Origin: Polyangiaceae bacterium
Lineage (GTDB): Bacteria > Myxococcota_A > Polyangia > Polyangiales > Polyangiaceae
Assembly: GCA_019637265.1 (NCBI GenBank)
Contig: JAHBVY010000001.1
Location: 1,054,001-1,118,000, forward strand
Direction: 5' to 3'
DNA: 64,000 nucleotides
In this document: positions 1 to 64,000 of the stretch, in pieces
Position numbering within the stretch: position 1 is the first letter of the stretch
Layout: every line of letters starts with the position of its first letter
Made by a program: the position numbers and the translations under genes
The notes under the pieces: model-generated
The model's database searches: none
The model's input: the letters and a program-made list of their open reading frames with translations, nothing else
What the model was told of the DNA's origin: nothing

Positions 1-3000
1 GCGCTCCACTGCTCCGCCTTGCGCAGGTCCGCGACCGGTTGGGCGAGCCGCGCGAGCTTCTGGAGCCCATAGCGGTCCAGCGGGTGACCGGTGACGAACC
101 AGCCGAGCGCCTGCTTCTCACGCCGCAAGGTCTCGAACCGGTCCCACTCCTCCGCCGGTGGGTAGTCGAGCGCCTGATCTGCCGGTGCGCTCACCGCGCC
201 CGTGTCGAACAGCCCGAACAGCGTCTCCTGCCCCGCCTCACGATCGCGGCTCGAAGCACGGGAGCGCTCGAGCGCGCGATCCACCGCGGCGAAGGCGCGC
301 GCGCGGCTGATGCCAATGGGGGCCAAGGTGGAGTCGAAGGCGCCGCACTGCACCAGCGACTCCAGCACCCCCTTGTTCAGGCGCCGCGCGTCCACCCGCT
401 GCGCGAAATCGAATAAATCGCGGAACGGGCCGCCCTCCGTGCGCGCCTCGAACACGCTCTGAAGCGCTGCCTCCCCCACCCCGCGGATCGCCCCGAGGCC
501 GAAGCGGATCTGCGGCCCATACGGATCCACCAGCTTCCCCGGGCCGCGGCGCGGCCCTCGCCCATCAGGGTGGGCGTAGACCACGGTGAAGTCGAGGGCG
601 CTGGCGTTGATGTCCGGCGGCAGCACGCTGACGCCCCAGCCGCGCGCCTCGTCCACCGTGCGAACCACCTTCTCTATCTTGTCTTTGTCCGCGGTGAGCA
701 GCGCCGCGAAGAATTCCGCAGGGTAATGCGCCTTGAGGTAGGCCGTCTGGTAGGTGATGAGCGCGTAAGCAGCGGAGTGGCTCTTGTTGAAGCCGTAGGA
801 GGCGAACCCCTCGATCTCCTCGAAGATGGCCTTGGCCTGCGCCGGATCCACGCCATTTTTCTCGGCGCCCTCGATGAAGGTCTGCTTCTGACGCTCCATC
901 TCCGAGGCCTTCTTCTTGCCCATCGCGCGCCGCAACAGATCGGCGCCGCCCAGGGTGTAGCCGCTCAGCTTCTGGGCGATCTGCATCACCTGCTCCTGAT
1001 AGACGGGCACGCCGTAGGTGGGCGCGAGCACGTCGTCGATCAGCGGGTGCAGCTTACGGATCGCCTGCCGGCCGTGTTTTCCACGGATGAAATCATCCAG
1101 CATCCCGGTGCCGAGCGGCCCGGGGCGATAGAGGGCGACGGCGGCCACCACGTCCTCGAAGCAGTCCGGCTTGAGCGGGCGCAGCACCTTCTGCTGCATC
1201 CCGTCGGACTCGAGCTGGAACACGCCTTTGGTCTCGCCGCTGCTCATCAGCGCGTAGGCCTCCGGGTCGGTGAGCGGGATGGCAGCCAAGCTGAGCGGGT
1301 TAGTCTCGCGATCGGGCCGCGCGTTCACCAGCCTCTCGGCGATGTCGATCACCGTCAGCGTCTTCAGCCCCAAGAAGTCGAACTTCACGAGGCCCGCGGT
1401 CTCGACGTCGTCCTTGTCGTACTGGGTGACGAAGGCCCCGTCGTTCTCGAAGGTGGGCACGTGATCTGACAGCGGCCCGTCGCTGATCACCACCCCCGCC
1501 GCGTGCATCCCCGCGTGGCGCGTCAGGCCCTCGAGCTTCTGCGCCTGCTTGATCAGCTCCGCCACCTCGGGCTCCGCGTCCACCTGTGCCTTGAGCTTCG
1601 GCTCCACCCCCAACGCCTCGCCGATGGTGTAGGTCTGCCCGGGGGCCTTCTCCGGGATCAGGCTGGCCAGGCGCTGGGCGTCCGTCGCGGCGAAGCCCAT
1701 CGCGCGGGCGACGTCCTTGATCACGCTGCGCGCCTTCAAGTTCTGGAAGGTGGCGATCTGACCCACGCTGGTCGTGCCGTACTTCTCCGCCACGTAGCGG
1801 ATCACCTCATCCCGCTTCGCCATGCAGAAGTCGATGTCGAAGTCAGGCATGCTGACGCGCTCCGGGTTCAGGAAGCGCTCGAACAGCAGGGCGTAGGGGA
1901 TCGGGTCGAGGGAGGTGATCCCGAGCGCGAACGCCACCAGCGATCCTGCGCCGGAGCCGCGCCCCGGCCCCACCGGGATCTTCCGCTCTTTTGCGACACG
2001 GATAAAATCCCAGACGATCAGGAAGTAGCCCGGGTAGTCCATCTTCACGATGACATCGAGCTCGAACTCCAGGCGCCTCCGGTACAGCGCCTCGTCGACG
2101 GGCTGCCCCAGCGCGCAGAGCTCCTGAAAGCGCTGCTCGAGCCCGTCGCAAGATACCTTGCGGAAATAGCTCGCGATGTCGTACCCGTCTGGGATCGGGA
2201 ACGCCGGGAGCATGGGCTTGCCCAGCGTCAGCTCGAGCCCGGAGCACTTCTCCGCGATCTCCAGGGTGGTCGCCAGCGCCTCCGGGTGATCTTTGAAGGC
2301 CTCGGCCATCTCCGCCGGGCTCTTCAGGTACATCTCGAAGCTGCCGTGGTGGTGCGGCGAGATCTCGGCGTAGCGCTTCCCGGTGCGGATGCAGTCGAGG
2401 TAGAGCTGCGCCTCCCCGTCGGCGTGGTTCATGAAGTGGACGTCGTTGGTCGCCACGGTGCGGAGCCCGAGGCGCGCCGCCGCGCGACTCAAGATGTCGT
2501 TCACCACCGGGTTCTCCGGCAGCCCATGGTTCTGAAGCTCGACGTAGAACGCGCCGGGCTCGAACACGTCGGTGAGCTGCCCCAGCACGGGCTCCGCCGC
2601 CTCCGGGCCGTGCTCCATCACGCGCTGCGCCGCGACGCCGCCGAGGCAAGCGGAGAGCCCGATCAGCCCCTCCCGGTGCTGGCTCAGCGTCTCCAGGGTG
2701 ACGCTCGGTGAGGACTGCGTCGCGCTCGCCGTGTAGGAGAGGCTCGAGAGCTCGACCAGGTTCTTGTACCCTGCGAGGTTCGACGCGAGGCACACGAGGT
2801 GATCCACCCGATCGCCCGAGCCCTCCCGGGCGACGTTCAGCTCGCAGCCGATGATGGGCGTGAGGTCGAGCGCCTTGCACGCCTTGTAGTGGCGGATGGC
2901 GCCAAACAGGTTGGCGTGGTCGGTGATGGCGACCGCGCGCATGCCGCGCTCTCGCGTCGCGGGCGCCAGCTCGTTCAACTTCAGCGTACTGACCAAAAAG

Positions 3001-3044
3001 GAGTACTGCGTGTGGACGTGCAGGTGCACGAACTCGCTCGCCAT
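1..3044 (-). CDS. dnaE: DNA polymerase III alpha subunit, 3' end outside window
   Basis: Replicative polymerase alpha subunit. About 1014 codons are present and the frame runs open off the left edge, so the C-terminal part (rest of the fingers/OB/tau-binding region) is missing. The start is the ATG at 3044, giving MASEFVHLHVHTQYS, the usual N-terminal PHP opening. The core polymerase motifs are clear: PVGPGRGSGAGSLV and the catalytic acidic cluster MPDFDIDFC at about residues 399-407 (D401, D403, D405), then GYTLGGADLLRRAMGKKK and FNKSHSAAYALITYQ. The PHP domain keeps HLHVH, TDHANLFG and a downstream Glu, but the usual LDG Asp after YSxL is replaced (FLVST). It is a stand-alone gene with a repeat-rich 745-nt gap upstream. 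Confidence 0.97.
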   Translation of the reverse strand, partial: MASEFVHLHVHTQYSFLVSTLKLNELAPATRERGMRAVAITDHANLFGAIRHYKACKALDLTPIIGCELNVAREGSGDRVDHLVCLASNLAGYKNLVELSSLSYTASATQSSPSVTLETLSQHREGLIGLSACLGGVAAQRVMEHGPEAAEPVLGQLTDVFEPGAFYVELQNHGLPENPVVNDILSRAAARLGLRTVATNDVHFMNHADGEAQLYLDCIRTGKRYAEISPHHHGSFEMYLKSPAEMAEAFKDHPEALATTLEIAEKCSGLELTLGKPMLPAFPIPDGYDIASYFRKVSCDGLEQRFQELCALGQPVDEALYRRRLEFELDVIVKMDYPGYFLIVWDFIRVAKERKIPVGPGRGSGAGSLVAFALGITSLDPIPYALLFERFLNPERVSMPDFDIDFCMAKRDEVIRYVAEKYGTTSVGQIATFQNLKARSVIKDVARAMGFAATDAQRLASLIPEKAPGQTYTIGEALGVEPKLKAQVDAEPEVAELIKQAQKLEGLTRHAGMHAAGVVISDGPLSDHVPTFENDGAFVTQYDKDDVETAGLVKFDFLGLKTLTVIDIAERLVNARPDRETNPLSLAAIPLTDPEAYALMSSGETKGVFQLESDGMQQKVLRPLKPDCFEDVVAAVALYRPGPLGTGMLDDFIRGKHGRQAIRKLHPLIDDVLAPTYGVPVYQEQVMQIAQKLSGYTLGGADLLRRAMGKKKASEMERQKQTFIEGAEKNGVDPAQAKAIFEEIEGFASYGFNKSHSAAYALITYQTAYLKAHYPAEFFAALLTADKDKIEKVVRTVDEARGWGVSVLPPDINASALDFTVVYAHPDGRGPRRGPGKLVDPYGPQIRFGLGAIRGVGEAALQSVFEARTEGGPFRDLFDFAQRVDARRLNKGVLESLVQCGAFDSTLAPIGISRARAFAAVDRALERSRASSRDREAGQETLFGLFDTGAVSAPADQALDYPPAEEWDRFETLRREKQALGWFVTGHPLDRYGLQKLARLAQPVADLRKAEQWS

Positions 3045-3155
3045 GGGCCACAGATAGCAGACGGAGCCGCCGGGTAGGGATCCAGGGAAGCAGCTCATGC
3101 CGCTGTGCGTCATGTCGCTCCCCGCACGTCGACTGGCGCGGTGCGTCGAAGCGCG

Positions 3156-3184
3156 CTGCCAAACCCCCAACCCCCAAAACCCAA
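3156..3184 (-). repeat. G-tract intergenic repeat, GGGGGTTTGGC type
   Basis: Read on the minus strand this is GGGTTTTGGGGGTTGGGGGTTTGGC in three G-runs, followed by AGCGCGC. It belongs to the dispersed G-tract family listed elsewhere in this window and could fold as a G-quadruplex. Confidence 0.7.
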
Positions 3185-3242
3185 GCTCGACACCACCTCG
3201 AAGCGCCGTTTCCAAAGACGCCCCTCGTGACGCGCCCTCAAT

Positions 3243-3299
3243 GACGCGCAGCACGCCGAGCGACGCGCAGCACGCCGAATGACGCGCAGCACGCTGAGC
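3243..3299. repeat. 19-nt tandem repeat, 3 copies
   Basis: Unit GACGCGCAGCACGCCGAGC at 3243, 3262 and 3281 with one or two substitutions per copy, followed by a partial fourth unit. It lies in the dnaE upstream gap. A 19-nt period does not preserve a reading frame, which argues that it is non-coding. Confidence 0.8.
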
Positions 3300-3789
3300 G
3301 ACGCGCCGTTCTTCGAGATGCGCGTCGTCTCGAAGAGACGCAGCACCCCTCGAGGATCTGAGCGGGCACCAAGCAGCGCTCGCGGGTGCGCCTGCTATGC
3401 TCGCTGCTCCGCTCACGTTCGCGCGGCGCCAACGAGCAGGCGCCGCGGCTGAGGTGAGCACTACGCCAACCGCACCGCAATCTGCTTGCAAAGAACGGCG
3501 TTCCCATTAGAGTCTGGCCGACTGGTCGGCTCAGCTTCGGCCCCCAGAGCAGCGCACCTTCCAACCCCCGTCATCTGGCCGCGCGTGAGCGCGGCTGCAT
3601 CGTGAGCACAGCTGCTCAAGTAGTGCCCCGTCCAGAGCCAAGCCTCTCCCCAAAGGCGACGCTTGCCCAGGCAGAGCCCTACGGCCCAAGCCGAAGCGAC
3701 ATCTCTCAGCTACGTCACGCTCGCGAAGAGCGACCACAACGGTGAAGTCGAGGAGCTCGCGCGAGAGCGCGACCGAAGGAGGATCGAGC

Positions 3790-4941
3790 ATGCTTGTTAA
3801 GAATCTTGGACTCTTGGGCGCATTGGTGATGACTGCTTCGCTTGGGTTCGTCGCCTGCGGCGGCAGCGACGACGACCCGGGCGGTAACAACGGTGGCAGC
3901 TCCGGCAGCGGTGGTAGTGGTGGCAGCGGCGGCACCGCTGGCACGGGCGGCACCGGGGGAGGCAACAGCGAAACGAACCCCACCTGCGGCGGGGAGACCA
4001 GCTGCACGCTGCCTCCAGAGCGCGACACGACGGGTACCGCTCCCAGCGGCGGAGCCAAGACGTTTGCGATGAGCAAGCTCTTCCTGGGTGACACCAAGCG
4101 CGACGGAACGGCCTCGGTCACCGCGTGGCAGGACTACGGCTACAACCTGGATGGCATCGTCTCCAACCGGAACGGGTCGAACCATTGCGCTCCGCAGCCC
4201 GGCTCCAACCCCGCGCAGATCAAGACCGACGGCCCCGGCGGCATCGACAACTCATTCGGCGCCAACCTGTTGCCGATCATCCTCAGCTTGGCCGCTGACG
4301 CCGGCGACCGGGTGAACGAGTCCATCGCCGAGGGTGACTTCACCGTGATGATCCACAACGATTCCCTTGGCACGGAGGCCAACCAGACGCCGATCAGCGG
4401 CGCGCTGTACGGCGGCTCCAAGCTGGGGGCGGTGCCGAGGTTCGATGGCACCGACGTGTGGCCCGCCACCTACGAGCTCTTGAACGACGGCGACATCACC
4501 AAGCCCAAGGTGACCTTCCCCACCGCCTACGTGACGAACGGCATCTGGGTGTCGGGGAGCGCAGCGACCGTGAGCCTCTCGCTATCCATCTCGGGCTTCA
4601 CGCTCGACCTGGCGATCACCAACGCGATCATCACGGCCGACATCAGCGATCCGAACAACGTGAAGAACGGCCTCATCGCGGGCGTGCTCAACACGGAGGC
4701 CTTGATCGACGCGCTCCGCAACATCGCCGGCTCCCTCGACCCGAGCCTCTGCTCCGGGACCACCTTCGAGGGCATCGCCCAGCAGATCCGCGGGGCGAGC
4801 GACCTGATGGCCGACGGCACCAACGGGGACTCGTCCAAGGCCTGCAACGGCATCAGCATCGCGCTCGGCTTCGAGGCCAAGCCGGTGATCCTGGGCGACG
4901 CTGCGGCTCCGGCGGAGCCCGGCGAGGACCAGTGCGAGTGA
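3790..4941 (+). CDS. Putative lipoprotein with Gly/Ser-rich linker
   Basis: 383 aa, function unknown. The start at 3790 is chosen because GAAGGAGGA (3775-3783) sits 6 nt upstream; a longer in-frame version from 3742 would bury the signal peptide. The N-terminus MLVKNLGLLGALVMTASLGF ends in the lipobox region FVACGG (Cys near residue 20). It is followed by an acidic patch (GGSDDDPGG) and a Gly/Ser/Thr linker typical of myxobacterial surface lipoproteins. The mature part has several Cys residues (NPTCGGETSCTLP, DPSLCSG, CEAxx-type end DQCE), which suggests disulfides outside the cytoplasm. It stands alone, ending in a strong terminator at 4972. No family was recognised. Confidence 0.85.
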   Translation: MLVKNLGLLGALVMTASLGFVACGGSDDDPGGNNGGSSGSGGSGGSGGTAGTGGTGGGNSETNPTCGGETSCTLPPERDTTGTAPSGGAKTFAMSKLFLGDTKRDGTASVTAWQDYGYNLDGIVSNRNGSNHCAPQPGSNPAQIKTDGPGGIDNSFGANLLPIILSLAADAGDRVNESIAEGDFTVMIHNDSLGTEANQTPISGALYGGSKLGAVPRFDGTDVWPATYELLNDGDITKPKVTFPTAYVTNGIWVSGSAATVSLSLSISGFTLDLAITNAIITADISDPNNVKNGLIAGVLNTEALIDALRNIAGSLDPSLCSGTTFEGIAQQIRGASDLMADGTNGDSSKACNGISIALGFEAKPVILGDAAAPAEPGEDQCE

Positions 4942-4971
4942 GCTGAGGCTCCCGAGCCAGTCTGCCAACAC

Positions 4972-5009
4972 ACGCGGCCCCTCTTCGGACGGGGCCGCGT
5001 CGCTTTTTT
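4972..5009 (+). terminator. Rho-independent terminator
   Basis: Perfect 10-bp stem ACGCGGCCCC / GGGGCCGCGT (4972-4981 and 4991-5000) with a 9-nt loop, followed by CGC and six Ts (5004-5009). It lies 31 nt after the stop codon of the preceding lipoprotein gene. Confidence 0.9.
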
Positions 5010-5022
5010 GTCGCCGCCACCC

Positions 5023-5060
5023 GTTGGGGGTTTGGGGATTGGGGGGTTGGACGGCACCGC
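5023..5060 (+). repeat. G-tract repeat ending GGTTGGACGGCACCGC
   Basis: Three G-runs separated by TTT and ATT, then GGGGGGTTGGACGGCACCGC. It lies directly after the terminator at 4972-5009. Same core as copies at 25402, 42571, 51707, 51848 (reverse) and 61583. Confidence 0.8.
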
Positions 5061-5351
5061 GCTGCTCCCACGCGAGCGAGCGAGCGAAGGGGCGCGCCCG
5101 GGCGGCCAAGAAACGCCGACTTGGGGCGCGATTTGTCCCCGAACCCACGCGCCTTGAAGCTAGACTCGCGGCGCCCACCGGCGAGCGCATGAGCCTTGGA
5201 ACCGCACCCACGCGGCGCCAGTTGAAGATAGACTGATCGCGCTCCGTCCATTACGGCGGTCCTGGTACCGGACGTGTTGCTTACCTTGTTTCGAAGCCCG
5301 CCTGACCCTCGAGGGAGGTGTTGCTGGGCGCGGTCGTAGGAGGATGCTCAT

Positions 5352-5972
5352 ATGAAGAAGTCGACGCTTTGTGCACTGGTGTTGGGTGGATTCAGCTTGG
5401 TCGCGGCCTCTGGCTGCACCATCAAGGCAGGTGGCTCCATGGGCGGCGCCGAGCCCCCGCCGGCCCCTCCCGCGGCCCCCGCTCCCACGGATCCCGCTCC
5501 CGCCCCCACCCCCGAGCCGGAGACCCCAGCCCCCAGCACCGCGCCGCCTGTCGTCGACAGCACCGGGCGAGTGAACATCCCTGGCAACGTCGTGTTCGAC
5601 ACCGGCGCGGCCACCCTGAAGGAGGGCGGCGGCTCGGAGGTGGTGCTCGAGCAGGTGGTGACCTTCCTCAAGGACAACCCCAAGGTCACCAAGCTGCGCA
5701 TCGAGGGCCACACCGACAACGTCGGTCAGCCGCCGGCCAACCTGGAGCTCTCGGGGCAGCGCGCCCTCACGGTGAAGCGCTGGCTCATCGACAAGGGCGT
5801 GGACCAGGCGCGGCTCATCTCGGTCGGTTGCGGTCAAGAGCGCCCCGTGGCGAGCAACGCGACCGAAGAGGGCAAGGCTCAGAACCGCCGGGTTCAGTAC
5901 CAAATCGCCGAGAACCGCGGCCGCCCCTACCTGGGCAAGCCAATCGACGGCGGCTGCAAGGTCTTCGAGTAG
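5352..5972 (+). CDS. OmpA-family lipoprotein (peptidoglycan-associated)
   Basis: 206 aa. The start is ATG 5352, preceded by GTAGGAGGA. The signal peptide MKKSTLCALVLGGFSLVAAS ends with the lipobox SGC (Cys22). A Pro/Ala/Glu-rich spacer (about residues 30-70) then leads into an OmpA C-terminal domain (about 75-195). The domain shows NVVFDTGAATL, the peptidoglycan-binding RIEGHTDNVG, LSGQRALTVKRWL and RRVQYQI. The spacer plus OmpA layout is that of an outer-membrane or periplasmic lipoprotein that grips peptidoglycan (Pal-like). There are no Tol genes nearby, so I do not call it pal. Confidence 0.9.
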   Translation: MKKSTLCALVLGGFSLVAASGCTIKAGGSMGGAEPPPAPPAAPAPTDPAPAPTPEPETPAPSTAPPVVDSTGRVNIPGNVVFDTGAATLKEGGGSEVVLEQVVTFLKDNPKVTKLRIEGHTDNVGQPPANLELSGQRALTVKRWLIDKGVDQARLISVGCGQERPVASNATEEGKAQNRRVQYQIAENRGRPYLGKPIDGGCKVFE

Positions 5973-6249
5973 CTCATCCCTCGTAGGGCCGCGCGATCTG
6001 CGCGACCGTAAGGTCTTCGAACGGCTCACCTGTCGTAAGGCGCGGCGGCGAGGTGTCGTAGGGCGCGGCGGCGAGGTGTCGTAGGGGCGGGTTTCAAACC
6101 CGCCCTGCGCTCCGGGGCACAATGAACGAGGCAAGTGGCGGAGGCTGACGAGAGTCGGCGCTCCGCCGCTGCGCTTGGGTGCCTCACTTGACAGGTCGGG
6201 CGCTCGATTCGGGTTGCCTCCCCTTCTGAGCTCGTGGCACGACGGGCGC
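5973..6249. other. Intergenic region with repeats
   Basis: It contains the 23-nt tandem repeat (6031-6076) and the perfect 21-nt palindrome (6085-6105). No gene is evident. Confidence 0.5.
6031..6105. repeat. 23-nt tandem repeat plus 21-nt palindrome
   Basis: Unit TGTCGTARGGCGCGGCGGCGAGG at 6031 and 6054; a third partial unit (TGTCGTAGGGG at 6077) runs into a perfect palindrome GGGCGGGTTTCAAACCCGCCC at 6085-6105. The palindrome can form a hairpin with 10-bp arms. It has no T-run, so a repeat element is likelier than a terminator. Confidence 0.8.
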
Positions 6250-6843
6250 ATGTGGGTCCCCCGCCTGATCGACGTCGCTCGTACCCCTGCGCTGTGGGTC
6301 GCGCTCGCGGTCGGTGGTTGCAGCTCGCCGCCCGGTGATCTGCGGGAGTGGACGCCCGCGGATCATCAACACACCGACGGCCCGAGCCAAGGACAAGTGG
6401 GGGCGCAGCCCACCGCCACACCACCCCCTGGCCTGGACGAGGTGACCATCGTGGCGTGGCGCCGGAGCTGCATGCGCTGTCACGGCGTGGTGGGCCGTGG
6501 TGATGGCCCGGAGGGGCGGATGGTGGCGGCGACCGACCTATCGGAGCCCGCTTGGCAGGAGCGCACCAGCGACGAGCAGATCGCCGCCGTGATCCGCCAA
6601 GGCAAGGGCGCGATGCCCGCCTTCGACCTCCCTGACGGCACCGTTCAGGGACTGGTGAAGCTGGTGCGGCTGTTCCACGCAGGCCGTGAGGCGAGCCCCA
6701 GCGGCGCGCCCAGCGCCGCTCCGTCAGGTGCCGAGCCCTTGGGCGCCACACCGCCCTCCGCCGCACCACCCAACCCGGCAGCGCCTGCTCCTACGCCACC
6801 GGGCGCCGCGCCCGCTGCGCCCTCTCAGGTGGCGCCCCAGTGA
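6250..6843 (+). CDS. Cytochrome c lipoprotein
   Basis: 197 aa from ATG 6250. The N-terminus MWVPRLIDVARTPALWVALA ends in the lipobox GGCSS, so it should be lipid-anchored. The mature part has one haem c site, CMRCH (about residues 75-79), followed by GVVGRGDGPEGR and a Met ligand candidate in GAMPAFDLPDG, the layout of a class I mono-haem cytochrome c. A Pro/Ala/Ser-rich tail of about 55 residues follows. It overlaps the next gene by GTGA and heads a three-gene unit with a sigma-54 activator, so it may be a redox partner or sensor input for that unit (inference). Haem export genes ccmC/ccmD lie 31 kb away. Confidence 0.88.
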   Translation: MWVPRLIDVARTPALWVALAVGGCSSPPGDLREWTPADHQHTDGPSQGQVGAQPTATPPPGLDEVTIVAWRRSCMRCHGVVGRGDGPEGRMVAATDLSEPAWQERTSDEQIAAVIRQGKGAMPAFDLPDGTVQGLVKLVRLFHAGREASPSGAPSAAPSGAEPLGATPPSAAPPNPAAPAPTPPGAAPAAPSQVAPQ

Positions 6844-7220
6844 GCCGCGGCGCCTCGCGGGGCGTGCTCCAGTACCTGAGGTGGCTGCTCGTCCCAGCGG
6901 CGCTGCTCCTGGTCTCTGGCTTCTGGCCCTCGTGGCCACGCACCCACGTGCTGGTGCTGGACGCCACGGGGCAGCAGCTGAAGACGCTCGACGTCTCGTG
7001 GTCCATCGAAGGGGAAGCGGCGCCGCGCGGCGGTGCTTCATGGAGGTTCGAGGAGGGCGGCCCAGCCCCGGGGCGGCTCCGACACACCGTGGAGGGGCCG
7101 AGCGGCGATTGGCAAATCGAAGTGCGCCGCCTCGGCCGCGCGAGCACCGCACAGACAACCAGTCAGCATCGGGTTACGCTGGACGGTGAAGAGACCGTAC
7201 TCTTCTTGGAGGGCCCGTGA
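6840..7220 (+). CDS. Small membrane-anchored hypothetical protein
   Basis: 126 aa, GTG start at 6840 inside the stop of the cytochrome gene (4-nt overlap). One N-terminal membrane segment (about residues 14-31, LRWLLVPAALLLVSGFWP) is followed by a roughly 95-residue extracytoplasmic beta-rich domain (HVLVLDATGQQLKTLDVSW, HRVTLDGEETVLFLEG). No family was recognised. Translational coupling on both sides places it in the same function as the cytochrome and the FHA activator. Confidence 0.75.
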   Translation: MSRGASRGVLQYLRWLLVPAALLLVSGFWPSWPRTHVLVLDATGQQLKTLDVSWSIEGEAAPRGGASWRFEEGGPAPGRLRHTVEGPSGDWQIEVRRLGRASTAQTTSQHRVTLDGEETVLFLEGP

Positions 7221-8575
7221 GCCGCCCCGAACCTGAGATCGCCACCACCTCGCACCCTGCGCCACCCCAGGTCACCCGCGCGCTCAGCTTGGTGGTGCTG
7301 AGCGGCCGAGCGCGCGGCACCCGCGTCGCGCTGACCGAGCAGCTCCGCGTCGGTAAGAGCAAGGACAACGACCTGGTGCTCCCGGACGAGACCGTGAGCC
7401 GCTACCACTGCGAGGTGCGGCGCGTGGCGAGCGGCGTCCAGGTGACGGACTTGGGCTCCACCAACCACACGCGGGTGGGTCAAGCCATCGTGCGCGAGGC
7501 CACGCTCACACCCGGCGCCACCTTCACGGTGGGCGACGTGGATCTGCTGCTGCGCGTCGACGCCAGCCCCATGCAGGTGTTGCCGAGCGAGTCGGAGCGC
7601 TTCGGTGAGGCGCTGGGGCGCAGCCTGAGCATGCGCAGCATCTTCGGGGTGCTCGAGCGCATCGCGCCGACGGACGCCACGGTGCTGCTCGAGGGCGAGA
7701 CCGGCACTGGCAAGGACGTGCTCGCGCGCTCGATCCACGATCAGAGCCCGCGGCGCGCCGAGCCGTTCATCGTGGTGGACTGCGGCGCCGTCAGCTACAG
7801 CCTGATCGAGAGCGAGCTGTTCGGCCATGAGCGCGGCGCCTTCACCGGCGCGGTGGCGCTGCGCGGCGGCGCCTTCGAGATGGCGGGCGCGGGCACTTTG
7901 TTTCTGGATGAGGTGGGTGAGCTGCCGCTCGACGTGCAACCGAAGCTGCTGCGCGTGCTGGAGTCCGGTGAGTACCGCCGGGTCGGCGGCAGCCGCGGCC
8001 TCAAGAACGAGGCGCGCATCATCGCCGCCACCAAGCGCGACCTGCGGCAGGAGGTGGAGCGCGGCAAATTCCGCGAGGATTTGTACTTCCGGCTCGCGGT
8101 GGTGCCGCTCACCGTGCCCGCGCTGCGCACCCGCCGCGAGGACATCCCGCAGCTGATCCAGCACTTCCTCAAGGTCGCCTCCGAGCGCGACCCGGCCGCG
8201 GCGAACCTCGAGCTGAGCTCGCAGACCATCGCCGCGCTGTGCGCGCACGACTGGCCAGGCAACGTGCGCGAGCTCAGGAACGTGCTCGACCGCGCCGTGT
8301 ACCTCGCCACCGCCACGGGGGAGCGCGAGCTCAGCCTGGTCGATCTGCCGCTGAGCCCGAGCGACGGTCAGGGCGAGTTCCAGTTCGTCGCTGGCAAGAG
8401 TTACCGAGAGACCCGGAACGCCTTCGAGACCGCGTTCGAGCTGCGCTACGTGGAGTGGCTGCTCGAACGCCACGGGGGCAACATCAGCGCCGCCGCGCGG
8501 GAGGCGTCGATGGACCGCAAGCACCTGTACGACCTCGCGCGGCGCCACGGCCTCCGCCGCAAAGATCCCGAGTAG
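7217..8575 (+). CDS. FHA-domain sigma-54-dependent transcriptional activator
   Basis: 452 aa, GTG start at 7217 overlapping the previous stop. Domains are: FHA (about 25-115) with [22 protein letters not shown] and the conserved LGSTN; an AAA+ activator core (about 135-360) with Walker A GETGTGKD, the sigma-54 contact loop GAFTGA (about 207-212), Walker [11 protein letters not shown] and the R-finger region; and a C-terminal Fis-type helix-turn-helix ([24 protein letters not shown]). The FHA domain replaces the usual receiver, so control is expected through phosphothreonine binding from Ser/Thr kinases, a common arrangement in Myxococcota. Its target genes are unknown. Confidence 0.95.
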
Positions 8576-8576
8576 G

Positions 8577-8601
8577 CGCGTCGGCTCAGGACACCGACGC
8601 G
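8577..8601. terminator. Hairpin between convergent genes
   Basis: Eight-bp stem CGCGTCGG / CCGACGCG with a 9-nt loop, just after the stop of the FHA activator and before the stop of the DUF3570 gene. There is no T-run, so it is only a candidate bidirectional terminator. Confidence 0.4.
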
Positions 8602-8614
8602 ACGTCGGCGCGGC

Positions 8615-9856
8615 TCAAAACGCGGCGCCCAAGCCCAACGTCACGACCGTGGCGAAGGTGTCCGTCGGGGCGTTGCCGCCCCAGGTGTAGTCCTTCAAGT
8701 CGGTCTTCAGCGCGTCGAGCCCAAAGCTCAGGTCCAGGCCGCTGAAGGCGCCGAGCACCCGCGCGTCGCGACCCCCAGTGAAGCTCATCAGCACGCGACC
8801 CCCGAGCAGGTACGAGTTCAGCGGGGAGAGCTCGCGGTCCCCCGTGAAGTAGGCCCCCCGCGGCCCGTGCACTGGCTCACCGCCGGTGTAGTCGTCGCTC
8901 CAAAACAGCGCGCCTGACTGCGAGTAGTAGCGACCGCGCACCATCAGGCGCAGCCACGGCAGCAGGTAACGCTCGGCGTTCAGCTCGTAAGTTTGGCTGA
9001 TGATATCCCAGGTGTCGTAGTAGCCGCGCACCCCGAAGCCCACCGCCGTCTTGAGGCCGGTGATGAAGTAGCGGCCGCGCAGCGCGGCGGCCGCGCGACC
9101 GCGGCTCTCCGGGTGGTGCTCTTGCGCGAACTGTCCCCCCGCGCCGATCACCACGGCGCGGTACGGGTTCCCGAGGAAGCCGTGCTGGAGCCCGAAGGTG
9201 GCCACCAGCTGGGTGGTGAACACGCGGGTCCAGCTCTGGGTCCAGGCCGCCTGGTAGTTGTCGAGGTCCACCGAGTCGAGCTTGCGGTTCGGGGCGTCGG
9301 TGAAGCAGCCCTCCGAGCTGTCGAGGCGCGGGCGCAGCGTGGGCGCGAGGCTCGCGTCGTAGCCGGCGTTGCACACCTGGTCGAAGCCGCGCGAATAGGC
9401 CAGCTCGAGCCGCGTGTTTCTCTGTAGAAACTCCGTAGCGCCGCTCACGCTGATCGAGTGCGAGCGGTAGTCATTCTCGGTGCCATAGCCGTAGCTCACG
9501 CCGAGCGTGGTGTCCTTACGGCGCAGGGTGACGCCCCCCGTCGCCACGTGCCGGAGATCCGTCACCGACGCGTGGGAGACGATGTCTGGCCCCGTCAGCG
9601 GGCCCGCCTTGATCGGCTCGCTCGCCCCGGAGACGATGTCCGCCTCGTAGCCTGCGGAGACCGTCAGTGCATCGAACGGTGTGACGGAGACCCGCAGCGA
9701 CGGGTTCAGGATCATCATGTCGCTGTCGGGCGACGGCTCCGAGAACACCAAGGTGCGCACGTCCACCTCGGCCACCTGAGCGCGGCCCACGCCCGTCACG
9801 GAGAGCGCCGAGGCCACCATCAGCGCCAGCGAGCCGAGCGGCCGCGCGATCCTCAT
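8615..9856 (-). CDS. DUF3570-type outer membrane protein
   Basis: 413 aa from ATG 9856 (MRIARPLGSLALMVASALSV, signal peptide cleaved near GRAQ). A longer frame to 9967 would put 37 polar residues before the signal. The rest reads as alternating beta strands (VSVTPFDALTVSAGYEADIV, TTLGVSYGYGTENDYRSHSI, and a final VVTLGLGAAF), as expected for a large outer-membrane barrel, and resembles the DUF3570 family. The DUF4266 lipoprotein gene immediately upstream supports this, because the two families usually occur together. It is last in the operon starting near 11754. Its role is unknown; in other bacteria such pairs often sit near ApbE flavin transferases, which are absent here. Confidence 0.82.
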   Translation of the reverse strand: MRIARPLGSLALMVASALSVTGVGRAQVAEVDVRTLVFSEPSPDSDMMILNPSLRVSVTPFDALTVSAGYEADIVSGASEPIKAGPLTGPDIVSHASVTDLRHVATGGVTLRRKDTTLGVSYGYGTENDYRSHSISVSGATEFLQRNTRLELAYSRGFDQVCNAGYDASLAPTLRPRLDSSEGCFTDAPNRKLDSVDLDNYQAAWTQSWTRVFTTQLVATFGLQHGFLGNPYRAVVIGAGGQFAQEHHPESRGRAAAALRGRYFITGLKTAVGFGVRGYYDTWDIISQTYELNAERYLLPWLRLMVRGRYYSQSGALFWSDDYTGGEPVHGPRGAYFTGDRELSPLNSYLLGGRVLMSFTGGRDARVLGAFSGLDLSFGLDALKTDLKDYTWGGNAPTDTFATVVTLGLGAAF

Positions 9857-9992
9857 GAGCCGAGCGCTCACCGACCGATCGCGCGGCTCGCCGTCCCAAT
9901 CCCGCGATCCAACGCGCTGCGTGAGCTGCCTGCTCTGACTCGCTTGGTGCGTCATCTTCGCGCTCACCTACCCCAAATCCCTACAGCCACAC

Positions 9993-10217
9993 TCAGTTGC
10001 AGCCGCAGCCGCCACCCTCCACGGAGCCCCCACCGAAGGAGCCCTCGCGATTCTCGAACACGTGTTGCCGCGCCGACTCCTCGCGCGCGTTGCCATCGAA
10101 GCGCATGATCGGATCGGCCAGCACCGCGCGCTCCTCGGGGCGCACCGTGGCGCAGCCGAGCGCGCTCAGCGCGAAGACGCCGAGCAGGGCCCAGACGAGG
10201 CCGCCGCGCGCCCCCAA
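9993..10217 (-). CDS. DUF4266-type small lipoprotein
   Basis: 74 aa. Signal peptide GGLVWALLGVFALSALGC with lipobox ALGC, then a short conserved body (RPEERAVLADPIMRFDG, ARQHVFENREGSFGGG) and the diagnostic Gly/Cys-rich end GGGCGCN. I place the start at the TTG at 10217. That gives the usual DUF4266 length and leaves upstream a tandem repeat (10220-10267) which looks non-coding. In-frame alternatives are ATG 10274 or 10355. The partner gene is the DUF3570 barrel downstream. Confidence 0.82.
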   Translation of the reverse strand: MGARGGLVWALLGVFALSALGCATVRPEERAVLADPIMRFDGNAREESARQHVFENREGSFGGGSVEGGGCGCN

Positions 10218-10219
10218 GC

Positions 10220-10299
10220 GACCTGTCAGGCGCTCTGACGGCCGACCTGTCAGGCGCTCTGACGGTTGCCCCATCAGCCGCCCTGTCAGCTGCCTTGAC
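10220..10299. repeat. GTCAG-N5-CTGAC hairpin repeats (2 exact, 1 near)
   Basis: Two 24-nt tandem units (10220-10243, 10244-10267), each containing GTCAGGCGCTCTGAC, i.e. inverted arms GTCAG/CTGAC around 5 nt (10225-10239, 10249-10263). A third, one-mismatch copy GTCAGCTGCCTTGAC is at 10285-10299. They lie in the leader of the DUF4266 gene. Same unit as at 23946-24041, 43963 and 51645-51812. Confidence 0.8.
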
Positions 10300-10331
10300 G
10301 AGCTCCCTCGTGATGGATCCTGCGCGCCGCG

Positions 10332-10352
10332 CGGGTGGGGTTGGGGGTTTGC
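10332..10352 (+). repeat. G-tract repeat, GGGGGTTTGCC type
   Basis: GGGTGGGGTTGGGGGTTTGCC, followed by ATGG. It lies about 30 nt from the hairpin repeats at 10220-10299, as in the other composite loci. Confidence 0.65.
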
Positions 10353-10357
10353 CATGG

Positions 10358-11167
10358 CTAAAAGTAGCTCCCGAGGCCTCCGAAGACGCCGTAGGTGTTG
10401 CGGTAGCTGTCCGCCGTGAACAGCGCCGCCTGAGTCGCCTCCAGGCGGATCAAGAGCCGCCAGCGGAGGGAGATGAGGAAGCCACCACCCGCGCGAGCGT
10501 GCATCACCGTCTCGTCCTTCAGCACGAAGGCATCGGCGTTGGGGAAGGTGGTGTAGCCGCCACCGCCGAGGTGGAGGAAGGGAGTGACCGGCCAGTCCGG
10601 CGCCAAGTTCAGGGTGCCCCCAGCGCCGTAGATCACGCCCTTGCCCTCGGTGTTCAGGTGCATGCCGACGTAGCCCTCGAGGGCGATGGCTGGCGCCAGC
10701 ACCAGGGCGGGCCGGAGCTCCGAGTAGCCGTTCTTGTCGAATACCCCCGCCATCAACGCGAACCCGCCGCGCGCGCGTTGGAGCGCCGGCGGCGCGAAGA
10801 AGCCTGGCGTACCAGGACGCTCGACCTCGTCTTCCCCGATCGCGACTGGCTCCACCACATCCCCCAGCACGTAGCCCGTGCGGCCATCCTCCAGGGCGAT
10901 CTCGAGCCAGAACCCCTGCCCCTCGCGGCCCGTGATCAAGAACGCCTCGCCGCGCTCGGCGCGGTGGATGACGCGGTGGGTGATCCCAGGGCCGCTGCGG
11001 ACCTCGGCCTCCGCCACCACGACGCGGGCGAAGGCGTCCGCATCGGGCGCGTCTGACTCTGATTCAGCCGCAGCCGCGGGTGAGGCGAGCAGCGCCGCGA
11101 GGAACGCCGCGCGCTGGAGCAAGGAGCGCGCGCCGCGACGCCAGCTGGAGGGGGGCAGGCGCTTCAT
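10358..11167 (-). CDS. SH3-domain outer membrane beta-barrel protein
   Basis: 269 aa from ATG 11167, which overlaps the previous gene's stop (ATGA). An Arg-rich N-terminus and signal peptide (RAAFLAALLASPAAAAES) lead into a bacterial SH3-like domain (about 48-105; ARVVVAEAEVRSGPGITHRV, GYVLGDVVEPV). A C-terminal barrel-like region (about 130-269) follows, with alternating strands ending GVFGGLGSYF, i.e. a terminal aromatic residue typical of outer-membrane barrels. It sits between a lipoprotein gene and DUF4266/DUF3570 and is probably part of the same envelope assembly. No precise function is assigned. Confidence 0.82.
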   Translation of the reverse strand: MKRLPPSSWRRGARSLLQRAAFLAALLASPAAAAESESDAPDADAFARVVVAEAEVRSGPGITHRVIHRAERGEAFLITGREGQGFWLEIALEDGRTGYVLGDVVEPVAIGEDEVERPGTPGFFAPPALQRARGGFALMAGVFDKNGYSELRPALVLAPAIALEGYVGMHLNTEGKGVIYGAGGTLNLAPDWPVTPFLHLGGGGYTTFPNADAFVLKDETVMHARAGGGFLISLRWRLLIRLEATQAALFTADSYRNTYGVFGGLGSYF

Positions 11168-11754
11168 TGGCTGGAGTAGCGCTCCGCCCAGTCTCGGATG
11201 ATCTGCGCGTCGGGGCTGTCCGCCGCGAAGATGCGCCTGGGGTGCGCCGTCACGTCGGTGGGCCGGTAGTAGAGCGGCGCGAGATCGGGATCGCGGCGCA
11301 TCATCGACTGAGCGCTCTGGTAGTTGGCGCGCGCCGCCTCGGGCGGCGCGGTCCCGGGCACACCATCGCGGCAGCCGTCTGCCACCCGCGGCGTGTAGTC
11401 GGTGAGCCGGAAGCTGCTCACGTTGAAGTGACAGCCGCGCGCCGGGTCCGAACCGCTGCCCGATCCACAACTGTTGCGGAACAACACGGGCTCGACCTCG
11501 CAGTAGTAGTAGCCCTCATCGAACACCACGTCGGCGATCTGGAAATCTTGCCCCGGATCCACCGTGGAGCAGCCCTGCGGCCCGAGCAACCCGAGCAGAC
11601 CCAAGAGCCCGAACAGGCTCCAGCGCCCGAGCAGGCTCCAGCGCCCGAGCAGGCTCCAGCGCCCGAGCGCCGGTAGCCCGAGCAGCCCAGCGGGCCGTGG
11701 TGAGCGGCCGAAAGCACGCCCAGGCGTGCGCCACGGCGCCGCGCCTCGCCTCAC
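11164..11754 (-). CDS. Putative lipoprotein, first gene of the DUF4266/DUF3570 operon
   Basis: About 196 aa. The mature part has Cys-containing motifs (QGCSTVDPGQ, EGYYYCEVEPVLFRNSCGSG, GCHFNVSSFRLTDY, DGCRDGVPG). The YYYCEVEPVLFRNSC stretch resembles the CxxxxxPxxxxxC pattern seen in myxobacterial proteins with cytochrome-like or disulfide regions, but there is no CxxCH. The hydrophobic signal segment is built from an 18-nt tandem repeat (RWSLLG units then LLG units). The start is uncertain: GTG 11754 is used, and an ATG at 11859 is also in frame. It is coupled to the SH3/barrel gene by a 4-nt overlap. Confidence 0.65.
   Translation of the reverse strand: MRRGAAPWRTPGRAFGRSPRPAGLLGLPALGRWSLLGRWSLLGRWSLFGLLGLLGLLGPQGCSTVDPGQDFQIADVVFDEGYYYCEVEPVLFRNSCGSGSGSDPARGCHFNVSSFRLTDYTPRVADGCRDGVPGTAPPEAARANYQSAQSMMRRDPDLAPLYYRPTDVTAHPRRIFAADSPDAQIIRDWAERYSSQ
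11607..11668 (-). repeat. 18-nt tandem repeat inside a signal-peptide region
   Basis: Units GCCCGARCAGGCTCCAGC at 11607, 11625 and 11643 plus a partial fourth. The 18-nt period keeps frame and encodes repeated RWSLLG in the minus-strand lipoprotein gene. Confidence 0.85.
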
Positions 11755-12078
11755 TGCCGCTCCCACGACTCGAGCGATGGCTCGCCGCGCCTTGCCAAAA
11801 ACCCCAAGCTCACGCGCCCGGAAGTTATCACAGTTCCCTCGCGATCGATGCGCTTCCAAGCACGGCTCGCGCCGATCGTCCCTCGGCCTCCCCGAAGCCC
11901 GAAGCGTCGCCCGCGCTCACCAGCTCGACTTATTTAACTGCCTCCGCCGCATTCCCTTGAACGGCGCGGCCACCCCGGCTAATCAGTTGGCCGCTTCGGG
12001 CGGTGGTAGTAGGTTGTCCTACATCTACCCACCTAGCCTGGCCCCCGGGCCGAGCCACCGCACGAAGATGGAGAACCG

Positions 12079-12255
12079 ATGAAGCTCAACTTCTGGTACC
12101 TCGCCGCTCTGCTGCCCATCGCCCTGGTCGTCGGCGGGGGCGCTTTCAGCGCTCAGTTTGCGGTCCTCGGCATCACGCTCGGGATCTTCTTCGGCACCTT
12201 GTCGCTGCGTAAGCCACGCGCAGCAGACGCGACCGGCACGAACCCAGGTCTCTGA
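12079..12255 (+). CDS. Small membrane protein, 58 aa
   Basis: MKLNFWYLAALLPIALVVGG opens a 58-residue protein with two hydrophobic stretches (about residues 6-22 and 26-43) and a short basic, polar tail (LRKPRAADATGTNPGL). ATG 12079 follows a weak GGAG. Codons are strongly GC3-biased, as in the neighbours, which supports it being real. No family was recognised. It lies between the divergent envelope operon and the TIGR04552-like gene. Confidence 0.55.
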   Translation: MKLNFWYLAALLPIALVVGGGAFSAQFAVLGITLGIFFGTLSLRKPRAADATGTNPGL

Positions 12256-12344
12256 GTGGCCTCCGCCTCGATGGCGTCCGCCATGGACTGGGTCGGCTTC
12301 GGTTGCTGGAGTCCCTAGCGAACGCCCCAGCCCGTGATGGTCAA

Positions 12345-13604
12345 GTGAGCGCCCAGCCCCCCTCCCCTCCCGCAGACGCCTCCCCGGCGCTGCCGGACCG
12401 GATGAAGCGCCTCGACGAGTTCACGCTCCACGACCTCGAGGCGACACGGCTGGTGCTGCGCGGGGGCTCGGTGATCGACTGGCACCGGCTGAACCTCACC
12501 TCCGAGGCGGCCGCGCGTCAGCTCATCATCAACCATGACTGCGATCCGGCGGATCCCGTGGATCGCGCCTACATGGATCACATCAAGGAGCAGGCCATCG
12601 CCTACCTCCGGCGAAACTTCGCCTTCGCCATCCCCAAGCCGGTGGCGGCGATGTCGATCGAGGAGCTGCTGCTGCTCGCCTCCGGGCGCGGCCACCGTCA
12701 GCTGTGCGCCTGCACCATCCTCAAGGCGATCCAGATCATCAACCACCTGAGCGGCCGCGAGCTGCTGTTCCGGCTACCGGTCAGCGATCATGAGCTGTTC
12801 CACCTGGTGGAGGAGAAGGTCTACCGGGTCGTGGGCGGCATGCTCAGCGAGGGCTTCCCCATCGATGAGTTCCGCGGCGGGCGGAAGAGCCTCGACTCGA
12901 TGTACACCAAGCTCCTGTCGAAGTCGGAGTCCACCGCGGCGGCAATCTACGACAAACTGCGCTTTCGCATCGTCACCCGCACGCGTGAAGACCTGCTCCC
13001 GGTGCTGCTCTACCTCACCGAGCGGCTGTTCCCGTTCAACTACGTGATGGCGAACGAGAGCGTGAACTCGGTCATCGACCTCACGCGCTACATCGAGGGG
13101 CACCCTCACCTCGCTGGCTTCGCCGCCGACCTCCAGGAGCCGCTCGAGCCCGCCCCGAGCGTGAACCGCTTCAGCGCCGACAACTACCGCGTGATCAACT
13201 TCATCGCGGACATGCCAGTGCGCGTGCCGCCGCACATCTTGGAGCACGCCCCGCCCGGGACGGAGGAGCTTGGGCGCACGGTCTACATGCTGTGTGAGTT
13301 TCAGCTGCTCGACTCGCAAACGGAGGCAGCGAACGAGGCGGGCGAGGCGAGCCACGACGCCTACAAGGCGCGACAACGCAGCGCCGTCGCGCGCCGGCTC
13401 AGGCTCGGCGCCCGCGCCGTGAACCGCCCACAGCGCATCGAGGCCGCGCGGCTCGCCGAGGCCCCCGCGAGCGTGAAGACACCGCCGCTGCCCGTCAGTG
13501 ATCCGTCCCGCGCCCCGCAAGTCAGCGGCAAGGGCCAGCTCCCCACGAAGTCGGCGCGCGTCAGCCGCCGCAAAGATCACCTCATCCGGCGACGCAAACG
13601 CTAG
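12345..13604 (+). CDS. TIGR04552-like conserved myxobacterial protein
   Basis: 419 aa from GTG 12345; ATG 12402 (MKRLDEFTLHDLEATRLVLR) or TTG 12303 are alternatives, and the first about 20 residues are Pro/Ala filler. The core matches, from memory, the TIGR04552 family found mainly in Myxococcota: VIDWHRLNLTSEAAARQLI, then KLLSKSESTAAAIYDKLRFR, IVTRTREDLLPVLLYLTERL and FPFNYVMANESVNSVIDL. The block KxxSKSESTAAAIYDKLRFRIV resembles the RelA/SpoT synthetase entry motif (inference, see findings). The C-terminal 90 residues are Arg/Ala-rich and basic, ending RRRKR, suggesting nucleic acid or membrane contact. Catalysis is unknown. Confidence 0.75.
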   Translation: MSAQPPSPPADASPALPDRMKRLDEFTLHDLEATRLVLRGGSVIDWHRLNLTSEAAARQLIINHDCDPADPVDRAYMDHIKEQAIAYLRRNFAFAIPKPVAAMSIEELLLLASGRGHRQLCACTILKAIQIINHLSGRELLFRLPVSDHELFHLVEEKVYRVVGGMLSEGFPIDEFRGGRKSLDSMYTKLLSKSESTAAAIYDKLRFRIVTRTREDLLPVLLYLTERLFPFNYVMANESVNSVIDLTRYIEGHPHLAGFAADLQEPLEPAPSVNRFSADNYRVINFIADMPVRVPPHILEHAPPGTEELGRTVYMLCEFQLLDSQTEAANEAGEASHDAYKARQRSAVARRLRLGARAVNRPQRIEAARLAEAPASVKTPPLPVSDPSRAPQVSGKGQLPTKSARVSRRKDHLIRRRKR

Positions 13605-13849
13605 GACCCAAGCCGCCGTTCGTCACCCCCCACGACAGCCAGAGCCGCTCCACGGGTAGCCAGGCGCTCCGCTTCGGTCCCGGCGCTTTGGTCCCCACGC
13701 GTGTCGGGAACACCGCCCGAGCCCGCCGCACCCAGCGGCTGCTGCAGAGCGGCGATGCACCGCGCGCGCTCCGACGAGCTTACAGAAAGTAGCCGCGCGG
13801 AGCGAAGCGCGATTGCCGCGCCAGGTGAAGCCCGCTACGGATCCGCCCC

Positions 13850-14359
13850 ATGCGCATCCCCGCCTCGAAGATCCCGGCGATCGCCCGCGACATGACTCAA
13901 GCGCTGCTCGCCGAGGGTGACGTGGAGGCGGAGACGCCGAGCGAGCTCCAGCGCGACATCGAGGCGGTGCTCACCCAGTACATGCGCGACGAGCAGGCCA
14001 TCACCGATCGCGCCCGCGAGGTGCTCGACGCGCGGCACTTGCCCCCCTCCGAGCTGAACAAGATGCGCAAGCACGTCGCGGAGGAGCGCCACATGAAGGT
14101 GGGCGACGAGGCCATCGACTACATCCTCGACCAGCTGATCGAGTTCTTGATGCAGAGCCAGAGCGTCGACGAAATCTACTGCGAGGACGTGGTGCTGCGG
14201 CGGAAATTGCGTGGGCCCCTTCGTCAGCTCGCTCAGACGGAGGCGAGCCTGGAGCAGGAGGTGCGCGGGCAGCTCCGCCACGTGCAAGAGGGCACCGCGA
14301 TGTGGGACGTCGAGTACCGCCGCATGATGGAAGACATCAAGCGTCGTAAGGGGCTCTGA
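13850..14359 (+). CDS. DUF507 family protein
   Basis: 169 aa. It matches the DUF507 layout: MRIPASKIPAIARDMTQALL at the N-terminus, two related helical halves (residues 1-85 and 86-169), and the characteristic VDEIYCEDVVLRRKLRGPL and EGTAMWDVEYRRMMEDIKRR. The function of the family is unknown; members are cytosolic and helical. The start lacks a ribosome binding site but has TACGGAT and CCGCCCC directly upstream, similar to other probable leaderless starts here. The downstream yicC gene is 55 nt away. Confidence 0.9.
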   Translation: MRIPASKIPAIARDMTQALLAEGDVEAETPSELQRDIEAVLTQYMRDEQAITDRAREVLDARHLPPSELNKMRKHVAEERHMKVGDEAIDYILDQLIEFLMQSQSVDEIYCEDVVLRRKLRGPLRQLAQTEASLEQEVRGQLRHVQEGTAMWDVEYRRMMEDIKRRKGL

Positions 14360-14414
14360 CGGATCGGTGAGGGGCGCGCGGCGGCTCGTCCGCGGCGCGA
14401 GCTGAGGTGACTCG

Positions 14415-15284
14415 ATGCGCAGCATGACCGGCATTGGCGTGGGCACCGCCAGCCTGAAGGGCGGGCGTTTAGTGGCGGAGCTCCGCAGCTTGAACCACCG
14501 CTTCTTCGAGGTGCGCCTGCGGCTGCCGCCTGAGCTCCAAGATCACGGCGCCTTCCTCGAGCAAGAGCTAAGGCAGAAGATCAGCCGCGGGCGGCTAGAC
14601 CTGGGCGTGCGGCTGGAAGGCACCCTGACCACCCAGCGCTTCTCGCCGGCGCGCGCTCACGCGCTCTACCTGGAGCTGGCCTCGCTGCGTGACGAACTCA
14701 CGCCGGGCGCTGAGCTGCCGATCAGCACCTTGGCGCAGTTCAGTGAGTGGCTCTCAGCGCCCACCGAGACGGACACCGCCCCGCTACGTCAGGCGCTCTC
14801 AGCCGCGCTCGATCACGCGACGAGAGCGCTGATCGCGATGCAAGCGGATGAAGGCGCGCGGCTCCGCGCCGAGCTGCTGAGCCGCATTGAGAGAGCTCGC
14901 GCCACCGCCAAGGCGATCGCCCAGCTTTGCCCTGAAGCGGTGGCTCAGCAAGAAATGCGGCTCCGCGAGCGCGTCGAGCGCCTGCTCGCTGGCACCGGGC
15001 ACCGCCTCGACCCAGCGCGGCTCGCGATGGAAGTGGCGCTGCTCGCCGACAAGAGCGACGTCACCGAAGAGCTGGTGCGCCTCCGCAGTCACTTGGACCA
15101 ATTCGAGGCCCTGCTCAGCCAGCAGGGTCCGGTGGGGAGACGGCTCGATTTCCTCCTCCAAGAGCTGGCGCGCGAGGCCAACACCCTCGGCAGTAAGTGC
15201 CAGGATGTCACCATGAGCCACCTGGTGGTCGAGCTGAAGGCGGACCTCGAACGCCTGAGGGAGCAGGTTCAAAATGTCGAATGA
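14415..15284 (+). CDS. yicC: YicC family endoribonuclease
   Basis: 289 aa, close to family length. ATG 14415 follows GAGGTG. The N-terminus MRSMTGIGVGTASLKGGRLV, the motif LRSLNHRFFEVRLRLPPEL, and the C-terminal signature RLDFLLQELAREANTLGSKC with the following helix define YicC (YicC-like/DUF1732). The E. coli family member is an endoribonuclease. It overlaps gmk by 11 nt, the common yicC-gmk pair. Confidence 0.95.
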   Translation: MRSMTGIGVGTASLKGGRLVAELRSLNHRFFEVRLRLPPELQDHGAFLEQELRQKISRGRLDLGVRLEGTLTTQRFSPARAHALYLELASLRDELTPGAELPISTLAQFSEWLSAPTETDTAPLRQALSAALDHATRALIAMQADEGARLRAELLSRIERARATAKAIAQLCPEAVAQQEMRLRERVERLLAGTGHRLDPARLAMEVALLADKSDVTEELVRLRSHLDQFEALLSQQGPVGRRLDFLLQELAREANTLGSKCQDVTMSHLVVELKADLERLREQVQNVE

Positions 15285-15993
15285 GCAGGCAGCTCACGCC
15301 GAGCACGCGCAGTCAGCACCAGCAGCAGACGCTGAGGAGGGCTCCGCCGCGGAGCGGAGGCCAGAGGACCCAGGTCCGCTGCTCCTCATCCTCTCGTCCC
15401 CCTCCGGCGCCGGGAAGAGCACCCTCACCCGCAGGGTGCGCGAGGCCATCAGCGGCCTCGAGTTCAGCGTCTCGCACACGACGCGCAGCCCACGCCCGGG
15501 CGAGGAGGACGGCCGTGAGTATCACTTCGTCTCGCGAGCTGACTTTGAAGCGCGCGTCCAGCGCGATGAGTTCCTGGAGTGGGCGGAGGTGCACGGGAAC
15601 CTGTACGGCACCAGCGCGAGCGAGGTGCGGCGCGCCGCGGGGAAGGCGGGCATCATCTTCGACGTCGATCATCAGGGCGCGCGGATGATCAAGGCGGCGC
15701 GGCCGGACGCGGTGGGGGTGTTCATCTTGCCCCCGAGCATGGAGGTGCTCTTGAGTCGCCTGAAGGGCCGCGCCAGTGAGGACGCCGCCACGGTGGAGCG
15801 ACGCTTCAAGGTCGCTCAGCAGGAGATCGCGCACTACGGGGCGTTCGAGTACGTGCTGGTGAACGATGAGCTCACGCGCGCCACGGAGGAGCTCGCGAGC
15901 ATCTTCCGCGCGGAGGCCTGCCGGCGGCGGCGCGCCGCGCACCTCGCCGAGCGGCTCTTGGTGCAGTCTCGAAGGCTGTCGGTGGGCGGATGA
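15274..15993 (+). CDS. gmk: Guanylate kinase
   Basis: 239 aa, longer than the usual about 205 because of an acidic/Ala-rich N-terminal extension of about 30 residues. It phosphorylates GMP to GDP. P-loop LSSPSGAGKST, GMP-binding HTTRSPRPGEEDGREYHF, EWAEVHGNLYGTS, IIFDVDHQGA (usually IDVQGA; the extra H is seen in some members), and the lid RRFKVAQQEI all appear. ATG 15274 overlaps yicC. The C-terminus is Arg-rich. Confidence 0.96.
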   Translation: MSNEQAAHAEHAQSAPAADAEEGSAAERRPEDPGPLLLILSSPSGAGKSTLTRRVREAISGLEFSVSHTTRSPRPGEEDGREYHFVSRADFEARVQRDEFLEWAEVHGNLYGTSASEVRRAAGKAGIIFDVDHQGARMIKAARPDAVGVFILPPSMEVLLSRLKGRASEDAATVERRFKVAQQEIAHYGAFEYVLVNDELTRATEELASIFRAEACRRRRAAHLAERLLVQSRRLSVGG

Positions 15994-16100
15994 GCGCCGC
16001 GCGAGGCCTCGAGAGGCGTGGCGCGGTGCCTCCCCTTCGTCTCGCGATCCTGCCGTTCGTCTGGTGGCGACCGGATTCGGTGTGCTAGGTGCCGACCCCG

Positions 16101-16964
16101 ATGACCCCCGTGCTCGGCGTGATCGGCGGCAGCGGCAGCGCCGCGGTGTGGCTCGAAGAGCCCACGCCGCGCGCGATTCAGACGCCCTATGGTGAGCCGA
16201 GCGGCCCCGTGCTCGAGGGCCACGTGGCGACGCCGGGCGGCCGCGTGCGCGCGCTCTTCATCCCGCGTCATGGCGAGGGCCACCGCCTGTCCCCCAGCCA
16301 CGTGAACTACCGCGCCAACGTGTGCGCGATGAAGCAGCTCGGCGCGACCCACCTCGTCAGCCTGTCTGCCGTGGGCTCACTGAAACAGGAGCTCTGTCCC
16401 GGCGACGTGGTGCTGGTCGATCAGTACATCGACTTGACCAAGCAGCGCCCCGCCACCTTCTTCGACGCGGGGGCGGTGGCCCACGTCAGCTTGGCTGACC
16501 CCACCTGCCCGGAGCTCAGCGGAGCCGCGATCGACGCGGCCCGCGCCGCCGGCGGGCGCGTGCACCAGGGCGGCACCTACCTGTGCATCGAAGGGCCCCA
16601 GTTCTCCACCCGCGCGGAGAGCCACCTCTACCGGAGCTGGGGCGCCAGCGTGATCGGCATGACGGCGATGCCGGAGGCGCGCCTCGCCCGCGAGGCGGAG
16701 CTGCCCTACGCCACCATCGCCTTCGTCACGGACTACGACTGCTGGGCCGCGGACGAGGCCGCCGTCACCTCGGCGGACGTGCTGCGGGTGATGGCGGCGA
16801 ACCGCGCGCTCGCCGAGCGCGTGGTCCGCGAGCTCGCAGCGCGCCTCCCCCCACCGGGGGAGAGCCCCGCTACGGGGGTGCTGCGGGAGGCGCTCGTCAC
16901 CTCGCGTGAGCACCTGACGGACGACGTGAAGGCGCGCCTCGCCTGGCTCTTGCCGCGCGGCTGA
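16101..16964 (+). CDS. mtnP: S-methyl-5'-thioadenosine phosphorylase
   Basis: About 287 aa. It cleaves methylthioadenosine to adenine and methylthioribose-1-phosphate in methionine salvage. Seen: phosphate-binding GVIGGSG, IPRHGEGHRLSPSHVNYRAN, LVSLSAVGSL, GGTYLCIEGPQFSTRAES and GMTAMPEARLARE. The TDYDCW motif carries the two Asp residues that give MTA/6-aminopurine preference over inosine/guanosine in this family. The start is ATG 16101; an in-frame GTG at 16089 is the other choice. TAGGTG lies 9 nt upstream. A PfkB sugar kinase gene follows. Confidence 0.92.
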   Translation: MTPVLGVIGGSGSAAVWLEEPTPRAIQTPYGEPSGPVLEGHVATPGGRVRALFIPRHGEGHRLSPSHVNYRANVCAMKQLGATHLVSLSAVGSLKQELCPGDVVLVDQYIDLTKQRPATFFDAGAVAHVSLADPTCPELSGAAIDAARAAGGRVHQGGTYLCIEGPQFSTRAESHLYRSWGASVIGMTAMPEARLAREAELPYATIAFVTDYDCWAADEAAVTSADVLRVMAANRALAERVVRELAARLPPPGESPATGVLREALVTSREHLTDDVKARLAWLLPRG

Positions 16965-17023
16965 CGCGCACCGCCGCGCGCCGCACTCGGCGTGGGCGAA
17001 CCCCCCGATCCGGAGACCTCTCG

Positions 17024-17950
17024 ATGACCCACGACCCGAAAAACGCTGAACCGGTGCTGCTGGTCGGCTCCATGGCCTTCGACGACCTGAGCCTGCCCAC
17101 CGGCGAGTTCCCCTCCGTGATCGGCGGCTCCGCCACCTACGCCGCGATGGCCGTCAGCCTGTTCGCGCCGGCTCAAATCGTGGCGGTGGTGGGGGAAGAT
17201 TTCCCTGAGGAAACGCTCGAGGCGCTGCGGCAGCGCGGGGTCGACACCCGCGGCGTGGAGCGCGCCCAGGGCAAGACCTTCCGCTGGGCGGGGCGCTACG
17301 CGCAGAACCTGGCGAGCCGCGAGACGCTGGACACCCAGCTCAACGTCTTCGCGGATTTTCGCCCCAAGCTCTTGCCCGAGCACTGCGAGGCGCGCTGGCT
17401 GTTCCTCGGGAACATCCACCCAGCGCTCCAGCTCCAGGTGCTGAGCCAATGCGGCACAGCGCGCTTCGTGGCGGCGGACACCATGAACTTTTGGATCGAG
17501 GGGGAGCGCAAGCTGGTGGAGGAGGTGCTCAGCAAGATCGACACCCTGACCATCAACGACGAGGAGCTGCGGCAGCTCGCGGGGGAGTACAACATCCGGA
17601 AGGCCGCGGCGCGCGTGCTGACGATGGGGCCGAAGCGCCTGGTGGTGAAGCGCGGCGAGTACGGCGCGATGCTGTTCGACGAGGCGGGGGTGTTCTACGC
17701 CCCGGCGTACCCGCTCGAGGTGGAGGTGGATCCGACCGGCGCGGGAGACAGCTTCGCCGGGGCGCTGTTCGGCTACCTCGCGAAGGCGGGGCGCGTCGAC
17801 CCGACGACGCTCCGGCAAGGCCTCCTCACGGCGTCCGTGGTCGCCTCGTTCAACGTGGAGGGGGTTGGGCACGCGGCGCTGTCGTCGCTCACGCCGGCGC
17901 GCGTCACGGCGCGCCTGGAGGAGCTCCGGCGACTGGTGCAGGTGGAGTGA
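17024..17950 (+). CDS. PfkB family sugar/nucleoside kinase
   Basis: 308 aa. PfkB fold: GSMAFDDLSLP and VIGGSATYAAMAV at the N-terminus; the ATP-site signature DPTGAGDSFAGALFGYLA at about residues 237-254, including the catalytic Asp in GAGD. Substrate cannot be read from sequence. Placement 60 nt after the MTA phosphorylase suggests a nucleoside or methylthioribose-related sugar (inference). A palindrome TTTCC-N4-GGAAA (17201-17214) lies within the gene, encoding DFPEE. Confidence 0.9.
   Translation: MTHDPKNAEPVLLVGSMAFDDLSLPTGEFPSVIGGSATYAAMAVSLFAPAQIVAVVGEDFPEETLEALRQRGVDTRGVERAQGKTFRWAGRYAQNLASRETLDTQLNVFADFRPKLLPEHCEARWLFLGNIHPALQLQVLSQCGTARFVAADTMNFWIEGERKLVEEVLSKIDTLTINDEELRQLAGEYNIRKAAARVLTMGPKRLVVKRGEYGAMLFDEAGVFYAPAYPLEVEVDPTGAGDSFAGALFGYLAKAGRVDPTTLRQGLLTASVVASFNVEGVGHAALSSLTPARVTARLEELRRLVQVE
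17201..17214. promoter_or_regulatory. TTTCC-N4-GGAAA palindrome
   Basis: TTTCCCTGAGGAAA inside the PfkB coding region. It is one of five copies of this over-represented palindrome; whether it is bound by a protein is unknown. Confidence 0.4.
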
Positions 17951-18075
17951 GCCGGCGTCCCAGAGCGGCCTCAGTGGAGCACCCTAGGGGGTAACGAGCC
18001 GCGCGTGGCTTCAAAGCTGGCGGCTCGGTCGGTCGGCCGTGATAGGCTCGCGGCTCTAGCAGGAGCGTGACGACG

Positions 18076-19143
18076 ATGAAAAGGTGGGCTGGCTTTCTGG
18101 GGCTGTGCGCGGCGCTCGCCGCGAGCGCGTGCGGCGGGGACGATGGCGGCGGCAATGACACCGGCGGGCAGGGCGGCAGCGGTGGTCAGGGCGGCTCATC
18201 AGGTTCAGCGGGCTCGGGGGGCATCTCGAATCACCCCTGCCAGCCGAGCGCCGACGAGTGCTACGTCGCCGGCAAGTCGGGGCCGGGCGCGGCCTGCCTC
18301 GCGCGCCACGACAACTCCGAGGGCGACGTGGTCACGCTGCGCGTGAGCCAGCTGGAGCTCTCCTCCCCCACCGCCCTACGTCAGCCGTTCTTACAGAACT
18401 CGGTGATCACCCCGAAGATCACCCCGGACGCGCCGGGCTGCTTCCAGTTCGGGCACAGTCAGTTCAACATCTTGTTCGCCTGGAACACCAGCACCCTCAA
18501 GGTGACCCAAGGCGCCGCGCCACCTCAGGCGCTGATCGGCCCCATGAGCGACGGCTCCTGCTACGCCGACTTCACGGATCCGGCGTCCGGCGCGAAGATT
18601 CAGCCGGTGGAGACGGATTTCGTCATCGAGGGCGACACTTACCGCGCGGTGTTCCCGGAGGTGGCGGTGCCCATCTACCTGGAGGACTCCCACACCAACT
18701 ACGCGCTGCTCCCGCTCCACGAGCTGGAGGTGACGGCCAAGCTGAGCGCCGATCGCGGCTGCGTGGGGCGCTACGTCCCGGAGAACCTGGACGAGACCCA
18801 GACCTGCGCCGCCAAGGAAGGCCAATTTGCATATGAGAATGGCGGCAGCTACCGCGGCTACGTGACCGTGGAGGAGGCCGATCGGGTGGACATCGACAGC
18901 CTCCGCTACAGCCTGTGCGTGCTCTTGAGCGGCAACGTGAAGCGCTGGCAGCACAAGCCCGCAGGGGAGACGATCGGCCGCTGCGTGGGCAGCACCGGCT
19001 ACGTGGAGGAGGGCGGCTACCCGAAGGGCAACTGGTGCGCTGGCACCAACCAGCCCGCGACGGACAGCTGCCACGACGCGTGGCTCATCGAGAGCCACTA
19101 CGCGGCGGCAGGCGTGAAGATCAACGGCACCTGTCCTGGTTGA
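18076..19143 (+). CDS. Putative lipoprotein with Gly/Ser linker
   Basis: 355 aa. ATG 18076 is chosen over GTG 18067 because AGGAG (18061-18065) then has a 10-nt spacing. The signal peptide MKRWAGFLGLCAALAASAC ends at a lipobox ASAC, then GGDDGGGND and a Gly/Gln/Ser linker (about 25-55). The mature domain contains many paired Cys (HPCQPSADECYV, GRCVGSTGYVEEGGYPKGNW, DSCHDAW), likely disulfide-bonded outside the cytoplasm. No family was recognised. The TAGGCT at 18043 is a possible -10 box. Confidence 0.8.
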   Translation: MKRWAGFLGLCAALAASACGGDDGGGNDTGGQGGSGGQGGSSGSAGSGGISNHPCQPSADECYVAGKSGPGAACLARHDNSEGDVVTLRVSQLELSSPTALRQPFLQNSVITPKITPDAPGCFQFGHSQFNILFAWNTSTLKVTQGAAPPQALIGPMSDGSCYADFTDPASGAKIQPVETDFVIEGDTYRAVFPEVAVPIYLEDSHTNYALLPLHELEVTAKLSADRGCVGRYVPENLDETQTCAAKEGQFAYENGGSYRGYVTVEEADRVDIDSLRYSLCVLLSGNVKRWQHKPAGETIGRCVGSTGYVEEGGYPKGNWCAGTNQPATDSCHDAWLIESHYAAAGVKINGTCPG

Positions 19144-19574
19144 GCCGGCTGCAGCCGCGTGGAGTGGCGCGGTGAGTGCTACGGTGAGGCGCACGAGCCA
19201 CGACGCAGCGCATCACGGCGCGGCGCTGCCGCTCGGAGCCACGGGGAATTTTTTGGGGGTTGGTAGCGCCGGGGCGAGCCGCGCGTCGCCGCAGTCACTG
19301 CGCCGAGGATGTGATCGGCAGGGTGCCCTGCGCCGCGCGACCCTGGAGCGCCGATCAGGTCGCCATCACGACGCAGCGCGCAACCCACCCCCACGTACAG
19401 CTGACTACACCTCCTACCGCGGAGCAGCGCTCACATCACGGGCCGGCCAGCGGTTCGCTCTCCACGAGCGCCCGGAATAGGTGTACACTGGCTCAGTCTT
19501 CCCCCACCTACCCGCCGGCGCTCGTGAAGCGCAGGCGCCGCGCGCGGCCGGGAGCCGCAGCACCGGAGCTGACT
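19144..19574. other. Intergenic region
   Basis: A 431-nt gap. A 12-bp palindrome CGGCTGCAGCCG (19146-19157) just after the stop may be a weak terminator hairpin. A G-tract copy lies at 19249-19268. TACACT near 19483 is a possible -10 box for the following gene. Confidence 0.45.
19249..19268 (+). repeat. G-tract repeat, variant GGGGGTTGGTAGCGCC
   Basis: A run of Ts then GGGGGTTGGTAGCGC in the intergenic gap. Related to the GGGGGTTGGACGGCACCGC copies but diverged after TTGG. Confidence 0.5.
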
Positions 19575-22500
19575 ATGTCCCGCTGGCTGAAGTATTCCTG
19601 GTACGCCGCGCTCGCCGCGATCGCGAGCGGCTGCGCGGGGAGCTGTTCGAGCTGTTCCTCCTGTGGGGTGACGCCGCTCCCCGGTGGGTTCGAGAACGCG
19701 AAGCGCATCGACAACGCCGCGAGCGTGCGGATCACCGAGTCGGGGTTTGATTTCCTCGAGGATAATCTCGGCTCACTGGCGGGCTCCCTGCTCGGCGACG
19801 ACACCGGCGGCGGTGGGGTGATCACCTTCGAGGTGCCTTCCTCCAGCCAGAACTTGCTCCCAACCGTGGACATCGATGTCTGCCCAGGCGGCCCCGACGC
19901 GAACGCCAACCCGCCCAAGTGCCTGTTCGAGGCCGACCTCACCCAGGCCAACCTCAACATCAGCAGCAGCGCGCCCCACCACATCGTGGTGAGCGGCACC
20001 ATCGCGGCCCGGCTCCAGCACCTCCCCGTCCGAGTGACGGCTTTGTTCATCCCGAGCACGCCCAGTATCCGCCTGAACAACGGCGCCAGCTGCAATGACG
20101 CCCAGCGGGGTAACTTCGCGAACATCCCGATCGACATCCGCATCTCGATCTCCACGGAGAAGGACCCCGAGCACGCGGCGCGGCGCGGCTACTCCCGCGT
20201 GTCCATCGAACAGTTCTCGCTCAACCAAGACGCGCTCAGCAACTCGATCGCGGCGTGCGGCGGTGGCCTGACTGGGCCCATCATCAACGCGCTGAAGGGC
20301 TTCCTCATGCCCCAGCTCGTCGGGCCGCTCATCGGCAACCTCACCAGCACGCTGGATGAGCAGCTGTGCATGAGCGAGGACCCCGCGAGCGGCGCCACCT
20401 GCCCCACCGGCACCGCGGCCGATGGCGACGGCATCTGCCGCTTCACCAACGGCGACTGCGTGGGCACCGCCCTGGGCATCGATGGCAATATCGATTTGTC
20501 AGGGATGCTGGCGAGCCTCTCCCCCGGCACCGAAGGCGGGCTCGACTTCATGCTCGCCGTGGGTGGCGAGGGCACCCGCGACGACGGCTCGGGGATGCTG
20601 TGGGGCGATCTCAACCCGGTGGGTGGCGGCGCCACCCTCGGGATGATGGGCGGCGCCGAGCCCCGGCCGCTCACCACCTGCGTCCCCATCGTGCCGAGCG
20701 CGCTGCCGACTGGCATCCCGATCCCCGATGAGCTGACCAGCAACACCATCAGCGGCTGGACGGGCGATGGGCCCCACGTCGGCATCGCGCTGTCGGAGCG
20801 CTTCATCAACCACGCGCTCGCCGGCGCCTACAACTCGGGCGCGCTGTGCCTCGGCATCGGCGGCGAGACGTTGGGCGGCATGCTGACCAGCGACACCCTG
20901 GGCCTGCTCATCCCCTCCTTGAAGGAGCTGGCGCGCCAGCAGCGCACGGCACCGCTCGCCATCGTGCTGCGCCCCCAGGCGCCGCCGCAGGCGACGGTGG
21001 GCAATGGCTCTGACCTTCAAACGGATCCGGTGCTGCGGCTCGCGCTGCCGAACCTCGCGGTCGACTTCTACCTGTGGTCGAATGATCGCTTCATCCGCGC
21101 CTTCAGCGCTCAGTTCGATCTCGACATCCCGGTCAACCTGGAGGTCGATGAGAACAGCGCCCTGGCCCCGGTGCTGCAAGACATCGGCGTGAGCAACCCA
21201 CGGATGACCAACGCCCCGCTCATCCGCGAGGACAAGGACGCTGCCGCGCAGACGCTGGCCAGCCTGTTGGCCAGTCAGATCGGCGGCGCGCTCGGCGGCG
21301 CCATCGACCCCATCAGCCTGAACGACTCCCTGGCGGATCTGGGCCTCGCGCTGCGGATCCCCGCCACGGTGGAGGGCGTGGGGAGCCCCGGGCTCCGGCG
21401 GCTGCAGAAGGGCAGCGACGGCTTCCTGGGCATCTTCGCGGCGCTGGAGCCAGCCGGCGCCCCCTACGTCCACTTCAGTGAGACGGAGGCGCGCGTCAGC
21501 TCCAAACAGGTGGATCCAGCGGGGCTCACCCTCGCGACGGCCAGCGTGGACAACATCCCGCGCATCACCATCGACGCCAAGAGCAGCCTGGACCGCGGCG
21601 AGCTGGCCATCGAGTACCAGTACCGCCTGAACCAGGGCTACTGGCGCCCATGGCAGCAGAACAGCCGCATTGAGGTTCAAGACCCAAGCCTCCGCCTCCA
21701 GGGGCGGCACCAGGTCGAGGTGCGCTCCCGCGTGGTGGGTGAGCCACGCACGGTGGACCGCACCCCACCGGTGATCGAGGTCCTGGTGGACAAGAGCGCA
21801 CCCGAGGTGGAGCTCAAGGAGACCGACGCGGGTCGCGTGGCGGTCTCGGTGTACGACGTGGTGAGCCCGGCGAGCGCGCTCGAGGTGCGGTGGCAGCTCG
21901 ACGACGGCGCCTTCAGCGCGTGGACGGTGGCTGAAGGCCTCGAGCTCATTGAGGTCGGCAGCGACGCCCGTCGCCTGACGGTGGAGGTGCGCGACGAGGA
22001 GGGCAACATCGGCTCTCAGAGCCAGGGCCTGATCCGAGGCCGCCCCGATCCGACGTTCGCCAGCGAGGGCGCCTGCGACTGCAGCGTGCCTGGGGCGACC
22101 GGCGCCGGGCGTGCACCAGCGGGCTTGGTGGCGCTCGGCGGGGTGCTGCTGTTCGCAGGGCTGCGCCGCCGGCGCCGTGGTGTCGCTGCTCCTCGACAGG
22201 GCGTGGCTTCGTCAGTGGACACGACGACTGCCCTCGCCGTGGCTACCGCGGGGGCGCCCCTGCCGCGCGCCAAAGGGCAGCGCGCGGCGCGTCACCTCGC
22301 GAAGGTCGGCTTGATCGCCATCGCGGCGTCGTTCAACGGTTGTTCGTGCAGTGACACCGACGACCCGGGCGGCAATGGGGGCTCGGGAGCTACGGGCGGC
22401 ACCGGGGGCAGCGGTGGCTCGGGCGGCAACCCCACCTGCACCAACTGCGAGACCCTCGCGCCTGGCCTGGTAGGGGCCTACGCATCGGCCGTAGCCGCTG

Positions 22501-23846
22501 CGGACGGCACCATCTGGGTCGCGGCGTACAACGACCTGGGCGTGGTGGACTCACCCTCGTCGGGCGCCAACACCTCGCTGTTCGGCGACTTGGCGGTGGG
22601 TCGCGTCGGGGACGACGGCAGCGTGGCCTGGACCGCGGTGGACGGTCTGCCTTCGGTGGACTCCTCGCTGCCTCCAGGGTCCCCCGGCGGCCCGCCGGAT
22701 CCGGCCTTCGTGGACGTCAACAGCTACCGCGGCGGCCTCACGGATCCGGGGGACGACGTGGGGCTGTGGACGAGCATCCAGCTCGGCGGAGATGGCCTGC
22801 CGCAGGTCGCCTACTACGACGCCACCAACCGCGCGCTGAAGTTCGCGCAGCGGGACGATCAAGGCGAGTGGTCGCTGCACACCGTGCAGCAGAACGACCG
22901 CGCCGACATCGGGCGCTACGCGAAGCTGGTGCTCCGCGATGGGCGCCCGGTGATCGCCTTCCTCGCCATCGAGCCGGGCGCCGATGGGCGCGCCCAAGGG
23001 GTGGTGCGGGTGGCCAGCGCCCAGAGCGCGCTGCCGCGGCAGGCGAGCGACTGGGTGTTCGCCGACGCGGCGGTGGGCCCCGCCCCTTGTCGTCAGTTCA
23101 TCTGCGCATCGGGCGACGAGTGCCGCGCGGATGATGGCGTGTGCGCCACGCCGCTCACCACCTGCGACCCGAACTGCGGCAGCAAGACCAAGTGCTTCGA
23201 CCTCGGCTCAGGGCCACGCTGCGAGGACATCCTGGACCAGCGCCACGTGGACACCTACCCGGAGGCGAGCGGGCTCTACATCGACCTCGCGGTCGCTGGG
23301 AATGGCCTGGGGCTCATCTACTACGACCGCCTCCGTGGCGATCTGTACGGGGTGCGTGAGGAGGGCGGCGCTTGGCAGACGCCGGTTCTCCTCGATGGTC
23401 AAGGCCCCGGTCCATCGGACAGCGGTGACACCGGCATCGGCGCGAGCCTGTTCATCGATGGCAACGGCGACTGGCACGTCAGCTACTCTGACGGCATCAC
23501 GGAGACGGTGCGTTACCTGAAGGTGACCGGCGGGGTCACGCCCGGCACGCCCCAGGTGGTGGACGACGGCGCCACGCCCGACGGGCGCGCGGTGGTCGGC
23601 GACGACACCAGCGTGTGGGTCAACAGCAATGGCACCGTGTTCGTGTCCTACCAAGACGCGACGGGTGGCCTCCTGAAGCTCGCGACCCACGACGGCACCG
23701 GGTGGGAGGTGCGCACCCTGAACATCGACGGGTGGGTGAACGGCGCCACCCAGGTGCTGGACGTCCAAGGCGCGCCGCGCGTGATGGCGCACTGGCGTAA
23801 GGCGGTGCCCCACGCGCACGGCAGCGTGGCGTTCGTCACCCCCTGA
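19575..23846 (+). CDS. Secreted two-part protein with a mid-chain MYXO-CTERM-type tail
   Basis: 1423 aa in one open frame from ATG 19575. Part 1 (residues 1-870) starts with a lipoprotein-like signal (SRWLKYSWYAALAAIASGC) and a Cys-rich patch. It is a large extracytoplasmic domain with a TULIP-like helical stretch (IINALKGFLMPQLVGPLIGN; tentative). It ends in a MYXO-CTERM-type tail: CDCS at 834-837, a hydrophobic segment PAGLVALGGVLLFAGL, then five Arg at 864-868. Part 2 (about 885-1423) opens with a second lipoprotein-like signal (VGLIAIAASFNGC, Cys about 923), a Gly/Ser linker and repeated beta-rich blades (LYIDLAVAGNGLGLIYYD). No stop or shift lies between. In-frame GTGs at 22203, 22215 and 22239 could start a separate second gene. 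Confidence 0.75.
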   Translation: MSRWLKYSWYAALAAIASGCAGSCSSCSSCGVTPLPGGFENAKRIDNAASVRITESGFDFLEDNLGSLAGSLLGDDTGGGGVITFEVPSSSQNLLPTVDIDVCPGGPDANANPPKCLFEADLTQANLNISSSAPHHIVVSGTIAARLQHLPVRVTALFIPSTPSIRLNNGASCNDAQRGNFANIPIDIRISISTEKDPEHAARRGYSRVSIEQFSLNQDALSNSIAACGGGLTGPIINALKGFLMPQLVGPLIGNLTSTLDEQLCMSEDPASGATCPTGTAADGDGICRFTNGDCVGTALGIDGNIDLSGMLASLSPGTEGGLDFMLAVGGEGTRDDGSGMLWGDLNPVGGGATLGMMGGAEPRPLTTCVPIVPSALPTGIPIPDELTSNTISGWTGDGPHVGIALSERFINHALAGAYNSGALCLGIGGETLGGMLTSDTLGLLIPSLKELARQQRTAPLAIVLRPQAPPQATVGNGSDLQTDPVLRLALPNLAVDFYLWSNDRFIRAFSAQFDLDIPVNLEVDENSALAPVLQDIGVSNPRMTNAPLIREDKDAAAQTLASLLASQIGGALGGAIDPISLNDSLADLGLALRIPATVEGVGSPGLRRLQKGSDGFLGIFAALEPAGAPYVHFSETEARVSSKQVDPAGLTLATASVDNIPRITIDAKSSLDRGELAIEYQYRLNQGYWRPWQQNSRIEVQDPSLRLQGRHQVEVRSRVVGEPRTVDRTPPVIEVLVDKSAPEVELKETDAGRVAVSVYDVVSPASALEVRWQLDDGAFSAWTVAEGLELIEVGSDARRLTVEVRDEEGNIGSQSQGLIRGRPDPTFASEGACDCSVPGATGAGRAPAGLVALGGVLLFAGLRRRRRGVAAPRQGVASSVDTTTALAVATAGAPLPRAKGQRAARHLAKVGLIAIAASFNGCSCSDTDDPGGNGGSGATGGTGGSGGSGGNPTCTNCETLAPGLVGAYASAVAAADGTIWVAAYNDLGVVDSPSSGANTSLFGDLAVGRVGDDGSVAWTAVDGLPSVDSSLPPGSPGGPPDPAFVDVNSYRGGLTDPGDDVGLWTSIQLGGDGLPQVAYYDATNRALKFAQRDDQGEWSLHTVQQNDRADIGRYAKLVLRDGRPVIAFLAIEPGADGRAQGVVRVASAQSALPRQASDWVFADAAVGPAPCRQFICASGDECRADDGVCATPLTTCDPNCGSKTKCFDLGSGPRCEDILDQRHVDTYPEASGLYIDLAVAGNGLGLIYYDRLRGDLYGVREEGGAWQTPVLLDGQGPGPSDSGDTGIGASLFIDGNGDWHVSYSDGITETVRYLKVTGGVTPGTPQVVDDGATPDGRAVVGDDTSVWVNSNGTVFVSYQDATGGLLKLATHDGTGWEVRTLNIDGWVNGATQVLDVQGAPRVMAHWRKAVPHAHGSVAFVTP

Positions 23847-23890
23847 GCCGTAGCCGGCTCCGCCCACTGCCGTGACAGCGGCACCTGCAT

Positions 23891-23928
23891 GCAGCGCGTG
23901 GCCCCGGCCGCGCGCTGCAGCGCTTTTT
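23891..23928 (+). terminator. Rho-independent terminator
   Basis: Stem GCAGCGCG / CGCGCTGC (23891-23898, 23911-23918) with an inner GGCC/GGCC pair, then CAGCGC and five Ts. It lies 45 nt after the stop of the 1423-aa gene. Confidence 0.8.
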
Positions 23929-23945
23929 GTCGGCTGCGCGCTGCA

Positions 23946-24041
23946 GTCAGCTGCACTGACCCAACACCGTGCTGAGTCGTGGCGCTGTAGTCAGCTATAC
24001 TGACCTAACGCCGTGCTGAGTCGTAAGTCAGCTACACTGAC
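23946..24041. repeat. GTCAG-N5-CTGAC tandem hairpin repeat, 3 copies
   Basis: GTCAGCTGCACTGAC (23946), GTCAGCTATACTGAC (23990) and GTCAGCTACACTGAC (24027), each followed by CYAACRC and, in the first two, CCGTGCTGAGTCGT. Arms are perfect and the 5-nt centres vary. The cluster lies between a terminator and a C-rich tract. Confidence 0.9.
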
Positions 24042-24080
24042 CCAACGCGGCACCGAGCGCCATCACGGCGCCCCAGAGCG

Positions 24081-24105
24081 CCATGCCAAACCCCCTGACC
24101 CCCCT
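24081..24105 (-). repeat. G-tract repeat, GGGGGTTTGGC type
   Basis: On the minus strand GGGGGGTCAGGGGGTTTGGCATGG. It is 40 nt after the hairpin cluster at 23946-24041. Confidence 0.7.
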
Positions 24106-24170
24106 CACGAGCCACTGAGCGCCCTCGCGCGCTGCCGCACGGGTACCGAGCGCCCCAGCGCTCTCGTCGA

Positions 24171-24434
24171 CTACGCAGCCTGAATGGCGCCGTCGGAGGC
24201 CACGGTGGCGGTCGCCGGGCCCAGCGCGGCTTGGCGCTCCTCGGCGACCAGCGCCAACAACTCCTGCTTGGTGACCACCTGCGTCTCCAGCATCACGCGC
24301 ATGCAGCCGTCGATGTAGCCATGCGCCCGCGCGAGCCGCGCGTAGGCCACCCCTTCACTGCGGAGCTGGAAGACGTCGCGCAACATGGCGCGCAGGTTGT
24401 CGAGGAGCTCGGCCTTGGAAGTCACTGACGTCAT
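24171..24434 (-). CDS. Small helical hypothetical protein
   Basis: 87 aa. The start at 24434 is set by AGGAGATCCTC directly upstream on the minus strand. The sequence is almost entirely helix-forming (MTSVTSKAELLDNLRAMLRD, ARAHGYIDGCMRVMLETQVV, TKQELLALVAEERQAAL), with no signal peptide. No family was recognised. It is divergent from panD across a 396-nt gap. Confidence 0.75.
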   Translation of the reverse strand: MTSVTSKAELLDNLRAMLRDVFQLRSEGVAYARLARAHGYIDGCMRVMLETQVVTKQELLALVAEERQAALGPATATVASDGAIQAA

Positions 24435-24830
24435 GAGGATCTCCTGGGCGCCCGACGGCGCGACCACCTCCCGCTACCTGAGCCCACCCCGAGCGGCCAA
24501 GTTTCGGCACGACTCGTGACAGCGACATCGCCGCGAGCCGCCAAGAACGCTGCACCCACACGTGAGCGCCGCGTTGCGCCGACATCAGCCGCACCCGCGA
24601 GCAGGGAGAAGGGCCCAGGTCCCGGCCACCACGGAGCCTGTAAGACTCGTGACACCCACCCTCACCCCTGATGTAGGTAGCTGTGCGCAGGACGCTCACA
24701 GCGCGTGACTTTCGAGTTTCCAGGAGGTGTCTGGCGCTTGAACGAGCCCCGGGTTGTCTCTACATTTCCCAGCGTCCGGCAGGTGGACCCGCGATGTGTG
24801 GGCCGCCATGACGCGACTCGTGAGGTTCCC
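24435..24830. other. Divergent promoter region upstream of panD
   Basis: A 396-nt gap between divergent genes. GACTCGTGA occurs three times (24511, 24644, 24815), possibly by chance or as an operator. A promoter-like pair for panD lies at 24738-24766. No gene is evident. Confidence 0.45.
24738..24766 (+). promoter_or_regulatory. Candidate sigma-70-type promoter for panD
   Basis: TTGAAC (24738-24743) and TACATT (24761-24766) with exactly 17 nt between them, each 4 of 6 matches to consensus. It ends 64 nt upstream of the panD ATG. Confidence 0.4.
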
Positions 24831-25232
24831 ATGAAACTCAACGTCTTCAAGTCCAAGATCCACCGCGCGACCGTCACCCACGCTGACCTGGAGTATGAGG
24901 GCAGCGTCACCATCGACGCCGACTTGCTCGAGCGCGCGGACATCCTCCCTTACGAGGCGATCCACATCTGGAACGTCACGCAGGGGACGCGGCTCGTCAC
25001 CTACGCCCTGGAAGGGCCGCGCGGCTCCGGCTGTATCTGCGTGAACGGCGCCGCGGCGCACCTGAACGCCCCTGGGGATTTGGTGATCCTGGCCACCTTC
25101 GCCGACATGGACCGCGCGGAGGCCGCCCGCCACGTGCCCACGGTGGTGCGGGTGGATCGCCAAAACCGCGCGCTGGACGACACCAGCCAAGAGCGCCCAG
25201 GGCCCATCCTCAACTCGATTTCCATGAGCTGA
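24831..25232 (+). CDS. panD: Aspartate 1-decarboxylase precursor
   Basis: 133 aa. It makes beta-alanine from aspartate for pantothenate and CoA synthesis. The start ATG 24831 gives [20 protein letters not shown], the standard N-terminus. The self-cleavage site Gly24-Ser25 (EYEGSVTID) that yields the pyruvoyl cofactor is intact, and [16 protein letters not shown] matches the tetramer core. A longer frame to 24705 is not needed. It stands alone; other pan genes are not in the window. Confidence 0.97.
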
Positions 25233-25240
25233 GCCGCCAA

Positions 25241-25260
25241 GGGCGGGGTTTGGGGGGTGC
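25241..25260 (+). repeat. G-tract repeat
   Basis: GGGCGGGGTTTGGGGGGTGC, 8 nt after the panD stop. Same family as other intergenic G-tracts; lacks the ACGGCACCGC end. Confidence 0.6.
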
Positions 25261-25401
25261 ACTCCCTCCTAGTGCACGGCCTAGGCCTCTGAGCGGTGCT
25301 GTTCACGCGCCGAGAGTCGCTCTTGTCACGGTCGTCGACCTGATGGGCGTCTCCGGGCGGCCTCGAAGAGCATTTCCAGGCGCTGGAAGTGTTGAAGAGC
25401 C

Positions 25402-25417
25402 GGTTGGACGGCACCGC
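25402..25417 (+). repeat. GGTTGGACGGCACCGC repeat end without G-tract
   Basis: Exact copy of the conserved 16-nt end seen at 5045, 42582 and (one mismatch) 51715 and 61598. The G-run is missing here. The flanking 305-nt gap (25233-25537) holds no gene. Confidence 0.65.
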
Positions 25418-25537
25418 TTCGGGGCGTCGCGGGTCGGGAAAGACTGGCGACGCGCCGAGCGTTCGGATAAGCCCTCGCCAGGGCGGACGCTGTGAGCCCT
25501 GCCGCGGCTCACGCGGCGTGGGCTGCCCCCGAGCTCC

Positions 25538-26674
25538 ATGATGCTACCGACCTCAAGCAGTATCCTCGCGGCGCTCGCCGCGCACCCGAGCCGCGACGCG
25601 TGGGCGGCGGCGGTGCGCGAGAGCGCGCTGAACGCCTACGCCACGCGCGAGCCGCGCCTCAGCCCCCCAGCGGCCGCGCCGAGCGCCGGCGCCGAGGGTT
25701 GGCAGACACCGTACGGTGATCTGACGGAGCTGCTCGGCCGCCCGCCCGTCACGGACACCGAGCGCTGGGCGCTGAGCGCCCTCCTGGCGCTCTCGCTCGC
25801 CTCGGACGCACGGCGGGCGGACACGGCGGACGCCCTGGCCTGGCTCGCGGCGCGCACCGATTTGGACGCGCTCAGCTTGCTCGACGAGGCGCTCGGTCAC
25901 GACGCGGAGGAGCTGTGGCAGCGCCTCGCGACGCTCGCGCGCGCCCCTCAGGAGTTCTCGCTGGGGCGCGGTGAGGCGCTGGCCGCCGCGGCAGCGCTGA
26001 GCCACAGCAAGAACCCAGCCGCGCAGCGCAGCGCGCAGGAGCTCGGCTCGCTCACGACGGACCCGCTCCTGCTCGCGGTGCTGGCTACGGGCAAGGAGGA
26101 GGGGCCCGCCGCGCTCCAAGGCGAGCTCACGGCGGCGCCGCGCCACCCGGCGCTCACGGCGCTGCTGGGGCTCACGGGGGTGCTCGCGGTGTGCTGGGTC
26201 GCGCGCTTGATCGGGCGCCTGGCGCTCGCCTACCGCCGCCCCGCGCGGGTCCGGCTGACGCACCAGGGCCTGCGCCTCGAGTACCGCACGGAGCTGCTCG
26301 GGCGGGTGCTGCGCGATCGCGAGGTGGTGGTGCCCATCGAGCAGCTCGCGGAGGTCACGCGGGAGGTGCGGTTCGCGCGCGCCGGACTGTACGCGGGGCT
26401 CGTGGCGCTCACCATCGGCATCTACGCAGGCGCGGGGCTGTTCATCGACGGGGTGCGCGTCCCCGGCGGGTCCTTCAGCTTGATTGGGCTGGCCGCGCTC
26501 TTGATCTTGGTGGGCTTGCTGCTGGATTTCGGGCTCAGCAGCCTGACTGACGGGATCCAGGGCAAGTGTCGGTTGGTGGTGAAGCCCCAGAAGGGGCCGC
26601 GGCTGTGCGTCGGCTCGCTGGATCCTCAGAGCGCCGACGCGATGCTGATGCAGCTGACCGCCGCGCGGCGCTAG
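25538..26674 (+). CDS. Membrane protein of unknown function
   Basis: 378 aa. Residues 1-195 are an Ala/Leu-rich helical domain of short repeats (WALSALLALSLASDARRADT). Three membrane segments follow: about 211-236 (ALLGLTGVLAVCWVARLIGR), 288-307 (YAGLVALTIGIYAGAGLFID) and 315-335 (SLIGLAALLILVGLLLDFGL). Between the first and second segments is a basic domain (RVRLTHQGLRLEYRTELLGR). The C-terminus ends in a short polar domain. No family was recognised. Its stop codon shares CTAG with the convergent gene's stop. Confidence 0.75.
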   Translation: MMLPTSSSILAALAAHPSRDAWAAAVRESALNAYATREPRLSPPAAAPSAGAEGWQTPYGDLTELLGRPPVTDTERWALSALLALSLASDARRADTADALAWLAARTDLDALSLLDEALGHDAEELWQRLATLARAPQEFSLGRGEALAAAAALSHSKNPAAQRSAQELGSLTTDPLLLAVLATGKEEGPAALQGELTAAPRHPALTALLGLTGVLAVCWVARLIGRLALAYRRPARVRLTHQGLRLEYRTELLGRVLRDREVVVPIEQLAEVTREVRFARAGLYAGLVALTIGIYAGAGLFIDGVRVPGGSFSLIGLAALLILVGLLLDFGLSSLTDGIQGKCRLVVKPQKGPRLCVGSLDPQSADAMLMQLTAARR

Positions 26675-28386
26675 CCAGCGTCGGAGGGCGCCGGGGCTTC
26701 GGCGGAGAGCGCCGGGGCGGGCCGCTCCTTGGGGGCTCGTGGCTCCTTGGGTGCGGAGGGCGCCGGGGCGGCGCCCGCCTCGGGGGGTGAGCCAGCGTCA
26801 GCTGGGCTGCCGGTGCCGGCGTCTCGGGCGGCGGCGTCCTTGGCGTCCTTGGCGCGGCGCTTGGCGGCTGCTTGGAGCTCCTTAGCGTAGTTAGCGATCG
26901 CCTCGAGCAGCGGCGTGAGCTGACTGCGGGTGGCCTCCACGCGACCCTCGATGCGGTCGCCGCGCGCGGTGAAGCGCACCGACTCCACCAGGCGCTGCTC
27001 ACTGCGCCCGAGCAGCTTGGCCAGCGGCCCCGGGAGCTTGATTTGGGTGACCGCGAGCACCGCCGTCTGCAGCTCGGCCGCGTGGCTGCGCGCGGCAGCG
27101 GCGCTCTCGTCCTGCGCCTCCAGGTGCGCGACCACCCCGCCCCCTTGCGTGGGCACCAGCCGCAGCCTCACCCACTTCAGGCTCTCCGGCACCTTGAACG
27201 GGATCCCGCGGAAGGCGCGGTGCGGCGTGCGCAGGAACACGCTCACCACCTCGTCACCTTCGGGGTTGGGGAACTTCAGGGTGCGCCCGTGCTTCTTCGC
27301 GGCGGCCTCGATGCCCGGCGGCCCCACCACGATGACGCCGCGCGCCGCCTGCACCAGCATCCGATCGGCGCCCTCCACCCGCGCCTTGGCGGTGGATTTG
27401 TCAGGCCAGCTACCTTGACTCGCGCGCACCAGCTTGTCCATCGCCGCGTGCACCCGCTCCTCCTTCAAGCGGTGCCCCAGGATGATCACGGCGTGGGACG
27501 AGTCGCGCAGCTGCGGTGCGGCGATCAGCAGCCGATCGAAGTCGCGAACCGGGTCGAGCCCCGCCACCTGAAAGAAGGCGCTCCACTGCTCGGCGGTGGC
27601 CAGCAGCTGCCCCAGCAGGGGGCCGCTCGGGTGACGACGGATCCGATCGCCGAACACGAGCAGCCGCACGTGAGCGTTCGCGTCGGCGACTTGCCCTGCC
27701 CCACCCGACAGCGCCACCGGATCACGGATCGTCTTCGAGCGCTCCCCAACCGGCGCTTCACCCGCGCTCGCGACCGCCCCCGCGTCCTGGGTTCGCTCGC
27801 CGGCGTCAGGCGGCCCGGCCTCGAGCGCGGCGGCGTCGGCGATCTCAGGCGCTACGTCCGGCGCACCCGCATCGGTGATCTCTGCGTTGGCAGCGCCTGC
27901 GTCGCGGGCTTCCAGCCAGGGCGCGCCTGCGTCGCGCCGAGGGCGCCGCAGCGACCAGCGCTCGGGCTCGTCCGGCTCGTCCTCGACGTCGTCGAGCGCG
28001 TCCTCGAACTCATCGTCGCTCAGCTCCTCGGCGGTGAGCGCCCCGTCCTCGCCGCCCGCTGCGAGCTCGTCGGGCGACGCGGGATCGCCCTGCTCCAGGG
28101 TCACTGGGATCCCCACCCAGGGGTCGAGGTCGAGCGGCTCATCCACCGGGTCGAGATCGATCCACGCGAGGAGCCCCGCCCAGGCGCCGAGCGGCGTCAG
28201 CGGCAGGTGCAGCAGCAGCGAGCCGAGCAGGGCGAGCCCGAGGACGCGCCTCCACGTGGGCCGCTGGCCACGCCACTCGGGTCTGAGAGCCACAGGGCCA
28301 ACCATACCCCGCCGCCCATTCGCGCGCCGATCGGTTCGCCGTGAGACGGGCGGGGCGCTCGGTCTTCCGGTCTTTTTAGGGCGCAT
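26671..28386 (-). CDS. Membrane-anchored protein with acidic/Asp-Ala linkers
   Basis: 571 aa from ATG 28386; ATG 28305 (MVGPVALRPEWRGQRPTWRR) is an alternative. After a basic N-terminus, one membrane segment (about 44-66, VLGLALLGSLLLHLPLTPLG) leads to an acidic region (about 100-155) and a linker with repeated DAG/AGAP units (150-215), a sign of a periplasm-spanning tether. The folded part (about 225-500) has VRLLVFGDRIRRHPSGPLLG and LIAAPQLRDSSHAVIILGHR. The C-terminal 60 residues are Ala/Pro/Asp-rich. TonB-like topology, but no TonB domain was recognised. Confidence 0.7.
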   Translation of the reverse strand: MRPKKTGRPSAPPVSRRTDRRANGRRGMVGPVALRPEWRGQRPTWRRVLGLALLGSLLLHLPLTPLGAWAGLLAWIDLDPVDEPLDLDPWVGIPVTLEQGDPASPDELAAGGEDGALTAEELSDDEFEDALDDVEDEPDEPERWSLRRPRRDAGAPWLEARDAGAANAEITDAGAPDVAPEIADAAALEAGPPDAGERTQDAGAVASAGEAPVGERSKTIRDPVALSGGAGQVADANAHVRLLVFGDRIRRHPSGPLLGQLLATAEQWSAFFQVAGLDPVRDFDRLLIAAPQLRDSSHAVIILGHRLKEERVHAAMDKLVRASQGSWPDKSTAKARVEGADRMLVQAARGVIVVGPPGIEAAAKKHGRTLKFPNPEGDEVVSVFLRTPHRAFRGIPFKVPESLKWVRLRLVPTQGGGVVAHLEAQDESAAAARSHAAELQTAVLAVTQIKLPGPLAKLLGRSEQRLVESVRFTARGDRIEGRVEATRSQLTPLLEAIANYAKELQAAAKRRAKDAKDAAARDAGTGSPADAGSPPEAGAAPAPSAPKEPRAPKERPAPALSAEAPAPSDAG

Positions 28387-28641
28387 GAGGCGCCCTCATG
28401 GGCGCGAGGGCTCGAAGACCTCGTCGCCCAAGCGCCTGGCACGGAGCTTGGAAAGCCGAGGAGGCCTCGAAGGGCACCCGACACGTCAGGTCACGGCTCG
28501 ACCAGGGACCTGCCAAACCCCCATAAAAACCAATAATTACCGCATGTTAGCTACCATGAGCTGGATCGGTCCGGGCCCTCGCCCAGGCGCTCACGGCCGA
28601 GAAGTGGCTTCACCTGGCCCCCTGTGAAAGAAAGACCCGTC
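28387..28641. other. Divergent intergenic region
   Basis: 255 nt between divergent genes. A C-rich repeat copy lies at 28511-28531. An unusually AT-rich run (ATAAAAACCAATAATTACCG at 28523-28542) is the likeliest place for promoters. Confidence 0.4.
28511..28531 (-). repeat. G-tract repeat, GGGGGTTTGGC type
   Basis: Minus strand reads TGGTTTTTATGGGGGTTTGGCA. One G-run is replaced by T/A, so it is a decayed copy. Confidence 0.6.
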
Positions 28642-30672
28642 ATGGCTCCGCATCGCACGCTCCACCCGGACCCCTCTCGGCGGCCCCGTGGCGCCCGCCT
28701 GCTCCCTCGCCACGCGAGCGCGTGCGGCGCGCCATTCAGCCCCTGGCGGCCCCGGGGGCTGGTCACCCTGGTGAGCCTCGCGGCGGGGACCTTCGCCTGC
28801 TCCCAAGCGGACGACGCGGAGACCGACCAGGCGCCCCCGGCACCAACTGCCTCCGCGCGCCCCAAGGCGGCGCCCGGCGCCGCGCCGGAGCTGCCACCCG
28901 AGCTCCAACCCACGGAGGAGGAGCTGGCCGCGGCGGACGCCGACCCGCCCGACGCCGCCCCCCCCGCGCCCTACACCGGCCCCTACTTCGCGGTGACCAA
29001 GATTGCGGTCGCCGTCTACAGCGAGCCGAAGTTCGATCAGAAGCTGAAGCTCGGTTACCTGCGCAACGGGGGGCGCTCGCCCGCCCTGGGTGAGCCCGTC
29101 AGCACCGCGAACTGTAGCGGCGGCTGGTACCAGCTGCGCGACCTCGGCTACGTGTGCGGCAATCAGGGCACCACGGACCTGAACCACCCCGAGGTCAAAT
29201 TCGCGATCAAGGCGCCCGACCTGGAGGAGGTGCTGCCCTACGTCTACGCGCGCAACGCGAAGAACGGCACGCCCCTTTATCGCTCCGTCCCCTCGCGCGA
29301 GCAGATGCTCCGCTACGAGCCCTACCTCGACCCCAAGAAGCAGGCCGAGGAGAAGGCGAAGGCCGAGCGCGCCAAGGCCGAAGAGAAGGCGAAGGCCGAG
29401 CAAGCCGCGCGCGCCAAGGCGGAGAAGGACAAGCCGAAGGACGGCGCTGAGGACAGCAAAGCTGACGATAAGGGCACCTCGAGGTCGGCCAGCAAAGCCG
29501 CGGACGCGGGCGCGCCGAAGGGCGACGCGGGGCGCAAGTCGTCAGGGGAGCAAACGGGTGACCCAGGCGACAAGGCCCCTGGCGAGAGGCCCGTGGCCAA
29601 GGGGGACGCCGGAGCGGACCGCGCGGGTGGATCCCACGCCGCCAAGCAGCCGAGCGGCGGCGACACCGTGAGCGCGGCGGCGCAGCCGAGCGACCTCTTG
29701 CCCCAGGTCGCGGGCGACGAGGCGGACGCCGGCGCGCCGGACGTCCCCTGGTGGCAGCAAGCAGATGCCAAGGACAGGCTGCACGAGATCACGCTCGAGA
29801 AGCTGGAGGCCGAGAGCGACGGCATCCTCGCGCGCCGCATGGTGGCCGGCTTCTACGTCGCGGTGGACAAGACCTTCAATTGGAACGGCCGCACTTGGTA
29901 CAAGACCACCAAGGGGCTGGTGGCGCCGGCCGAGCGCTTCTGGCAGACGGCGGGCTCGAAGTTCCAAGGCGTGGAGCTGGGCACCAAGTACCAGCTCCCC
30001 GTCGCCTGGGCGTACGGCGGCAACAAGACGGCCCCAACCTACAGCGTGGACCCAGAGAAGGGCTCCGTGAGCCCGAAGGGGCGCGTGAACCGCTTCGAGG
30101 CGCTGCAGCTCAGCGGGCGCACGGCGGAGGTCAAGGGCACGAACTACAGCGAGTTGGCGGACGGCAGCTGGGTGAAGAACATCCACGTGCGCGTGACGAA
30201 GCCCGGCGATCTACCCAAGGACCTCGCGCCGGAGGAGCGCTGGATCGACGTGAACGTCAGCCAGCAGACGCTGGTGGTGTACCAGGGGACGCGCCCCATC
30301 TACGCCACCATTGTTTCCACAGGGAAAAGTTCCAACGTGCGCGCGAAGGATCACAGCACGCCGCTCGGTGAGTGGCGGGTGCGTGAGAAGCACGTCACCA
30401 CCACGATGGATGGCGACGGCACCGCCGCGGGCGACCTCCCCTACTCCATCGAGGACGTGCCCTACGTCCTCTACTACCAGGGCTCCTACGCCATCCACGG
30501 CGCGTTCTGGCACACGAACTTCGGCGTCAAGATGAGCCACGGCTGCGTCAACCTCGCGCCACTCGATGCCAAGTGGGTGTTCATGTACGCCGACCCGCAG
30601 ATCCCCGAAGGCTGGCACGGCGCCTGGTCCACACCCGAGCGCCCCGGGAGCCGGATCCGCGTCCACGACTAG
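28642..30672 (+). CDS. L,D-transpeptidase (YkuD) lipoprotein
   Basis: 676 aa. Enzymes of this family make 3-3 peptide cross-links in peptidoglycan or attach proteins to it. The start ATG 28642 is preferred to GTG 28624. A basic N-terminus and signal RGLVTLVSLAAGTFAC give a lipoprotein. An SH3-like segment (about 105-165) is followed by a Lys/Glu/Ala-rich low-complexity spacer (about 230-370). The catalytic YkuD domain occupies about 530-676: VSTGKSSNVRAKDHSTPLGE, IHGAFWHTNFG and MSHGCVNL, with catalytic Cys near 635 and His in IHGAFWH. The VSTGK codons (30311-30330) are AT-rich and contain a TTTCC-N4-GGAAA palindrome. Confidence 0.93.
   Translation: MAPHRTLHPDPSRRPRGARLLPRHASACGAPFSPWRPRGLVTLVSLAAGTFACSQADDAETDQAPPAPTASARPKAAPGAAPELPPELQPTEEELAAADADPPDAAPPAPYTGPYFAVTKIAVAVYSEPKFDQKLKLGYLRNGGRSPALGEPVSTANCSGGWYQLRDLGYVCGNQGTTDLNHPEVKFAIKAPDLEEVLPYVYARNAKNGTPLYRSVPSREQMLRYEPYLDPKKQAEEKAKAERAKAEEKAKAEQAARAKAEKDKPKDGAEDSKADDKGTSRSASKAADAGAPKGDAGRKSSGEQTGDPGDKAPGERPVAKGDAGADRAGGSHAAKQPSGGDTVSAAAQPSDLLPQVAGDEADAGAPDVPWWQQADAKDRLHEITLEKLEAESDGILARRMVAGFYVAVDKTFNWNGRTWYKTTKGLVAPAERFWQTAGSKFQGVELGTKYQLPVAWAYGGNKTAPTYSVDPEKGSVSPKGRVNRFEALQLSGRTAEVKGTNYSELADGSWVKNIHVRVTKPGDLPKDLAPEERWIDVNVSQQTLVVYQGTRPIYATIVSTGKSSNVRAKDHSTPLGEWRVREKHVTTTMDGDGTAAGDLPYSIEDVPYVLYYQGSYAIHGAFWHTNFGVKMSHGCVNLAPLDAKWVFMYADPQIPEGWHGAWSTPERPGSRIRVHD
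30314..30327. promoter_or_regulatory. TTTCC-N4-GGAAA palindrome
   Basis: TTTCCACAGGGAAA within the L,D-transpeptidase gene, using codons (gtt, aca, aaa, agt) unlike its neighbours. One of five copies. Confidence 0.4.
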
Positions 30673-30706
30673 AGCGCTCCCAGCGGGTGGCGGCTTGACT
30701 CGCGTG

Positions 30707-31738
30707 ATGGCCCGGACCATCAAGCCCCCCCTGCTTATGGATCAGTTCTCTGCACACCTCGATCGCGGTTGGGATCTCATCTCGCGCGGCGACGCGCAGG
30801 GCGCCGAGCAGAGCGCCCGGCGCGCGCTCGAGCTCGATGCTCAGTCGCCCGAGGCATACAACCTGCTCGGCTTCGCCTGCACGCTGCACGGCGAGTTCGA
30901 GGAGGCGGTGGAGCACTATCGGCAGGCGGTGGCGCTCGACGACAGCTACCTGGAGGCGCTGCTCAACGCCGCGGAGGTGTACCTCCACCCCCTGGGCGAC
31001 TTCGAAGAGGCGGTGGCGCTGTGCGACCAAGCGCTCGAGTACGCCGAGAACGACGAGGAGACGCTGGACGCGTTGCTGCTCAAGTTCGACGCCCTGCTCG
31101 GCATGAACGAGCTGGATGAGGCGCGCGCGCTGTGCGCGCAGCTGCCCTCGGGGCCGTTCGAGAACCCGCTGCACCAGTTCTTGATCGGCCGCGCGCTCCA
31201 GGAGATCGGTGAGCCGAAGCGCGCCGCGGAGCTGCTCGAGGAGGCGGTGCGCGCGCAGCCTCAGAACCCCGAGGCCTTCCACTACCTGGGGATGGCGCGC
31301 GAAGAGCTGGGCGACCCGCGCCAGGCCACGGAGGCCTTCCTCAAGGTGCGCGCGCTGGATCTGGAGCTGCCGGCGCCCCCCTGGGCTTACACCCAAGAGA
31401 CCTTCCGGCGCCAGGTGGTGGCGCTGGTGGAGGGCCTGCCCGATCGCCTGCGCGCCTACGTGCACCCGAAGGAGCTCTACATCGGGGACGTGCCGGGCGT
31501 GGAGCTGATCGTGGACGGCGTGGATCCGCGCGCCGCCCTGTGCCTGACCCCGCTCGGCCCGGAGCGCACCGACACGCGGCTGTTCGTGTACCAGCGCAAC
31601 GTGGAGCGCCTGGCGGGCAGCCTGGATCAGGTGGAGTCCGTGCTGCTCGAGGCGATCACCCATGAGGTCGAGGAGCTCTACCTGAGCCCCGACTCCCCGC
31701 TGTTCAGCAAGGACCCCAAGTTTCCCCGGGGACATTAG
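30707..31738 (+). CDS. TPR protein with zincin-like C-terminal domain (HExxE)
   Basis: 343 aa from ATG 30707; ATG 30737 is an alternative. The N-terminal half is five or six TPR units (GAEQSARRALELDAQSPEAY, AVEHYRQAVALDDSYLEALL, RAAELLEEAVRAQPQNPEAF). The C-terminal about 130 residues resemble the metallopeptidase family with the motif HEIGHH: LYIGDVPGVELIVDGVDP, TRLFVYQRNVERLAG and LEAITHEVEELY. Here the motif is HEVEE, so the second His is replaced by Glu. The protein may be an inactive or altered member. It starts 35 nt after the L,D-transpeptidase gene. Confidence 0.82.
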   Translation: MARTIKPPLLMDQFSAHLDRGWDLISRGDAQGAEQSARRALELDAQSPEAYNLLGFACTLHGEFEEAVEHYRQAVALDDSYLEALLNAAEVYLHPLGDFEEAVALCDQALEYAENDEETLDALLLKFDALLGMNELDEARALCAQLPSGPFENPLHQFLIGRALQEIGEPKRAAELLEEAVRAQPQNPEAFHYLGMAREELGDPRQATEAFLKVRALDLELPAPPWAYTQETFRRQVVALVEGLPDRLRAYVHPKELYIGDVPGVELIVDGVDPRAALCLTPLGPERTDTRLFVYQRNVERLAGSLDQVESVLLEAITHEVEELYLSPDSPLFSKDPKFPRGH

Positions 31739-31769
31739 CCGAGCGGTCGCTGGACGCTGGGCTACCTAT

Positions 31770-31783
31770 TTTCCACAAGGAAA
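31770..31783. promoter_or_regulatory. TTTCC-N4-GGAAA palindrome
   Basis: TTTTCCACAAGGAAAA (6-nt arms) in the gap between convergent genes, 31 nt after the TPR/zincin stop. One of five copies. Confidence 0.5.
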
Positions 31784-31835
31784 ACTAGCCAGACCTGGCA
31801 GCTACGCGAGCGCCGGCGCGGCGCCCAGCGTAAAG

Positions 31836-31849
31836 TTTCCCCACGGAAA
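31836..31849. promoter_or_regulatory. TTTCC-N4-GGAAA palindrome
   Basis: GTTTCCCCACGGAAAC (6-nt arms), 65 nt from the previous copy and touching the stop codon of the GbsR-type regulator gene. Confidence 0.5.
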
Positions 31850-32437
31850 CTAGCGCTCCGCGCTAGCCTCTTCGCCCTCTGAGGCGAGCTCCAGGCGGCT
31901 CAGCGGCTCGGCGTTCACCTGCGCGGTGGAGACGAGCGAGCGGAGCAGCTGCTCACCGAGCCGCGCCACCCCGAGCAGCGCCACCACCCGCGAGCGCTGG
32001 AGCTCCGCGCGCGCGCGCGCCTCCTCTTCCTCGGCGCCGAGCTGCGACTCGAGCGCCGAGAGCGCCTGCTCCAGCACCTCGATGGCGTGGCGGATCTCAC
32101 CGCCTTCGCGCTCGGCGAACACGCGCGACACCATCTTCCAGATCTGCACCTCCGCCGCGTAGTAGTCGCGGCGCTCACCTGGCACCCACACCCGCCGCAC
32201 CACCCCCCAGCGCAGCAGCTCGCTCAGCGTCATGCTGACGGCGCCCGCCGAGAGCTGCAGCGTGTCCTTCAAATCCTGCGCCGAGAGCGGGTGCGGCGCG
32301 AGGTACAGCACCGCCCACACGCGCCCCATGTTGCGCTTGAACCCCCAGAACTCCATCAGCCGCCCCACCAGCTCACTCACGAGCACCTCGCTCGGCCACA
32401 GGCTGTGGCGCGCTTCAGGCTCGGCGCGGCCCGTCAC
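31850..32437 (-). CDS. GbsR/MarR-type transcriptional regulator
   Basis: 195 aa, GTG start at 32437, one nt after the stop of the polyprenyl synthase gene. It has a winged-helix domain (about 15-110): LVGRLMEFWGFKRNMGRVWA, LYLAPHPLSAQDLKDTLQLS and GAVSMTLSELLRWGVVRRVW. This is the GbsR pattern (choline/betaine regulators and relatives) rather than classical MarR. A helical dimerisation region with an acidic patch follows (QLGAEEEEARARAELQ). The ligand is unknown. It is co-transcribed with an isoprenoid gene, and two palindromes lie just beyond its 3' end. Confidence 0.85.
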   Translation of the reverse strand: MTGRAEPEARHSLWPSEVLVSELVGRLMEFWGFKRNMGRVWAVLYLAPHPLSAQDLKDTLQLSAGAVSMTLSELLRWGVVRRVWVPGERRDYYAAEVQIWKMVSRVFAEREGGEIRHAIEVLEQALSALESQLGAEEEEARARAELQRSRVVALLGVARLGEQLLRSLVSTAQVNAEPLSRLELASEGEEASAER

Positions 32438-32438
32438 C

Positions 32439-33479
32439 TCACACCCTCCGCGCCGTGAGCTGGCGCGCCAGCGCGTCGAGCAAGCCGCGCGCGGGTGAAG
32501 CGGGCACCTCCGCCAAGGCGCTCAGCGCGCGCTCGGTGACTTCGTCAGCCCGACGCCTCACTTCGTCGCAAGCGCCCGACTCGAGCACCCGGCGCCGCAC
32601 CTCGTCCATTTGCTCGAGCCGCCCCGCGTGGATCCCAGTGAGCAGCGGCGCGAGCCGTGGATCGCGCTCCGCCGCCACCACCAGGGGTAAGGTGAGCTTC
32701 CCTTCGCGCAGATCGGCGAGCAGCGTCTTGCCCGTCTCCTCGCTGGTGTAGTCGAGGGCGTCGTCCACCAGCTGAAACGCCACCCCGATCCCCTCACCAA
32801 AGGCCCCGAGCCGCGCCTCATCCGCGGGCGAGGCGCCGCCCACCCGCGCCCCGAGCCGCGTCGCCCAACTAAACAGAGAGGCTGTCTTACCGCGCAGCAC
32901 GGCGTCGTAAGTCTCCAGGCTCAAATCCAGCTCGCGGCGTCCGCGCAGCTGAATGATCTCACCGCCCACCAGGCTCCCCAGCGTTTGAATCAAATCAGCC
33001 AGCGCGCTCGGCAGGGCCTGCTCAGTGAGCCGCAGCGCGTGCACCAGGAGCAAGTCGCCCGCGAGCACGCTCACCGCGTTGCCGTGCACGCGCCTCGCGG
33101 TGGGCGCACCGCGACGCTCATCGCCCTCGTCCACCACGTCGTCGTGGAGCAGGGTCGCCGAGTGGATCAGCTCGGCCACCACCGCCAGCGCGCGCGCCGT
33201 CGAGGTCACCTCACCGAAGCACGCCGCGCTCAAGAGCAGCACCGTCGGCCTCACCCGCTTGCCGCCTCGCAGCACCAAGTGCTGCGCCGCCTCGGTGCCG
33301 GGGGCCGGCCCCTCCGCGCTCACCCGCGCGAGCAGCGCCTCCACCTCCCGCAGCTCATCACCCACCAGCGCCTGCACCGAGGCCAGGCGCTCTCGAAGCC
33401 GCGCCCCCTCCTCGCCCTCGAGGCTGCTGGCGGCGTCAGACAGGGGCGAAAGCCCAACCGGGAGGGGTGCGACGTTCAT
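32439..33479 (-). CDS. Polyprenyl diphosphate synthase
   Basis: 346 aa. It elongates isoprenyl diphosphates for quinone or carrier-lipid synthesis. First aspartate-rich motif LLHDDVVDEGDERRG (DDxxD), second AFQLVDDALDYTSEETGK (DDxxD), plus GGKRVRPTVLLLSA and GKTASLFSWAT. The chain length (IspB octaprenyl-like or shorter) cannot be set from sequence alone. ATG 33479 has TATAGA 5 nt upstream and no ribosome binding site, so the transcript may be leaderless. The regulator gene follows immediately. Confidence 0.93.
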   Translation of the reverse strand: MNVAPLPVGLSPLSDAASSLEGEEGARLRERLASVQALVGDELREVEALLARVSAEGPAPGTEAAQHLVLRGGKRVRPTVLLLSAACFGEVTSTARALAVVAELIHSATLLHDDVVDEGDERRGAPTARRVHGNAVSVLAGDLLLVHALRLTEQALPSALADLIQTLGSLVGGEIIQLRGRRELDLSLETYDAVLRGKTASLFSWATRLGARVGGASPADEARLGAFGEGIGVAFQLVDDALDYTSEETGKTLLADLREGKLTLPLVVAAERDPRLAPLLTGIHAGRLEQMDEVRRRVLESGACDEVRRRADEVTERALSALAEVPASPARGLLDALARQLTARRV

Positions 33480-33484
33480 CGGTT

Positions 33485-33490
33485 TCTATA
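33485..33490 (-). promoter_or_regulatory. Candidate -10 box for a leaderless start
   Basis: TATAGA, 5 nt upstream of the ATG of the polyprenyl synthase gene, with no Shine-Dalgarno sequence between. Confidence 0.35.
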
Positions 33491-33591
33491 GTTTCAAACA
33501 GACGTGAAGCTTAGGCCGCCGCCCCGGGTGGGTCAATGGACGCCGCGACATCTCCCGCCGTGATGGACGTCGGTCCATTGGGCTTCAAAAC

Positions 33592-33612
33592 AAGGGTTTG
33601 GGGGGGTTTGGC
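33592..33612 (+). repeat. G-tract repeat, GGGGGTTTGGC type
   Basis: AAGGGTTTGGGGGGGTTTGGCC between divergent genes. Confidence 0.65.
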
Positions 33613-33732
33613 CTCTGACACGGCCGCCGCAAGGGCGCCTTCGCAGAGCGCTGAGCTCAGTCAGGCTCGACGCGGTGCTCGGGAGCTGCCTGAGCAGCAT
33701 CGACAATCCGCGAGGCTCCTGGCAGCGCGTGG

Positions 33733-33738
33733 TATAGC
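33733..33738 (+). promoter_or_regulatory. Candidate -10 box for a leaderless start
   Basis: TATAGC 6 nt upstream of GTG 33745. No Shine-Dalgarno sequence lies between the box and the start codon. Confidence 0.4.
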
Positions 33739-33744
33739 GACCGG

Positions 33745-34194
33745 GTGGCTCAACCTTCAGCCCCCGCAGCGAAGGCCAGTCGGCTCGAGCGGCGGCGCCG
33801 CTTGGGGCGCCGCGTCGCGCTCGCGGTGTTCGGGCTCACGGTGAGCAGCTTCATCGCCGCCTGCGCGATCCAGATCATGGTGTACGTGTTCTCCCCGGAG
33901 GAGGGCGCCGAGGCCGCGAGCTGTGAGCGAGGGCTCGCGGAGCTGGCTCAGGGCGTGCGGCGGGCCCGAGCGGCCGCGGCCGAAGAGGCTCAGGGGGAGC
34001 GCGCCGCGCTCAAGATTTTCCGAGAGAATTTGAGCGGTTGGAACAAGCGCGCCAGCGTGGAGCGGCTGTGTCAGGGGGACGCGGCGGCGCTCGCCAAGCT
34101 GACGACCATCGACCGGCTGCGCTACGCGGAGGAGCACGCGGTCAGGTACGAAGCCGCCGGCGGCGTGGCGGCGCTGCGCCGGCGCGTGCACTGA
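33745..34194 (+). CDS. Single-pass membrane hypothetical protein
   Basis: 149 aa, GTG start. After a basic N-terminus (ASRLERRRRLGRR), one membrane segment (about 27-50, VALAVFGLTVSSFIAACAIQ) leads to a roughly 95-residue Arg/Ala/Glu-rich helical domain (LAELAQGVRRARAAAAEEAQ). No family was recognised. It lies between two G-tract repeats. Confidence 0.65.
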   Translation: MAQPSAPAAKASRLERRRRLGRRVALAVFGLTVSSFIAACAIQIMVYVFSPEEGAEAASCERGLAELAQGVRRARAAAAEEAQGERAALKIFRENLSGWNKRASVERLCQGDAAALAKLTTIDRLRYAEEHAVRYEAAGGVAALRRRVH

Positions 34195-34281
34195 CTCGCC
34201 AGCGCTCCACGGCGCGCCCAGTCGACCTGCCATGCAGGGCCTGCGTGACGGTGACTGGGACAGCGCGCCGCGGCGCGGTGC

Positions 34282-34302
34282 AGGCAAACCCCCAAAACCC
34301 GG
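34282..34302 (-). repeat. G-tract repeat, GGGGGTTTGCC type
   Basis: Minus strand GGGTTTTGGGGGTTTGCCTG in the gap before the helicase gene. Confidence 0.65.
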
Positions 34303-34488
34303 GCCGCGCGAGGGTGATCTGGCCGTGGCTCGAGCGCCGAAGCCCCGTGCAAGTGATACTGGCGGCCCGCGTGCTGGGTGAGCTTCCCCCTGCGTCCATC
34401 GAGGAGGCCGCAAACCCGCCACGAAACCGAGCATTTCTCCGCTAGCTCCGTTGTGAGGCGTGGCGGCGGCGACTAAGCTCCGCCCGCC

Positions 34489-37053
34489 GTGTCAGAATCC
34501 GAGTCCACCGAGCCCACCTTCGATATCCTCCGCCTATCCCCCGAGGTGCGCCGAGCGGTGGATGAGCTGGGGTACACGAGCCCCACCCCCGTTCAGCGCG
34601 CCGTGTTCGAGGCCGCGAAGAAGGGCGGTGACATGGTGGTTCAGGCGCGCACCGGCACCGGCAAGACGTCGGCCTTCGGCCTGCCGCTGGTGGACGGCTT
34701 GGTGCGCCCCGACATCGCCGCCGTGCAGGCGATGGTGCTGTGCCCTACCCGCGAGCTCGCGCTGCAAGTCGCCGCCGAGGTCGGGCACCTGGCCAAGCAC
34801 CGCGGGCTGAAGGTGATCAGCGTGTACGGCGGCGCCCCGATGCAGCGCCAAATAGACCAGATCGCTGACGGTGCGCAGGTGCTGGTGGGTACGCCGGGCC
34901 GCGTGCTCGATCACCTCAGGCGCGGCACGCTCGACCCCACGCGGATCAAGATCTTGGTGCTCGACGAGAGCGACGAGATGCTCTCCATGGGCTTCCTGCC
35001 GCAGATCAACGAGGTGCTCGAGGCGCTGCCCAAGGCGCTCCAGACGCTGCTCTTCAGCGCCACCGTCCCGCGCGAGGTGGTGCGCATGGCGGAGGATCGG
35101 CTGAAGAACCCGACCTTCATCACCCTGAGCGGCGACGCCGTCGGCGCGCTGGAGATAGACCACTTCACTTACCTCTCGGCGGGCGAGAAGATCAGCGATT
35201 TGATGCAGCTGATCGAGGTGGAGAACCCCGAGAGCGCGATCATCTTCTGCAACACCCGCGAGCAGACCAAGCGCGTGGCCGCGCAGCTCAAGCAAGCCGG
35301 CTACAGCGCGGACTGGCTCAACGCGGATCTCTCGCAGAGCGACCGTGAGCGGGTGATGGCGGCGGTGCGCAGCCAGACGTTGCGTTTCCTGGTGGCAACG
35401 GACGTCGCCGCGCGCGGGATCGACGTGTCGCACCTCACCCACGTGATCAACTTCGACTTCCCGGAGTCGACCGAGGTCTACGTGCATCGCACGGGGCGCA
35501 CGGGGCGCGCGGGGCGCACTGGCACGGCCATCAGCCTGATCTCGCCGCAAGACATCGGCGGGCTGTACATGCTGAAGCTCACCTACCGCATCATCCCGGT
35601 GGAGCGCAGCCTGCCGAGCGCTCGGGAGCTGCGCTCACGCGCCGAGCTCGACTTGATCGAGGGGCTGGCGCGGCTCGCGCAGGCAGAGCAGCCAGCGGCC
35701 GACGATCGCGCGCTGGCGCGCCGGCTGCTCACCCACGATCAAGCGGAGCTGGTCCTCGCGCTGCTGCTCCGCGACCACCTGGGCCCGCGCGCCGAGGCGG
35801 AGAGCGCCGCGCGCACCGCGCGCGTCAGCAAGGCGCCGCGCCCGGCGCCAAACGCTGAGCGCCGTGAAGGGCGCCGCGAGCGGCCAGAGCGCGCTGAGCG
35901 CCGTGAGGAACGCGGCGAGGGACGTGGAAACAGCCGAGCTGAGAGGCCGCGTGAGGAGCGCGGCGACAGCCGAGCTGACGAGCGCGGTGCGCGGCAACGC
36001 GAAGAGCGCGGCGAGAGGCCGCGTGAGGAGCGCGCTGCGAAGCCACGTGAGGCCGACAAGCAAGCTGACGAGCGGCCACGCCGGGACCGCGAAGCGCGCG
36101 CTGACAGGGCCACTGACGAGCAGGCCGCGAAGCAGCGCGAGCAGCGCGCTGACAGGCCGCGCGAGGAGCGCGGCGAGCGGCCACGGCGGGACGAGCACCC
36201 AAACAGGTCCGCTGACGAGCGCGCCGCGAAGCCGCGCGAAGAGCGGCCGCCGCGTGAAGCGCGCGCCGAGCGGCGTGAAGACAGGCCAAGGGACGAACGG
36301 CCGCGGCGCGAACGCGAGGCCCGTGGCGAGCGAGCTGCCGAGCGCCACGCGGTGAACGGGCTCGCCGAGGACGATCTCGATTTACCCGGCTACACGGTCA
36401 GCGACGCGCCCGCCGCGCGAGCCGTGCCGGCGCGTGATGACGAGCGCCCACGTCGCCAGCGCGAGCCGCGTGACCACGCAGGTGCGGGAGAGCGCCCACA
36501 GCAGGAGCGCCGCGCCGATGGGCGCGCCCGCGAGCGCCAGCCAGAGGACGGCGGTGGTCGGGAGCCACGCGCGGCTCAGCCGTCACGAGGCGGCCAGCAG
36601 TCGCAGGGTGCTCAGCCACGCGAGCGTCAGCCAGAGCACGCCCCACCGTCCGCCCAGGAGCCCCGCGCTGCAGTGAGTGCCACTCCGCCTGCCACGACTC
36701 CAGCGGCTGCACCCGCTCCAGCTACGCCGGCTCCTGCAGCCGCCGTGTCGTCAGCCGCCGTATCGTCAGCAACCATGACGACACCGGCGGCGGCGCCCTC
36801 GGCGGGCGCAGCGGAAGGCGTCCGGCGCATCCACGTCAACGTGGGGCGCAAGGATGGCGCGCGCGCCAGCGATTTCCGTCAGGCGCTGGTGGAGCGCGGG
36901 CGCCTGAACGACAATGACACGGAGCAAGTGAACGTGCGCCACGATCACACGCTGATCGGGGTGAAGGCTGCGATCTTGGATCGCGCCCTCGCGGCGCTCC
37001 AGGGCGCCACCATCGCGGGCACGGAAGCCATCGCGCAGATCTCCGCGACTTGA
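34489..37053 (+). CDS. DEAD-box-type RNA helicase with long charged linker
   Basis: 854 aa, GTG start; TAAGCT lies 9 nt upstream and there is no ribosome binding site. Helicase core 1-375: Q motif YTSPTPVQ, Walker A ARTGTGKT, PTRELALQ, motif II DESD (159-162, not DEAD), SATVP, ARGIDVSH and HRTGRTGRAG. About 430-760 is an Arg/Glu/Asp repeat region (ERPREERG, DERAAKPREE units), then Pro/Ala. The last about 75 residues (RRIHVNVGRKDGARASDF, LIGVKAAILDRALAALQG) match the RNA-binding domain at the end of DbpA/CsdA-type helicases. Likely roles are ribosome assembly, cold response or RNA turnover. Confidence 0.94.
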   Translation: MSESESTEPTFDILRLSPEVRRAVDELGYTSPTPVQRAVFEAAKKGGDMVVQARTGTGKTSAFGLPLVDGLVRPDIAAVQAMVLCPTRELALQVAAEVGHLAKHRGLKVISVYGGAPMQRQIDQIADGAQVLVGTPGRVLDHLRRGTLDPTRIKILVLDESDEMLSMGFLPQINEVLEALPKALQTLLFSATVPREVVRMAEDRLKNPTFITLSGDAVGALEIDHFTYLSAGEKISDLMQLIEVENPESAIIFCNTREQTKRVAAQLKQAGYSADWLNADLSQSDRERVMAAVRSQTLRFLVATDVAARGIDVSHLTHVINFDFPESTEVYVHRTGRTGRAGRTGTAISLISPQDIGGLYMLKLTYRIIPVERSLPSARELRSRAELDLIEGLARLAQAEQPAADDRALARRLLTHDQAELVLALLLRDHLGPRAEAESAARTARVSKAPRPAPNAERREGRRERPERAERREERGEGRGNSRAERPREERGDSRADERGARQREERGERPREERAAKPREADKQADERPRRDREARADRATDEQAAKQREQRADRPREERGERPRRDEHPNRSADERAAKPREERPPREARAERREDRPRDERPRREREARGERAAERHAVNGLAEDDLDLPGYTVSDAPAARAVPARDDERPRRQREPRDHAGAGERPQQERRADGRARERQPEDGGGREPRAAQPSRGGQQSQGAQPRERQPEHAPPSAQEPRAAVSATPPATTPAAAPAPATPAPAAAVSSAAVSSATMTTPAAAPSAGAAEGVRRIHVNVGRKDGARASDFRQALVERGRLNDNDTEQVNVRHDHTLIGVKAAILDRALAALQGATIAGTEAIAQISAT

Positions 37054-37160
37054 GGTCGCAGCCCTGCGTCGATGCCGGGCTCCGCCGCCCGAGCTGAGCG
37101 CACGGAGCGCCGAGCCGCCGCTTGCCCAAGCCCCCACCGGGAGCTACGAACGGTGCAGCG

Positions 37161-37757
37161 ATGCCGCGAGCCCTGTCCGAGCTGCTCTACGATGTCCGCT
37201 GGGCGCTGGCGGGCGGCCTCGGGCCCCGCGACTTGATCCCGATGCTCGAGCACTTGGTGCGCGCCACTCAGGCGGACACTCCGGATGGGCTCTTCGCGCG
37301 CCAGCAGCTGAGCGAGCTGCTCCTCGAGCGAGCGCCGTGGCGCGCCGCGCGGCTCGCCACGGAGGTGCTGCAGCATGAGGACGACCACCCCGCCTGGGCG
37401 GTGCTGGGCCTCGCTCACACCTTGCTCGGTCACTATCGAAGCGCGGCGCGCGCCTTCCGTGCCGCGGTCGCCCGGAGCCCGGGCACGGCCTCTTACCACC
37501 ACAACCTCGGGCACCTGATGGACGTGGCGATGGGGCGCCCCGCTCGCGCCCTGCCGTCACTTCAACGCGCGATCCGCCTGGCCCCCACCGACGTGGAGAT
37601 CGCAGCGAGCTACGCCCACGCGCTGCGCGGCGTGGGGCGCGAAGGCGAGGCGCTCCGCGTGCTGCGCCAGGCCCTGCGCGACGACGCGCGCGCCGCGGCC
37701 GTCCTCGAGCGCTGGGTGGAGCGCGCCGCCTCGCCGGTTGGCGGCTCAGCGAGTTAG
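37161..37757 (+). CDS. TPR-repeat hypothetical protein
   Basis: 198 aa from ATG 37161. It has no signal peptide. Helical repeats of TPR type: RQQLSELLLERAPWRAARLA, PAWAVLGLAHTLLGHYRSAA and YHHNLGHLMDVAMGRPARAL. It probably acts as a protein-protein scaffold. It precedes ccmC by 88 nt, but a promoter-like TAGTAT separates them, so co-function is unproven. Confidence 0.75.
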   Translation: MPRALSELLYDVRWALAGGLGPRDLIPMLEHLVRATQADTPDGLFARQQLSELLLERAPWRAARLATEVLQHEDDHPAWAVLGLAHTLLGHYRSAARAFRAAVARSPGTASYHHNLGHLMDVAMGRPARALPSLQRAIRLAPTDVEIAASYAHALRGVGREGEALRVLRQALRDDARAAAVLERWVERAASPVGGSAS

Positions 37758-37830
37758 GCGGCCCCAGCGCCGCAGTATCGCAGCGCCGCAGCACCGGGTT
37801 GGAATCGAGTGCCCCACCGCGCAAGGTCTG

Positions 37831-37836
37831 TAGTAT
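37831..37836 (+). promoter_or_regulatory. Candidate -10 box for ccmC
   Basis: TAGTAT 9 nt upstream of the ccmC ATG, with no Shine-Dalgarno sequence between. Confidence 0.35.
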
Positions 37837-37845
37837 CGACGAGCC

Positions 37846-38583
37846 ATGCAAGCCGAGCGCGCGCCTTCGAAGCCCGACGTAGCGGGGCTGATGTTTCAAG
37901 CGCTGGCCGCGATCACCCTGGGGGTGTTCGTCTACCTGATTTACTTCATCTTCAACCACACCCCCGAGGCGCAGGAGGCCGCCGGCGGCCTGGCGCAGAA
38001 GATCTTCTACTTCCACGTCCCCGCCGCCTACGCGCTCTACCTCGCGGGCGTCGTCTGCTTCATCGGCAGCGCGGCTTACCTGGCCAAGCCGACCGACGCG
38101 CGCAACGCGCTGGCGCGCGCTGGGGCCGAGGTCGCGGTGGTGTTCGGGATGATGGTGCTGGTGAGCGGCCCGCTCTGGGCCAAGAAGGCGTGGGGCGTGT
38201 ACTGGACCTGGGACCCTCGCCTGACCACCCTGCTGCTCAGCGTGCTCATCTACCTCGCCATCGCGGTGCAGCGCGGGTTCAGCGGCGACGGAGAGGCCGA
38301 GCGCAAGTTCGCGGCGGCGCTCGGCGTGCTCGGCACCGTCACCCTCCCCATCGTCCACTACGCCGTGCGGAAATGGGGCGGCAACCACCCCACGGTGATC
38401 ACCGGGAGCGGGCGGGGGCTCGGGGATCAAGCGATGTATCACGCGCTCGGCGTCGGCTTCCTCGCCATGACGCTGCTCGCGCTGCTCCTCTTGTGGCAGC
38501 GCACGCGGCTCGAGATCTTGGAGGCGCGCGCGCGGAGCGCCGAGGAGCGCCTGCTCGGCGCAGGGATGATCGAGGAGCTGTGA
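37846..38583 (+). CDS. ccmC: Haem exporter protein CcmC (CcsA family)
   Basis: 245 aa. CcmC presents haem at the outer face of the inner membrane for c-type cytochrome maturation. Six membrane segments are visible. The Trp-rich haem-handling motif is WGVYWTWDPRLT (about residues 121-132), and conserved His residues lie in FYFHVPAAY and LPIVHYAV. A small CcmD-like gene follows 97 nt downstream. The window has at least one c-type cytochrome (6250) that would use this pathway. Other ccm genes are not here. Confidence 0.93.
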   Translation: MQAERAPSKPDVAGLMFQALAAITLGVFVYLIYFIFNHTPEAQEAAGGLAQKIFYFHVPAAYALYLAGVVCFIGSAAYLAKPTDARNALARAGAEVAVVFGMMVLVSGPLWAKKAWGVYWTWDPRLTTLLLSVLIYLAIAVQRGFSGDGEAERKFAAALGVLGTVTLPIVHYAVRKWGGNHPTVITGSGRGLGDQAMYHALGVGFLAMTLLALLLLWQRTRLEILEARARSAEERLLGAGMIEEL

Positions 38584-38680
38584 GCCTTCTGCTGAAGACC
38601 CTGCGCCACCCCGTCACCTGGCCCAGCTGCGCGGCTCGAGGCGCGCCGTGGCTCAGGGCGGCGATCATGAGGAGAGCGAC

Positions 38681-38926
38681 ATGAACGATGACGTGAAGCA
38701 GCCGGCGAGCGGCACCTTGACCCCCGAAGACCGCGCGACCGAGTTCGTCCCGGTGGTGGGCGGCGGTGAGAGCGCCAGCGCCGGCTCCCTCTTGGTGTGG
38801 GCCTACCTCCTGATGTGGGCGCTCTTGTTCGGCTTCGTCGTCACCACCTGGCGCCGGCAGCATCAGGTGGCCACGCGGCTCGACCGCATCGAGCGCGCGC
38901 TGAGCAAGGCGGGCGAAGGCGCCTGA
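38681..38926 (+). CDS. CcmD-like small membrane protein
   Basis: 81 aa from ATG 38681, with GAGGAGAG upstream. A polar N-terminus of about 40 residues, one membrane segment (about 47-66, LLVWAYLLMWALLFGFVV), then a basic amphipathic tail TWRRQHQVATRLDRIERALS. The position after ccmC and the topology fit CcmD, which holds haem chaperone CcmE with CcmC. CcmD sequence is poorly conserved, so this rests partly on context. Confidence 0.7.
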   Translation: MNDDVKQPASGTLTPEDRATEFVPVVGGGESASAGSLLVWAYLLMWALLFGFVVTTWRRQHQVATRLDRIERALSKAGEGA

Positions 38927-38948
38927 AACACCGCCGCACGAGATCGTC

Positions 38949-39083
38949 ATGGAGCTGCCCACCTTCGAGCACGTGATCTACATCCCTGGGGTGTTGCTCA
39001 TCGGGCTCACCATCGGCTACGTGCTCGGCGCGCGCGCGGTGCGCGCCGAGGTCCAGCGCATCAAGCAGCGCGCCAAGGAATGA
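38949..39083 (+). CDS. 44-aa membrane protein
   Basis: MELPTFEHVIYIPGVLLIGL with one membrane segment (about 9-28) and a basic helix AVRAEVQRIKQRAKE. It lies 22 nt after the ccmD-like gene and 3 nt before the acyl-CoA dehydrogenase ATG, so it is co-transcribed. Codon bias matches neighbours. No family was recognised. Confidence 0.6.
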   Translation: MELPTFEHVIYIPGVLLIGLTIGYVLGARAVRAEVQRIKQRAKE

Positions 39084-39086
39084 CCC

Positions 39087-40229
39087 ATGCTGAACTTCAA
39101 CCTGTCTGACGAACACAAGGCCCTGGTCGACACCGCCCGGCGCTTCACCCGCGAGCGCATCATCCCGATCGCCCCGGAGTGCGATCGCGAGAGCCGCTTC
39201 CCGCTCGACGTGTTCAAAGAAGCCTGGGAAATCGGCCTCATCAACCCCACCATCCCCGCCGAGTACGGCGGCGCGGGCATGGGTGAGCTCGAGAACACGC
39301 TGATCGTCGAGCAGCTGGCGTACGGCTGCACCGGCATCCAGACCAGCATGCTGGCCAACGGCCTCGCCCTCACCCCCATCAAGCTGGGCGGCAACGAGGA
39401 CCAGAAGAAGCGCTACCTCGGGCGCCTCGCCTCGGAGCCGGTGCTCGCGAGCTACGCCACCACCGAGCCCTCCGCCGGCAGCGACGTCGCGGGGCTCCAG
39501 ACGCGCGCGGTGAAGCGCGGCGACGACTACGTCCTCACCGGAGAAAAGTGCTGGATCACCAACGCCAGCCACGCTGCCTTTTACGTCGTGTTCGCGACGG
39601 AAGATCCGGCGCTCCGTCACCGCGGCATCGGCGCCTTCATCATCGACCGCGAGACGCCAGGGCTCCGCGTCGGCAAGCACGAGGACAAGCTCGGCCAGCG
39701 CGCCAGCGACACCGCCGTCGTCCACTTGGAGGAGGTCGTGGTCCCGAAGCAGAACGTGCTCGCGCCGCCAGGGCACGGCTTCAAGCTCGCGATGGAGACC
39801 TTCAACCAGACGCGACCCGACATCGCCGCCGCCGCCACGGGGCTGATGCAGCGCTGCCTCGACGAGTGCGTGGCCTACGCCAAGGAGCGCCGCGCGTTCG
39901 GCGCGGCGATCGCCGAGCACCAGATGGTGCAGGCGATGATCGCGGAGATGGCGATCCGCACGGAAGCGACGCGGCTCCTCTACCAGAAGGCCGCGTGGAA
40001 CCTCGACAACGGCGTGCGCGACCCGGTGGTGTCGAGCTACGCCAAGGCGTTTGGCGCCGACGCGGCGATGGCCACCGCGGTGGACGCGGTGCAGGTCTTT
40101 GGCGGCAACGGCTACGTGAAGGAGTACCCCGTCGAGAAGCTGATGCGCGACGCGAAGGTGCTCCAGATCTACGAGGGGACGAGCCAGATCCAGCGCCTCG
40201 TGATCGCGAAGAACGTGCTGAGCCGCTGA
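39087..40229 (+). CDS. Acyl-CoA dehydrogenase
   Basis: 380 aa, the usual length of short/medium-chain members. It introduces the alpha-beta double bond in acyl-CoA using FAD. Seen: YATTEPSAGSDVAGLQTRAV, GEKCWITNASHAAFYVV, KLGQRASDT, RRAFGAAIAEHQ, FGGNGYVKEYPVEKLMRDAK and the catalytic Glu in LQIYEGTSQIQRLVIAK (about residue 362). Chain-length preference is unknown. No electron-transfer flavoprotein or thiolase genes are adjacent. Confidence 0.95.
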   Translation: MLNFNLSDEHKALVDTARRFTRERIIPIAPECDRESRFPLDVFKEAWEIGLINPTIPAEYGGAGMGELENTLIVEQLAYGCTGIQTSMLANGLALTPIKLGGNEDQKKRYLGRLASEPVLASYATTEPSAGSDVAGLQTRAVKRGDDYVLTGEKCWITNASHAAFYVVFATEDPALRHRGIGAFIIDRETPGLRVGKHEDKLGQRASDTAVVHLEEVVVPKQNVLAPPGHGFKLAMETFNQTRPDIAAAATGLMQRCLDECVAYAKERRAFGAAIAEHQMVQAMIAEMAIRTEATRLLYQKAAWNLDNGVRDPVVSSYAKAFGADAAMATAVDAVQVFGGNGYVKEYPVEKLMRDAKVLQIYEGTSQIQRLVIAKNVLSR

Positions 40230-40276
40230 CGAACACTCCCTGACCAATCCCGTAGCCGCCGGGTGGTACCTCGGCC

Positions 40277-40282
40277 TATGCT
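40277..40282 (+). promoter_or_regulatory. Candidate -10 box for a leaderless start
   Basis: TATGCT 6 nt upstream of the GTG at 40289. No Shine-Dalgarno sequence lies between. Confidence 0.4.
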
Positions 40283-40288
40283 GGCTCC

Positions 40289-42553
40289 GTGTTCTTCGGG
40301 CGAGGGTGGCAACGTATCGCGCTGTGCGGGGCGCCGCCGCTCTTGGCCGCGTGGCTCTTGGCGTCACCGCCCGCGCGCCTCGACGCGGGCGCGGCGGCTC
40401 CTCCCTCGCCGGACGTCGGCCTCTCGCTGCGCGGCATGACGGTGCCCAGCGCGGCGCCGCCCCGGCTCCCGCAGGGTCCATTCATCATCCCAGCTGACTT
40501 CAACACCGATCGGGAGCGGGTGTTCGCCGCGCCCGGTGACTTCGCCCTGGCCAATCGCCACGTGACGCTCGTGGTCAGGAAACGTGACGGATGGCTGGTC
40601 GACTTCTGGCGCCAAGAGGCGACGCCGGCGACCAGCGGCGCGCTCGCGGGGCACTCGCGGATCGACGGCCTGTGGCAGCTGCACCCGGTGCTGCAGAGCG
40701 GCGGCGCGCAGGTGTCGGTGACGACTGGCAAGGTGAGCCACGAGGGCGACTCGATCCGCACGGAGACGAGCGTCTCCCTGGGGGCCGGCAGGGTGCGCGT
40801 CATCACCCGCTATCGCCTGGATGAGGACGCGCCGCGCGCGCTGATCACCACCCGCTTCGAGCACCTGGCCGGCGGGCGGCTCGCGCACCTCAGCTTGGGG
40901 GACGCGGTGAAGTGGGGCAACACCGACTACTTCGTCGACGGCGCGCGCCAGAAGCCAACCTACAGCGGTAAGGGGCACTGGGTGGGGCGTCAGGGCGCCG
41001 GGGGCGACTTGATGCTGCGCACGGGGGAGCCGACACCGATGGGCATCGGCTTCCGCTCGTACCACAACGGCCTGAGCGGGGAGGTCCGCACCGTGTATCG
41101 CACGGTGTCCATCGAGGTGGGCGGCAGCGCGGAGATCACGCGCGAGCTCAGCTACGGCTCCATCGCCACCCCGGAGTCCATCGCGCGCACCGGCGTGCTG
41201 AAGGTCACGCTCCGTGACGAGCACGGCGCCGGCCTCGCCTCCAAGCTGAGCCTCAGCGGGCTCCTCGGCACCCTGACACCCCACTTCGGCAACAGCGGGG
41301 GCCTGAGCGGCGCCGGGCGCTTCGTGTGGAGCGGCACCGGCGATTTCTCGCGACGCCTGGCCCCGGGGCGCTACCAGGTGTGGGCCACGGCGGGCTTCGA
41401 ACGCGACGCGAAGAGCTGGCAGGTCGATATCCGCGCGGATCAAACCACCACGCTCGAGGCGCAGCTGCCGCGCGTCGTCTCGACGCCGGGCTGGGTGTCG
41501 GCCGATCTCCACCTGCACCAAGCGCCGAGCGTCGACGCCGACATCTCGAACGCCGCGCGGGTGATCTCGGTCGCCGCCGAGGGGGTGGAGCTAGCGGGCG
41601 CGACGGATCACTACGTCGTCGCCGACTTGGGGCCCACCATCCGCGAGCTCGAGCGGAGCGGACGACTGACGACCCGGGTGCTGTCGATGATGGGCAGCGA
41701 GATCAGCACGGTGGGTCACCTGTTCGGTCACTTCAACCTGCTCCCGATGGAGCCTGGGCAGAACGTGAACTACACCGACACGACGCCCAAGCAGCTCTTC
41801 GCGGAGATGCGGCAGGTAGCGCCGAAGGGGCTGATCCAGGTCAACCACCCACGGATGGACTCCATCGGCTACTTCGCGCGCTACCGCCTCGACCCCGCGA
41901 CCATGCGGGTGCCCGCGCAGCACCAAGCGGAGTATTCCGACGACTTCGATCTGCTCGAGGTGTTCAACGGGCTCGAGATGATGAGCCAGCCGAAGCTGCG
42001 CAAGGGCCTCGGCGACTGGCTCAAGCTGCTCGGCCGCGGCCACCGCTACGCCGCCACCGGCAACAGCGACAGCCACGGCCTGTTCTATCTGGATCCGGGC
42101 TTGCCTCGAAACTTCATCCGCGTCCCGCGCTCCACCAGCGACACTGACGATCTCAGCGTCACCCAAGAGGAGGTCATCGACTCCCTACGCCGCGGGCGCG
42201 TGGTGGTGACGAGCGGCCCGATGCTCGAGGTCTCCGTGGACGGTCACGGCCCGGGCGACACCGTGAAGCTCGCGAGCAAGCAGGCCGCGCTCCGGATCCG
42301 CGTCCAAGCCGCCCCGTGGATCGACGTCACGCAGATCGAGGTGCTGCTCGGCCCCGAGGGCAGGCGAGTGCGCTTCATCCCCGTCACCGAGCGGGGCAAG
42401 GTGGTGCGCTACGATCAGACGATCGACCTGGCCGTGAGCGCGAGCACCTTCGTGGTCGTCCTGGTCACCGGCACCAAGGCCCTCCCCCACACCCACACGC
42501 CGGGGACCCGCCCCATCGCGTTCAGCAACCCGATCTGGTTGGAGCCCGGCTGA
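40289..42553 (+). CDS. CehA/McbA-type PHP-domain metallohydrolase
   Basis: 754 aa. An N-terminal signal-like segment (GWQRIALCGAPPLLAAWLLA) and about 400 residues of beta-rich domains precede a PHP-type metal-dependent hydrolase (about 405-640): ADLHLHQAPSVDADIS, GATDHYVV, GHFNLLP, LIQVNHPRMDSIGY and ATGNSDSHGL. The HxH, DH, NHP and DSH ligands are all present. A C-terminal domain of about 90 residues follows. The closest family is CehA/McbA (carbaryl hydrolase type), but the substrate is not predictable; phosphoester or carbamate hydrolysis are both possible. Exported location is inferred from the N-terminus. Confidence 0.88.
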   Translation: MFFGRGWQRIALCGAPPLLAAWLLASPPARLDAGAAAPPSPDVGLSLRGMTVPSAAPPRLPQGPFIIPADFNTDRERVFAAPGDFALANRHVTLVVRKRDGWLVDFWRQEATPATSGALAGHSRIDGLWQLHPVLQSGGAQVSVTTGKVSHEGDSIRTETSVSLGAGRVRVITRYRLDEDAPRALITTRFEHLAGGRLAHLSLGDAVKWGNTDYFVDGARQKPTYSGKGHWVGRQGAGGDLMLRTGEPTPMGIGFRSYHNGLSGEVRTVYRTVSIEVGGSAEITRELSYGSIATPESIARTGVLKVTLRDEHGAGLASKLSLSGLLGTLTPHFGNSGGLSGAGRFVWSGTGDFSRRLAPGRYQVWATAGFERDAKSWQVDIRADQTTTLEAQLPRVVSTPGWVSADLHLHQAPSVDADISNAARVISVAAEGVELAGATDHYVVADLGPTIRELERSGRLTTRVLSMMGSEISTVGHLFGHFNLLPMEPGQNVNYTDTTPKQLFAEMRQVAPKGLIQVNHPRMDSIGYFARYRLDPATMRVPAQHQAEYSDDFDLLEVFNGLEMMSQPKLRKGLGDWLKLLGRGHRYAATGNSDSHGLFYLDPGLPRNFIRVPRSTSDTDDLSVTQEEVIDSLRRGRVVVTSGPMLEVSVDGHGPGDTVKLASKQAALRIRVQAAPWIDVTQIEVLLGPEGRRVRFIPVTERGKVVRYDQTIDLAVSASTFVVVLVTGTKALPHTHTPGTRPIAFSNPIWLEPG

Positions 42554-42570
42554 GACCAAGGCGTTCAAAA

Positions 42571-42597
42571 GGGGGTTAGGGGGTTGGACGGCACCGC
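42571..42597 (+). repeat. G-tract repeat ending GGTTGGACGGCACCGC
   Basis: GGGGGTTAGGGGGTTGGACGGCACCGC, 18 nt after the preceding stop and about 53 nt before the tatB promoter-like box. Confidence 0.8.
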
Positions 42598-42649
42598 CTC
42601 GGGTGGCGGCGCTTCGTGGGAGCCGCTAGCGCGAGCGCGGGAAGGCGAG

Positions 42650-42655
42650 TAGCTT
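42650..42655 (+). promoter_or_regulatory. Candidate -10 box for tatB
   Basis: TAGCTT, then CCGCCC, then GTG at 42662 (6 nt). No Shine-Dalgarno sequence. Confidence 0.35.
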
Positions 42656-42661
42656 CCGCCC

Positions 42662-43132
42662 GTGTTCGGGATCTCGCTCACCGAGATGGTGATGATCGCC
42701 CTGGTGGCGCTGGTCTTCGTGGGGCCCAAGAAGCTGCCCCAGATGATGCGGACGGTCGGCGAGTGGGTCGGCAAGGCGCGCTCCCTCACCACCCAGGTGC
42801 GCCAGCAGACGGGCATCGACGAGATCCTGCGGCAAGAAGGCATCGACGGCGGCCTGAGCGAGCTGCGGGGCCTGTTGCGGGGCGATCTCGGGGGCGGCGC
42901 GCGGCATCGGCCCTCGAGCAGCACTTCGCGCGCCGACGACCCCTATCAGGAGTCCATCGAGTACGACCGCAGCCGTGAGTACCCCTTGGAGGGCGCCGAC
43001 GCCTACGGCGCCCTGCCTGACGATCTCGTCTTCGACTTCGGCGAGAACGACGCCCCTCCTGAGTCAGCGGAGCCAACAGACACCTCCGAGCCAAGCTCGC
43101 CACCCAGGGCGAGCCAGGAGGGCTCCGCGTGA
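42662..43132 (+). CDS. tatB: Sec-independent translocase protein TatB
   Basis: 156 aa. Membrane anchor MFGISLTEMVMIALVALVFV, then GPKKLPQMMRTVGEWVGKAR: the Gly-Pro hinge and amphipathic helix of TatA/B proteins. The long acidic C-terminal tail and its place before tatC favour TatB over TatA. It overlaps tatC by GTGA. No tatA gene is in the window. Confidence 0.88.
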   Translation: MFGISLTEMVMIALVALVFVGPKKLPQMMRTVGEWVGKARSLTTQVRQQTGIDEILRQEGIDGGLSELRGLLRGDLGGGARHRPSSSTSRADDPYQESIEYDRSREYPLEGADAYGALPDDLVFDFGENDAPPESAEPTDTSEPSSPPRASQEGSA

Positions 43133-43956
43133 GCGCCGATCCAGAAGAGCACACGATGACCTTCTGGGAGCACCTGGAGGAGCTCCGCTGGCGCGTGATG
43201 AAGATGGCCATCGCCTTCCTGATCGGGGCGGTGGCGGCGTGGTTCTTCCGCGAGGAAATCCTCACCTGGCTCACGCGGCCGTTCGTCGAGGGCTGGGCGG
43301 CGGGTAACCTCGATCGCGAGGCCTCGCTGCACTTCTCCGCGCCGGCGGCGCTGTTCCTCGCCAACATCAAGATCGCGGTGATGTCAGGGCTGCTGTTCGC
43401 CCTGCCGATCATGCTCTACCAGGTGTGGGCCTTCGTGGCGCCGGGCCTGTACTCGAACGAGCGCCGGCTCGCGATCCCGTTCGTCGTCAGCTCGTGCACG
43501 CTGTTCGCGTGCGGCGCGCTGTTCGGCTGGAAGATCGTGTTCCCCGCGGCCTTCCGCTACCTGCTGCATTTCGCCGGACCGGTCGGCGGCAGCGGCTTCG
43601 AGGTGATGCCCACCGTCATGGTGGATGACTACCTCGACTTCGTGACGCGGATGCTGCTCGCCTTCGGCATCACCTTCCAGCTGCCGGTGTTGGTGCTGTT
43701 CCTGTCCATCGCGCGCATCGTCAACTACCGGCACCTGATCCGCTTCGGCCGCTATTTCATCGTGATCGCCTTCGTGCTGGGCGCCGTGCTCACGCCACCC
43801 GACGTCACGAGCCAGGTGCTCCTGGCGCTGCCGCTGCTCGTCCTGTACGGCTTGTCCGTCGGGCTCAGCTACCTCATCACGCGCAAGCACGTGAAGGAGC
43901 TCGACCGCCGCGCCGCCGCGGGTGAGCCCGAGGAAGCGCCTGACAGCGAACGCTGA
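43129..43956 (+). CDS. tatC: Sec-independent translocase protein TatC
   Basis: 275 aa. Twin-arginine export receptor in the inner membrane. N-terminal HTMTFWEHLEELRWRVMKM, then FALPIMLYQVWAFVAPGLY and ERRLAIPFVVSSCTLFACGA. The conserved VLTPPDVTSQVLLALPLLVLYGLS forms the last segments; six membrane segments are expected. GTG start overlaps tatB. Confidence 0.96.
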   Translation: MSADPEEHTMTFWEHLEELRWRVMKMAIAFLIGAVAAWFFREEILTWLTRPFVEGWAAGNLDREASLHFSAPAALFLANIKIAVMSGLLFALPIMLYQVWAFVAPGLYSNERRLAIPFVVSSCTLFACGALFGWKIVFPAAFRYLLHFAGPVGGSGFEVMPTVMVDDYLDFVTRMLLAFGITFQLPVLVLFLSIARIVNYRHLIRFGRYFIVIAFVLGAVLTPPDVTSQVLLALPLLVLYGLSVGLSYLITRKHVKELDRRAAAGEPEEAPDSER

Positions 43957-43962
43957 GGCTCA

Positions 43963-43977
43963 GTCAGTCACACTGAC
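43963..43977. repeat. GTCAG-N5-CTGAC hairpin unit
   Basis: GTCAGTCACACTGAC, 7 nt after the tatC stop, followed by AGCGAGCACCGTG. Single copy, with a G-tract at 44034. Confidence 0.75.
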
Positions 43978-44033
43978 AGCGAGCACCGTGCAGCGGCGAG
44001 CGACACCGATCGTCCGTCATCCTGCCTTTCAGC

Positions 44034-44050
44034 GGGTTTCGGGGGTTCGC
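44034..44050 (+). repeat. G-tract repeat, diverged
   Basis: GGGTTTCGGGGGTTCGC, 57 nt after the hairpin unit at 43963. Confidence 0.5.
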
Positions 44051-44085
44051 TCACGCTGCCTGATCCCGAGCGGCCCTCGACCACC

Positions 44086-44514
44086 CTAGTCTTCCCGCGC
44101 GTAGGGCTCACCGCGCAAGATGGTGAAGGCGCGGTAGAGCTGCTCGGCGAGCAGCACCCGCGCCAGGCGATGCGGCAAGGTCATGCTCGAGAGGCTCAAT
44201 CGGTGCTGCGCAGCGCGAGACACCGCCGCTGGGATCCCCTCGGCGCCGCCGATGAGGAAGCTCACCCGCCCCTTGCCCACCTCACCCCACTCGGCGACTC
44301 GCGTGGCGAGCGCGCGGCTCGTGAGCGCCTCCCCATTCACCTCGAGCGCGACCACCCGCTCGTCCGTCGCGAGCGCGCGCTCGAAGCCGCTCGCGTCGCG
44401 CAGCTCCAGCTCCTCCACCGGCGCGTAACGACGGATCCGCCCGAGGTAGTCATCGAGCACCTCGCGCAGCGCTCGCTCCTTCAGCTTACCGACCGCGACG
44501 ATCCGGATCCGCAC
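44086..44514 (-). CDS. rlmH: 23S rRNA (pseudouridine1915-N3)-methyltransferase RlmH
   Basis: 142 aa, GTG start 44514. SPOUT methyltransferase acting on the 70S ribosome. MRIRIVAVGKLKERALREVL, RVSFLIGGAEGIPAAVSRAA and SSMTLPHRLARVLLAEQLYR match the family, including the SAM-binding knot. The last residues RGEPYARED differ slightly from the usual PYHR end. It follows rsfS by 25 nt, as in many bacteria. Confidence 0.95.
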   Translation of the reverse strand: MRIRIVAVGKLKERALREVLDDYLGRIRRYAPVEELELRDASGFERALATDERVVALEVNGEALTSRALATRVAEWGEVGKGRVSFLIGGAEGIPAAVSRAAQHRLSLSSMTLPHRLARVLLAEQLYRAFTILRGEPYARED

Positions 44515-44539
44515 GCGCGCCGCCTGACAGCCGCAGCGC

Positions 44540-44962
44540 TCAGGCGCTGGTGGGGAGCGCGACGCGGCGCGCGTCGAGCCACAGCCCGTCCAGATCGTAC
44601 ACCGAGCGCGCGCCCTCTTGGAACACGTGCACCACCACGTCTACGAAGTCGATCAGCGCCCACTCCCCGCGCGGCAGGCCCTCCACGCTCATGGGGCGCA
44701 CGCCGCGCTCCGCGAGATCTTGCTCCACCCCCGCGGCGATGGCAGCGACGTGGCGATCGCTCTGCCCCGTCATCAGCACCAGGAAGTCGGCGTAATCCAC
44801 CTTGCCCACCACGTCGATCACCTGCACGTCCATCGCCTTCTTGTCGAGGCCAGCCTCCGCCACCCAACGCGCGATGCGCTCGGACTGCTCGGGGGAGGCC
44901 GCCTTCGCGGCGGGCGCAGGCGGGCGCGAGGGGCGCGGCAGCTCAGCCTTGGGTGAGGTCAT
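44540..44962 (-). CDS. rsfS: Ribosomal silencing factor RsfS
   Basis: 140 aa. It binds L14 (uL14) of the large subunit and blocks subunit joining. The core VQVIDVVGKVDYADFLVLMT, GQSDRHVAAIAAGVEQDL, EGLPRGEWALIDFVDVVVHV and VYDLDGLW is intact. An extra N-terminal Pro/Ala/Lys stretch of about 25 residues precedes it. Minus-strand order proA, rsfS, rlmH. Confidence 0.95.
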   Translation of the reverse strand: MTSPKAELPRPSRPPAPAAKAASPEQSERIARWVAEAGLDKKAMDVQVIDVVGKVDYADFLVLMTGQSDRHVAAIAAGVEQDLAERGVRPMSVEGLPRGEWALIDFVDVVVHVFQEGARSVYDLDGLWLDARRVALPTSA

Positions 44963-45114
44963 CTCGGTTGCTCGGAGGTTGGGTCAAGAGCCGCACGGCG
45001 CGAGGCGCCCGGCGACGGCCACCGCCTAGCACAGCGCGGCGCGTGGCGCTCCAGGCAACGCCCCACGCCATCCAGCGCAGCTCGGCGACGCAAAGCACGA
45101 TGCAGCAAGGCTCC

Positions 45115-46362
45115 TCACGCCCTGACTTGGCCACTGCCGAGCACCACCCACTTCTCCGTGGTGAGGCTCTCGAGCCCCATCGGCCCGTAAGCGTGGAGCT
45201 TGGAGGTGGAGATCCCGATCTCGGCGCCGAGGCCGAGCTGGCCGCCGTCGTTGAAGCGGGTGGAGGCGTTGACCACCACGCAGCTGGCGTCCACCTCACG
45301 CACCCAGCGCTCTGCACGCTCATAGTTACGAGTGCAGATGGCCTCCGTGTGGTTGGAGCCATACTCCGACACGTGGTCGAGCGCCGACTCGAGGTCGTCC
45401 ACCATCTTCACCCCGAGCACCGGCGCGAGGTACTCGACCCCCCACTCGTCGAGGCCCGCTGGACTCGCCGCGCCGAGCATCGGGAGCATGCGAGCGCAGG
45501 CCCGGAGCTCGAGGCCCGGGAGCGTCTCCAAGAGCGGCGCGAACCGGGGCGCGATGTCTCGATGCACCAGCAGGCACTCGAGGGCATTGCACACCCCCGG
45601 CCGCTGGAGCTTGCTGTTCTCTACCAGGCGCAGCGCCAGATCGAGATCGGCGTCCTCGTCCACGTACAGGTGACACACGCCCTTGAAGTGCTCCACCGTC
45701 GGCACCCGCGCCACCTCGTGAACGTAGCGGATGAGCCCCTCCCCGCCGCGCGGGATCGCGAGATCGATCAGCCCCGTGAGCGACAAGAGCTCCCCGATCC
45801 CCGCGCGATCCGTGGCCGGTACGATCTGCACCGCGGAAGAAGGCACCCCCGCCAGCGAGAGCGCGCGCTCGATCACCCGACCCAGCGCGATGTTGGTATG
45901 GAAAGCTTCCTTTCCGCCGCGCAGGAGGCACGCGTTGCCCGATTTGAGGCACAGCGCGGCGGCGTCGACGGTCACGTTGGGGCGCGACTCGTAGATCATC
46001 GCGATCACCCCGAGCGGGATCCGCTCGCGCCCCACCAGGAGCCCATTCTGGAGCCGCTGCATCTCGCGACGCGAGCCCACGGGATCCGGCAGGGTCATCA
46101 CGTAGCGGACGCCCTCGACCGTCGCTCGGAGCGCCTTGGGACCCATCTCCAAGCGATCGATCATCGCGGGGCTGAGCCCCGCCGCGTGGGCCGCCTGGAG
46201 GTCCTTCTGATTGGCCTCCGAGATCGCCGCCTCGGCCTCGAGCAGCTCGGTCGCGATGCTCCCGAGCGCCGCGTCCTTGTGCGCCCGGCTAAGCCCGCGG
46301 AGACGGCGCGCGGCGCCGCGCGCCGAGAGCGCCTGATCCCTCACTCCCATCTGCTGCTGCAT
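45115..46362 (-). CDS. proA: Gamma-glutamyl phosphate reductase
   Basis: 415 aa. It reduces gamma-glutamyl phosphate to the semialdehyde in proline synthesis. Seen: PLGVIAMIYESRPNVTVDAA, ALCLKSGNACLLRGGKEA, DLAIPRGGEGLIRYV, catalytic Cys in QRPGVCNALECLL, and EYGSNHTEAI. ATG 46362. No proB is in the window. Downstream come rsfS and rlmH, a common arrangement. Confidence 0.96.
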   Translation of the reverse strand: MQQQMGVRDQALSARGAARRLRGLSRAHKDAALGSIATELLEAEAAISEANQKDLQAAHAAGLSPAMIDRLEMGPKALRATVEGVRYVMTLPDPVGSRREMQRLQNGLLVGRERIPLGVIAMIYESRPNVTVDAAALCLKSGNACLLRGGKEAFHTNIALGRVIERALSLAGVPSSAVQIVPATDRAGIGELLSLTGLIDLAIPRGGEGLIRYVHEVARVPTVEHFKGVCHLYVDEDADLDLALRLVENSKLQRPGVCNALECLLVHRDIAPRFAPLLETLPGLELRACARMLPMLGAASPAGLDEWGVEYLAPVLGVKMVDDLESALDHVSEYGSNHTEAICTRNYERAERWVREVDASCVVVNASTRFNDGGQLGLGAEIGISTSKLHAYGPMGLESLTTEKWVVLGSGQVRA

Positions 46363-46519
46363 GCCCTTCGCCTAGGACGTTCCGTTCGCCTGCGTCAACC
46401 CCGCCGCACCTCACGCAGCTCGTCGTCCGCCAGCCTCGAGCGCAGCGCGGGTCACCGGGATGCACGCCGAGCCGCGCCGCACCCGGCGCAGGAATCAGCT
46501 GAGCGCACGCCGCGGACGG

Positions 46520-46861
46520 CTACCCATCAGCCCCCGCGTCCGCCGCCTCCGGCTCGTCGGGCGGCGGCTCGTCCTCGTCTTCGTCCAGGTCGTCCAGCGC
46601 GTCTCCCTGGTCGCCCCAGGCGCCTTGCTGCTGCGGCGCGTCCCATGGCGTGAGCACGGGGCGCTCGTACTCCGGCGGCGGCAGCGCCGGGCGCTCCCGG
46701 GTGCCTCCGCAGCCGACCGCCAGCCACCCCAAGCACAGGCACGGCGCCAGCGCCCGAGCGAAGCGGCTGGCTACGGCCGCGCGCCGAGGCGAACGCCCCC
46801 TGGCCGCGATGGCGCCGCTCACCGAGCCGAGCCGCGCGACCTCATCAGTGAGGCTCACCAT
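46520..46861 (-). CDS. Small acidic lipoprotein
   Basis: 113 aa from ATG 46861. A basic N-terminus of about 30 residues (VASRFARALA) leads to a signal segment PCLCLGWLAVGC with lipobox VGC. The mature part is Pro/Asp/Glu-rich and unstructured (ALPPPEYERPVLTPWDAP, DDLDEDEDEPPPDEPEAADA). No family was recognised. A TTTCC-N4-GGAAA palindrome lies 5-18 nt before the ATG, covering the expected ribosome-binding region. Confidence 0.7.
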   Translation of the reverse strand: MVSLTDEVARLGSVSGAIAARGRSPRRAAVASRFARALAPCLCLGWLAVGCGGTRERPALPPPEYERPVLTPWDAPQQQGAWGDQGDALDDLDEDEDEPPPDEPEAADAGADG

Positions 46862-46865
46862 TTGG

Positions 46866-46879
46866 TTTCCACCAGGAAA
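46866..46879. promoter_or_regulatory. TTTCC-N4-GGAAA palindrome
   Basis: GGTTTCCACCAGGAAAACC in a 23-nt gap between two small lipoprotein genes; it covers the translation start region of the downstream gene. Best-placed copy for gene control. Confidence 0.55.
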
Positions 46880-46884
46880 ACCTC

Positions 46885-47118
46885 TCACAGGCTCACGCCT
46901 CCGTCGTCCAGCTGCTCGCCCTGCGGGATCTCGGGGGTGAGGTCCGGTGGATCGACGGGGCGCCCTACCCCGCCCGCGTCGAGCGGCAACTGCGACGCCG
47001 CCTTCACGCCCAGCGCCTTGGGCGCCGCCTCCGTCACCGCGCTCGGTGAAGGCGCCCGCTCCCCGCCGGTGGGCTGATTGCCACAGCCAACCAGCGCCAC
47101 GCCAAACCCCCAAACCAT
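46885..47118 (-). CDS. Very small lipoprotein, signal encoded by a G-tract repeat
   Basis: 77 aa from ATG 47118: MVWGFGVALVGC with lipobox VGC, unusually short and lacking a basic n-region. An in-frame extension upstream (SKRRASLRGCL) would supply the charges but has no usual start codon. The mature tail is Pro/Gly/Asp-rich. The first codons are read out of the G-tract repeat 47100-47117. It could be a chance gene; the downstream lipoprotein and codon bias give some support. Confidence 0.5.
   Translation of the reverse strand: MVWGFGVALVGCGNQPTGGERAPSPSAVTEAAPKALGVKAASQLPLDAGGVGRPVDPPDLTPEIPQGEQLDDGGVSL
47100..47117 (-). repeat. G-tract repeat, GGGGGTTTGGC type
   Basis: Minus strand TGGTTTGGGGGTTTGGCG, overlapping the 5' end of the small lipoprotein gene. 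Confidence 0.7.
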
Positions 47119-47192
47119 GAGGCACCCGCGGAGGCTCGCCCGCCGCTTGCTAATAAAACAACCCAACGGACGATACGAGCACAGCTCCCTCA

Positions 47193-47260
47193 GCAGGGCG
47201 CCTCGCTGAGCAGGGCGCCTCGCTGAGCAGGGCGCCTCGCTGAGCAGGTTATCTCGCCGA
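47193..47260. repeat. 17-nt tandem repeat, 4 copies
   Basis: Unit GCAGGGCGCCTCGCTGA at 47193, 47210 and 47227 (exact), then a diverged fourth (GCAGGTTATCTCGCCGA). The period is not a multiple of three, so it is non-coding. It lies upstream of the two small lipoprotein genes. Confidence 0.9.
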
Positions 47261-47282
47261 GAGCAGACGGAGGAGACGCGCA

Positions 47283-48353
47283 TCACACCCACCGTTCGTC
47301 GTCGACCGCGCGCAGCGTTTGCTCGAGATCGAAGCGCGGCTCGTATCCGAGCTGCTCCCGCGCGCGACTGTCGTCCACCATGCAAACATAGCGGATGAAG
47401 TCGAGCTCCGGCGCGGGAAACGACGTCATGCGTAGCCGCCACAGGCGGTCGATCCCGCGCCGCGCGATGCCGTGCGGGAGCGGCAGGGTGGCGCGACCGA
47501 GCAGCTTCAGCGCGTGGCTCAGCGCGACCGGGCGTGGCCCCGCGATGTTGAACACACCGCGGACGCCGGGCTCGAGCGCCAGGCGGATCGCCTGCACCAC
47601 GTCGTCTTGGTGCACCACCTGGATCATCGGATCGAAGCCCATCAAGGTGGGCACCACCTTGAGCCGCAGGTAGTTGCTGGGGGCGTTCCTCACCGTGCCC
47701 AGGATGTGCGACGGCCGTAAGATCACCGTCTCGATGTCGGGCCGCTTCCAGAAGAAGGACTGCGCCAGCATGTCCAGCTCGACCAAGTCGCGCATGTCGC
47801 TGAAGCTGCCGCCGCCGAGCAGCGGCACGTCCTCCGACAAGAACTGCGGGTTGTCCGGGCGCGGGCCGTACACGTTGGAGCTCGAGATGAGCACCAGCTT
47901 GGGCACGTCGTAGCGCCCCACCCACTCGAGGATCTTCTGGAAGCCCGAGATGTTCCACGAGTGGTGCTCCTCGCTCTTCCCACGCGGATCGTGCATCACG
48001 CCGAGGTGCACCAAGGCGGCGAGCTCCCCCTGGCGGAAGATGTCCTGCGCCTTCTTGCGGCGCACGTCGATCTGGTGAAACTCGATGTCCTTCGGACGAT
48101 CCGGGAACGGCCGCCTATCCAGCCCGATCACCGGGCGCTCGCGGTGCAGCTGCCGCGCGAGCCGCCGGCCGAGGCGCCCGCAGATCCCCGTGATCGCCAC
48201 CGGGCCTGACTGCATGCGCGCCAGCAAGATCTCCGTGTGGGAGCGATCCGCCTCGCGCCGTCCGCCGCTCCGCCGCTCCTCACGGCGCCGCTCGCCCTCC
48301 TGTGGCTCCTCCTCACGGGTCAATACACCTGACGATAGCTCCTGTTCCTTCAC
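47283..48353 (-). CDS. NAD(P)-dependent epimerase/dehydratase (extended SDR)
   Basis: 356 aa, GTG start 48353 overlapping the acyltransferase stop. The first about 48 residues are charged (EEEPQEGERRREERR), then a Rossmann entry VAITGICGRLGRRLARQL, LVHLGVMHDPRG, and SSSNVYGPRP in place of the usual Ser plus YxxxK arrangement. HQDDVVQAIRLAL and GVFNIAGPRPVALS follow. Substrate unknown (nucleotide sugar or steroid-like are family options). Coupled to an acyltransferase, so lipid or envelope metabolism is likely. Confidence 0.85.
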   Translation of the reverse strand: MKEQELSSGVLTREEEPQEGERRREERRSGGRREADRSHTEILLARMQSGPVAITGICGRLGRRLARQLHRERPVIGLDRRPFPDRPKDIEFHQIDVRRKKAQDIFRQGELAALVHLGVMHDPRGKSEEHHSWNISGFQKILEWVGRYDVPKLVLISSSNVYGPRPDNPQFLSEDVPLLGGGSFSDMRDLVELDMLAQSFFWKRPDIETVILRPSHILGTVRNAPSNYLRLKVVPTLMGFDPMIQVVHQDDVVQAIRLALEPGVRGVFNIAGPRPVALSHALKLLGRATLPLPHGIARRGIDRLWRLRMTSFPAPELDFIRYVCMVDDSRAREQLGYEPRFDLEQTLRAVDDERWV

Positions 48354-49306
48354 CAGAACACCGCCTCCCGCTCGGCCAACCCGCGATCCACCAGGGCCTG
48401 GATCGTCTGCCGCACCAGCTCCACCTTCTCACCGATCACGGAGTCGTCATCGTCCGCGTCGCCCCCGAAGCGCATTGGCTCCCCGAAGTAGAGCCGGTAC
48501 TTGGTGGGCAGCGGCATCTGCAAACCCGGGATGAACCACTGCGGCACGATGGGCGCGCTGGGTATCCCCACGGCGCGCGCCACGCCGCCCAGGTTACCGA
48601 TGTTGATGTACTGCTCCTCCGCCCCCACCACGGCCACCGGCACGATGGGCGTGTCCGTCTCGATCGCCAAGCGCATGAAGCCGAGGCCGAAATCCGCCAG
48701 GCGATAGCGCCGACTGAACGGCTTGGAGATCCCGCGGGTCCCCTCCGGAAACACCAGGATGGCCTCGCCGTCCTGCAAGAGGCGCCGGCAGTTCTCTGGC
48801 ACACCCACCACCTGCCCCAAGCTGCGAAACAGCACGTTCACCCAGGGCAGCGTCTGCACCCACTTCTCCACCATGGCGCGGATCACCCGCGGCGGATCGT
48901 GATCGAGGAACATGGACGCCCCGATGATCATGCCGTCGATCGGGATCTGCCCGGAGTGGTTCGCCACCAGGAGCACCGCGCCCTTCGGTACGTTCTCCAG
49001 GCCATGAACTTCCGTACGGAAATAGGCGCGGTGGAACACCGACACGATGCCGAGCGCCAGCTTGGCGGTGTCGGGGTCGAGCCCGAACGGGTCGCCACCC
49101 TGGTAGCGCTCGCGGAGCTCGGCCACCCGAGCGTCGAAGTCGTCCCCCAAGATCCGCACGGTCGCCGCCTCGAAGCCCTCGCGCGCGGCGCCGTAAGCCT
49201 GCTGCGCGCGGGGGATCACGTCGCGCGCGGCGATGTTCGTCGCGCGGCGGATGAGCGGCCGAAGCAGCGTCGCGAGCTGGGTGGGGCTGGGGGCGCGGTC
49301 AGGCAC
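48350..49306 (-). CDS. Lysophospholipid/glycerolipid acyltransferase family protein
   Basis: 318 aa, GTG start. PlsC-like acyltransferase: VLLVANHSGQIPIDG (block I His/Asp), GQVVGVPENCRRLLQDGE, LVFPEGTRG (block III), and PIVPVAVVG. The NHSGxxPxDG form is that of the actinobacterial/myxobacterial branch rather than E. coli PlsC. No transmembrane anchor is obvious; membrane association is expected through the N-terminal amphipathic helices. It is followed by an SDR gene with a GTGA overlap. Confidence 0.9.
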   Translation of the reverse strand: MPDRAPSPTQLATLLRPLIRRATNIAARDVIPRAQQAYGAAREGFEAATVRILGDDFDARVAELRERYQGGDPFGLDPDTAKLALGIVSVFHRAYFRTEVHGLENVPKGAVLLVANHSGQIPIDGMIIGASMFLDHDPPRVIRAMVEKWVQTLPWVNVLFRSLGQVVGVPENCRRLLQDGEAILVFPEGTRGISKPFSRRYRLADFGLGFMRLAIETDTPIVPVAVVGAEEQYINIGNLGGVARAVGIPSAPIVPQWFIPGLQMPLPTKYRLYFGEPMRFGGDADDDDSVIGEKVELVRQTIQALVDRGLAEREAVFW

Positions 49307-49478
49307 GCCGGAACTCTAGCCAAGGCTGACCAGAAAGCCGCGAGCATTCTCGGCGTCGCCCCTCACGGTGAGCGCCATGACGCAGGCCGGCGAGCAGCCC
49401 TAGATCCCCAGGGAGCCCGGGAGGCATCCAGGGTGAATCCGCTTGACCCGTCTCCCCCCCGGGAGCGAAACAGGGCGC

Positions 49479-50378
49479 GTGCAGCGCCCGTCGCCGCTCC
49501 GCCCAGGCGCGCGAGTCCGAGCCATCGCGCCCTCGGGCCCCTTCGACCACACCCTGGTGTGGCGCGGCCTCGCCGCGCTCGCCGAGCGCTATCAAGTCAG
49601 CTACTCGCGCGAGATGTTCCGCAGAGCGGGCTACCTGGCGGGGGACGACGCGCGGCGCGCGGCCGAGCTGCAAGCGGCGCTGGATGATGCTTCCTTGGCG
49701 GCGGTGGTCGCCGCGCGCGGTGGCTATGGCCTGAGCCGCATCGCGAGCCGCATCGACTGGAGCGCGCTCGCGCGGCACCCCAAGTGGCTAGTCGGCTTCA
49801 GCGACATCACCGTGCTGCACCTCGAGGCCGCGCGAGTGGGCGTCGCCAGCCTCCACGCGCACAACGTCGCCGGGCTCGGGCGCTACGGGGCCGAGCGCCA
49901 CGCGGAGTGGTTCGCGGCGCTCGAGGGCGCGCTCACCCAGCGCCACGCGCTGGTCCCGGTCCACGTGGGGGACGCGGCGCTCCAAGGGCGCGCGGTGGGG
50001 CCGCTCGCGGGTGGCAACCTCACCCTGGTGGCGACTCACAGCGCCGCGCGGCGGCTCGCGCTTCCGCGCGGATGCATCTTGGTGTTGGAGGAGATCGCGG
50101 AGGCGCCCTACCGCGTGGACCGCGCGCTCACGGCGCTGCTCGAGTCGGGGGATCTCCAGGGGGTGAGCGGCGTGGTGCTGGGGGACTTCATCGGCTGCAG
50201 CCCAGGGCGCTACGGGGTGGAGGTGGAGGCGGTGCTGGCGGAGCGGCTCGCAGAGCTCGAGGTGCCGGTCGCCCGCGGGCTCCCGATTGGGCACGGTGAG
50301 CCCAACCGCCCGCTGCCGCTCGGCCTCGAGGCGACCTTACGAGTCGACGCGAGCGGCGCCTCGCTCAGCATCGCCTGA
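49479..50378 (+). CDS. LD-carboxypeptidase (peptidase S66 family)
   Basis: 299 aa from GTG 49479; a TTG at 49443 is also in frame. It removes the terminal D-Ala from L-Ala-D-Glu-mDAP-D-Ala in peptidoglycan recycling. The catalytic Ser in WLVGFSDITVLHLEA, Glu in LEEIAEAPYRVDRALTAL and His in GLPIGHGEPNRP are intact. The RGGYGLSRI motif matches the family. No signal peptide, so cytosolic. Confidence 0.92.
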   Translation: MQRPSPLRPGARVRAIAPSGPFDHTLVWRGLAALAERYQVSYSREMFRRAGYLAGDDARRAAELQAALDDASLAAVVAARGGYGLSRIASRIDWSALARHPKWLVGFSDITVLHLEAARVGVASLHAHNVAGLGRYGAERHAEWFAALEGALTQRHALVPVHVGDAALQGRAVGPLAGGNLTLVATHSAARRLALPRGCILVLEEIAEAPYRVDRALTALLESGDLQGVSGVVLGDFIGCSPGRYGVEVEAVLAERLAELEVPVARGLPIGHGEPNRPLPLGLEATLRVDASGASLSIA

Positions 50379-50433
50379 CGCCCGCAAAGGGCTGGCGAGG
50401 CGCGTCAGACAGAGCGGCCAGCGCGCGCCGTGC

Positions 50434-50439
50434 TAGGTT
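50434..50439 (+). promoter_or_regulatory. Candidate -10 box for a leaderless start
   Basis: TAGGTT, then CCGCCGG and GTG at 50447 (7 nt). No Shine-Dalgarno sequence. Confidence 0.35.
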
Positions 50440-50446
50440 CCGCCGG

Positions 50447-51604
50447 GTGCGACTCGTTCATGGCCTCAGCCTCCTGTTCGTCATCGGCGCGGTGGCTTGC
50501 TCCGCCGACGGCGGCCCGGCGGACACCCACGGCGGCTCGGGCGCGAGCGGCGGCTCGGGCGGCGTGCTGCTCGACGCGGGGGTCGGCGGGACGGGCAACG
50601 GGGGCCTCCCGTCCGACGCCGCCTGTGAGGGCGTGCTCGAGGTGACCGAGAACCGCCTCCAGCCCGCGGACATCGTGTTCGCGGTGGACAACTCCGAGAG
50701 CATGGAGGACGAGGCCGGCTTCGTTCAGTCAGCCATCAACAACTTCGCGAACGGGATCGCGGCGGTGGGCATCGACTACCACGTGATCCTCATCTCGGCG
50801 GGGAGCGACGGCGCGGAGGGGATCTGCGCGCCCGCGCCGCTCGGCTCTGGGGTGTGCCCCGCGGACTCCAAGCCCCCGAGCTACCAGCGCATCAACCGCG
50901 AGGTGGGCAGCGGCAACGCGCTCACCATCATCCTGGAGGAGTTCGAGCGCTACCAGCACCTGCTCCGCCGGGGCGCCAGCAAGCACCTGGTGGTGGTCTC
51001 CGACGGTGACTCCAGCCTCAGCCACACGGCCTTCGACGGTCAGTTCAGGGCGAAGCTCGCCACGGTCGATCCGCAAGCCTCCTACACCTTCCACGGGGTG
51101 TACGGCTTCACCAAGCCGACTGACAACACCTGCCGCTTCAACCCCGGCTCCGACCGCTGCTGCACCCCGAACGGGCCGCTCACCGCCGCCGTCGGCACCC
51201 AGTACCAGGCCCTGGCCGACCTCACCTCCGGCGTGAAGGGCAACCTCTGCGAGCAGGAGCAAGGCTTCATGGCGGTGTTCAGCCGCGTGGGGCAGTCGGT
51301 GATCGTCGGCAGCGAGCTCGCCTGCGAGTGGAACATCCCACCACCGCCCGCCGGCGAGACCTTCGACAAGGACCGCGTCAACGTCGAGTACACGGAGCCG
51401 GGCGGCGCCCCGGAGAGCTTCGGGCGCGTGCCGAGCGCCGCCGCCTGTGACGGTGTGGTCGACGGCTGGTACTACGACGACCCGCTGTCCCCCACTCAGG
51501 TGAGGGTTTGTAGCCAGACCTGCACGCGGATCCAGGCCGCCGGGGAGAACGCGCGGATGGACATCGAGTTCGGCTGCGCCACGAAGGTCGCCGTCCCGAA
51601 GTAA
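50447..51604 (+). CDS. VWA-like lipoprotein
   Basis: 385 aa, GTG start. Signal MRLVHGLSLLFVIGAVACSA with lipobox VAC, a Gly/Ser linker (about 25-50), then a von Willebrand A-type domain: ADIVFAVDNSESMEDEAGF carries the metal-binding DxSxS pattern, and SKHLVVVSDGDSSL the second metal site. Several Cys pairs (CRFNPGSDRCC) suggest an extracytoplasmic location. Typical of surface-exposed adhesion or sensing proteins of Myxococcota; the ligand is unknown. Confidence 0.87.
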   Translation: MRLVHGLSLLFVIGAVACSADGGPADTHGGSGASGGSGGVLLDAGVGGTGNGGLPSDAACEGVLEVTENRLQPADIVFAVDNSESMEDEAGFVQSAINNFANGIAAVGIDYHVILISAGSDGAEGICAPAPLGSGVCPADSKPPSYQRINREVGSGNALTIILEEFERYQHLLRRGASKHLVVVSDGDSSLSHTAFDGQFRAKLATVDPQASYTFHGVYGFTKPTDNTCRFNPGSDRCCTPNGPLTAAVGTQYQALADLTSGVKGNLCEQEQGFMAVFSRVGQSVIVGSELACEWNIPPPPAGETFDKDRVNVEYTEPGGAPESFGRVPSAAACDGVVDGWYYDDPLSPTQVRVCSQTCTRIQAAGENARMDIEFGCATKVAVPK

Positions 51605-51644
51605 GCGCTGGGATACTTCGGTTAGCTGACTTCGTAAGGGACGC

Positions 51645-51687
51645 GTCAGCTCAGCTGACTTGGTGCGGATACGTCAGCTCGACTGAC
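51645..51687. repeat. GTCAG-N5-CTGAC hairpin units, 2 copies
   Basis: GTCAGCTCAGCTGAC (51645) and GTCAGCTCGACTGAC (51673). A G-tract follows at 51707. Confidence 0.85.
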
Positions 51688-51706
51688 TCCGTCGGGTGCC
51701 TGGTCT

Positions 51707-51730
51707 GGTTTGGGGGTCGGACGGCACCGC
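51707..51730 (+). repeat. G-tract repeat ending GGACGGCACCGC
   Basis: GGTTTGGGGGTCGGACGGCACCGC, followed by GCCGTGAGCG. It is 20 nt after the last hairpin unit. Confidence 0.8.
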
Positions 51731-51797
51731 GCCGTGAGCGCCCCCCATGGCCAGCTCAGCTGACTCTACCGCGGAGCACCGTGGAGGCGCCTCACCC

Positions 51798-51812
51798 GTC
51801 AGCCCAACTGAC
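51798..51812. repeat. GTCAG-N5-CTGAC hairpin unit
   Basis: GTCAGCCCAACTGAC, followed by CCTACTCAGAGCACCGCC. The same centre CCCAA occurs in the near-copy at 61543. Confidence 0.85.
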
Positions 51813-51847
51813 CCTACTCAGAGCACCGCCTCTCACCTCACCGAGGT

Positions 51848-51874
51848 GCGGTGCCGTCTAACCCCCCCAAAAAA
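51848..51874 (-). repeat. G-tract repeat, reverse orientation
   Basis: Minus strand TTTTTTGGGGGGGTTAGACGGCACCGC, 36 nt after the hairpin unit and 7 nt from the stop of the 1706-aa TPR gene. Confidence 0.8.
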
Positions 51875-51880
51875 GGCGCC

Positions 51881-54800
51881 TCACTCCGTGAGTTCGTCGT
51901 CGTCCACGAGCAGCGCGTCCTCGTCCACCATCAGCGCGTCGTCGTCCTCGTCGTCTCCGGCGTCATCGGAGAGCAGCCCGGGGCGCACCTCGGTGGCGTC
52001 CGAGGGGTAACCCGATGCGCCGTAGGCGCTCATGCCCGCGCCGAGCGACGCACCCAATGGGCTCGGCGTCTCGTCCGAGAGCAGCTCACCGGTCATGGTC
52101 GCCTCTTCGTCCGCCGCGAACTGGATCGCCGGGCGCGCGGGGCGCAGCGCCTGGAGCTGCGACTCGGCGGCAGCGATCGCCGCCGCCTCCGTCTGCGCGG
52201 GGGGCAGCGTCGGGGGATCGTCGTCCTCACCCTGCAGGATGGCGCTCGCGTCCCCCACCACCGTCACCTCGTCAGCCAGCTCACCAAACGTGTGAGGCGA
52301 AGCAGGCGCGACCTCGACCCGCGCGGGCTCAGACGGCTCGAACGACGCCAACGACTCGTCGGGCGCCGGCGCGACCGGCGTCGCCACTGCCTCCGATCCG
52401 TCACCAACAGACTCCGATCCGTCGCCGACAGACTCCGATCCGTCGTCAGCCGCGGCGACCTCCGATGCGTCAGCCGCAGCCGATCCGTCACCGAGATCCT
52501 CCGCCACCGCGCTCGCGACGACAGCCGCAGCCGCTGCGGGCGGCGCGCTCCGCGGCGCGGGCGGCCTGGTGGAGGCAGGGCGCGCCGGAGGCGGCACCAC
52601 CGAGCCACCGAGCATCGCCTTCTTCGCGCGCTCGAGCCCCTCGGTCGCCTCCGGATCTTCCTTCTTCATCCGCAGCACCCGGCGCCAGGCGTCGGCGGCC
52701 TCACGCGGATCCGTGAGCTGCTCCTCCCACAGCCGCGCCACCTTGCGCGCGATCTCCGCGCGGCTCGCAGGATCTTTTCCGCGCAGGATTTGATCTTCGT
52801 AGAGCTGCACCATGCCGCGGTAGTCCTCCAGCTCGCGGTAGAGCTGCGAGAGCTGATCCACCACGCCCTGATCGGAGGGCGACAGATCGTGCAGTCGCTT
52901 CAGATCATCCGCCGCGCCGCGGGTGTCGCTCAGGTGCTCGCGCCGCACGCTCGCGCGCCGCGCGAGCAGCTTGCGCACCAAGGGCCCGTCGAACACCTCA
53001 CCGAGCGCCGCCGTCAGCACCTGCTCGGCGCGCGTCGGCTCACCCAGAGCGACGGTGACCGCCTCCAGGCTGTCGAGGCCCTCGTCGTCCACGTGGGCGA
53101 TCAGCGCGTCCTTCAGCCACCCGAGCGCGGCCTCCACGTCGTTCAGCTCACGGTGCACGATGTCGGCAGCCCGCCTGAGCATCGCCGCGCGCGTGCGCCC
53201 ACCATCACGCGCCCCCTGGCCCCCCGCAGACAGCGCGCTGGCGAGGAGCCGACGCACCTGCTCCCCACCGGCCTGCTCGTCCGCCTCGCGCGCGATGCGC
53301 TCGAGCTCGCTGAGCGTCTCCTCTTGGATGCTGCCGCCCAGGGCCAGCTCGAAGAAGCCACGCGCGCGGTCGCTCGCGCCGTGCGCCGCCGCGACCTGCG
53401 CCGCGCGCGCCAGCGCCGGCAGCCGATCGCCAGCGCCCTTGGCGCGGCTGACCTGACGTTCGTACAAATCCACCACCTCCGACGGGACCTCCGCGAGGGT
53501 CGCAAGCCGCTGGAGCAACGGCTCCACCTCCGCGGCGGACACGCTGGTGAGCGCCTGCTCGCCGTGCTGGATGGCCTCCGCCGCGGGCACCCCGGCGCGC
53601 TTCAGCACCTCCGCTTGCCGCACCAGCTCCTCCGCGCGCGGCGCGCCCGAGAGCTCCGCGACCAAGAGCCCGTGAGCGACGCCCACGGCGTCCAGATCTT
53701 GCAGCTTCACGCCGAGCTCCTCGAGCTTCGGCGCCAAGTCGGCCGCGGCCCCGCGGGTCCGCGCCAGCTCCTTGCCGACGCTCACCGCGTCCGCGTCGCG
53801 CCCCACCTCGATGAAGCGCTCGAAGGCGCCGCGCAGCGCGTCATTCCGCGCGGAACCGACCGGCGCTTGCTCGTACCACTCCACCAGCTTGGTCGCGACG
53901 ATGCCGCGCCAACCGAGCTCGTCACCCAGCGCGACGTAGGCGTCGCGGCACGCCTGATCCCCCGTGTCCGCCACCTCCGTGAGCGCCGCGAGCGCTTCGT
54001 CCCCGCGGCCGCAGCGCTGGTGCAGCACCTCCGCGAGGCGGCGGGTCATCTGGCTGAGCTCCTCCTCGTCCCCCTCCACCTCGATCAGCTGGCGCAGCAA
54101 ATCCGCCACCCGCGGCCAGTCCTCCAGGCGCTCGCACAGCGCCACCAGGCGGCTCATGGTCGCGAAATCTTCCGGATCCGCCCCGAGCACGATCTCCAGC
54201 GCCCGCGCGGCCGCCTTCGGATCATCCAGCTCCCCCTCGTACGCGTCCGCCAGGCGCTCCGCGATCTGCAGCCGCAGCTCCTCATCGGCGAACGTCAGGT
54301 GCCGCTCGAGCGCCTCGGCCGCCGCCACCGGCTCACCGCGCGCGAACTCCAGATCGGCGATCGCCGTGAGCGCCTCCGCGCTGTTCGGATCAGGACCCTC
54401 CAGCACCTCGCGGTAGCGCGCGAGCGCCTGCTCGGGGTCCTCCAGCACGTCGGCGAAGAGCCGCGCCTGGCGCAGCAGCACCTCCGCGCGCAGCTCGGGC
54501 GGAGCCACGCGCGTGAGCCGCCCGAGGTAATCCACCGCCTCCGCTGGCTCACCGCGCTCCTCCGCGTCGTTCGCGAGGAAGCTCAGCGCCTCTTCATCGT
54601 CACCGTCAGTGAGCAGCTCGAGCAGCGTCTCGCGAGCGGCGTCGGGCTCCCCCAGGGTGTCCCGCTGGATCGTCGCCGCGCGCCGCCGCAAATCGACCCG
54701 CGCCGCGCGGTCCTCCAGCTTCTCGGCGCGCCTGAGCAAGAACGCGACCAGATCGCCGTAGCGCTCGGCGCTCACGAAGCGAGCCTCGAGCCCCTCGGCG

Positions 54801-57001
54801 TAAGTCGCGGTGGTCGGATCGAGATCCGTCGCTTGCTCGAGGCGCAGCACGGCGCTCGACTCATCCCCCGCCTGGGTGAGCAGCTCCGACTCCCGCGCGT
54901 AGAGCTCCGCCTGCAGCCGCGGCGAGCTCGCGAGCTGCGCCTGCTCGTCCACCGCCTGAGCCGCCTGATCCCAGGCCTCCGCCGCGGTGAAGGCCTCCTC
55001 CGCCTGCGCCCAGTAGTCCGCGCGTTGCGTGAGCGACGCGGCCTCCGCGAACGCATCGCCCGCGGCCAGCGCGTCCCCCGCGCCGCGCCGGAGCTCGCCC
55101 AAGCGGAACAGGAGCTGGCTCCGCGCCTCCGGATCTTCGAGCGCGCTCACGTTGCCGGCGATGGCGTCCGCGGCGAGGTCGAGGCGCTCGCCCTTCTCGT
55201 AGAACTTCACGGCGGTCAGGAGCGCTGACTCATCATCAGGCGTGAGGGCCGCGATCCGCGCCCAGGCGTCGCCCGCCGCCACCACGTCCTTGCGCTTGGT
55301 CTCGTGCAGCTTCGCGAGGTTCTTCTCGAGCGAGATCCGCGCCTCCAAGTCCGGCGCCTGCTCGGCCTCCTGCTCGAGCAGCGTGGCCACGTCGTCCCAA
55401 CGCTGGCCCCGCTCGAGCAGCCGGCGGAGCTGGGTGCGCGGCGCCTCGGATGGATCGAGCGCGATCAGCTGCTGGAGCGCGTGGATCGCGCCATCCACGT
55501 CGCGCAGCTGAGCCTCACACAGGCCGGCGATCTCGCGCAGCCAGCCGCGCTTGGCGTCGGACGACGCGCCCTGGGTGCGGGTCGCCACCGTGAGCACCTC
55601 GCGCAGCTCGGCGTACTTCCGAGTCTGGCGCAGGTGGGTCTGGAGGAAGGTCAGGGCCTCCTCGTTCGCCGGGTCGAGCGTCACCGCCTCGCGGTACTTG
55701 GCGGCCGCCTCGGTCTTGCGCCCCTTGCGGGCCAGCGCCTCCGCCTCGTCCACCAGCGCCTGAGCCCGGCCGGGATCCGCCGCGGGGGCGGGCGCCGAGT
55801 TGAAGTCGTCGCTGAGCGGCGCGTCGTCGTCCATGACCGCGCTGACCTCGTCCGCGATCTCGAGCCGCGCTGGCTTCGCGGCGCCCGTCTCCGCGCGCGC
55901 CGCCGCGCCGGGCGTACCCTGCGCTTCGTGTGAGAGCGTCGCCGCCAGCTGCGCGGGATCCGCCCCGCCCAAGTAAGCCTGCGCCTCCCCTGCCAAGGCG
56001 CCGTTCGGGTTCGTCATCAGGTAACGCGCGGCGCGCGGCTGCACCTCCGCCTCACGACCGAGCTGGCTCGCGTAATACATCGCGAGCTGCACCGCGCGAT
56101 CGTCACCCGGGCTGAGCTCCAGCGCGCACACCGAGTACGACACGCCGTACTCACCGCCGTACTCCTCCGCGAGCTGATTGAACAACGCGGCGGCCTCCTG
56201 ACGATCTTCCGCGGACACGGGGTGCCCACCCTCCACCGCCTCCAGCACGCTGGCCGCCACCGCCTGACGGATCGCCGGATCTTGACCCTGATCGACCGAC
56301 CACGCGTGGCGCAGCGCCATGGTGGCGCCGGCGTAGTCCCCCGCCAGCTTCCGCACCTCCGCCTCGTCTTGATAAAGCGCGATCTGACGATCGGGCGCCT
56401 CGGTGAGCGCCTGCTCCTGCGCGAACAGCGGGATCGCCTCGAGCCACTGCTCCTGGCTCTTGTACAGCTCACGCAGCGCGTAGATGGCGTACTGACTCGT
56501 GGGGTCGAGCTCCAGCGCGCGACGGTAGTTCTCCACCGCCTTCTTGGGCTGACTGAGCGGCGGCGAGCCCCAGAGCCCCGCGAGCTCTTGATGCAGCGAC
56601 GCCACGTAGGCCGCCATTTGCGGATCGTCCGCGCCAGCGGCCAACGCCTTGGCGCGCCGCTCGAGCAGCGCCACGAGCGCCTTGTTGTCGCCCTTCTCAC
56701 GGTACAGCTCGGCGAGCCGCTCCGCAGGCGCGGGCTGACTCGGATCGCGATCGATGGCGGTCATCAGCGCCCGCGCGGCGCGGTGCGCGTCGCCCAAGGT
56801 GGTGGCCCAGACGTTGGCGGCCTCCGTCAACCAGTGGCAGGCGAACAGCGGATCGCTGGTGGTCCGACCCACCTGCTCGAGCAGCATCGCGTACGAGCGA
56901 GGGTCGCTCTGGCCCGCGTGGTGAGCGTACGTGATTGCCTCTTCGTCGTGCGGATTTCGCACGAGGCGCTGCACCAGCGCGTCCATATCCCTGGGGTCCA
57001 T
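51881..57001 (-). CDS. Giant TPR-repeat protein, 1706 aa
   Basis: 1706 aa from ATG 57001 (MDPRDMDALVQRLVRNPHDE). TAGCGT lies 8 nt upstream. Helix-turn-helix repeats of TPR type run from about residue 30 to 1480 (KAVENYRRALELDPTSQYAI, EAAAKYREAVTLDPANEEAL, AADDLKRLHDLSPSDQGVVD). An Ala/Pro-rich linker with ESVGDGS repeats (about 1500-1600) leads to a highly acidic tail (DDAGDDEDDDALMVDEDALL). No signal peptide or membrane segment, so probably a cytosolic scaffold. Similar very long TPR proteins are known in Myxococcota, several tied to motility, but I cannot assign this one. The Ser/Thr kinase gene lies 161 nt upstream, same strand. Confidence 0.9.
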   Translation of the reverse strand: MDPRDMDALVQRLVRNPHDEEAITYAHHAGQSDPRSYAMLLEQVGRTTSDPLFACHWLTEAANVWATTLGDAHRAARALMTAIDRDPSQPAPAERLAELYREKGDNKALVALLERRAKALAAGADDPQMAAYVASLHQELAGLWGSPPLSQPKKAVENYRRALELDPTSQYAIYALRELYKSQEQWLEAIPLFAQEQALTEAPDRQIALYQDEAEVRKLAGDYAGATMALRHAWSVDQGQDPAIRQAVAASVLEAVEGGHPVSAEDRQEAAALFNQLAEEYGGEYGVSYSVCALELSPGDDRAVQLAMYYASQLGREAEVQPRAARYLMTNPNGALAGEAQAYLGGADPAQLAATLSHEAQGTPGAAARAETGAAKPARLEIADEVSAVMDDDAPLSDDFNSAPAPAADPGRAQALVDEAEALARKGRKTEAAAKYREAVTLDPANEEALTFLQTHLRQTRKYAELREVLTVATRTQGASSDAKRGWLREIAGLCEAQLRDVDGAIHALQQLIALDPSEAPRTQLRRLLERGQRWDDVATLLEQEAEQAPDLEARISLEKNLAKLHETKRKDVVAAGDAWARIAALTPDDESALLTAVKFYEKGERLDLAADAIAGNVSALEDPEARSQLLFRLGELRRGAGDALAAGDAFAEAASLTQRADYWAQAEEAFTAAEAWDQAAQAVDEQAQLASSPRLQAELYARESELLTQAGDESSAVLRLEQATDLDPTTATYAEGLEARFVSAERYGDLVAFLLRRAEKLEDRAARVDLRRRAATIQRDTLGEPDAARETLLELLTDGDDEEALSFLANDAEERGEPAEAVDYLGRLTRVAPPELRAEVLLRQARLFADVLEDPEQALARYREVLEGPDPNSAEALTAIADLEFARGEPVAAAEALERHLTFADEELRLQIAERLADAYEGELDDPKAAARALEIVLGADPEDFATMSRLVALCERLEDWPRVADLLRQLIEVEGDEEELSQMTRRLAEVLHQRCGRGDEALAALTEVADTGDQACRDAYVALGDELGWRGIVATKLVEWYEQAPVGSARNDALRGAFERFIEVGRDADAVSVGKELARTRGAAADLAPKLEELGVKLQDLDAVGVAHGLLVAELSGAPRAEELVRQAEVLKRAGVPAAEAIQHGEQALTSVSAAEVEPLLQRLATLAEVPSEVVDLYERQVSRAKGAGDRLPALARAAQVAAAHGASDRARGFFELALGGSIQEETLSELERIAREADEQAGGEQVRRLLASALSAGGQGARDGGRTRAAMLRRAADIVHRELNDVEAALGWLKDALIAHVDDEGLDSLEAVTVALGEPTRAEQVLTAALGEVFDGPLVRKLLARRASVRREHLSDTRGAADDLKRLHDLSPSDQGVVDQLSQLYRELEDYRGMVQLYEDQILRGKDPASRAEIARKVARLWEEQLTDPREAADAWRRVLRMKKEDPEATEGLERAKKAMLGGSVVPPPARPASTRPPAPRSAPPAAAAAVVASAVAEDLGDGSAAADASEVAAADDGSESVGDGSESVGDGSEAVATPVAPAPDESLASFEPSEPARVEVAPASPHTFGELADEVTVVGDASAILQGEDDDPPTLPPAQTEAAAIAAAESQLQALRPARPAIQFAADEEATMTGELLSDETPSPLGASLGAGMSAYGASGYPSDATEVRPGLLSDDAGDDEDDDALMVDEDALLVDDDELTE

Positions 57002-57162
57002 TTCGCGCGACGCTACCACTGAAACTCCGGCACCTGCAACGCAGGAACCGGCAGCTCTCACGGGCGATGGCGACGCCAGAGCCAGCGCCTGGGGCGCGCG
57101 AGCGCAGCACGAGCGCCATGTGACAGCGAGGCAGGTGCCCCGCTCAGACTGCCAGCGCCTGC

Positions 57163-58725
57163 CTACTCGAAGCGCCCGTAGCGATCCCCCGCCTGACGTT
57201 TCACTCCAGCAGGGGGGGTGGGTTTGGCAGTCCACCGTTTGGGCGTCGCCCGCACCGGCGCGAGCCCGCTGGGGCTCGGCTGGGCCTCGTGACCGAGCGC
57301 CGACGCTGGGGCCGCGTCCGGCCCCACCCCATCGCCCGACGAGGGGCCCAAAGCCGCGGACGCCGCCTCACCCCCCACGCCGGCTACCGTCAGGTTACCT
57401 GCCGATTGCGTGGCGGCGCCGGGCACCCCCGCCTGCACCTCCGCGCCCTCACCTGGCGCCGCCAGCTCGGCGCTCGGCACGGCGGTGCTCCCACGCAGCC
57501 ACAGCGCGAACCAGGCAGCCAACCCGACCACCACGATCGAGGCGATCGCCAAGTAGGCGCGCGAGCGCTTCGGGTGCGGCTTGAGGCTCGCGACCCAGCT
57601 CGCCTCGTGAGGCCCCGAAGCGCTCCCGGAGCTCGCCTCGCTCGCCTGCTCGAGCGCCGCAGCGAGCTCCTCCGCGCTGTGGTAGCGGAGCGCTGGATCC
57701 TTCTCGAGCGCGCGCATCACCACCTGGGCCACGCGCGTCGGGATGCGGCTGCCTGCGCTTCCCTGATTGCCAGCGCCTCCTTGAGGCAGCGCCACCTCTC
57801 GCAGCGGCGGCACCGGCTCGGTGATGTGGCGCGCCATCACCACCACCGCGTCGTCATCGATGAACGGCGCGCGCCCCGCGAGCGCGTGATACAGGATCAC
57901 CCCGAGGGAGTAGAGGTCGCTGCGCGCGTCGAGCGGCTTACCCTGCGCCTGCTCTGGCGACATGTAGCGCGGCGTCCCGAACACGGTGCCCGCTTGGGTC
58001 TCCAGTTGATCGACCTCGACCTCATCGTGAATCAGCTTCGCGATCCCGAAGTCGAGCACCTTGCACACCACGGCGCCGGTGGCGGTGCGCGCCAAGAACA
58101 GGTTATCCGGCTTCAAATCGCGGTGGATGATCCCCTTGCCGTGCGCCTCCGCGAGTGACGCGAGGGCCTCCCGGGCGAGGCTCAACGCCTCCGCGGTGGG
58201 CAACGGCCCGCGACGGAGGCGCGCCCCCAAGGTCTCACCATCGAGCAGCTCCATCGCGAGGTACCACGCGCCGTCCTCCGCTGGACCGAAGTCGAAGGCG
58301 GTGACGGTGTGAGGGCTGCTGAGCGCGCTCATCGCGCGCGCCTCGCGCTCGAAGCGCGCGCGACTGTCAGGATCGTAGACCTTGTCCGGGCGCACGATCT
58401 TGAGCGCCACGTCGCGCCCCACCGCCTCTTGTCGCGCGCGATACACCGCGCCCATCGCGCCGGTCCCGAGCTTGCCCAACACCACGAAGCGCCCGGCGAC
58501 GGTGCGCCCGAGCATTGGATCGTCCCCCGAACGATGCACCTCCGTGAGCTCCACCAACGCCACCTGGTGGCGCGGGCAACGCGCGACGCGCCCGACCCCA
58601 CCGGGGCTCGATGGCATGGGCCGCTCCGACACCACGCGGCACACCGGGCACACGACGCCATCGAACGAGGCGATGGGCGGCAGCGTCGCCTCAGGGTCGG
58701 AGCGGTTTTCGGGTGATTCTCCCAT
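57163..58725 (-). CDS. Membrane-anchored serine/threonine protein kinase
   Basis: 520 aa from ATG 58725. N-terminal zinc-ribbon-like element (CPVCRVV at about 26, then RCPRH). Hanks-type kinase about 78-345: GTGAMGAVYRARQ, ALKIV, HRDLKPDN, DFGIAKLI, GTPRYMSPEQAQG and the Asp in DLYSLG. One membrane segment (about 390-410, AYLAIASIVVVGLAAWFALW) and a Pro/Ala/Gly-rich extracytoplasmic tail. All catalytic residues are present, so it should be active. Possible substrates include FHA-linked regulators such as the one at 7217 (inference). Confidence 0.95.
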   Translation of the reverse strand: MGESPENRSDPEATLPPIASFDGVVCPVCRVVSERPMPSSPGGVGRVARCPRHQVALVELTEVHRSGDDPMLGRTVAGRFVVLGKLGTGAMGAVYRARQEAVGRDVALKIVRPDKVYDPDSRARFEREARAMSALSSPHTVTAFDFGPAEDGAWYLAMELLDGETLGARLRRGPLPTAEALSLAREALASLAEAHGKGIIHRDLKPDNLFLARTATGAVVCKVLDFGIAKLIHDEVEVDQLETQAGTVFGTPRYMSPEQAQGKPLDARSDLYSLGVILYHALAGRAPFIDDDAVVVMARHITEPVPPLREVALPQGGAGNQGSAGSRIPTRVAQVVMRALEKDPALRYHSAEELAAALEQASEASSGSASGPHEASWVASLKPHPKRSRAYLAIASIVVVGLAAWFALWLRGSTAVPSAELAAPGEGAEVQAGVPGAATQSAGNLTVAGVGGEAASAALGPSSGDGVGPDAAPASALGHEAQPSPSGLAPVRATPKRWTAKPTPPAGVKRQAGDRYGRFE

Positions 58726-58862
58726 GCAAGAAGATCCCTGGCTCCATTAACCCAGCTCTTGGAGGGTCAAGCAAGCGCGATCGAGCCATCCCGCGCGCGG
58801 CGCGAAGGGCGGAGCGATCCCCAGTGAGCGACACACAGCGGCGTGCCTCGCCTGCCATCAGG

Positions 58863-58922
58863 TCGGGCGCTGCACGATCGACTCGGGCGCTGCACGATCG
58901 ACTCGGGCGCTGCACGATCGAC
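58863..58922. repeat. 20-nt tandem repeat, 3 copies
   Basis: Unit TCGGGCGCTGCACGATCGAC at 58863, 58883 and 58903 (exact), then a partial fourth. It lies in the gap between the kinase gene and the Cys-rich lipoprotein gene. Confidence 0.9.
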
Positions 58923-58967
58923 TTCGGGCGCACGGCGCGCTGACTGCAGCTCGGGAGGGAAGCTCCG

Positions 58968-59882
58968 TCAGGGGCGACAGGCGGCGCGCCCCGAAGGCAG
59001 CGGGCGGCAGCGCTCGCCAGGCGCTGGGCAGTCGGCGTCGGTGCAACAAGGACCCTCACAGCGATCCGCTTCACACACCCCGCTCGCGCAGTCGGTGTGC
59101 GCGCCGCACGGCTCACCGCGCTTCGCGCGCGGGGCCCCAGCGGGGTCGTACACCGCGCAGGCGGAGCCACCCGCCACGAAGGCACACGCCGCGGCCCCAC
59201 CGCAGTCGCTGTCGGAGCAGCAGAGCGCCGCGCAGCGAGGCGCGGGCTCGCCGAGGCAGGCGTTCGAGCTGCACTCGCCGCCGTGGTGACACGGGGCGCC
59301 GTCTTCACCTGCCTGCGCTGGGCGACAGCGCGCCCCAGCGGGCGCGGCCGCGCAGCTCATCTCGGCGCCGCAGTCGGCGCTGGCACAGCAGGTGTCGACG
59401 CAGCGCCCACCCTCGCAGCGCCCGCTGCGACACACCCCACCTGTCTCACAATGAGCGCCCGCCCGCAGCCCACCGAGCGCGAGCCCAGGAGCCCGCTGGC
59501 ACACCTTGCCCACGCCGCACACCCAACCCTCTGGACAGTCCTCCGAACGACAGCAGGTCCGCGTGCAGGCCCCGCCCACGCACACCAGCTCCGGGAGGCA
59601 GGCAGCGTCATCCGCGCACGGCGCGCCGTAGCCCTCGGCGCCGTGACACCCGTCGTCCACCAAGCCGTTGCAGTCGTCGTCGATCGCGTTGCCGCAGCGC
59701 TCCTCGGCCTGGCACGCCGTGCACACGCTGCGCGCGCACACCTGGCCCGGGTCGCACGCCGGTGGGCCCAGGTGCCCCTCGGCGCTGCACTCGACGCGCT
59801 CCAGCTCCCCCGGCAGCGCCACGCTGCAGCCGAGCGTCGCGCCCCAAGCGAGCGCCAGTGAGCACCAGCGCGCGAGCCTCAA
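58968..59882 (-). CDS. Cysteine-rich lipoprotein
   Basis: 304 aa, TTG start inside the previous stop (TTGA overlap). Signal RLARWCSLALAWGATLGCS with lipobox LGC. The mature part has dozens of Cys in repeated units: CGNAIDDDCNGLVDDGC (MopE-type Asp-rich motif), then several CxxxxDC-type blocks (CCRSEDCPEGWVCG, CCASADCGAEMSC, CCTDADCPAPGERC). These are tandem disulfide-knotted repeats, common in secreted myxobacterial proteins. Coupled to the TPR gene upstream. Function unknown. Confidence 0.85.
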   Translation of the reverse strand: MRLARWCSLALAWGATLGCSVALPGELERVECSAEGHLGPPACDPGQVCARSVCTACQAEERCGNAIDDDCNGLVDDGCHGAEGYGAPCADDAACLPELVCVGGACTRTCCRSEDCPEGWVCGVGKVCQRAPGLALGGLRAGAHCETGGVCRSGRCEGGRCVDTCCASADCGAEMSCAAAPAGARCRPAQAGEDGAPCHHGGECSSNACLGEPAPRCAALCCSDSDCGGAAACAFVAGGSACAVYDPAGAPRAKRGEPCGAHTDCASGVCEADRCEGPCCTDADCPAPGERCRPLPSGRAACRP

Positions 59883-60691
59883 AACCGGCCCCGGTAGCTA
59901 ATACCGTACGGAAATGCTCCAACCCCCAGACCCGAACTCCCTCGAGCAGCCGGCGCCGGCGCCTCCCGCCCGAAATAGAGCCCGGCCGCCGCGGCCCCGC
60001 TGAGCAGCGCGATCCCGAAGGACACGTCGGCGACCACCGCCAGCTGATGCGCCCGCCGCGCGTCGGCGTGCGCCTCCGCGCTGCTCTGTGAAGGCCCCGT
60101 CCGCGGCGAGCTGCCGGGATGCATCGCCCAGGCCCGCAAGCCGAACACCGACCCGACCGTCAGCGCCACGAGCGCCAACCCCCCAGTCCCCAGCACCCAG
60201 CCGTCCAGGCGCCCGACCCGTGGTGAAGGCTCGGGCTCCGAGCTCACGGGGCCCTCCATCGCTGGAGCCTGCGCCCCAGCCGCCGCGTGCGCGCCCTCCA
60301 CCCGCTCGATGAGCGCCGTGACCCGCGCGCGCTCCATCGCGTCCGACTCCCTGGCCAAGAGCTCGCGATAATACTCGAGCGCCCGCTCCAGCTCCCCCAA
60401 GCGCTCGTGGACGAGGCCCAGGTTGTAGATCAGATCCTTCCCGTCCGGATCCAGCTCGCGCGCCCGCTCCAGCTCCTGGATGGCGCGCCGGTACTGCCCC
60501 TTGCGGTACGCCTCCACGGCCTCACTGAAGTGCACCGAGGCGCGCTCCACCACGGCCAGCTCCGGCGCGTCGGGCTCGGCGCCCAGCGCAGGCCGACTCA
60601 CCAAAGCAACGCACAACCAGGCTGCCAGGCCCGCACGGCCCAGCCGCCGAGGCACGCCGGGTACCGCTTTGCATGAATGCTTCGCGCGCAT
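59879..60691 (-). CDS. TPR protein with two membrane segments
   Basis: 270 aa from ATG 60691, with GGGAGG and TATAGG just upstream. Signal RLGRAGLAAWLCVALVSRPA, cleaved near ALGAEP. TPR pair (about 45-125): FSEAVEAYRKGQYRRAIQEL, NLGLVHERLGELERALEYYR. Then two membrane segments (about 165-186 GGLALVALTVGSVFGLRAWA; 220-240 FGIALLSGAAAAGLYFG). A small periplasmic TPR protein of the kind paired with Cys-rich lipoproteins in Myxococcota. Divergent from the beta-barrel gene at 60780. Confidence 0.82.
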   Translation of the reverse strand: MRAKHSCKAVPGVPRRLGRAGLAAWLCVALVSRPALGAEPDAPELAVVERASVHFSEAVEAYRKGQYRRAIQELERARELDPDGKDLIYNLGLVHERLGELERALEYYRELLARESDAMERARVTALIERVEGAHAAAGAQAPAMEGPVSSEPEPSPRVGRLDGWVLGTGGLALVALTVGSVFGLRAWAMHPGSSPRTGPSQSSAEAHADARRAHQLAVVADVSFGIALLSGAAAAGLYFGREAPAPAARGSSGLGVGAFPYGISYRGRF

Positions 60692-60779
60692 CCTGCCTCC
60701 CTATAGCGTAAGGCGCCGCGATCGGGGGCCGTTGTTCGCGCCGCTCCGCTCCTGGAGCCTTCGCCACACGGAGCCGATC

Positions 60780-61493
60780 ATGTCCCTGACCCCTGACCTC
60801 AGCCGCGCCGACCACGCTCGCTCACTTTCACTCCCCGCTCAGACCTTCACGCGCGGTGTGCCTCGAAACGCGACGCGGGTCGTTGGCCTCGGCTGCCTGG
60901 TCGCTTGCCTCCTGCTGCCCGGTATCGCCAGCGCCCAGTACGCCGAGCCCCCCTACCCCGAGCCGCGGGAGCAGGCGGTCGCCTATCGCCACGATCACGA
61001 CCCGCCGCCACCCGACAGCTTCCCGCCCTACTACCCGAGCTCGACCGTCCGCGTGAGCATCGGCCCGGTGCTGCGCGTCGCCGAGCCGGGCGTCAACGGC
61101 GGGCTGGGCGCGGCCCTCGACATCGGGCGCCACGCCGCGGGCCTGCGCCTGAACGGCAGCTGGATCCAGAGCGGCGGCGACGGCGGGTTGGCGCAATACG
61201 GCGCCGAGCTGTGGCTCGACTTCGGCCACGACCGCGAGCTTCACCCCATCCTCGCGGCGGGCGCTGGCCTGGTGCGCCTGCAGCGACCCGACGAGGACGG
61301 CGAAGGGAGCGTCACCGACACGCTCGGCGTGGCCTCGCTGCGCGGCAGCTTGCAGTACGTGCTGCCCATCAGCGGCACCGACGCGCGAGCGAGCCTCGAC
61401 GTGACGGGCAGCTTACCTGCCATTGGCGGTGAAGACGGCCCCGCGCTGGACCCCTGGCTCACCCTGGGCGCCTCGGTGGTGGTCGGCTTCTGA
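60780..61493 (+). CDS. Outer membrane beta-barrel-like protein
   Basis: 237 aa from ATG 60780. A long n-region then signal GLGCLVACLLLPGIASAQ, cleaved near ASAQ. A His/Pro-rich stretch (about 60-85) precedes about eight amphipathic strands (GLGAALDIGRHAAGLRLNGS, ASLRGSLQYVLPISG) with terminal Phe (ASVVVGF), typical of outer-membrane barrels. No specific family was recognised. Confidence 0.75.
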   Translation: MSLTPDLSRADHARSLSLPAQTFTRGVPRNATRVVGLGCLVACLLLPGIASAQYAEPPYPEPREQAVAYRHDHDPPPPDSFPPYYPSSTVRVSIGPVLRVAEPGVNGGLGAALDIGRHAAGLRLNGSWIQSGGDGGLAQYGAELWLDFGHDRELHPILAAGAGLVRLQRPDEDGEGSVTDTLGVASLRGSLQYVLPISGTDARASLDVTGSLPAIGGEDGPALDPWLTLGASVVVGF

Positions 61494-61542
61494 GAGGGGA
61501 ACCAAGCGGTGAACCCGCTCGGACGGCTCTTCGTGGGAGAAC

Positions 61543-61557
61543 GTCAGCCCAACTGCC
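61543..61557. repeat. GTCAG-N5-CTGAC unit, one mismatch
   Basis: GTCAGCCCAACTGCC: same centre as 51798, last arm base pair changed. A G-tract follows at 61583. Confidence 0.55.
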
Positions 61558-61582
61558 TCTCGACTCGACGCGTGAGCCACGG

Positions 61583-61613
61583 TTTTTTTTGGGGGGGGGT
61601 TAGACGGCACCGC
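61583..61613 (+). repeat. G-tract repeat with T8-G9 homopolymers
   Basis: Eight Ts, nine Gs, then TTAGACGGCACCGC. The longest homopolymer pair in the window, 43 nt before the -10-like TATACT of the next gene. A slippage-prone spot. Confidence 0.85.
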
Positions 61614-61655
61614 ACCGTGAGACGCTGAGCGGTGCAGCGCGCGTCGAACCGCGGC

Positions 61656-61661
61656 TATACT
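61656..61661 (+). promoter_or_regulatory. Candidate -10 box for a leaderless start
   Basis: TATACT, 5 of 6 matches to TATAAT, followed by GGGGCG and ATG 61668 (6 nt). Confidence 0.45.
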
Positions 61662-61667
61662 GGGGCG

Positions 61668-62573
61668 ATGTCCGATCCCGGCGCGCCGCGCCCCGATCCT
61701 TGGCTCGCCGAGGCCGAGGCCAAGCCGACCCGCCATGGCCTCGCCGTGGCGGCGCTCTTGACGAGCACCCTCGGCGCGCTGTGCCTGCCGGGGGTGAGCG
61801 GCATCGTCGCGGTGTTCCTCGGCATCGGCGCGCGTTACGCGATCGAGCGCTCCGAGGGCAAAAAGACAGGCACCCTGATGGCCTGGGCGGCGATCGTGCT
61901 GGGCGTGATCCAGCTCGTCAGCGCCGGGCTCGTGCTCTGGCTGGTGGTGAGGCCCAAGCCGCCCGAGGAGCCTGAGCCGCTCGTCGCCTCGCCCGCCGTG
62001 AGCGCGCCGCCCGCGTCGGGCGCACCGGGGGCCGCGCCGGCGCCGAGCGGCAGGCCAGGGCTCGCCTCGCGGCCGCCGGACCCAGCGACGGATCGCAGCC
62101 TGGACGACGGCATCCTCGAAGCGCGCATCGGTCAGCTCACCTTGGTGGATCTGGGCGCCGACGCGGTGCCGCTCGAGTCGGAGCTCGAGCGCCAGCGGCG
62201 CCTCGCTCAAGAAGCGGGCGAGCGCCTGGTGCTGTGGACGGTGGTGCCGCGCTGTCAGCCGTGCCTCGGCGTGGCCGCCGCCCTCCCCGATCCGAAGCTC
62301 CAGCGCGCCCTCGGCCCGACGCGGCTCGTGCGGGTCAACGTGCACGAGCACCTGATCGAGCTGGAGCGCCTGAAAATCCCCACGGATAAGATCCCAGGGT
62401 TCGCCCTGCTCGGCCCTCGGAGCCGCGCCATCGACTACGTGAACGGCGGCGAGTGGGATGAGGACGTGGTCGACAACATCGCGCCGATACTGGAAAAGTT
62501 CGTTCGAGGTGAACTCAAGCAGCGCCGCGAGCGCTGGCGGGGCGGCCGGCGCGACGACGAGACACCGATCTGA
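61668..62573 (+). CDS. Membrane protein with thioredoxin-like CxxC domain
   Basis: 301 aa. Two membrane segments in the N-terminal part (about 24-50 HGLAVAALLTSTLGALCLPG; 70-95 LMAWAAIVLGVIQLVSAGLV), in a DUF4190-like arrangement. A Pro/Ala linker (about 100-140) follows, then a thioredoxin-like domain: LVLWTVVPRCQPCLGVAAAL has a CxxC (CQPC, about residues 194-197) and FALLGPRSRAIDYVNGGEW fits the cis-Pro side. Possibly a membrane-tethered disulfide reductase; the partner is unknown. It lacks a ribosome binding site and has TATACT upstream. Confidence 0.78.
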   Translation: MSDPGAPRPDPWLAEAEAKPTRHGLAVAALLTSTLGALCLPGVSGIVAVFLGIGARYAIERSEGKKTGTLMAWAAIVLGVIQLVSAGLVLWLVVRPKPPEEPEPLVASPAVSAPPASGAPGAAPAPSGRPGLASRPPDPATDRSLDDGILEARIGQLTLVDLGADAVPLESELERQRRLAQEAGERLVLWTVVPRCQPCLGVAAALPDPKLQRALGPTRLVRVNVHEHLIELERLKIPTDKIPGFALLGPRSRAIDYVNGGEWDEDVVDNIAPILEKFVRGELKQRRERWRGGRRDDETPI

Positions 62574-62623
62574 CGTCCATCTGAGACGAGCCTCAGCGCG
62601 GCGAGGCGGCGCCGATCCCAAGC

Positions 62624-62637
62624 TCGATTCGAATCGA
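62624..62637. promoter_or_regulatory. 14-bp palindrome
   Basis: TCGATTCGAATCGA, perfect, 60 nt upstream of the next ATG. Candidate operator; one copy only. Confidence 0.3.
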
Positions 62638-62680
62638 ACGCCGCGCGGCCGCAACTATCGAAGCGCCGCGCGCGGTGAGG

Positions 62681-62686
62681 TACACT
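62681..62686 (+). promoter_or_regulatory. Candidate -10 box
   Basis: TACACT, 10 nt upstream of ATG 62697, no Shine-Dalgarno sequence. Confidence 0.3.
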
Positions 62687-62696
62687 CGCGCGGCCC

Positions 62697-64000
62697 ATGA
62701 TGACGAGCGTCGAAGCAACCCAAGCCCCAGCACCAGCCCCTGGTATCGAGCCGGGGACCTTACGCGCCGCGTTGGAGGCGCAGCGCGCCGGCGGCACACC
62801 CTACACCTTGAAGGCGGCGGTCGGCTGGGTGGTGCCCCTCGCGGTGGAGCTCGCGGAGTTTCACGAGGCGGGGGGCGCGGCTTACGTCCACCCGTCGGCG
62901 CTCAGCGTCACCTCAGGGGGCGCCCACCTCGACTCCAGCAAGGCAGCCAGCCCACCCACGCTCGCCGCCGATCAGAGCTACCTCGCCCCCGAGGTCCGCG
63001 GCGCCAGTCCGGGCGGCGCCCGCGCCAGCGTCTACGCCATCGGCGCGCTCCTCTACGAGCTGGTGACGCTGCGCACCGTGGGTCCCACCATGCCGCGCCC
63101 GACGGAGGTGGTGCCGACGCTCCCGGCCGAGCTCGAGCTGATCCTGGGTAAGGCGCTGGTCGCCGATCCAGCACACCGCCCTGACGATCTGCGCGCCCTG
63201 GCGCAAGCCATCCATCACCTGGCGCCCACCGGCAGCATCGCGCCGCCGCCCGCCGACGAGTCGCACCTGGACCACGACGGCGCGATGGACGTCGACGTGT
63301 CGCTCTCGATGCTGCCTCCCGCGCCGAGCTTCGCCACCTCCCCTTACGAGGTGGCGGTGCGTGAGGCCGAGCAGCCGCAGGGCGGCCCAGATTCTCACGA
63401 CGAGCTGAGCGCGCTGAAGGCGCGCCTCGAGGCCGATCGGCGGCCGCGCTGGGTGGTCGTGAAGGAGGGCATGGATCATGGCCCCTTCAGCGCGGTGGAG
63501 CTGCTGCAGCAGATCGCCACGCACAGCTTCGTCGAGGCGGACCTGCTGAAGGACAACGTCAGCCGGGAGGAGCGCCCCATCAAGGACTGGGAGGACTTCG
63601 CCGTCTTCGCGCAGCACGCGCGGCGCCATCGTGATATCCAGGCGGAAAAAGTCGCCATCGAGCAGGTGGTGGTGAGCGAGAAGAAGTCCACCCGCAGCAA
63701 GGCGATCATCGGCGCCGCGGTGGTCTCCGTGCTGGTCGCCGTGATGGCGGTGTGGCTCTTCACCCAGCAAGGCGCGAAGGACGACACCGTGGCGGTGCAC
63801 GGGGAGAACGTCACCAACATCGAGACCCAGGGCGGGATCCACATCGACCCGAAGAAGGCGCGCCCCGGCGCGGGCAAGGGCGTGGTCAGCACCACGGCCG
63901 ATGGCACCCCCATCTTGTCCGGCGGCGGCAGCTGTGAGAGCGCGGTCGCCGCCTACAACGAGGTGATCTCGCTGGGGCAGAAGGGGCAGGCGGACATCAC
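62697..64000 (+). CDS. Pseudokinase-GYF membrane protein, 3' end outside window
   Basis: 434 codons, open at the right edge. Residues 1-175 match only the C-lobe of a Hanks kinase: YLAPEVRG (APE), ASVYAIGALLYELVTLR, and LGKALVADPAHRPDDLRALA. The N-lobe, HRD and DFG are absent or decayed (YVHPSALSV, LDSSK), so no catalysis is expected. Residues about 248-305 (RWVVVKEGMDHGPFSAVELL, LLKDNVSREERPIKDWEDF) match the GYF_2-type domain. A membrane segment (about 340-360, KAIIGAAVVSVLVAVMAVWL) leads to an extracytoplasmic part opening with SCESAVAAYNEV. GYF_2 domains occur in myxobacterial motility or TonB-like proteins. Confidence 0.8.
   Translation, partial: MMTSVEATQAPAPAPGIEPGTLRAALEAQRAGGTPYTLKAAVGWVVPLAVELAEFHEAGGAAYVHPSALSVTSGGAHLDSSKAASPPTLAADQSYLAPEVRGASPGGARASVYAIGALLYELVTLRTVGPTMPRPTEVVPTLPAELELILGKALVADPAHRPDDLRALAQAIHHLAPTGSIAPPPADESHLDHDGAMDVDVSLSMLPPAPSFATSPYEVAVREAEQPQGGPDSHDELSALKARLEADRRPRWVVVKEGMDHGPFSAVELLQQIATHSFVEADLLKDNVSREERPIKDWEDFAVFAQHARRHRDIQAEKVAIEQVVVSEKKSTRSKAIIGAAVVSVLVAVMAVWLFTQQGAKDDTVAVHGENVTNIETQGGIHIDPKKARPGAGKGVVSTTADGTPILSGGGSCESAVAAYNEVISLGQKGQADI

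Follow-up and report, generated by a model that had tools for sequence, protein, structure and literature searches.

The open reading frame at positions 19575 to 23846 of the window, which is the whole 64,000-nucleotide stretch of DNA that was analyzed, is judged from sequence comparisons to be a real, conserved fused precursor in which a sorting tag and a lipoprotein signal both lie inside the chain. It is probable that its product is a polyprotein that is threaded as a hairpin and cut at two sites, with a myxosortase-like protease acting at the tail and signal peptidase II at the second lipobox. The frame begins with the ATG at 19575 and reaches the TGA at 23844–23846 without an internal stop, and this start is backed by homologues, many of which share the start point and have M[SP]RW-like signals. 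The N terminus of the precursor is a further lipoprotein signal (IASGC, C20), which adds to the first-pass annotation of this DNA. Because the N terminus is also a signal of this kind, there are three predicted lipidation cysteines in the precursor (C20, C834, and C923). The frame and its parts are listed below.

19575..23846, + strand: single open reading frame, precursor of two predicted lipid-anchored proteins (1423 aa; fused frame in 99 non-identical homologues).
19575..19634, + strand: first lipoprotein signal, MSRWLKYSWYAALAAIASG/C20 (C20 invariant in 32 full-length homologues).
19707..21461, + strand: predicted BPI/LBP/CETP-like (TULIP) lipid-binding region of the N product (AlphaFold2 model, Foldseek, VIA).
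21465..22043, + strand: two FN3/Ig-like domains of the N product (VIA Z 8–9 to FN3 pairs, model residues 612–804).
22065..22178, + strand: internal MYXO-CTERM with C834, hydrophobic segment, and RRRRR (TIGR03901 match; C834 invariant).
22179..22289, + strand: variable, positively charged, predicted cytoplasmic loop (in frame at every locus; 22–68 aa in 37 loci).
22290..22343, + strand: second, internal lipoprotein signal ending SFNG/C923 (C923 invariant; 67% identity to sister species).
22344..22454, + strand: Gly/Ser-rich linker of the second lipoprotein (from sequence; pLDDT <50 for residues 1–29 of the C-half model).
22455..23843, + strand: predicted lectin-like beta-propeller, C product (AlphaFold2 pLDDT 91; VIA Z 30 to PLL-type lectins).

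The codon for C834 is at 22074–22076, those for the RRRRR run (residues 864–868) are at 22164–22178, and that for C923 is at 22341–22343. The first-pass annotation had described residues 834–868 as having the layout of a sorting tail in mid-frame. This description is borne out by the NCBIfam model TIGR03901 (MYXO-CTERM), which matches residues 831–868 with 23.4 bits in the protein and 30.7 bits in a six-frame search of the genome, against a curated cut-off of 20 bits. The tail has the cysteine, helix, and Arg end of its class and departs from it in position, with 555 residues downstream of the Arg run that open with a lipoprotein-type signal (C923), as had also been noted at first pass. There are 14 MYXO-CTERM tails in this genome, and 13 of them end 0–17 residues before a stop, leaving the tail described here as the sole internal one. 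Because the other 13 are terminal, the resemblance of residues 831–868 is beyond chance. Among homologues, 21 of 32 tails match TIGR03901 at E 0.01, which is counted against the main model. Myxosortase cleavage at the tail and attachment of lipid to its Cys are predicted.

Homologues across the phylum were gathered by junction searches and by a search with the C half. A match was present in 46 of the 59 related genomes and, at loci from this relatives search that could be read with both halves, the two were fused in one frame without a stop in 37 cases and split in 2. A scan of named genomes yielded 73 loci (Polyangiaceae, Sorangium, Labilithrix, Sandaracinaceae, Kofleriaceae, and others), 66 of them with both halves; 65 of these are fused, including those of So ce26, So ceGT47, and So0157-2, and one is split. 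Members elsewhere in the phylum are likewise fused, such that the fusion spans dozens of genera. When the relatives search and the named-genome scan (the genomes of which overlap) were combined with class-wide hairpin matches and de-duplicated, the set comprised 99 non-identical fused proteins across Myxococcota, with 3 of 102 genes split. The recurrence of the fusion among relatives, named genomes, and the wider phylum indicates that it is old and has been kept. Searching plasmids with the C half gave no match.

This recurrence, which includes three complete Sorangium genomes, rules out a lost stop codon or an assembly error. A lost stop or sequencing error had been listed as one explanation in the first-pass annotation, and there is next to no chance that a lost stop, a frameshift, or an assembly artifact accounts for a fusion that dozens of genera share and that complete genomes also contain. 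The same annotation had proposed comparison with related genomes to see whether the halves are separate genes, and had named fused relatives without a tail-like segment as the outcome that would count against it. No such relatives were found, as the tail is kept inside the fused protein. The comparison favors fusion in 99 cases, and in the three split cases the second gene lies in another frame with overlapping stop and start codons.

At one of these split loci (L046), the N gene has RTKAVK as its last residues and shares bases of its stop with the ATG that follows (TGATG), whereas the overlap is GTGA at the second (L052) and ATGA, with a purine-rich stretch upstream, at the third (L136). Split forms therefore still keep both proteins translationally adjacent. 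They encode the same two proteins, with each C gene beginning with a normal lipoprotein signal of its own, and stand-alone C-type lipoproteins were also found among relatives. Because a C-half tree, in which some nodes are weakly supported, places each split member alone among fused relatives, the split state looks to be derived from the fused one.

Two readings had been regarded as most natural at first pass, namely a real fusion that is cut in two and a second gene that starts at an internal GTG. Fusion itself is upheld by the 99 non-identical homologues, and the cutting we infer. The other reading would have a second protein translated from a GTG in the loop (22203–22239), besides or instead of the fusion. 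In-frame GTGs were indeed found at 22203, 22215, and 22239, and split relatives have separate starts. However, although 22 of 37 fused homologues have an in-frame ATG, GTG, or TTG 14 aa or more upstream of the lipobox Cys, the other 15 have none, and so the two-gene reading fails. Those 15 loci, together with a loop that is unconserved relative to the sister species, rule out an internal GTG start as a conserved mechanism. Moreover, no strong ribosome-binding site precedes the GTGs when read by eye, and the fusion would be made anyway in the absence of a stop. We therefore regard two translation products as highly improbable.

The junction itself retains few fixed positions. C20, C834, and C923 are invariant in an alignment of 32 full-length sequences, and in the junction alignment invariance is confined to the lipobox Cys and the pair of cysteines in GCGC. 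Gly precedes the lipobox Cys in more than 90% of sequences. The second signal has the positive n-region, hydrophobic stretch, and invariant lipobox Cys of a lipoprotein signal; it is internal in fused genes but N-terminal in split and stand-alone relatives. The distance from the Arg cluster to the lipobox Cys is 22–68 aa with 4–12 Lys/Arg and few D/E (37 loci), and in several members, including L044 and L048, the Arg run of the tail doubles as the n-region of the second signal. Identity to the nearest relative, from a sister species, is 69% for the N passenger, 60% for the tail, 23% for the loop, 67% for the second signal, and 75% for the C passenger. Judging from these alignments, what has been kept is the frame, both hydrophobic segments, and the cysteines, and the loop sequence is not among these items. 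The order Cys, TM1, Arg/Lys, TM2, and lipobox-like Cys was found by script in 98 of the 99 fused proteins and by eye in the remaining one (L140).

These features bear on two readings that forgo one or both cuts. The protein might stay whole as a two-TM inner-membrane protein, with both domains periplasmic and the tail acting only as a membrane anchor, given that nothing is unusual about a membrane protein whose TM hairpin has a positive loop and that 99 of the 102 genes run through without a stop. However, a plain TM hairpin does not need the invariant Cys found at both predicted cut sites, whereas the loop in this family is free to vary, and the split relatives manage without a covalent link. 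We consider an uncut protein unlikely on these grounds. Alternatively, a myxosortase might free the N protein alone, with the C half held in the inner membrane by an uncut second TM, and processing of the N part has been proposed for MXAN_5598 (Guo et al. 2025, PMC11980579). The invariant Cys and nearly constant Gly at the end of the second signal, and the use of this signal as a normal N-terminal lipoprotein signal by split and stand-alone relatives, make processing of the N half alone very unlikely.

Thus, we favor a hairpin polyprotein that is cut at both sites, for which the following path is proposed. The first lipoprotein signal would take the N domain (BPI-like plus two FN3-like) across the inner membrane, and the MYXO-CTERM segment would act as a transfer stop that leaves the Arg run in the cytoplasm. 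The short positive loop would stay cytoplasmic, and the second lipoprotein signal would restart export for the C domain (beta-propeller). With a tail that stops transfer and a second signal that resumes export, the chain would span the inner membrane as a hairpin whose two passengers lie outside. Once lipidation has taken place, a CPBP protease of the myxosortase type would cut beside C834, and signal peptidase II would cut before lipidated C923, thereby releasing the hairpin. A single message would in this way supply two distinct proteins of the envelope or surface, each lipid-anchored, at a constant 1:1 ratio. The present analysis establishes that the two halves share one frame and that this fusion is conserved, that the cysteines are invariant while the loop varies yet stays in frame, that split relatives exist, and which folds the models predict; both cleavages, the lipidation, and the surface location are what we would expect of such a chain, and equal dosage or co-delivery may be the benefit.

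MrtX is known to cut MYXO-CTERM in a Cys-dependent manner, and lipidation has been proposed to occur beforehand (Guo, Haft and Wall 2025, PMC11980579). A CPBP protein with EEAFFR and HAACN motifs (EExxxR and HxxxN) is encoded in this genome (C15:202181-202600). MrtX-like proteins are present in 57 of the 59 genomes, all of them under the curated cut-off of 180 bits for NF040593 (myxosortase MrtX), which was passed in 0 of 59, and the score of the protein in this genome is 116 bits. Because the scores lie below this cut-off, a role for these proteins as the processing enzyme is assumed.

Pfam searches gave no match to either half above the cut-off and, for the N half, none at E 1, and searches of PDB sequences gave no useful relative for either half. 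Therefore, folds were compared instead. In the AlphaFold2 model of the N passenger (mean pLDDT 83), two FN3-like domains come after a tubular fold of the BPI/LBP/CETP-like type. Its similarity to BPI is reflected by a Foldseek E of 4e-16 and by a VIA Z of 15.4 over 437 residues with an rmsd of 5.6, and this predicted model has the two-lobed tubular form of a lipid-binding fold. The C passenger model, which is of high confidence (pLDDT 91), is a beta-propeller whose nearest neighbors are the PLL-type lectins of Photorhabdus (VIA Z 30.3, 299 residues, rmsd 2.4), placing the predicted model within the PLL kind of fold. These models suggest lipid or envelope binding by the N product and glycan binding by the C product, where a shared fold alone does not establish sugar binding. 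Human BPI/LBP and the bacterial TULIP proteins P47 and OrfX share the predicted N fold, and the PLL-type beta-propeller lectins the predicted C fold, but sequence identity in the structural alignments is only ~10–15%, and function is not implied.

The layout of the junction is found outside this family. When a junction profile was applied to the same genomes, it picked up many ordinary tails that are followed by a stop, along with a minority that continue into and past a second lipobox. At least four kinds of unrelated protein pairs joined in this way occur in two or more genomes: GH15-like with alpha-amylase (L184 and L222); subtilase/PKD with lamin-tail domains (L217, with the same C part in L242); Zn-phospholipase-C-like with an unknown domain (L177 and L228); and MopE-repeat proteins on both sides (L178–L181, L227, and L239, with an FGE-sulfatase domain in L178 and L179). 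Single cases include trypsin with a PQQ propeller (L238), beta-helix with polysaccharide deacetylase (L234), NIDO with MopE (L185), FG-GAP (L182), and an unknown domain with peptidase M2 (L243). One further locus (L183) has an OmpA-type second half with a type I-like signal and resembles MXAN_5598 in layout. By pattern count over all fetched loci, a lipobox-like signal comes next in frame after 0 of 30 terminal tails versus 85 of 91 internal ones, which is to be read as a contrast and not as a rate because the internal set was enriched by our own searches.

Because the same layout appears in several unrelated proteins, the “terminal” sorting tag appears to be used in mid-precursor as well. We lean toward the view that a sorting tag plus lipobox hairpin is a general protein separator in Myxococcota, in which the Arg run is, or leads into, the n-region of the second signal. 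Such a separator would yield two surface lipoproteins per gene in equal amounts and would have been acquired independently by unrelated enzyme pairs (for example, glucoamylase-like plus alpha-amylase).

Annotation takes MYXO-CTERM as a terminal tag, and the sole published internal case that we found was described as rare; a search of the accessible literature on bacterial lipoprotein polyproteins and fused sorting tags found nothing beyond that report (PMC11980579). An internal MYXO-CTERM is thus already published (MXAN_5598, 2025), if thinly documented, whereas the family's conservation, its second lipobox, and the finding of this layout in unrelated pairs are new. Together, the conserved family with its three invariant predicted lipidation cysteines, the split orthologues, and the unrelated pairs suggest that polyproteins with a two-protease separator are ordinary in Myxococcota. 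The hairpin could be a compact separator for obtaining two surface proteins from one gene, and proteomic searches that assume one mature product per gene would misread such proteins. These precursors also offer substrates for testing myxosortase, lipid transferase, and signal peptidase II on one chain.

Several known systems can be compared with this precursor. Ordinary MYXO-CTERM proteins (TraA and others; TIGR03901, cut by MrtX) share the GCxC motif, hydrophobic helix, and Arg run, but here the tail is non-terminal, with an Arg run that continues into another export signal, and the N product has an N-terminal lipobox. In Bradyrhizobium, fbcH encodes cytochromes b and c1 in one precursor that is separated at an internal signal sequence. 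In contrast to the present case, the product is a respiratory enzyme and the separation involves type I signal peptidase, without a sorting tag and without lipidation at the junction. A Haloferax ArtA substrate likewise has a non-terminal tripartite tag that is processed, according to the title of the report, on which the comparison is based (Abdul Halim 2017, cited in PMC11980579), but it is archaeal and is handled by another enzyme. Another close likeness is to MXAN_5598 of Myxococcus xanthus, for which N-part processing was proposed, a gene fusion was suggested, and internal motifs were called rare (PMC11980579). Both proteins carry MYXO-CTERM in mid-frame with a second exported domain in the same frame. 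However, the C part of MXAN_5598 is a beta-barrel/OmpA protein, whereas that of the family described here is a second lipoprotein with an invariant lipobox Cys, and the family is phylum-wide and has split orthologues.

The product of the N half of the fused gene has two features, one of its sequence and one predicted, that bear on its anchoring and fold:

19575-19634: N-terminal lipobox with C20, which is invariant in 32 homologues
19707-21461: predicted two-lobed fold resembling BPI/LBP/CETP, in a bacterial surface protein family

Two candidate lipidation cysteines are present in this product, C20 of the lipobox and the cysteine of the MYXO-CTERM segment. Because the protein has its own N-terminal lipobox in addition to the MYXO-CTERM cysteine, it may carry a lipid anchor at either end. 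The genome encodes 13 further MYXO-CTERM proteins; two of them (loci L258 and L263) have a similar appearance, and most have type I-like signals. No Pfam match was found for the BPI/LBP/CETP-like family of the N product.

Three genes flanking the fused gene were compared with the surroundings of its homologues:

17024-17950: upstream, PfkB-like sugar kinase (named by eye)
18067-19143: upstream, lipoprotein-like gene of 358 aa with a Gly/Ser linker
25538-26674: downstream, protein with hydrophobic segments

Of the 73 homologous loci, 30 have a match to the lipoprotein-like gene nearby, which makes this gene a conserved neighbor; the other two are likewise conserved, near approximately 30 homologous loci.

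Relatives of the C half also occur as propeller lipoproteins that stand alone (L139, L144, L145, L146, L270, and L271), and no match to the N half is present at L139, L144, L145, or L146.

The hairpin of MYXO-CTERM segment and lipobox also joins unrelated protein pairs, at L184, L222, L217, L242, L177, L228, L178-L181, and L227, and further at L238, L234, L185, L182, and L243. At L245:2-6211, a single frame encodes a MYXO-CTERM-like segment, an apparent non-lipobox signal, and then a large RHS/YD-repeat protein. NCBIfam NF058595, named "lipo-invert putative C-terminal anchoring domain", is matched by two of the homologues in alignment A1.
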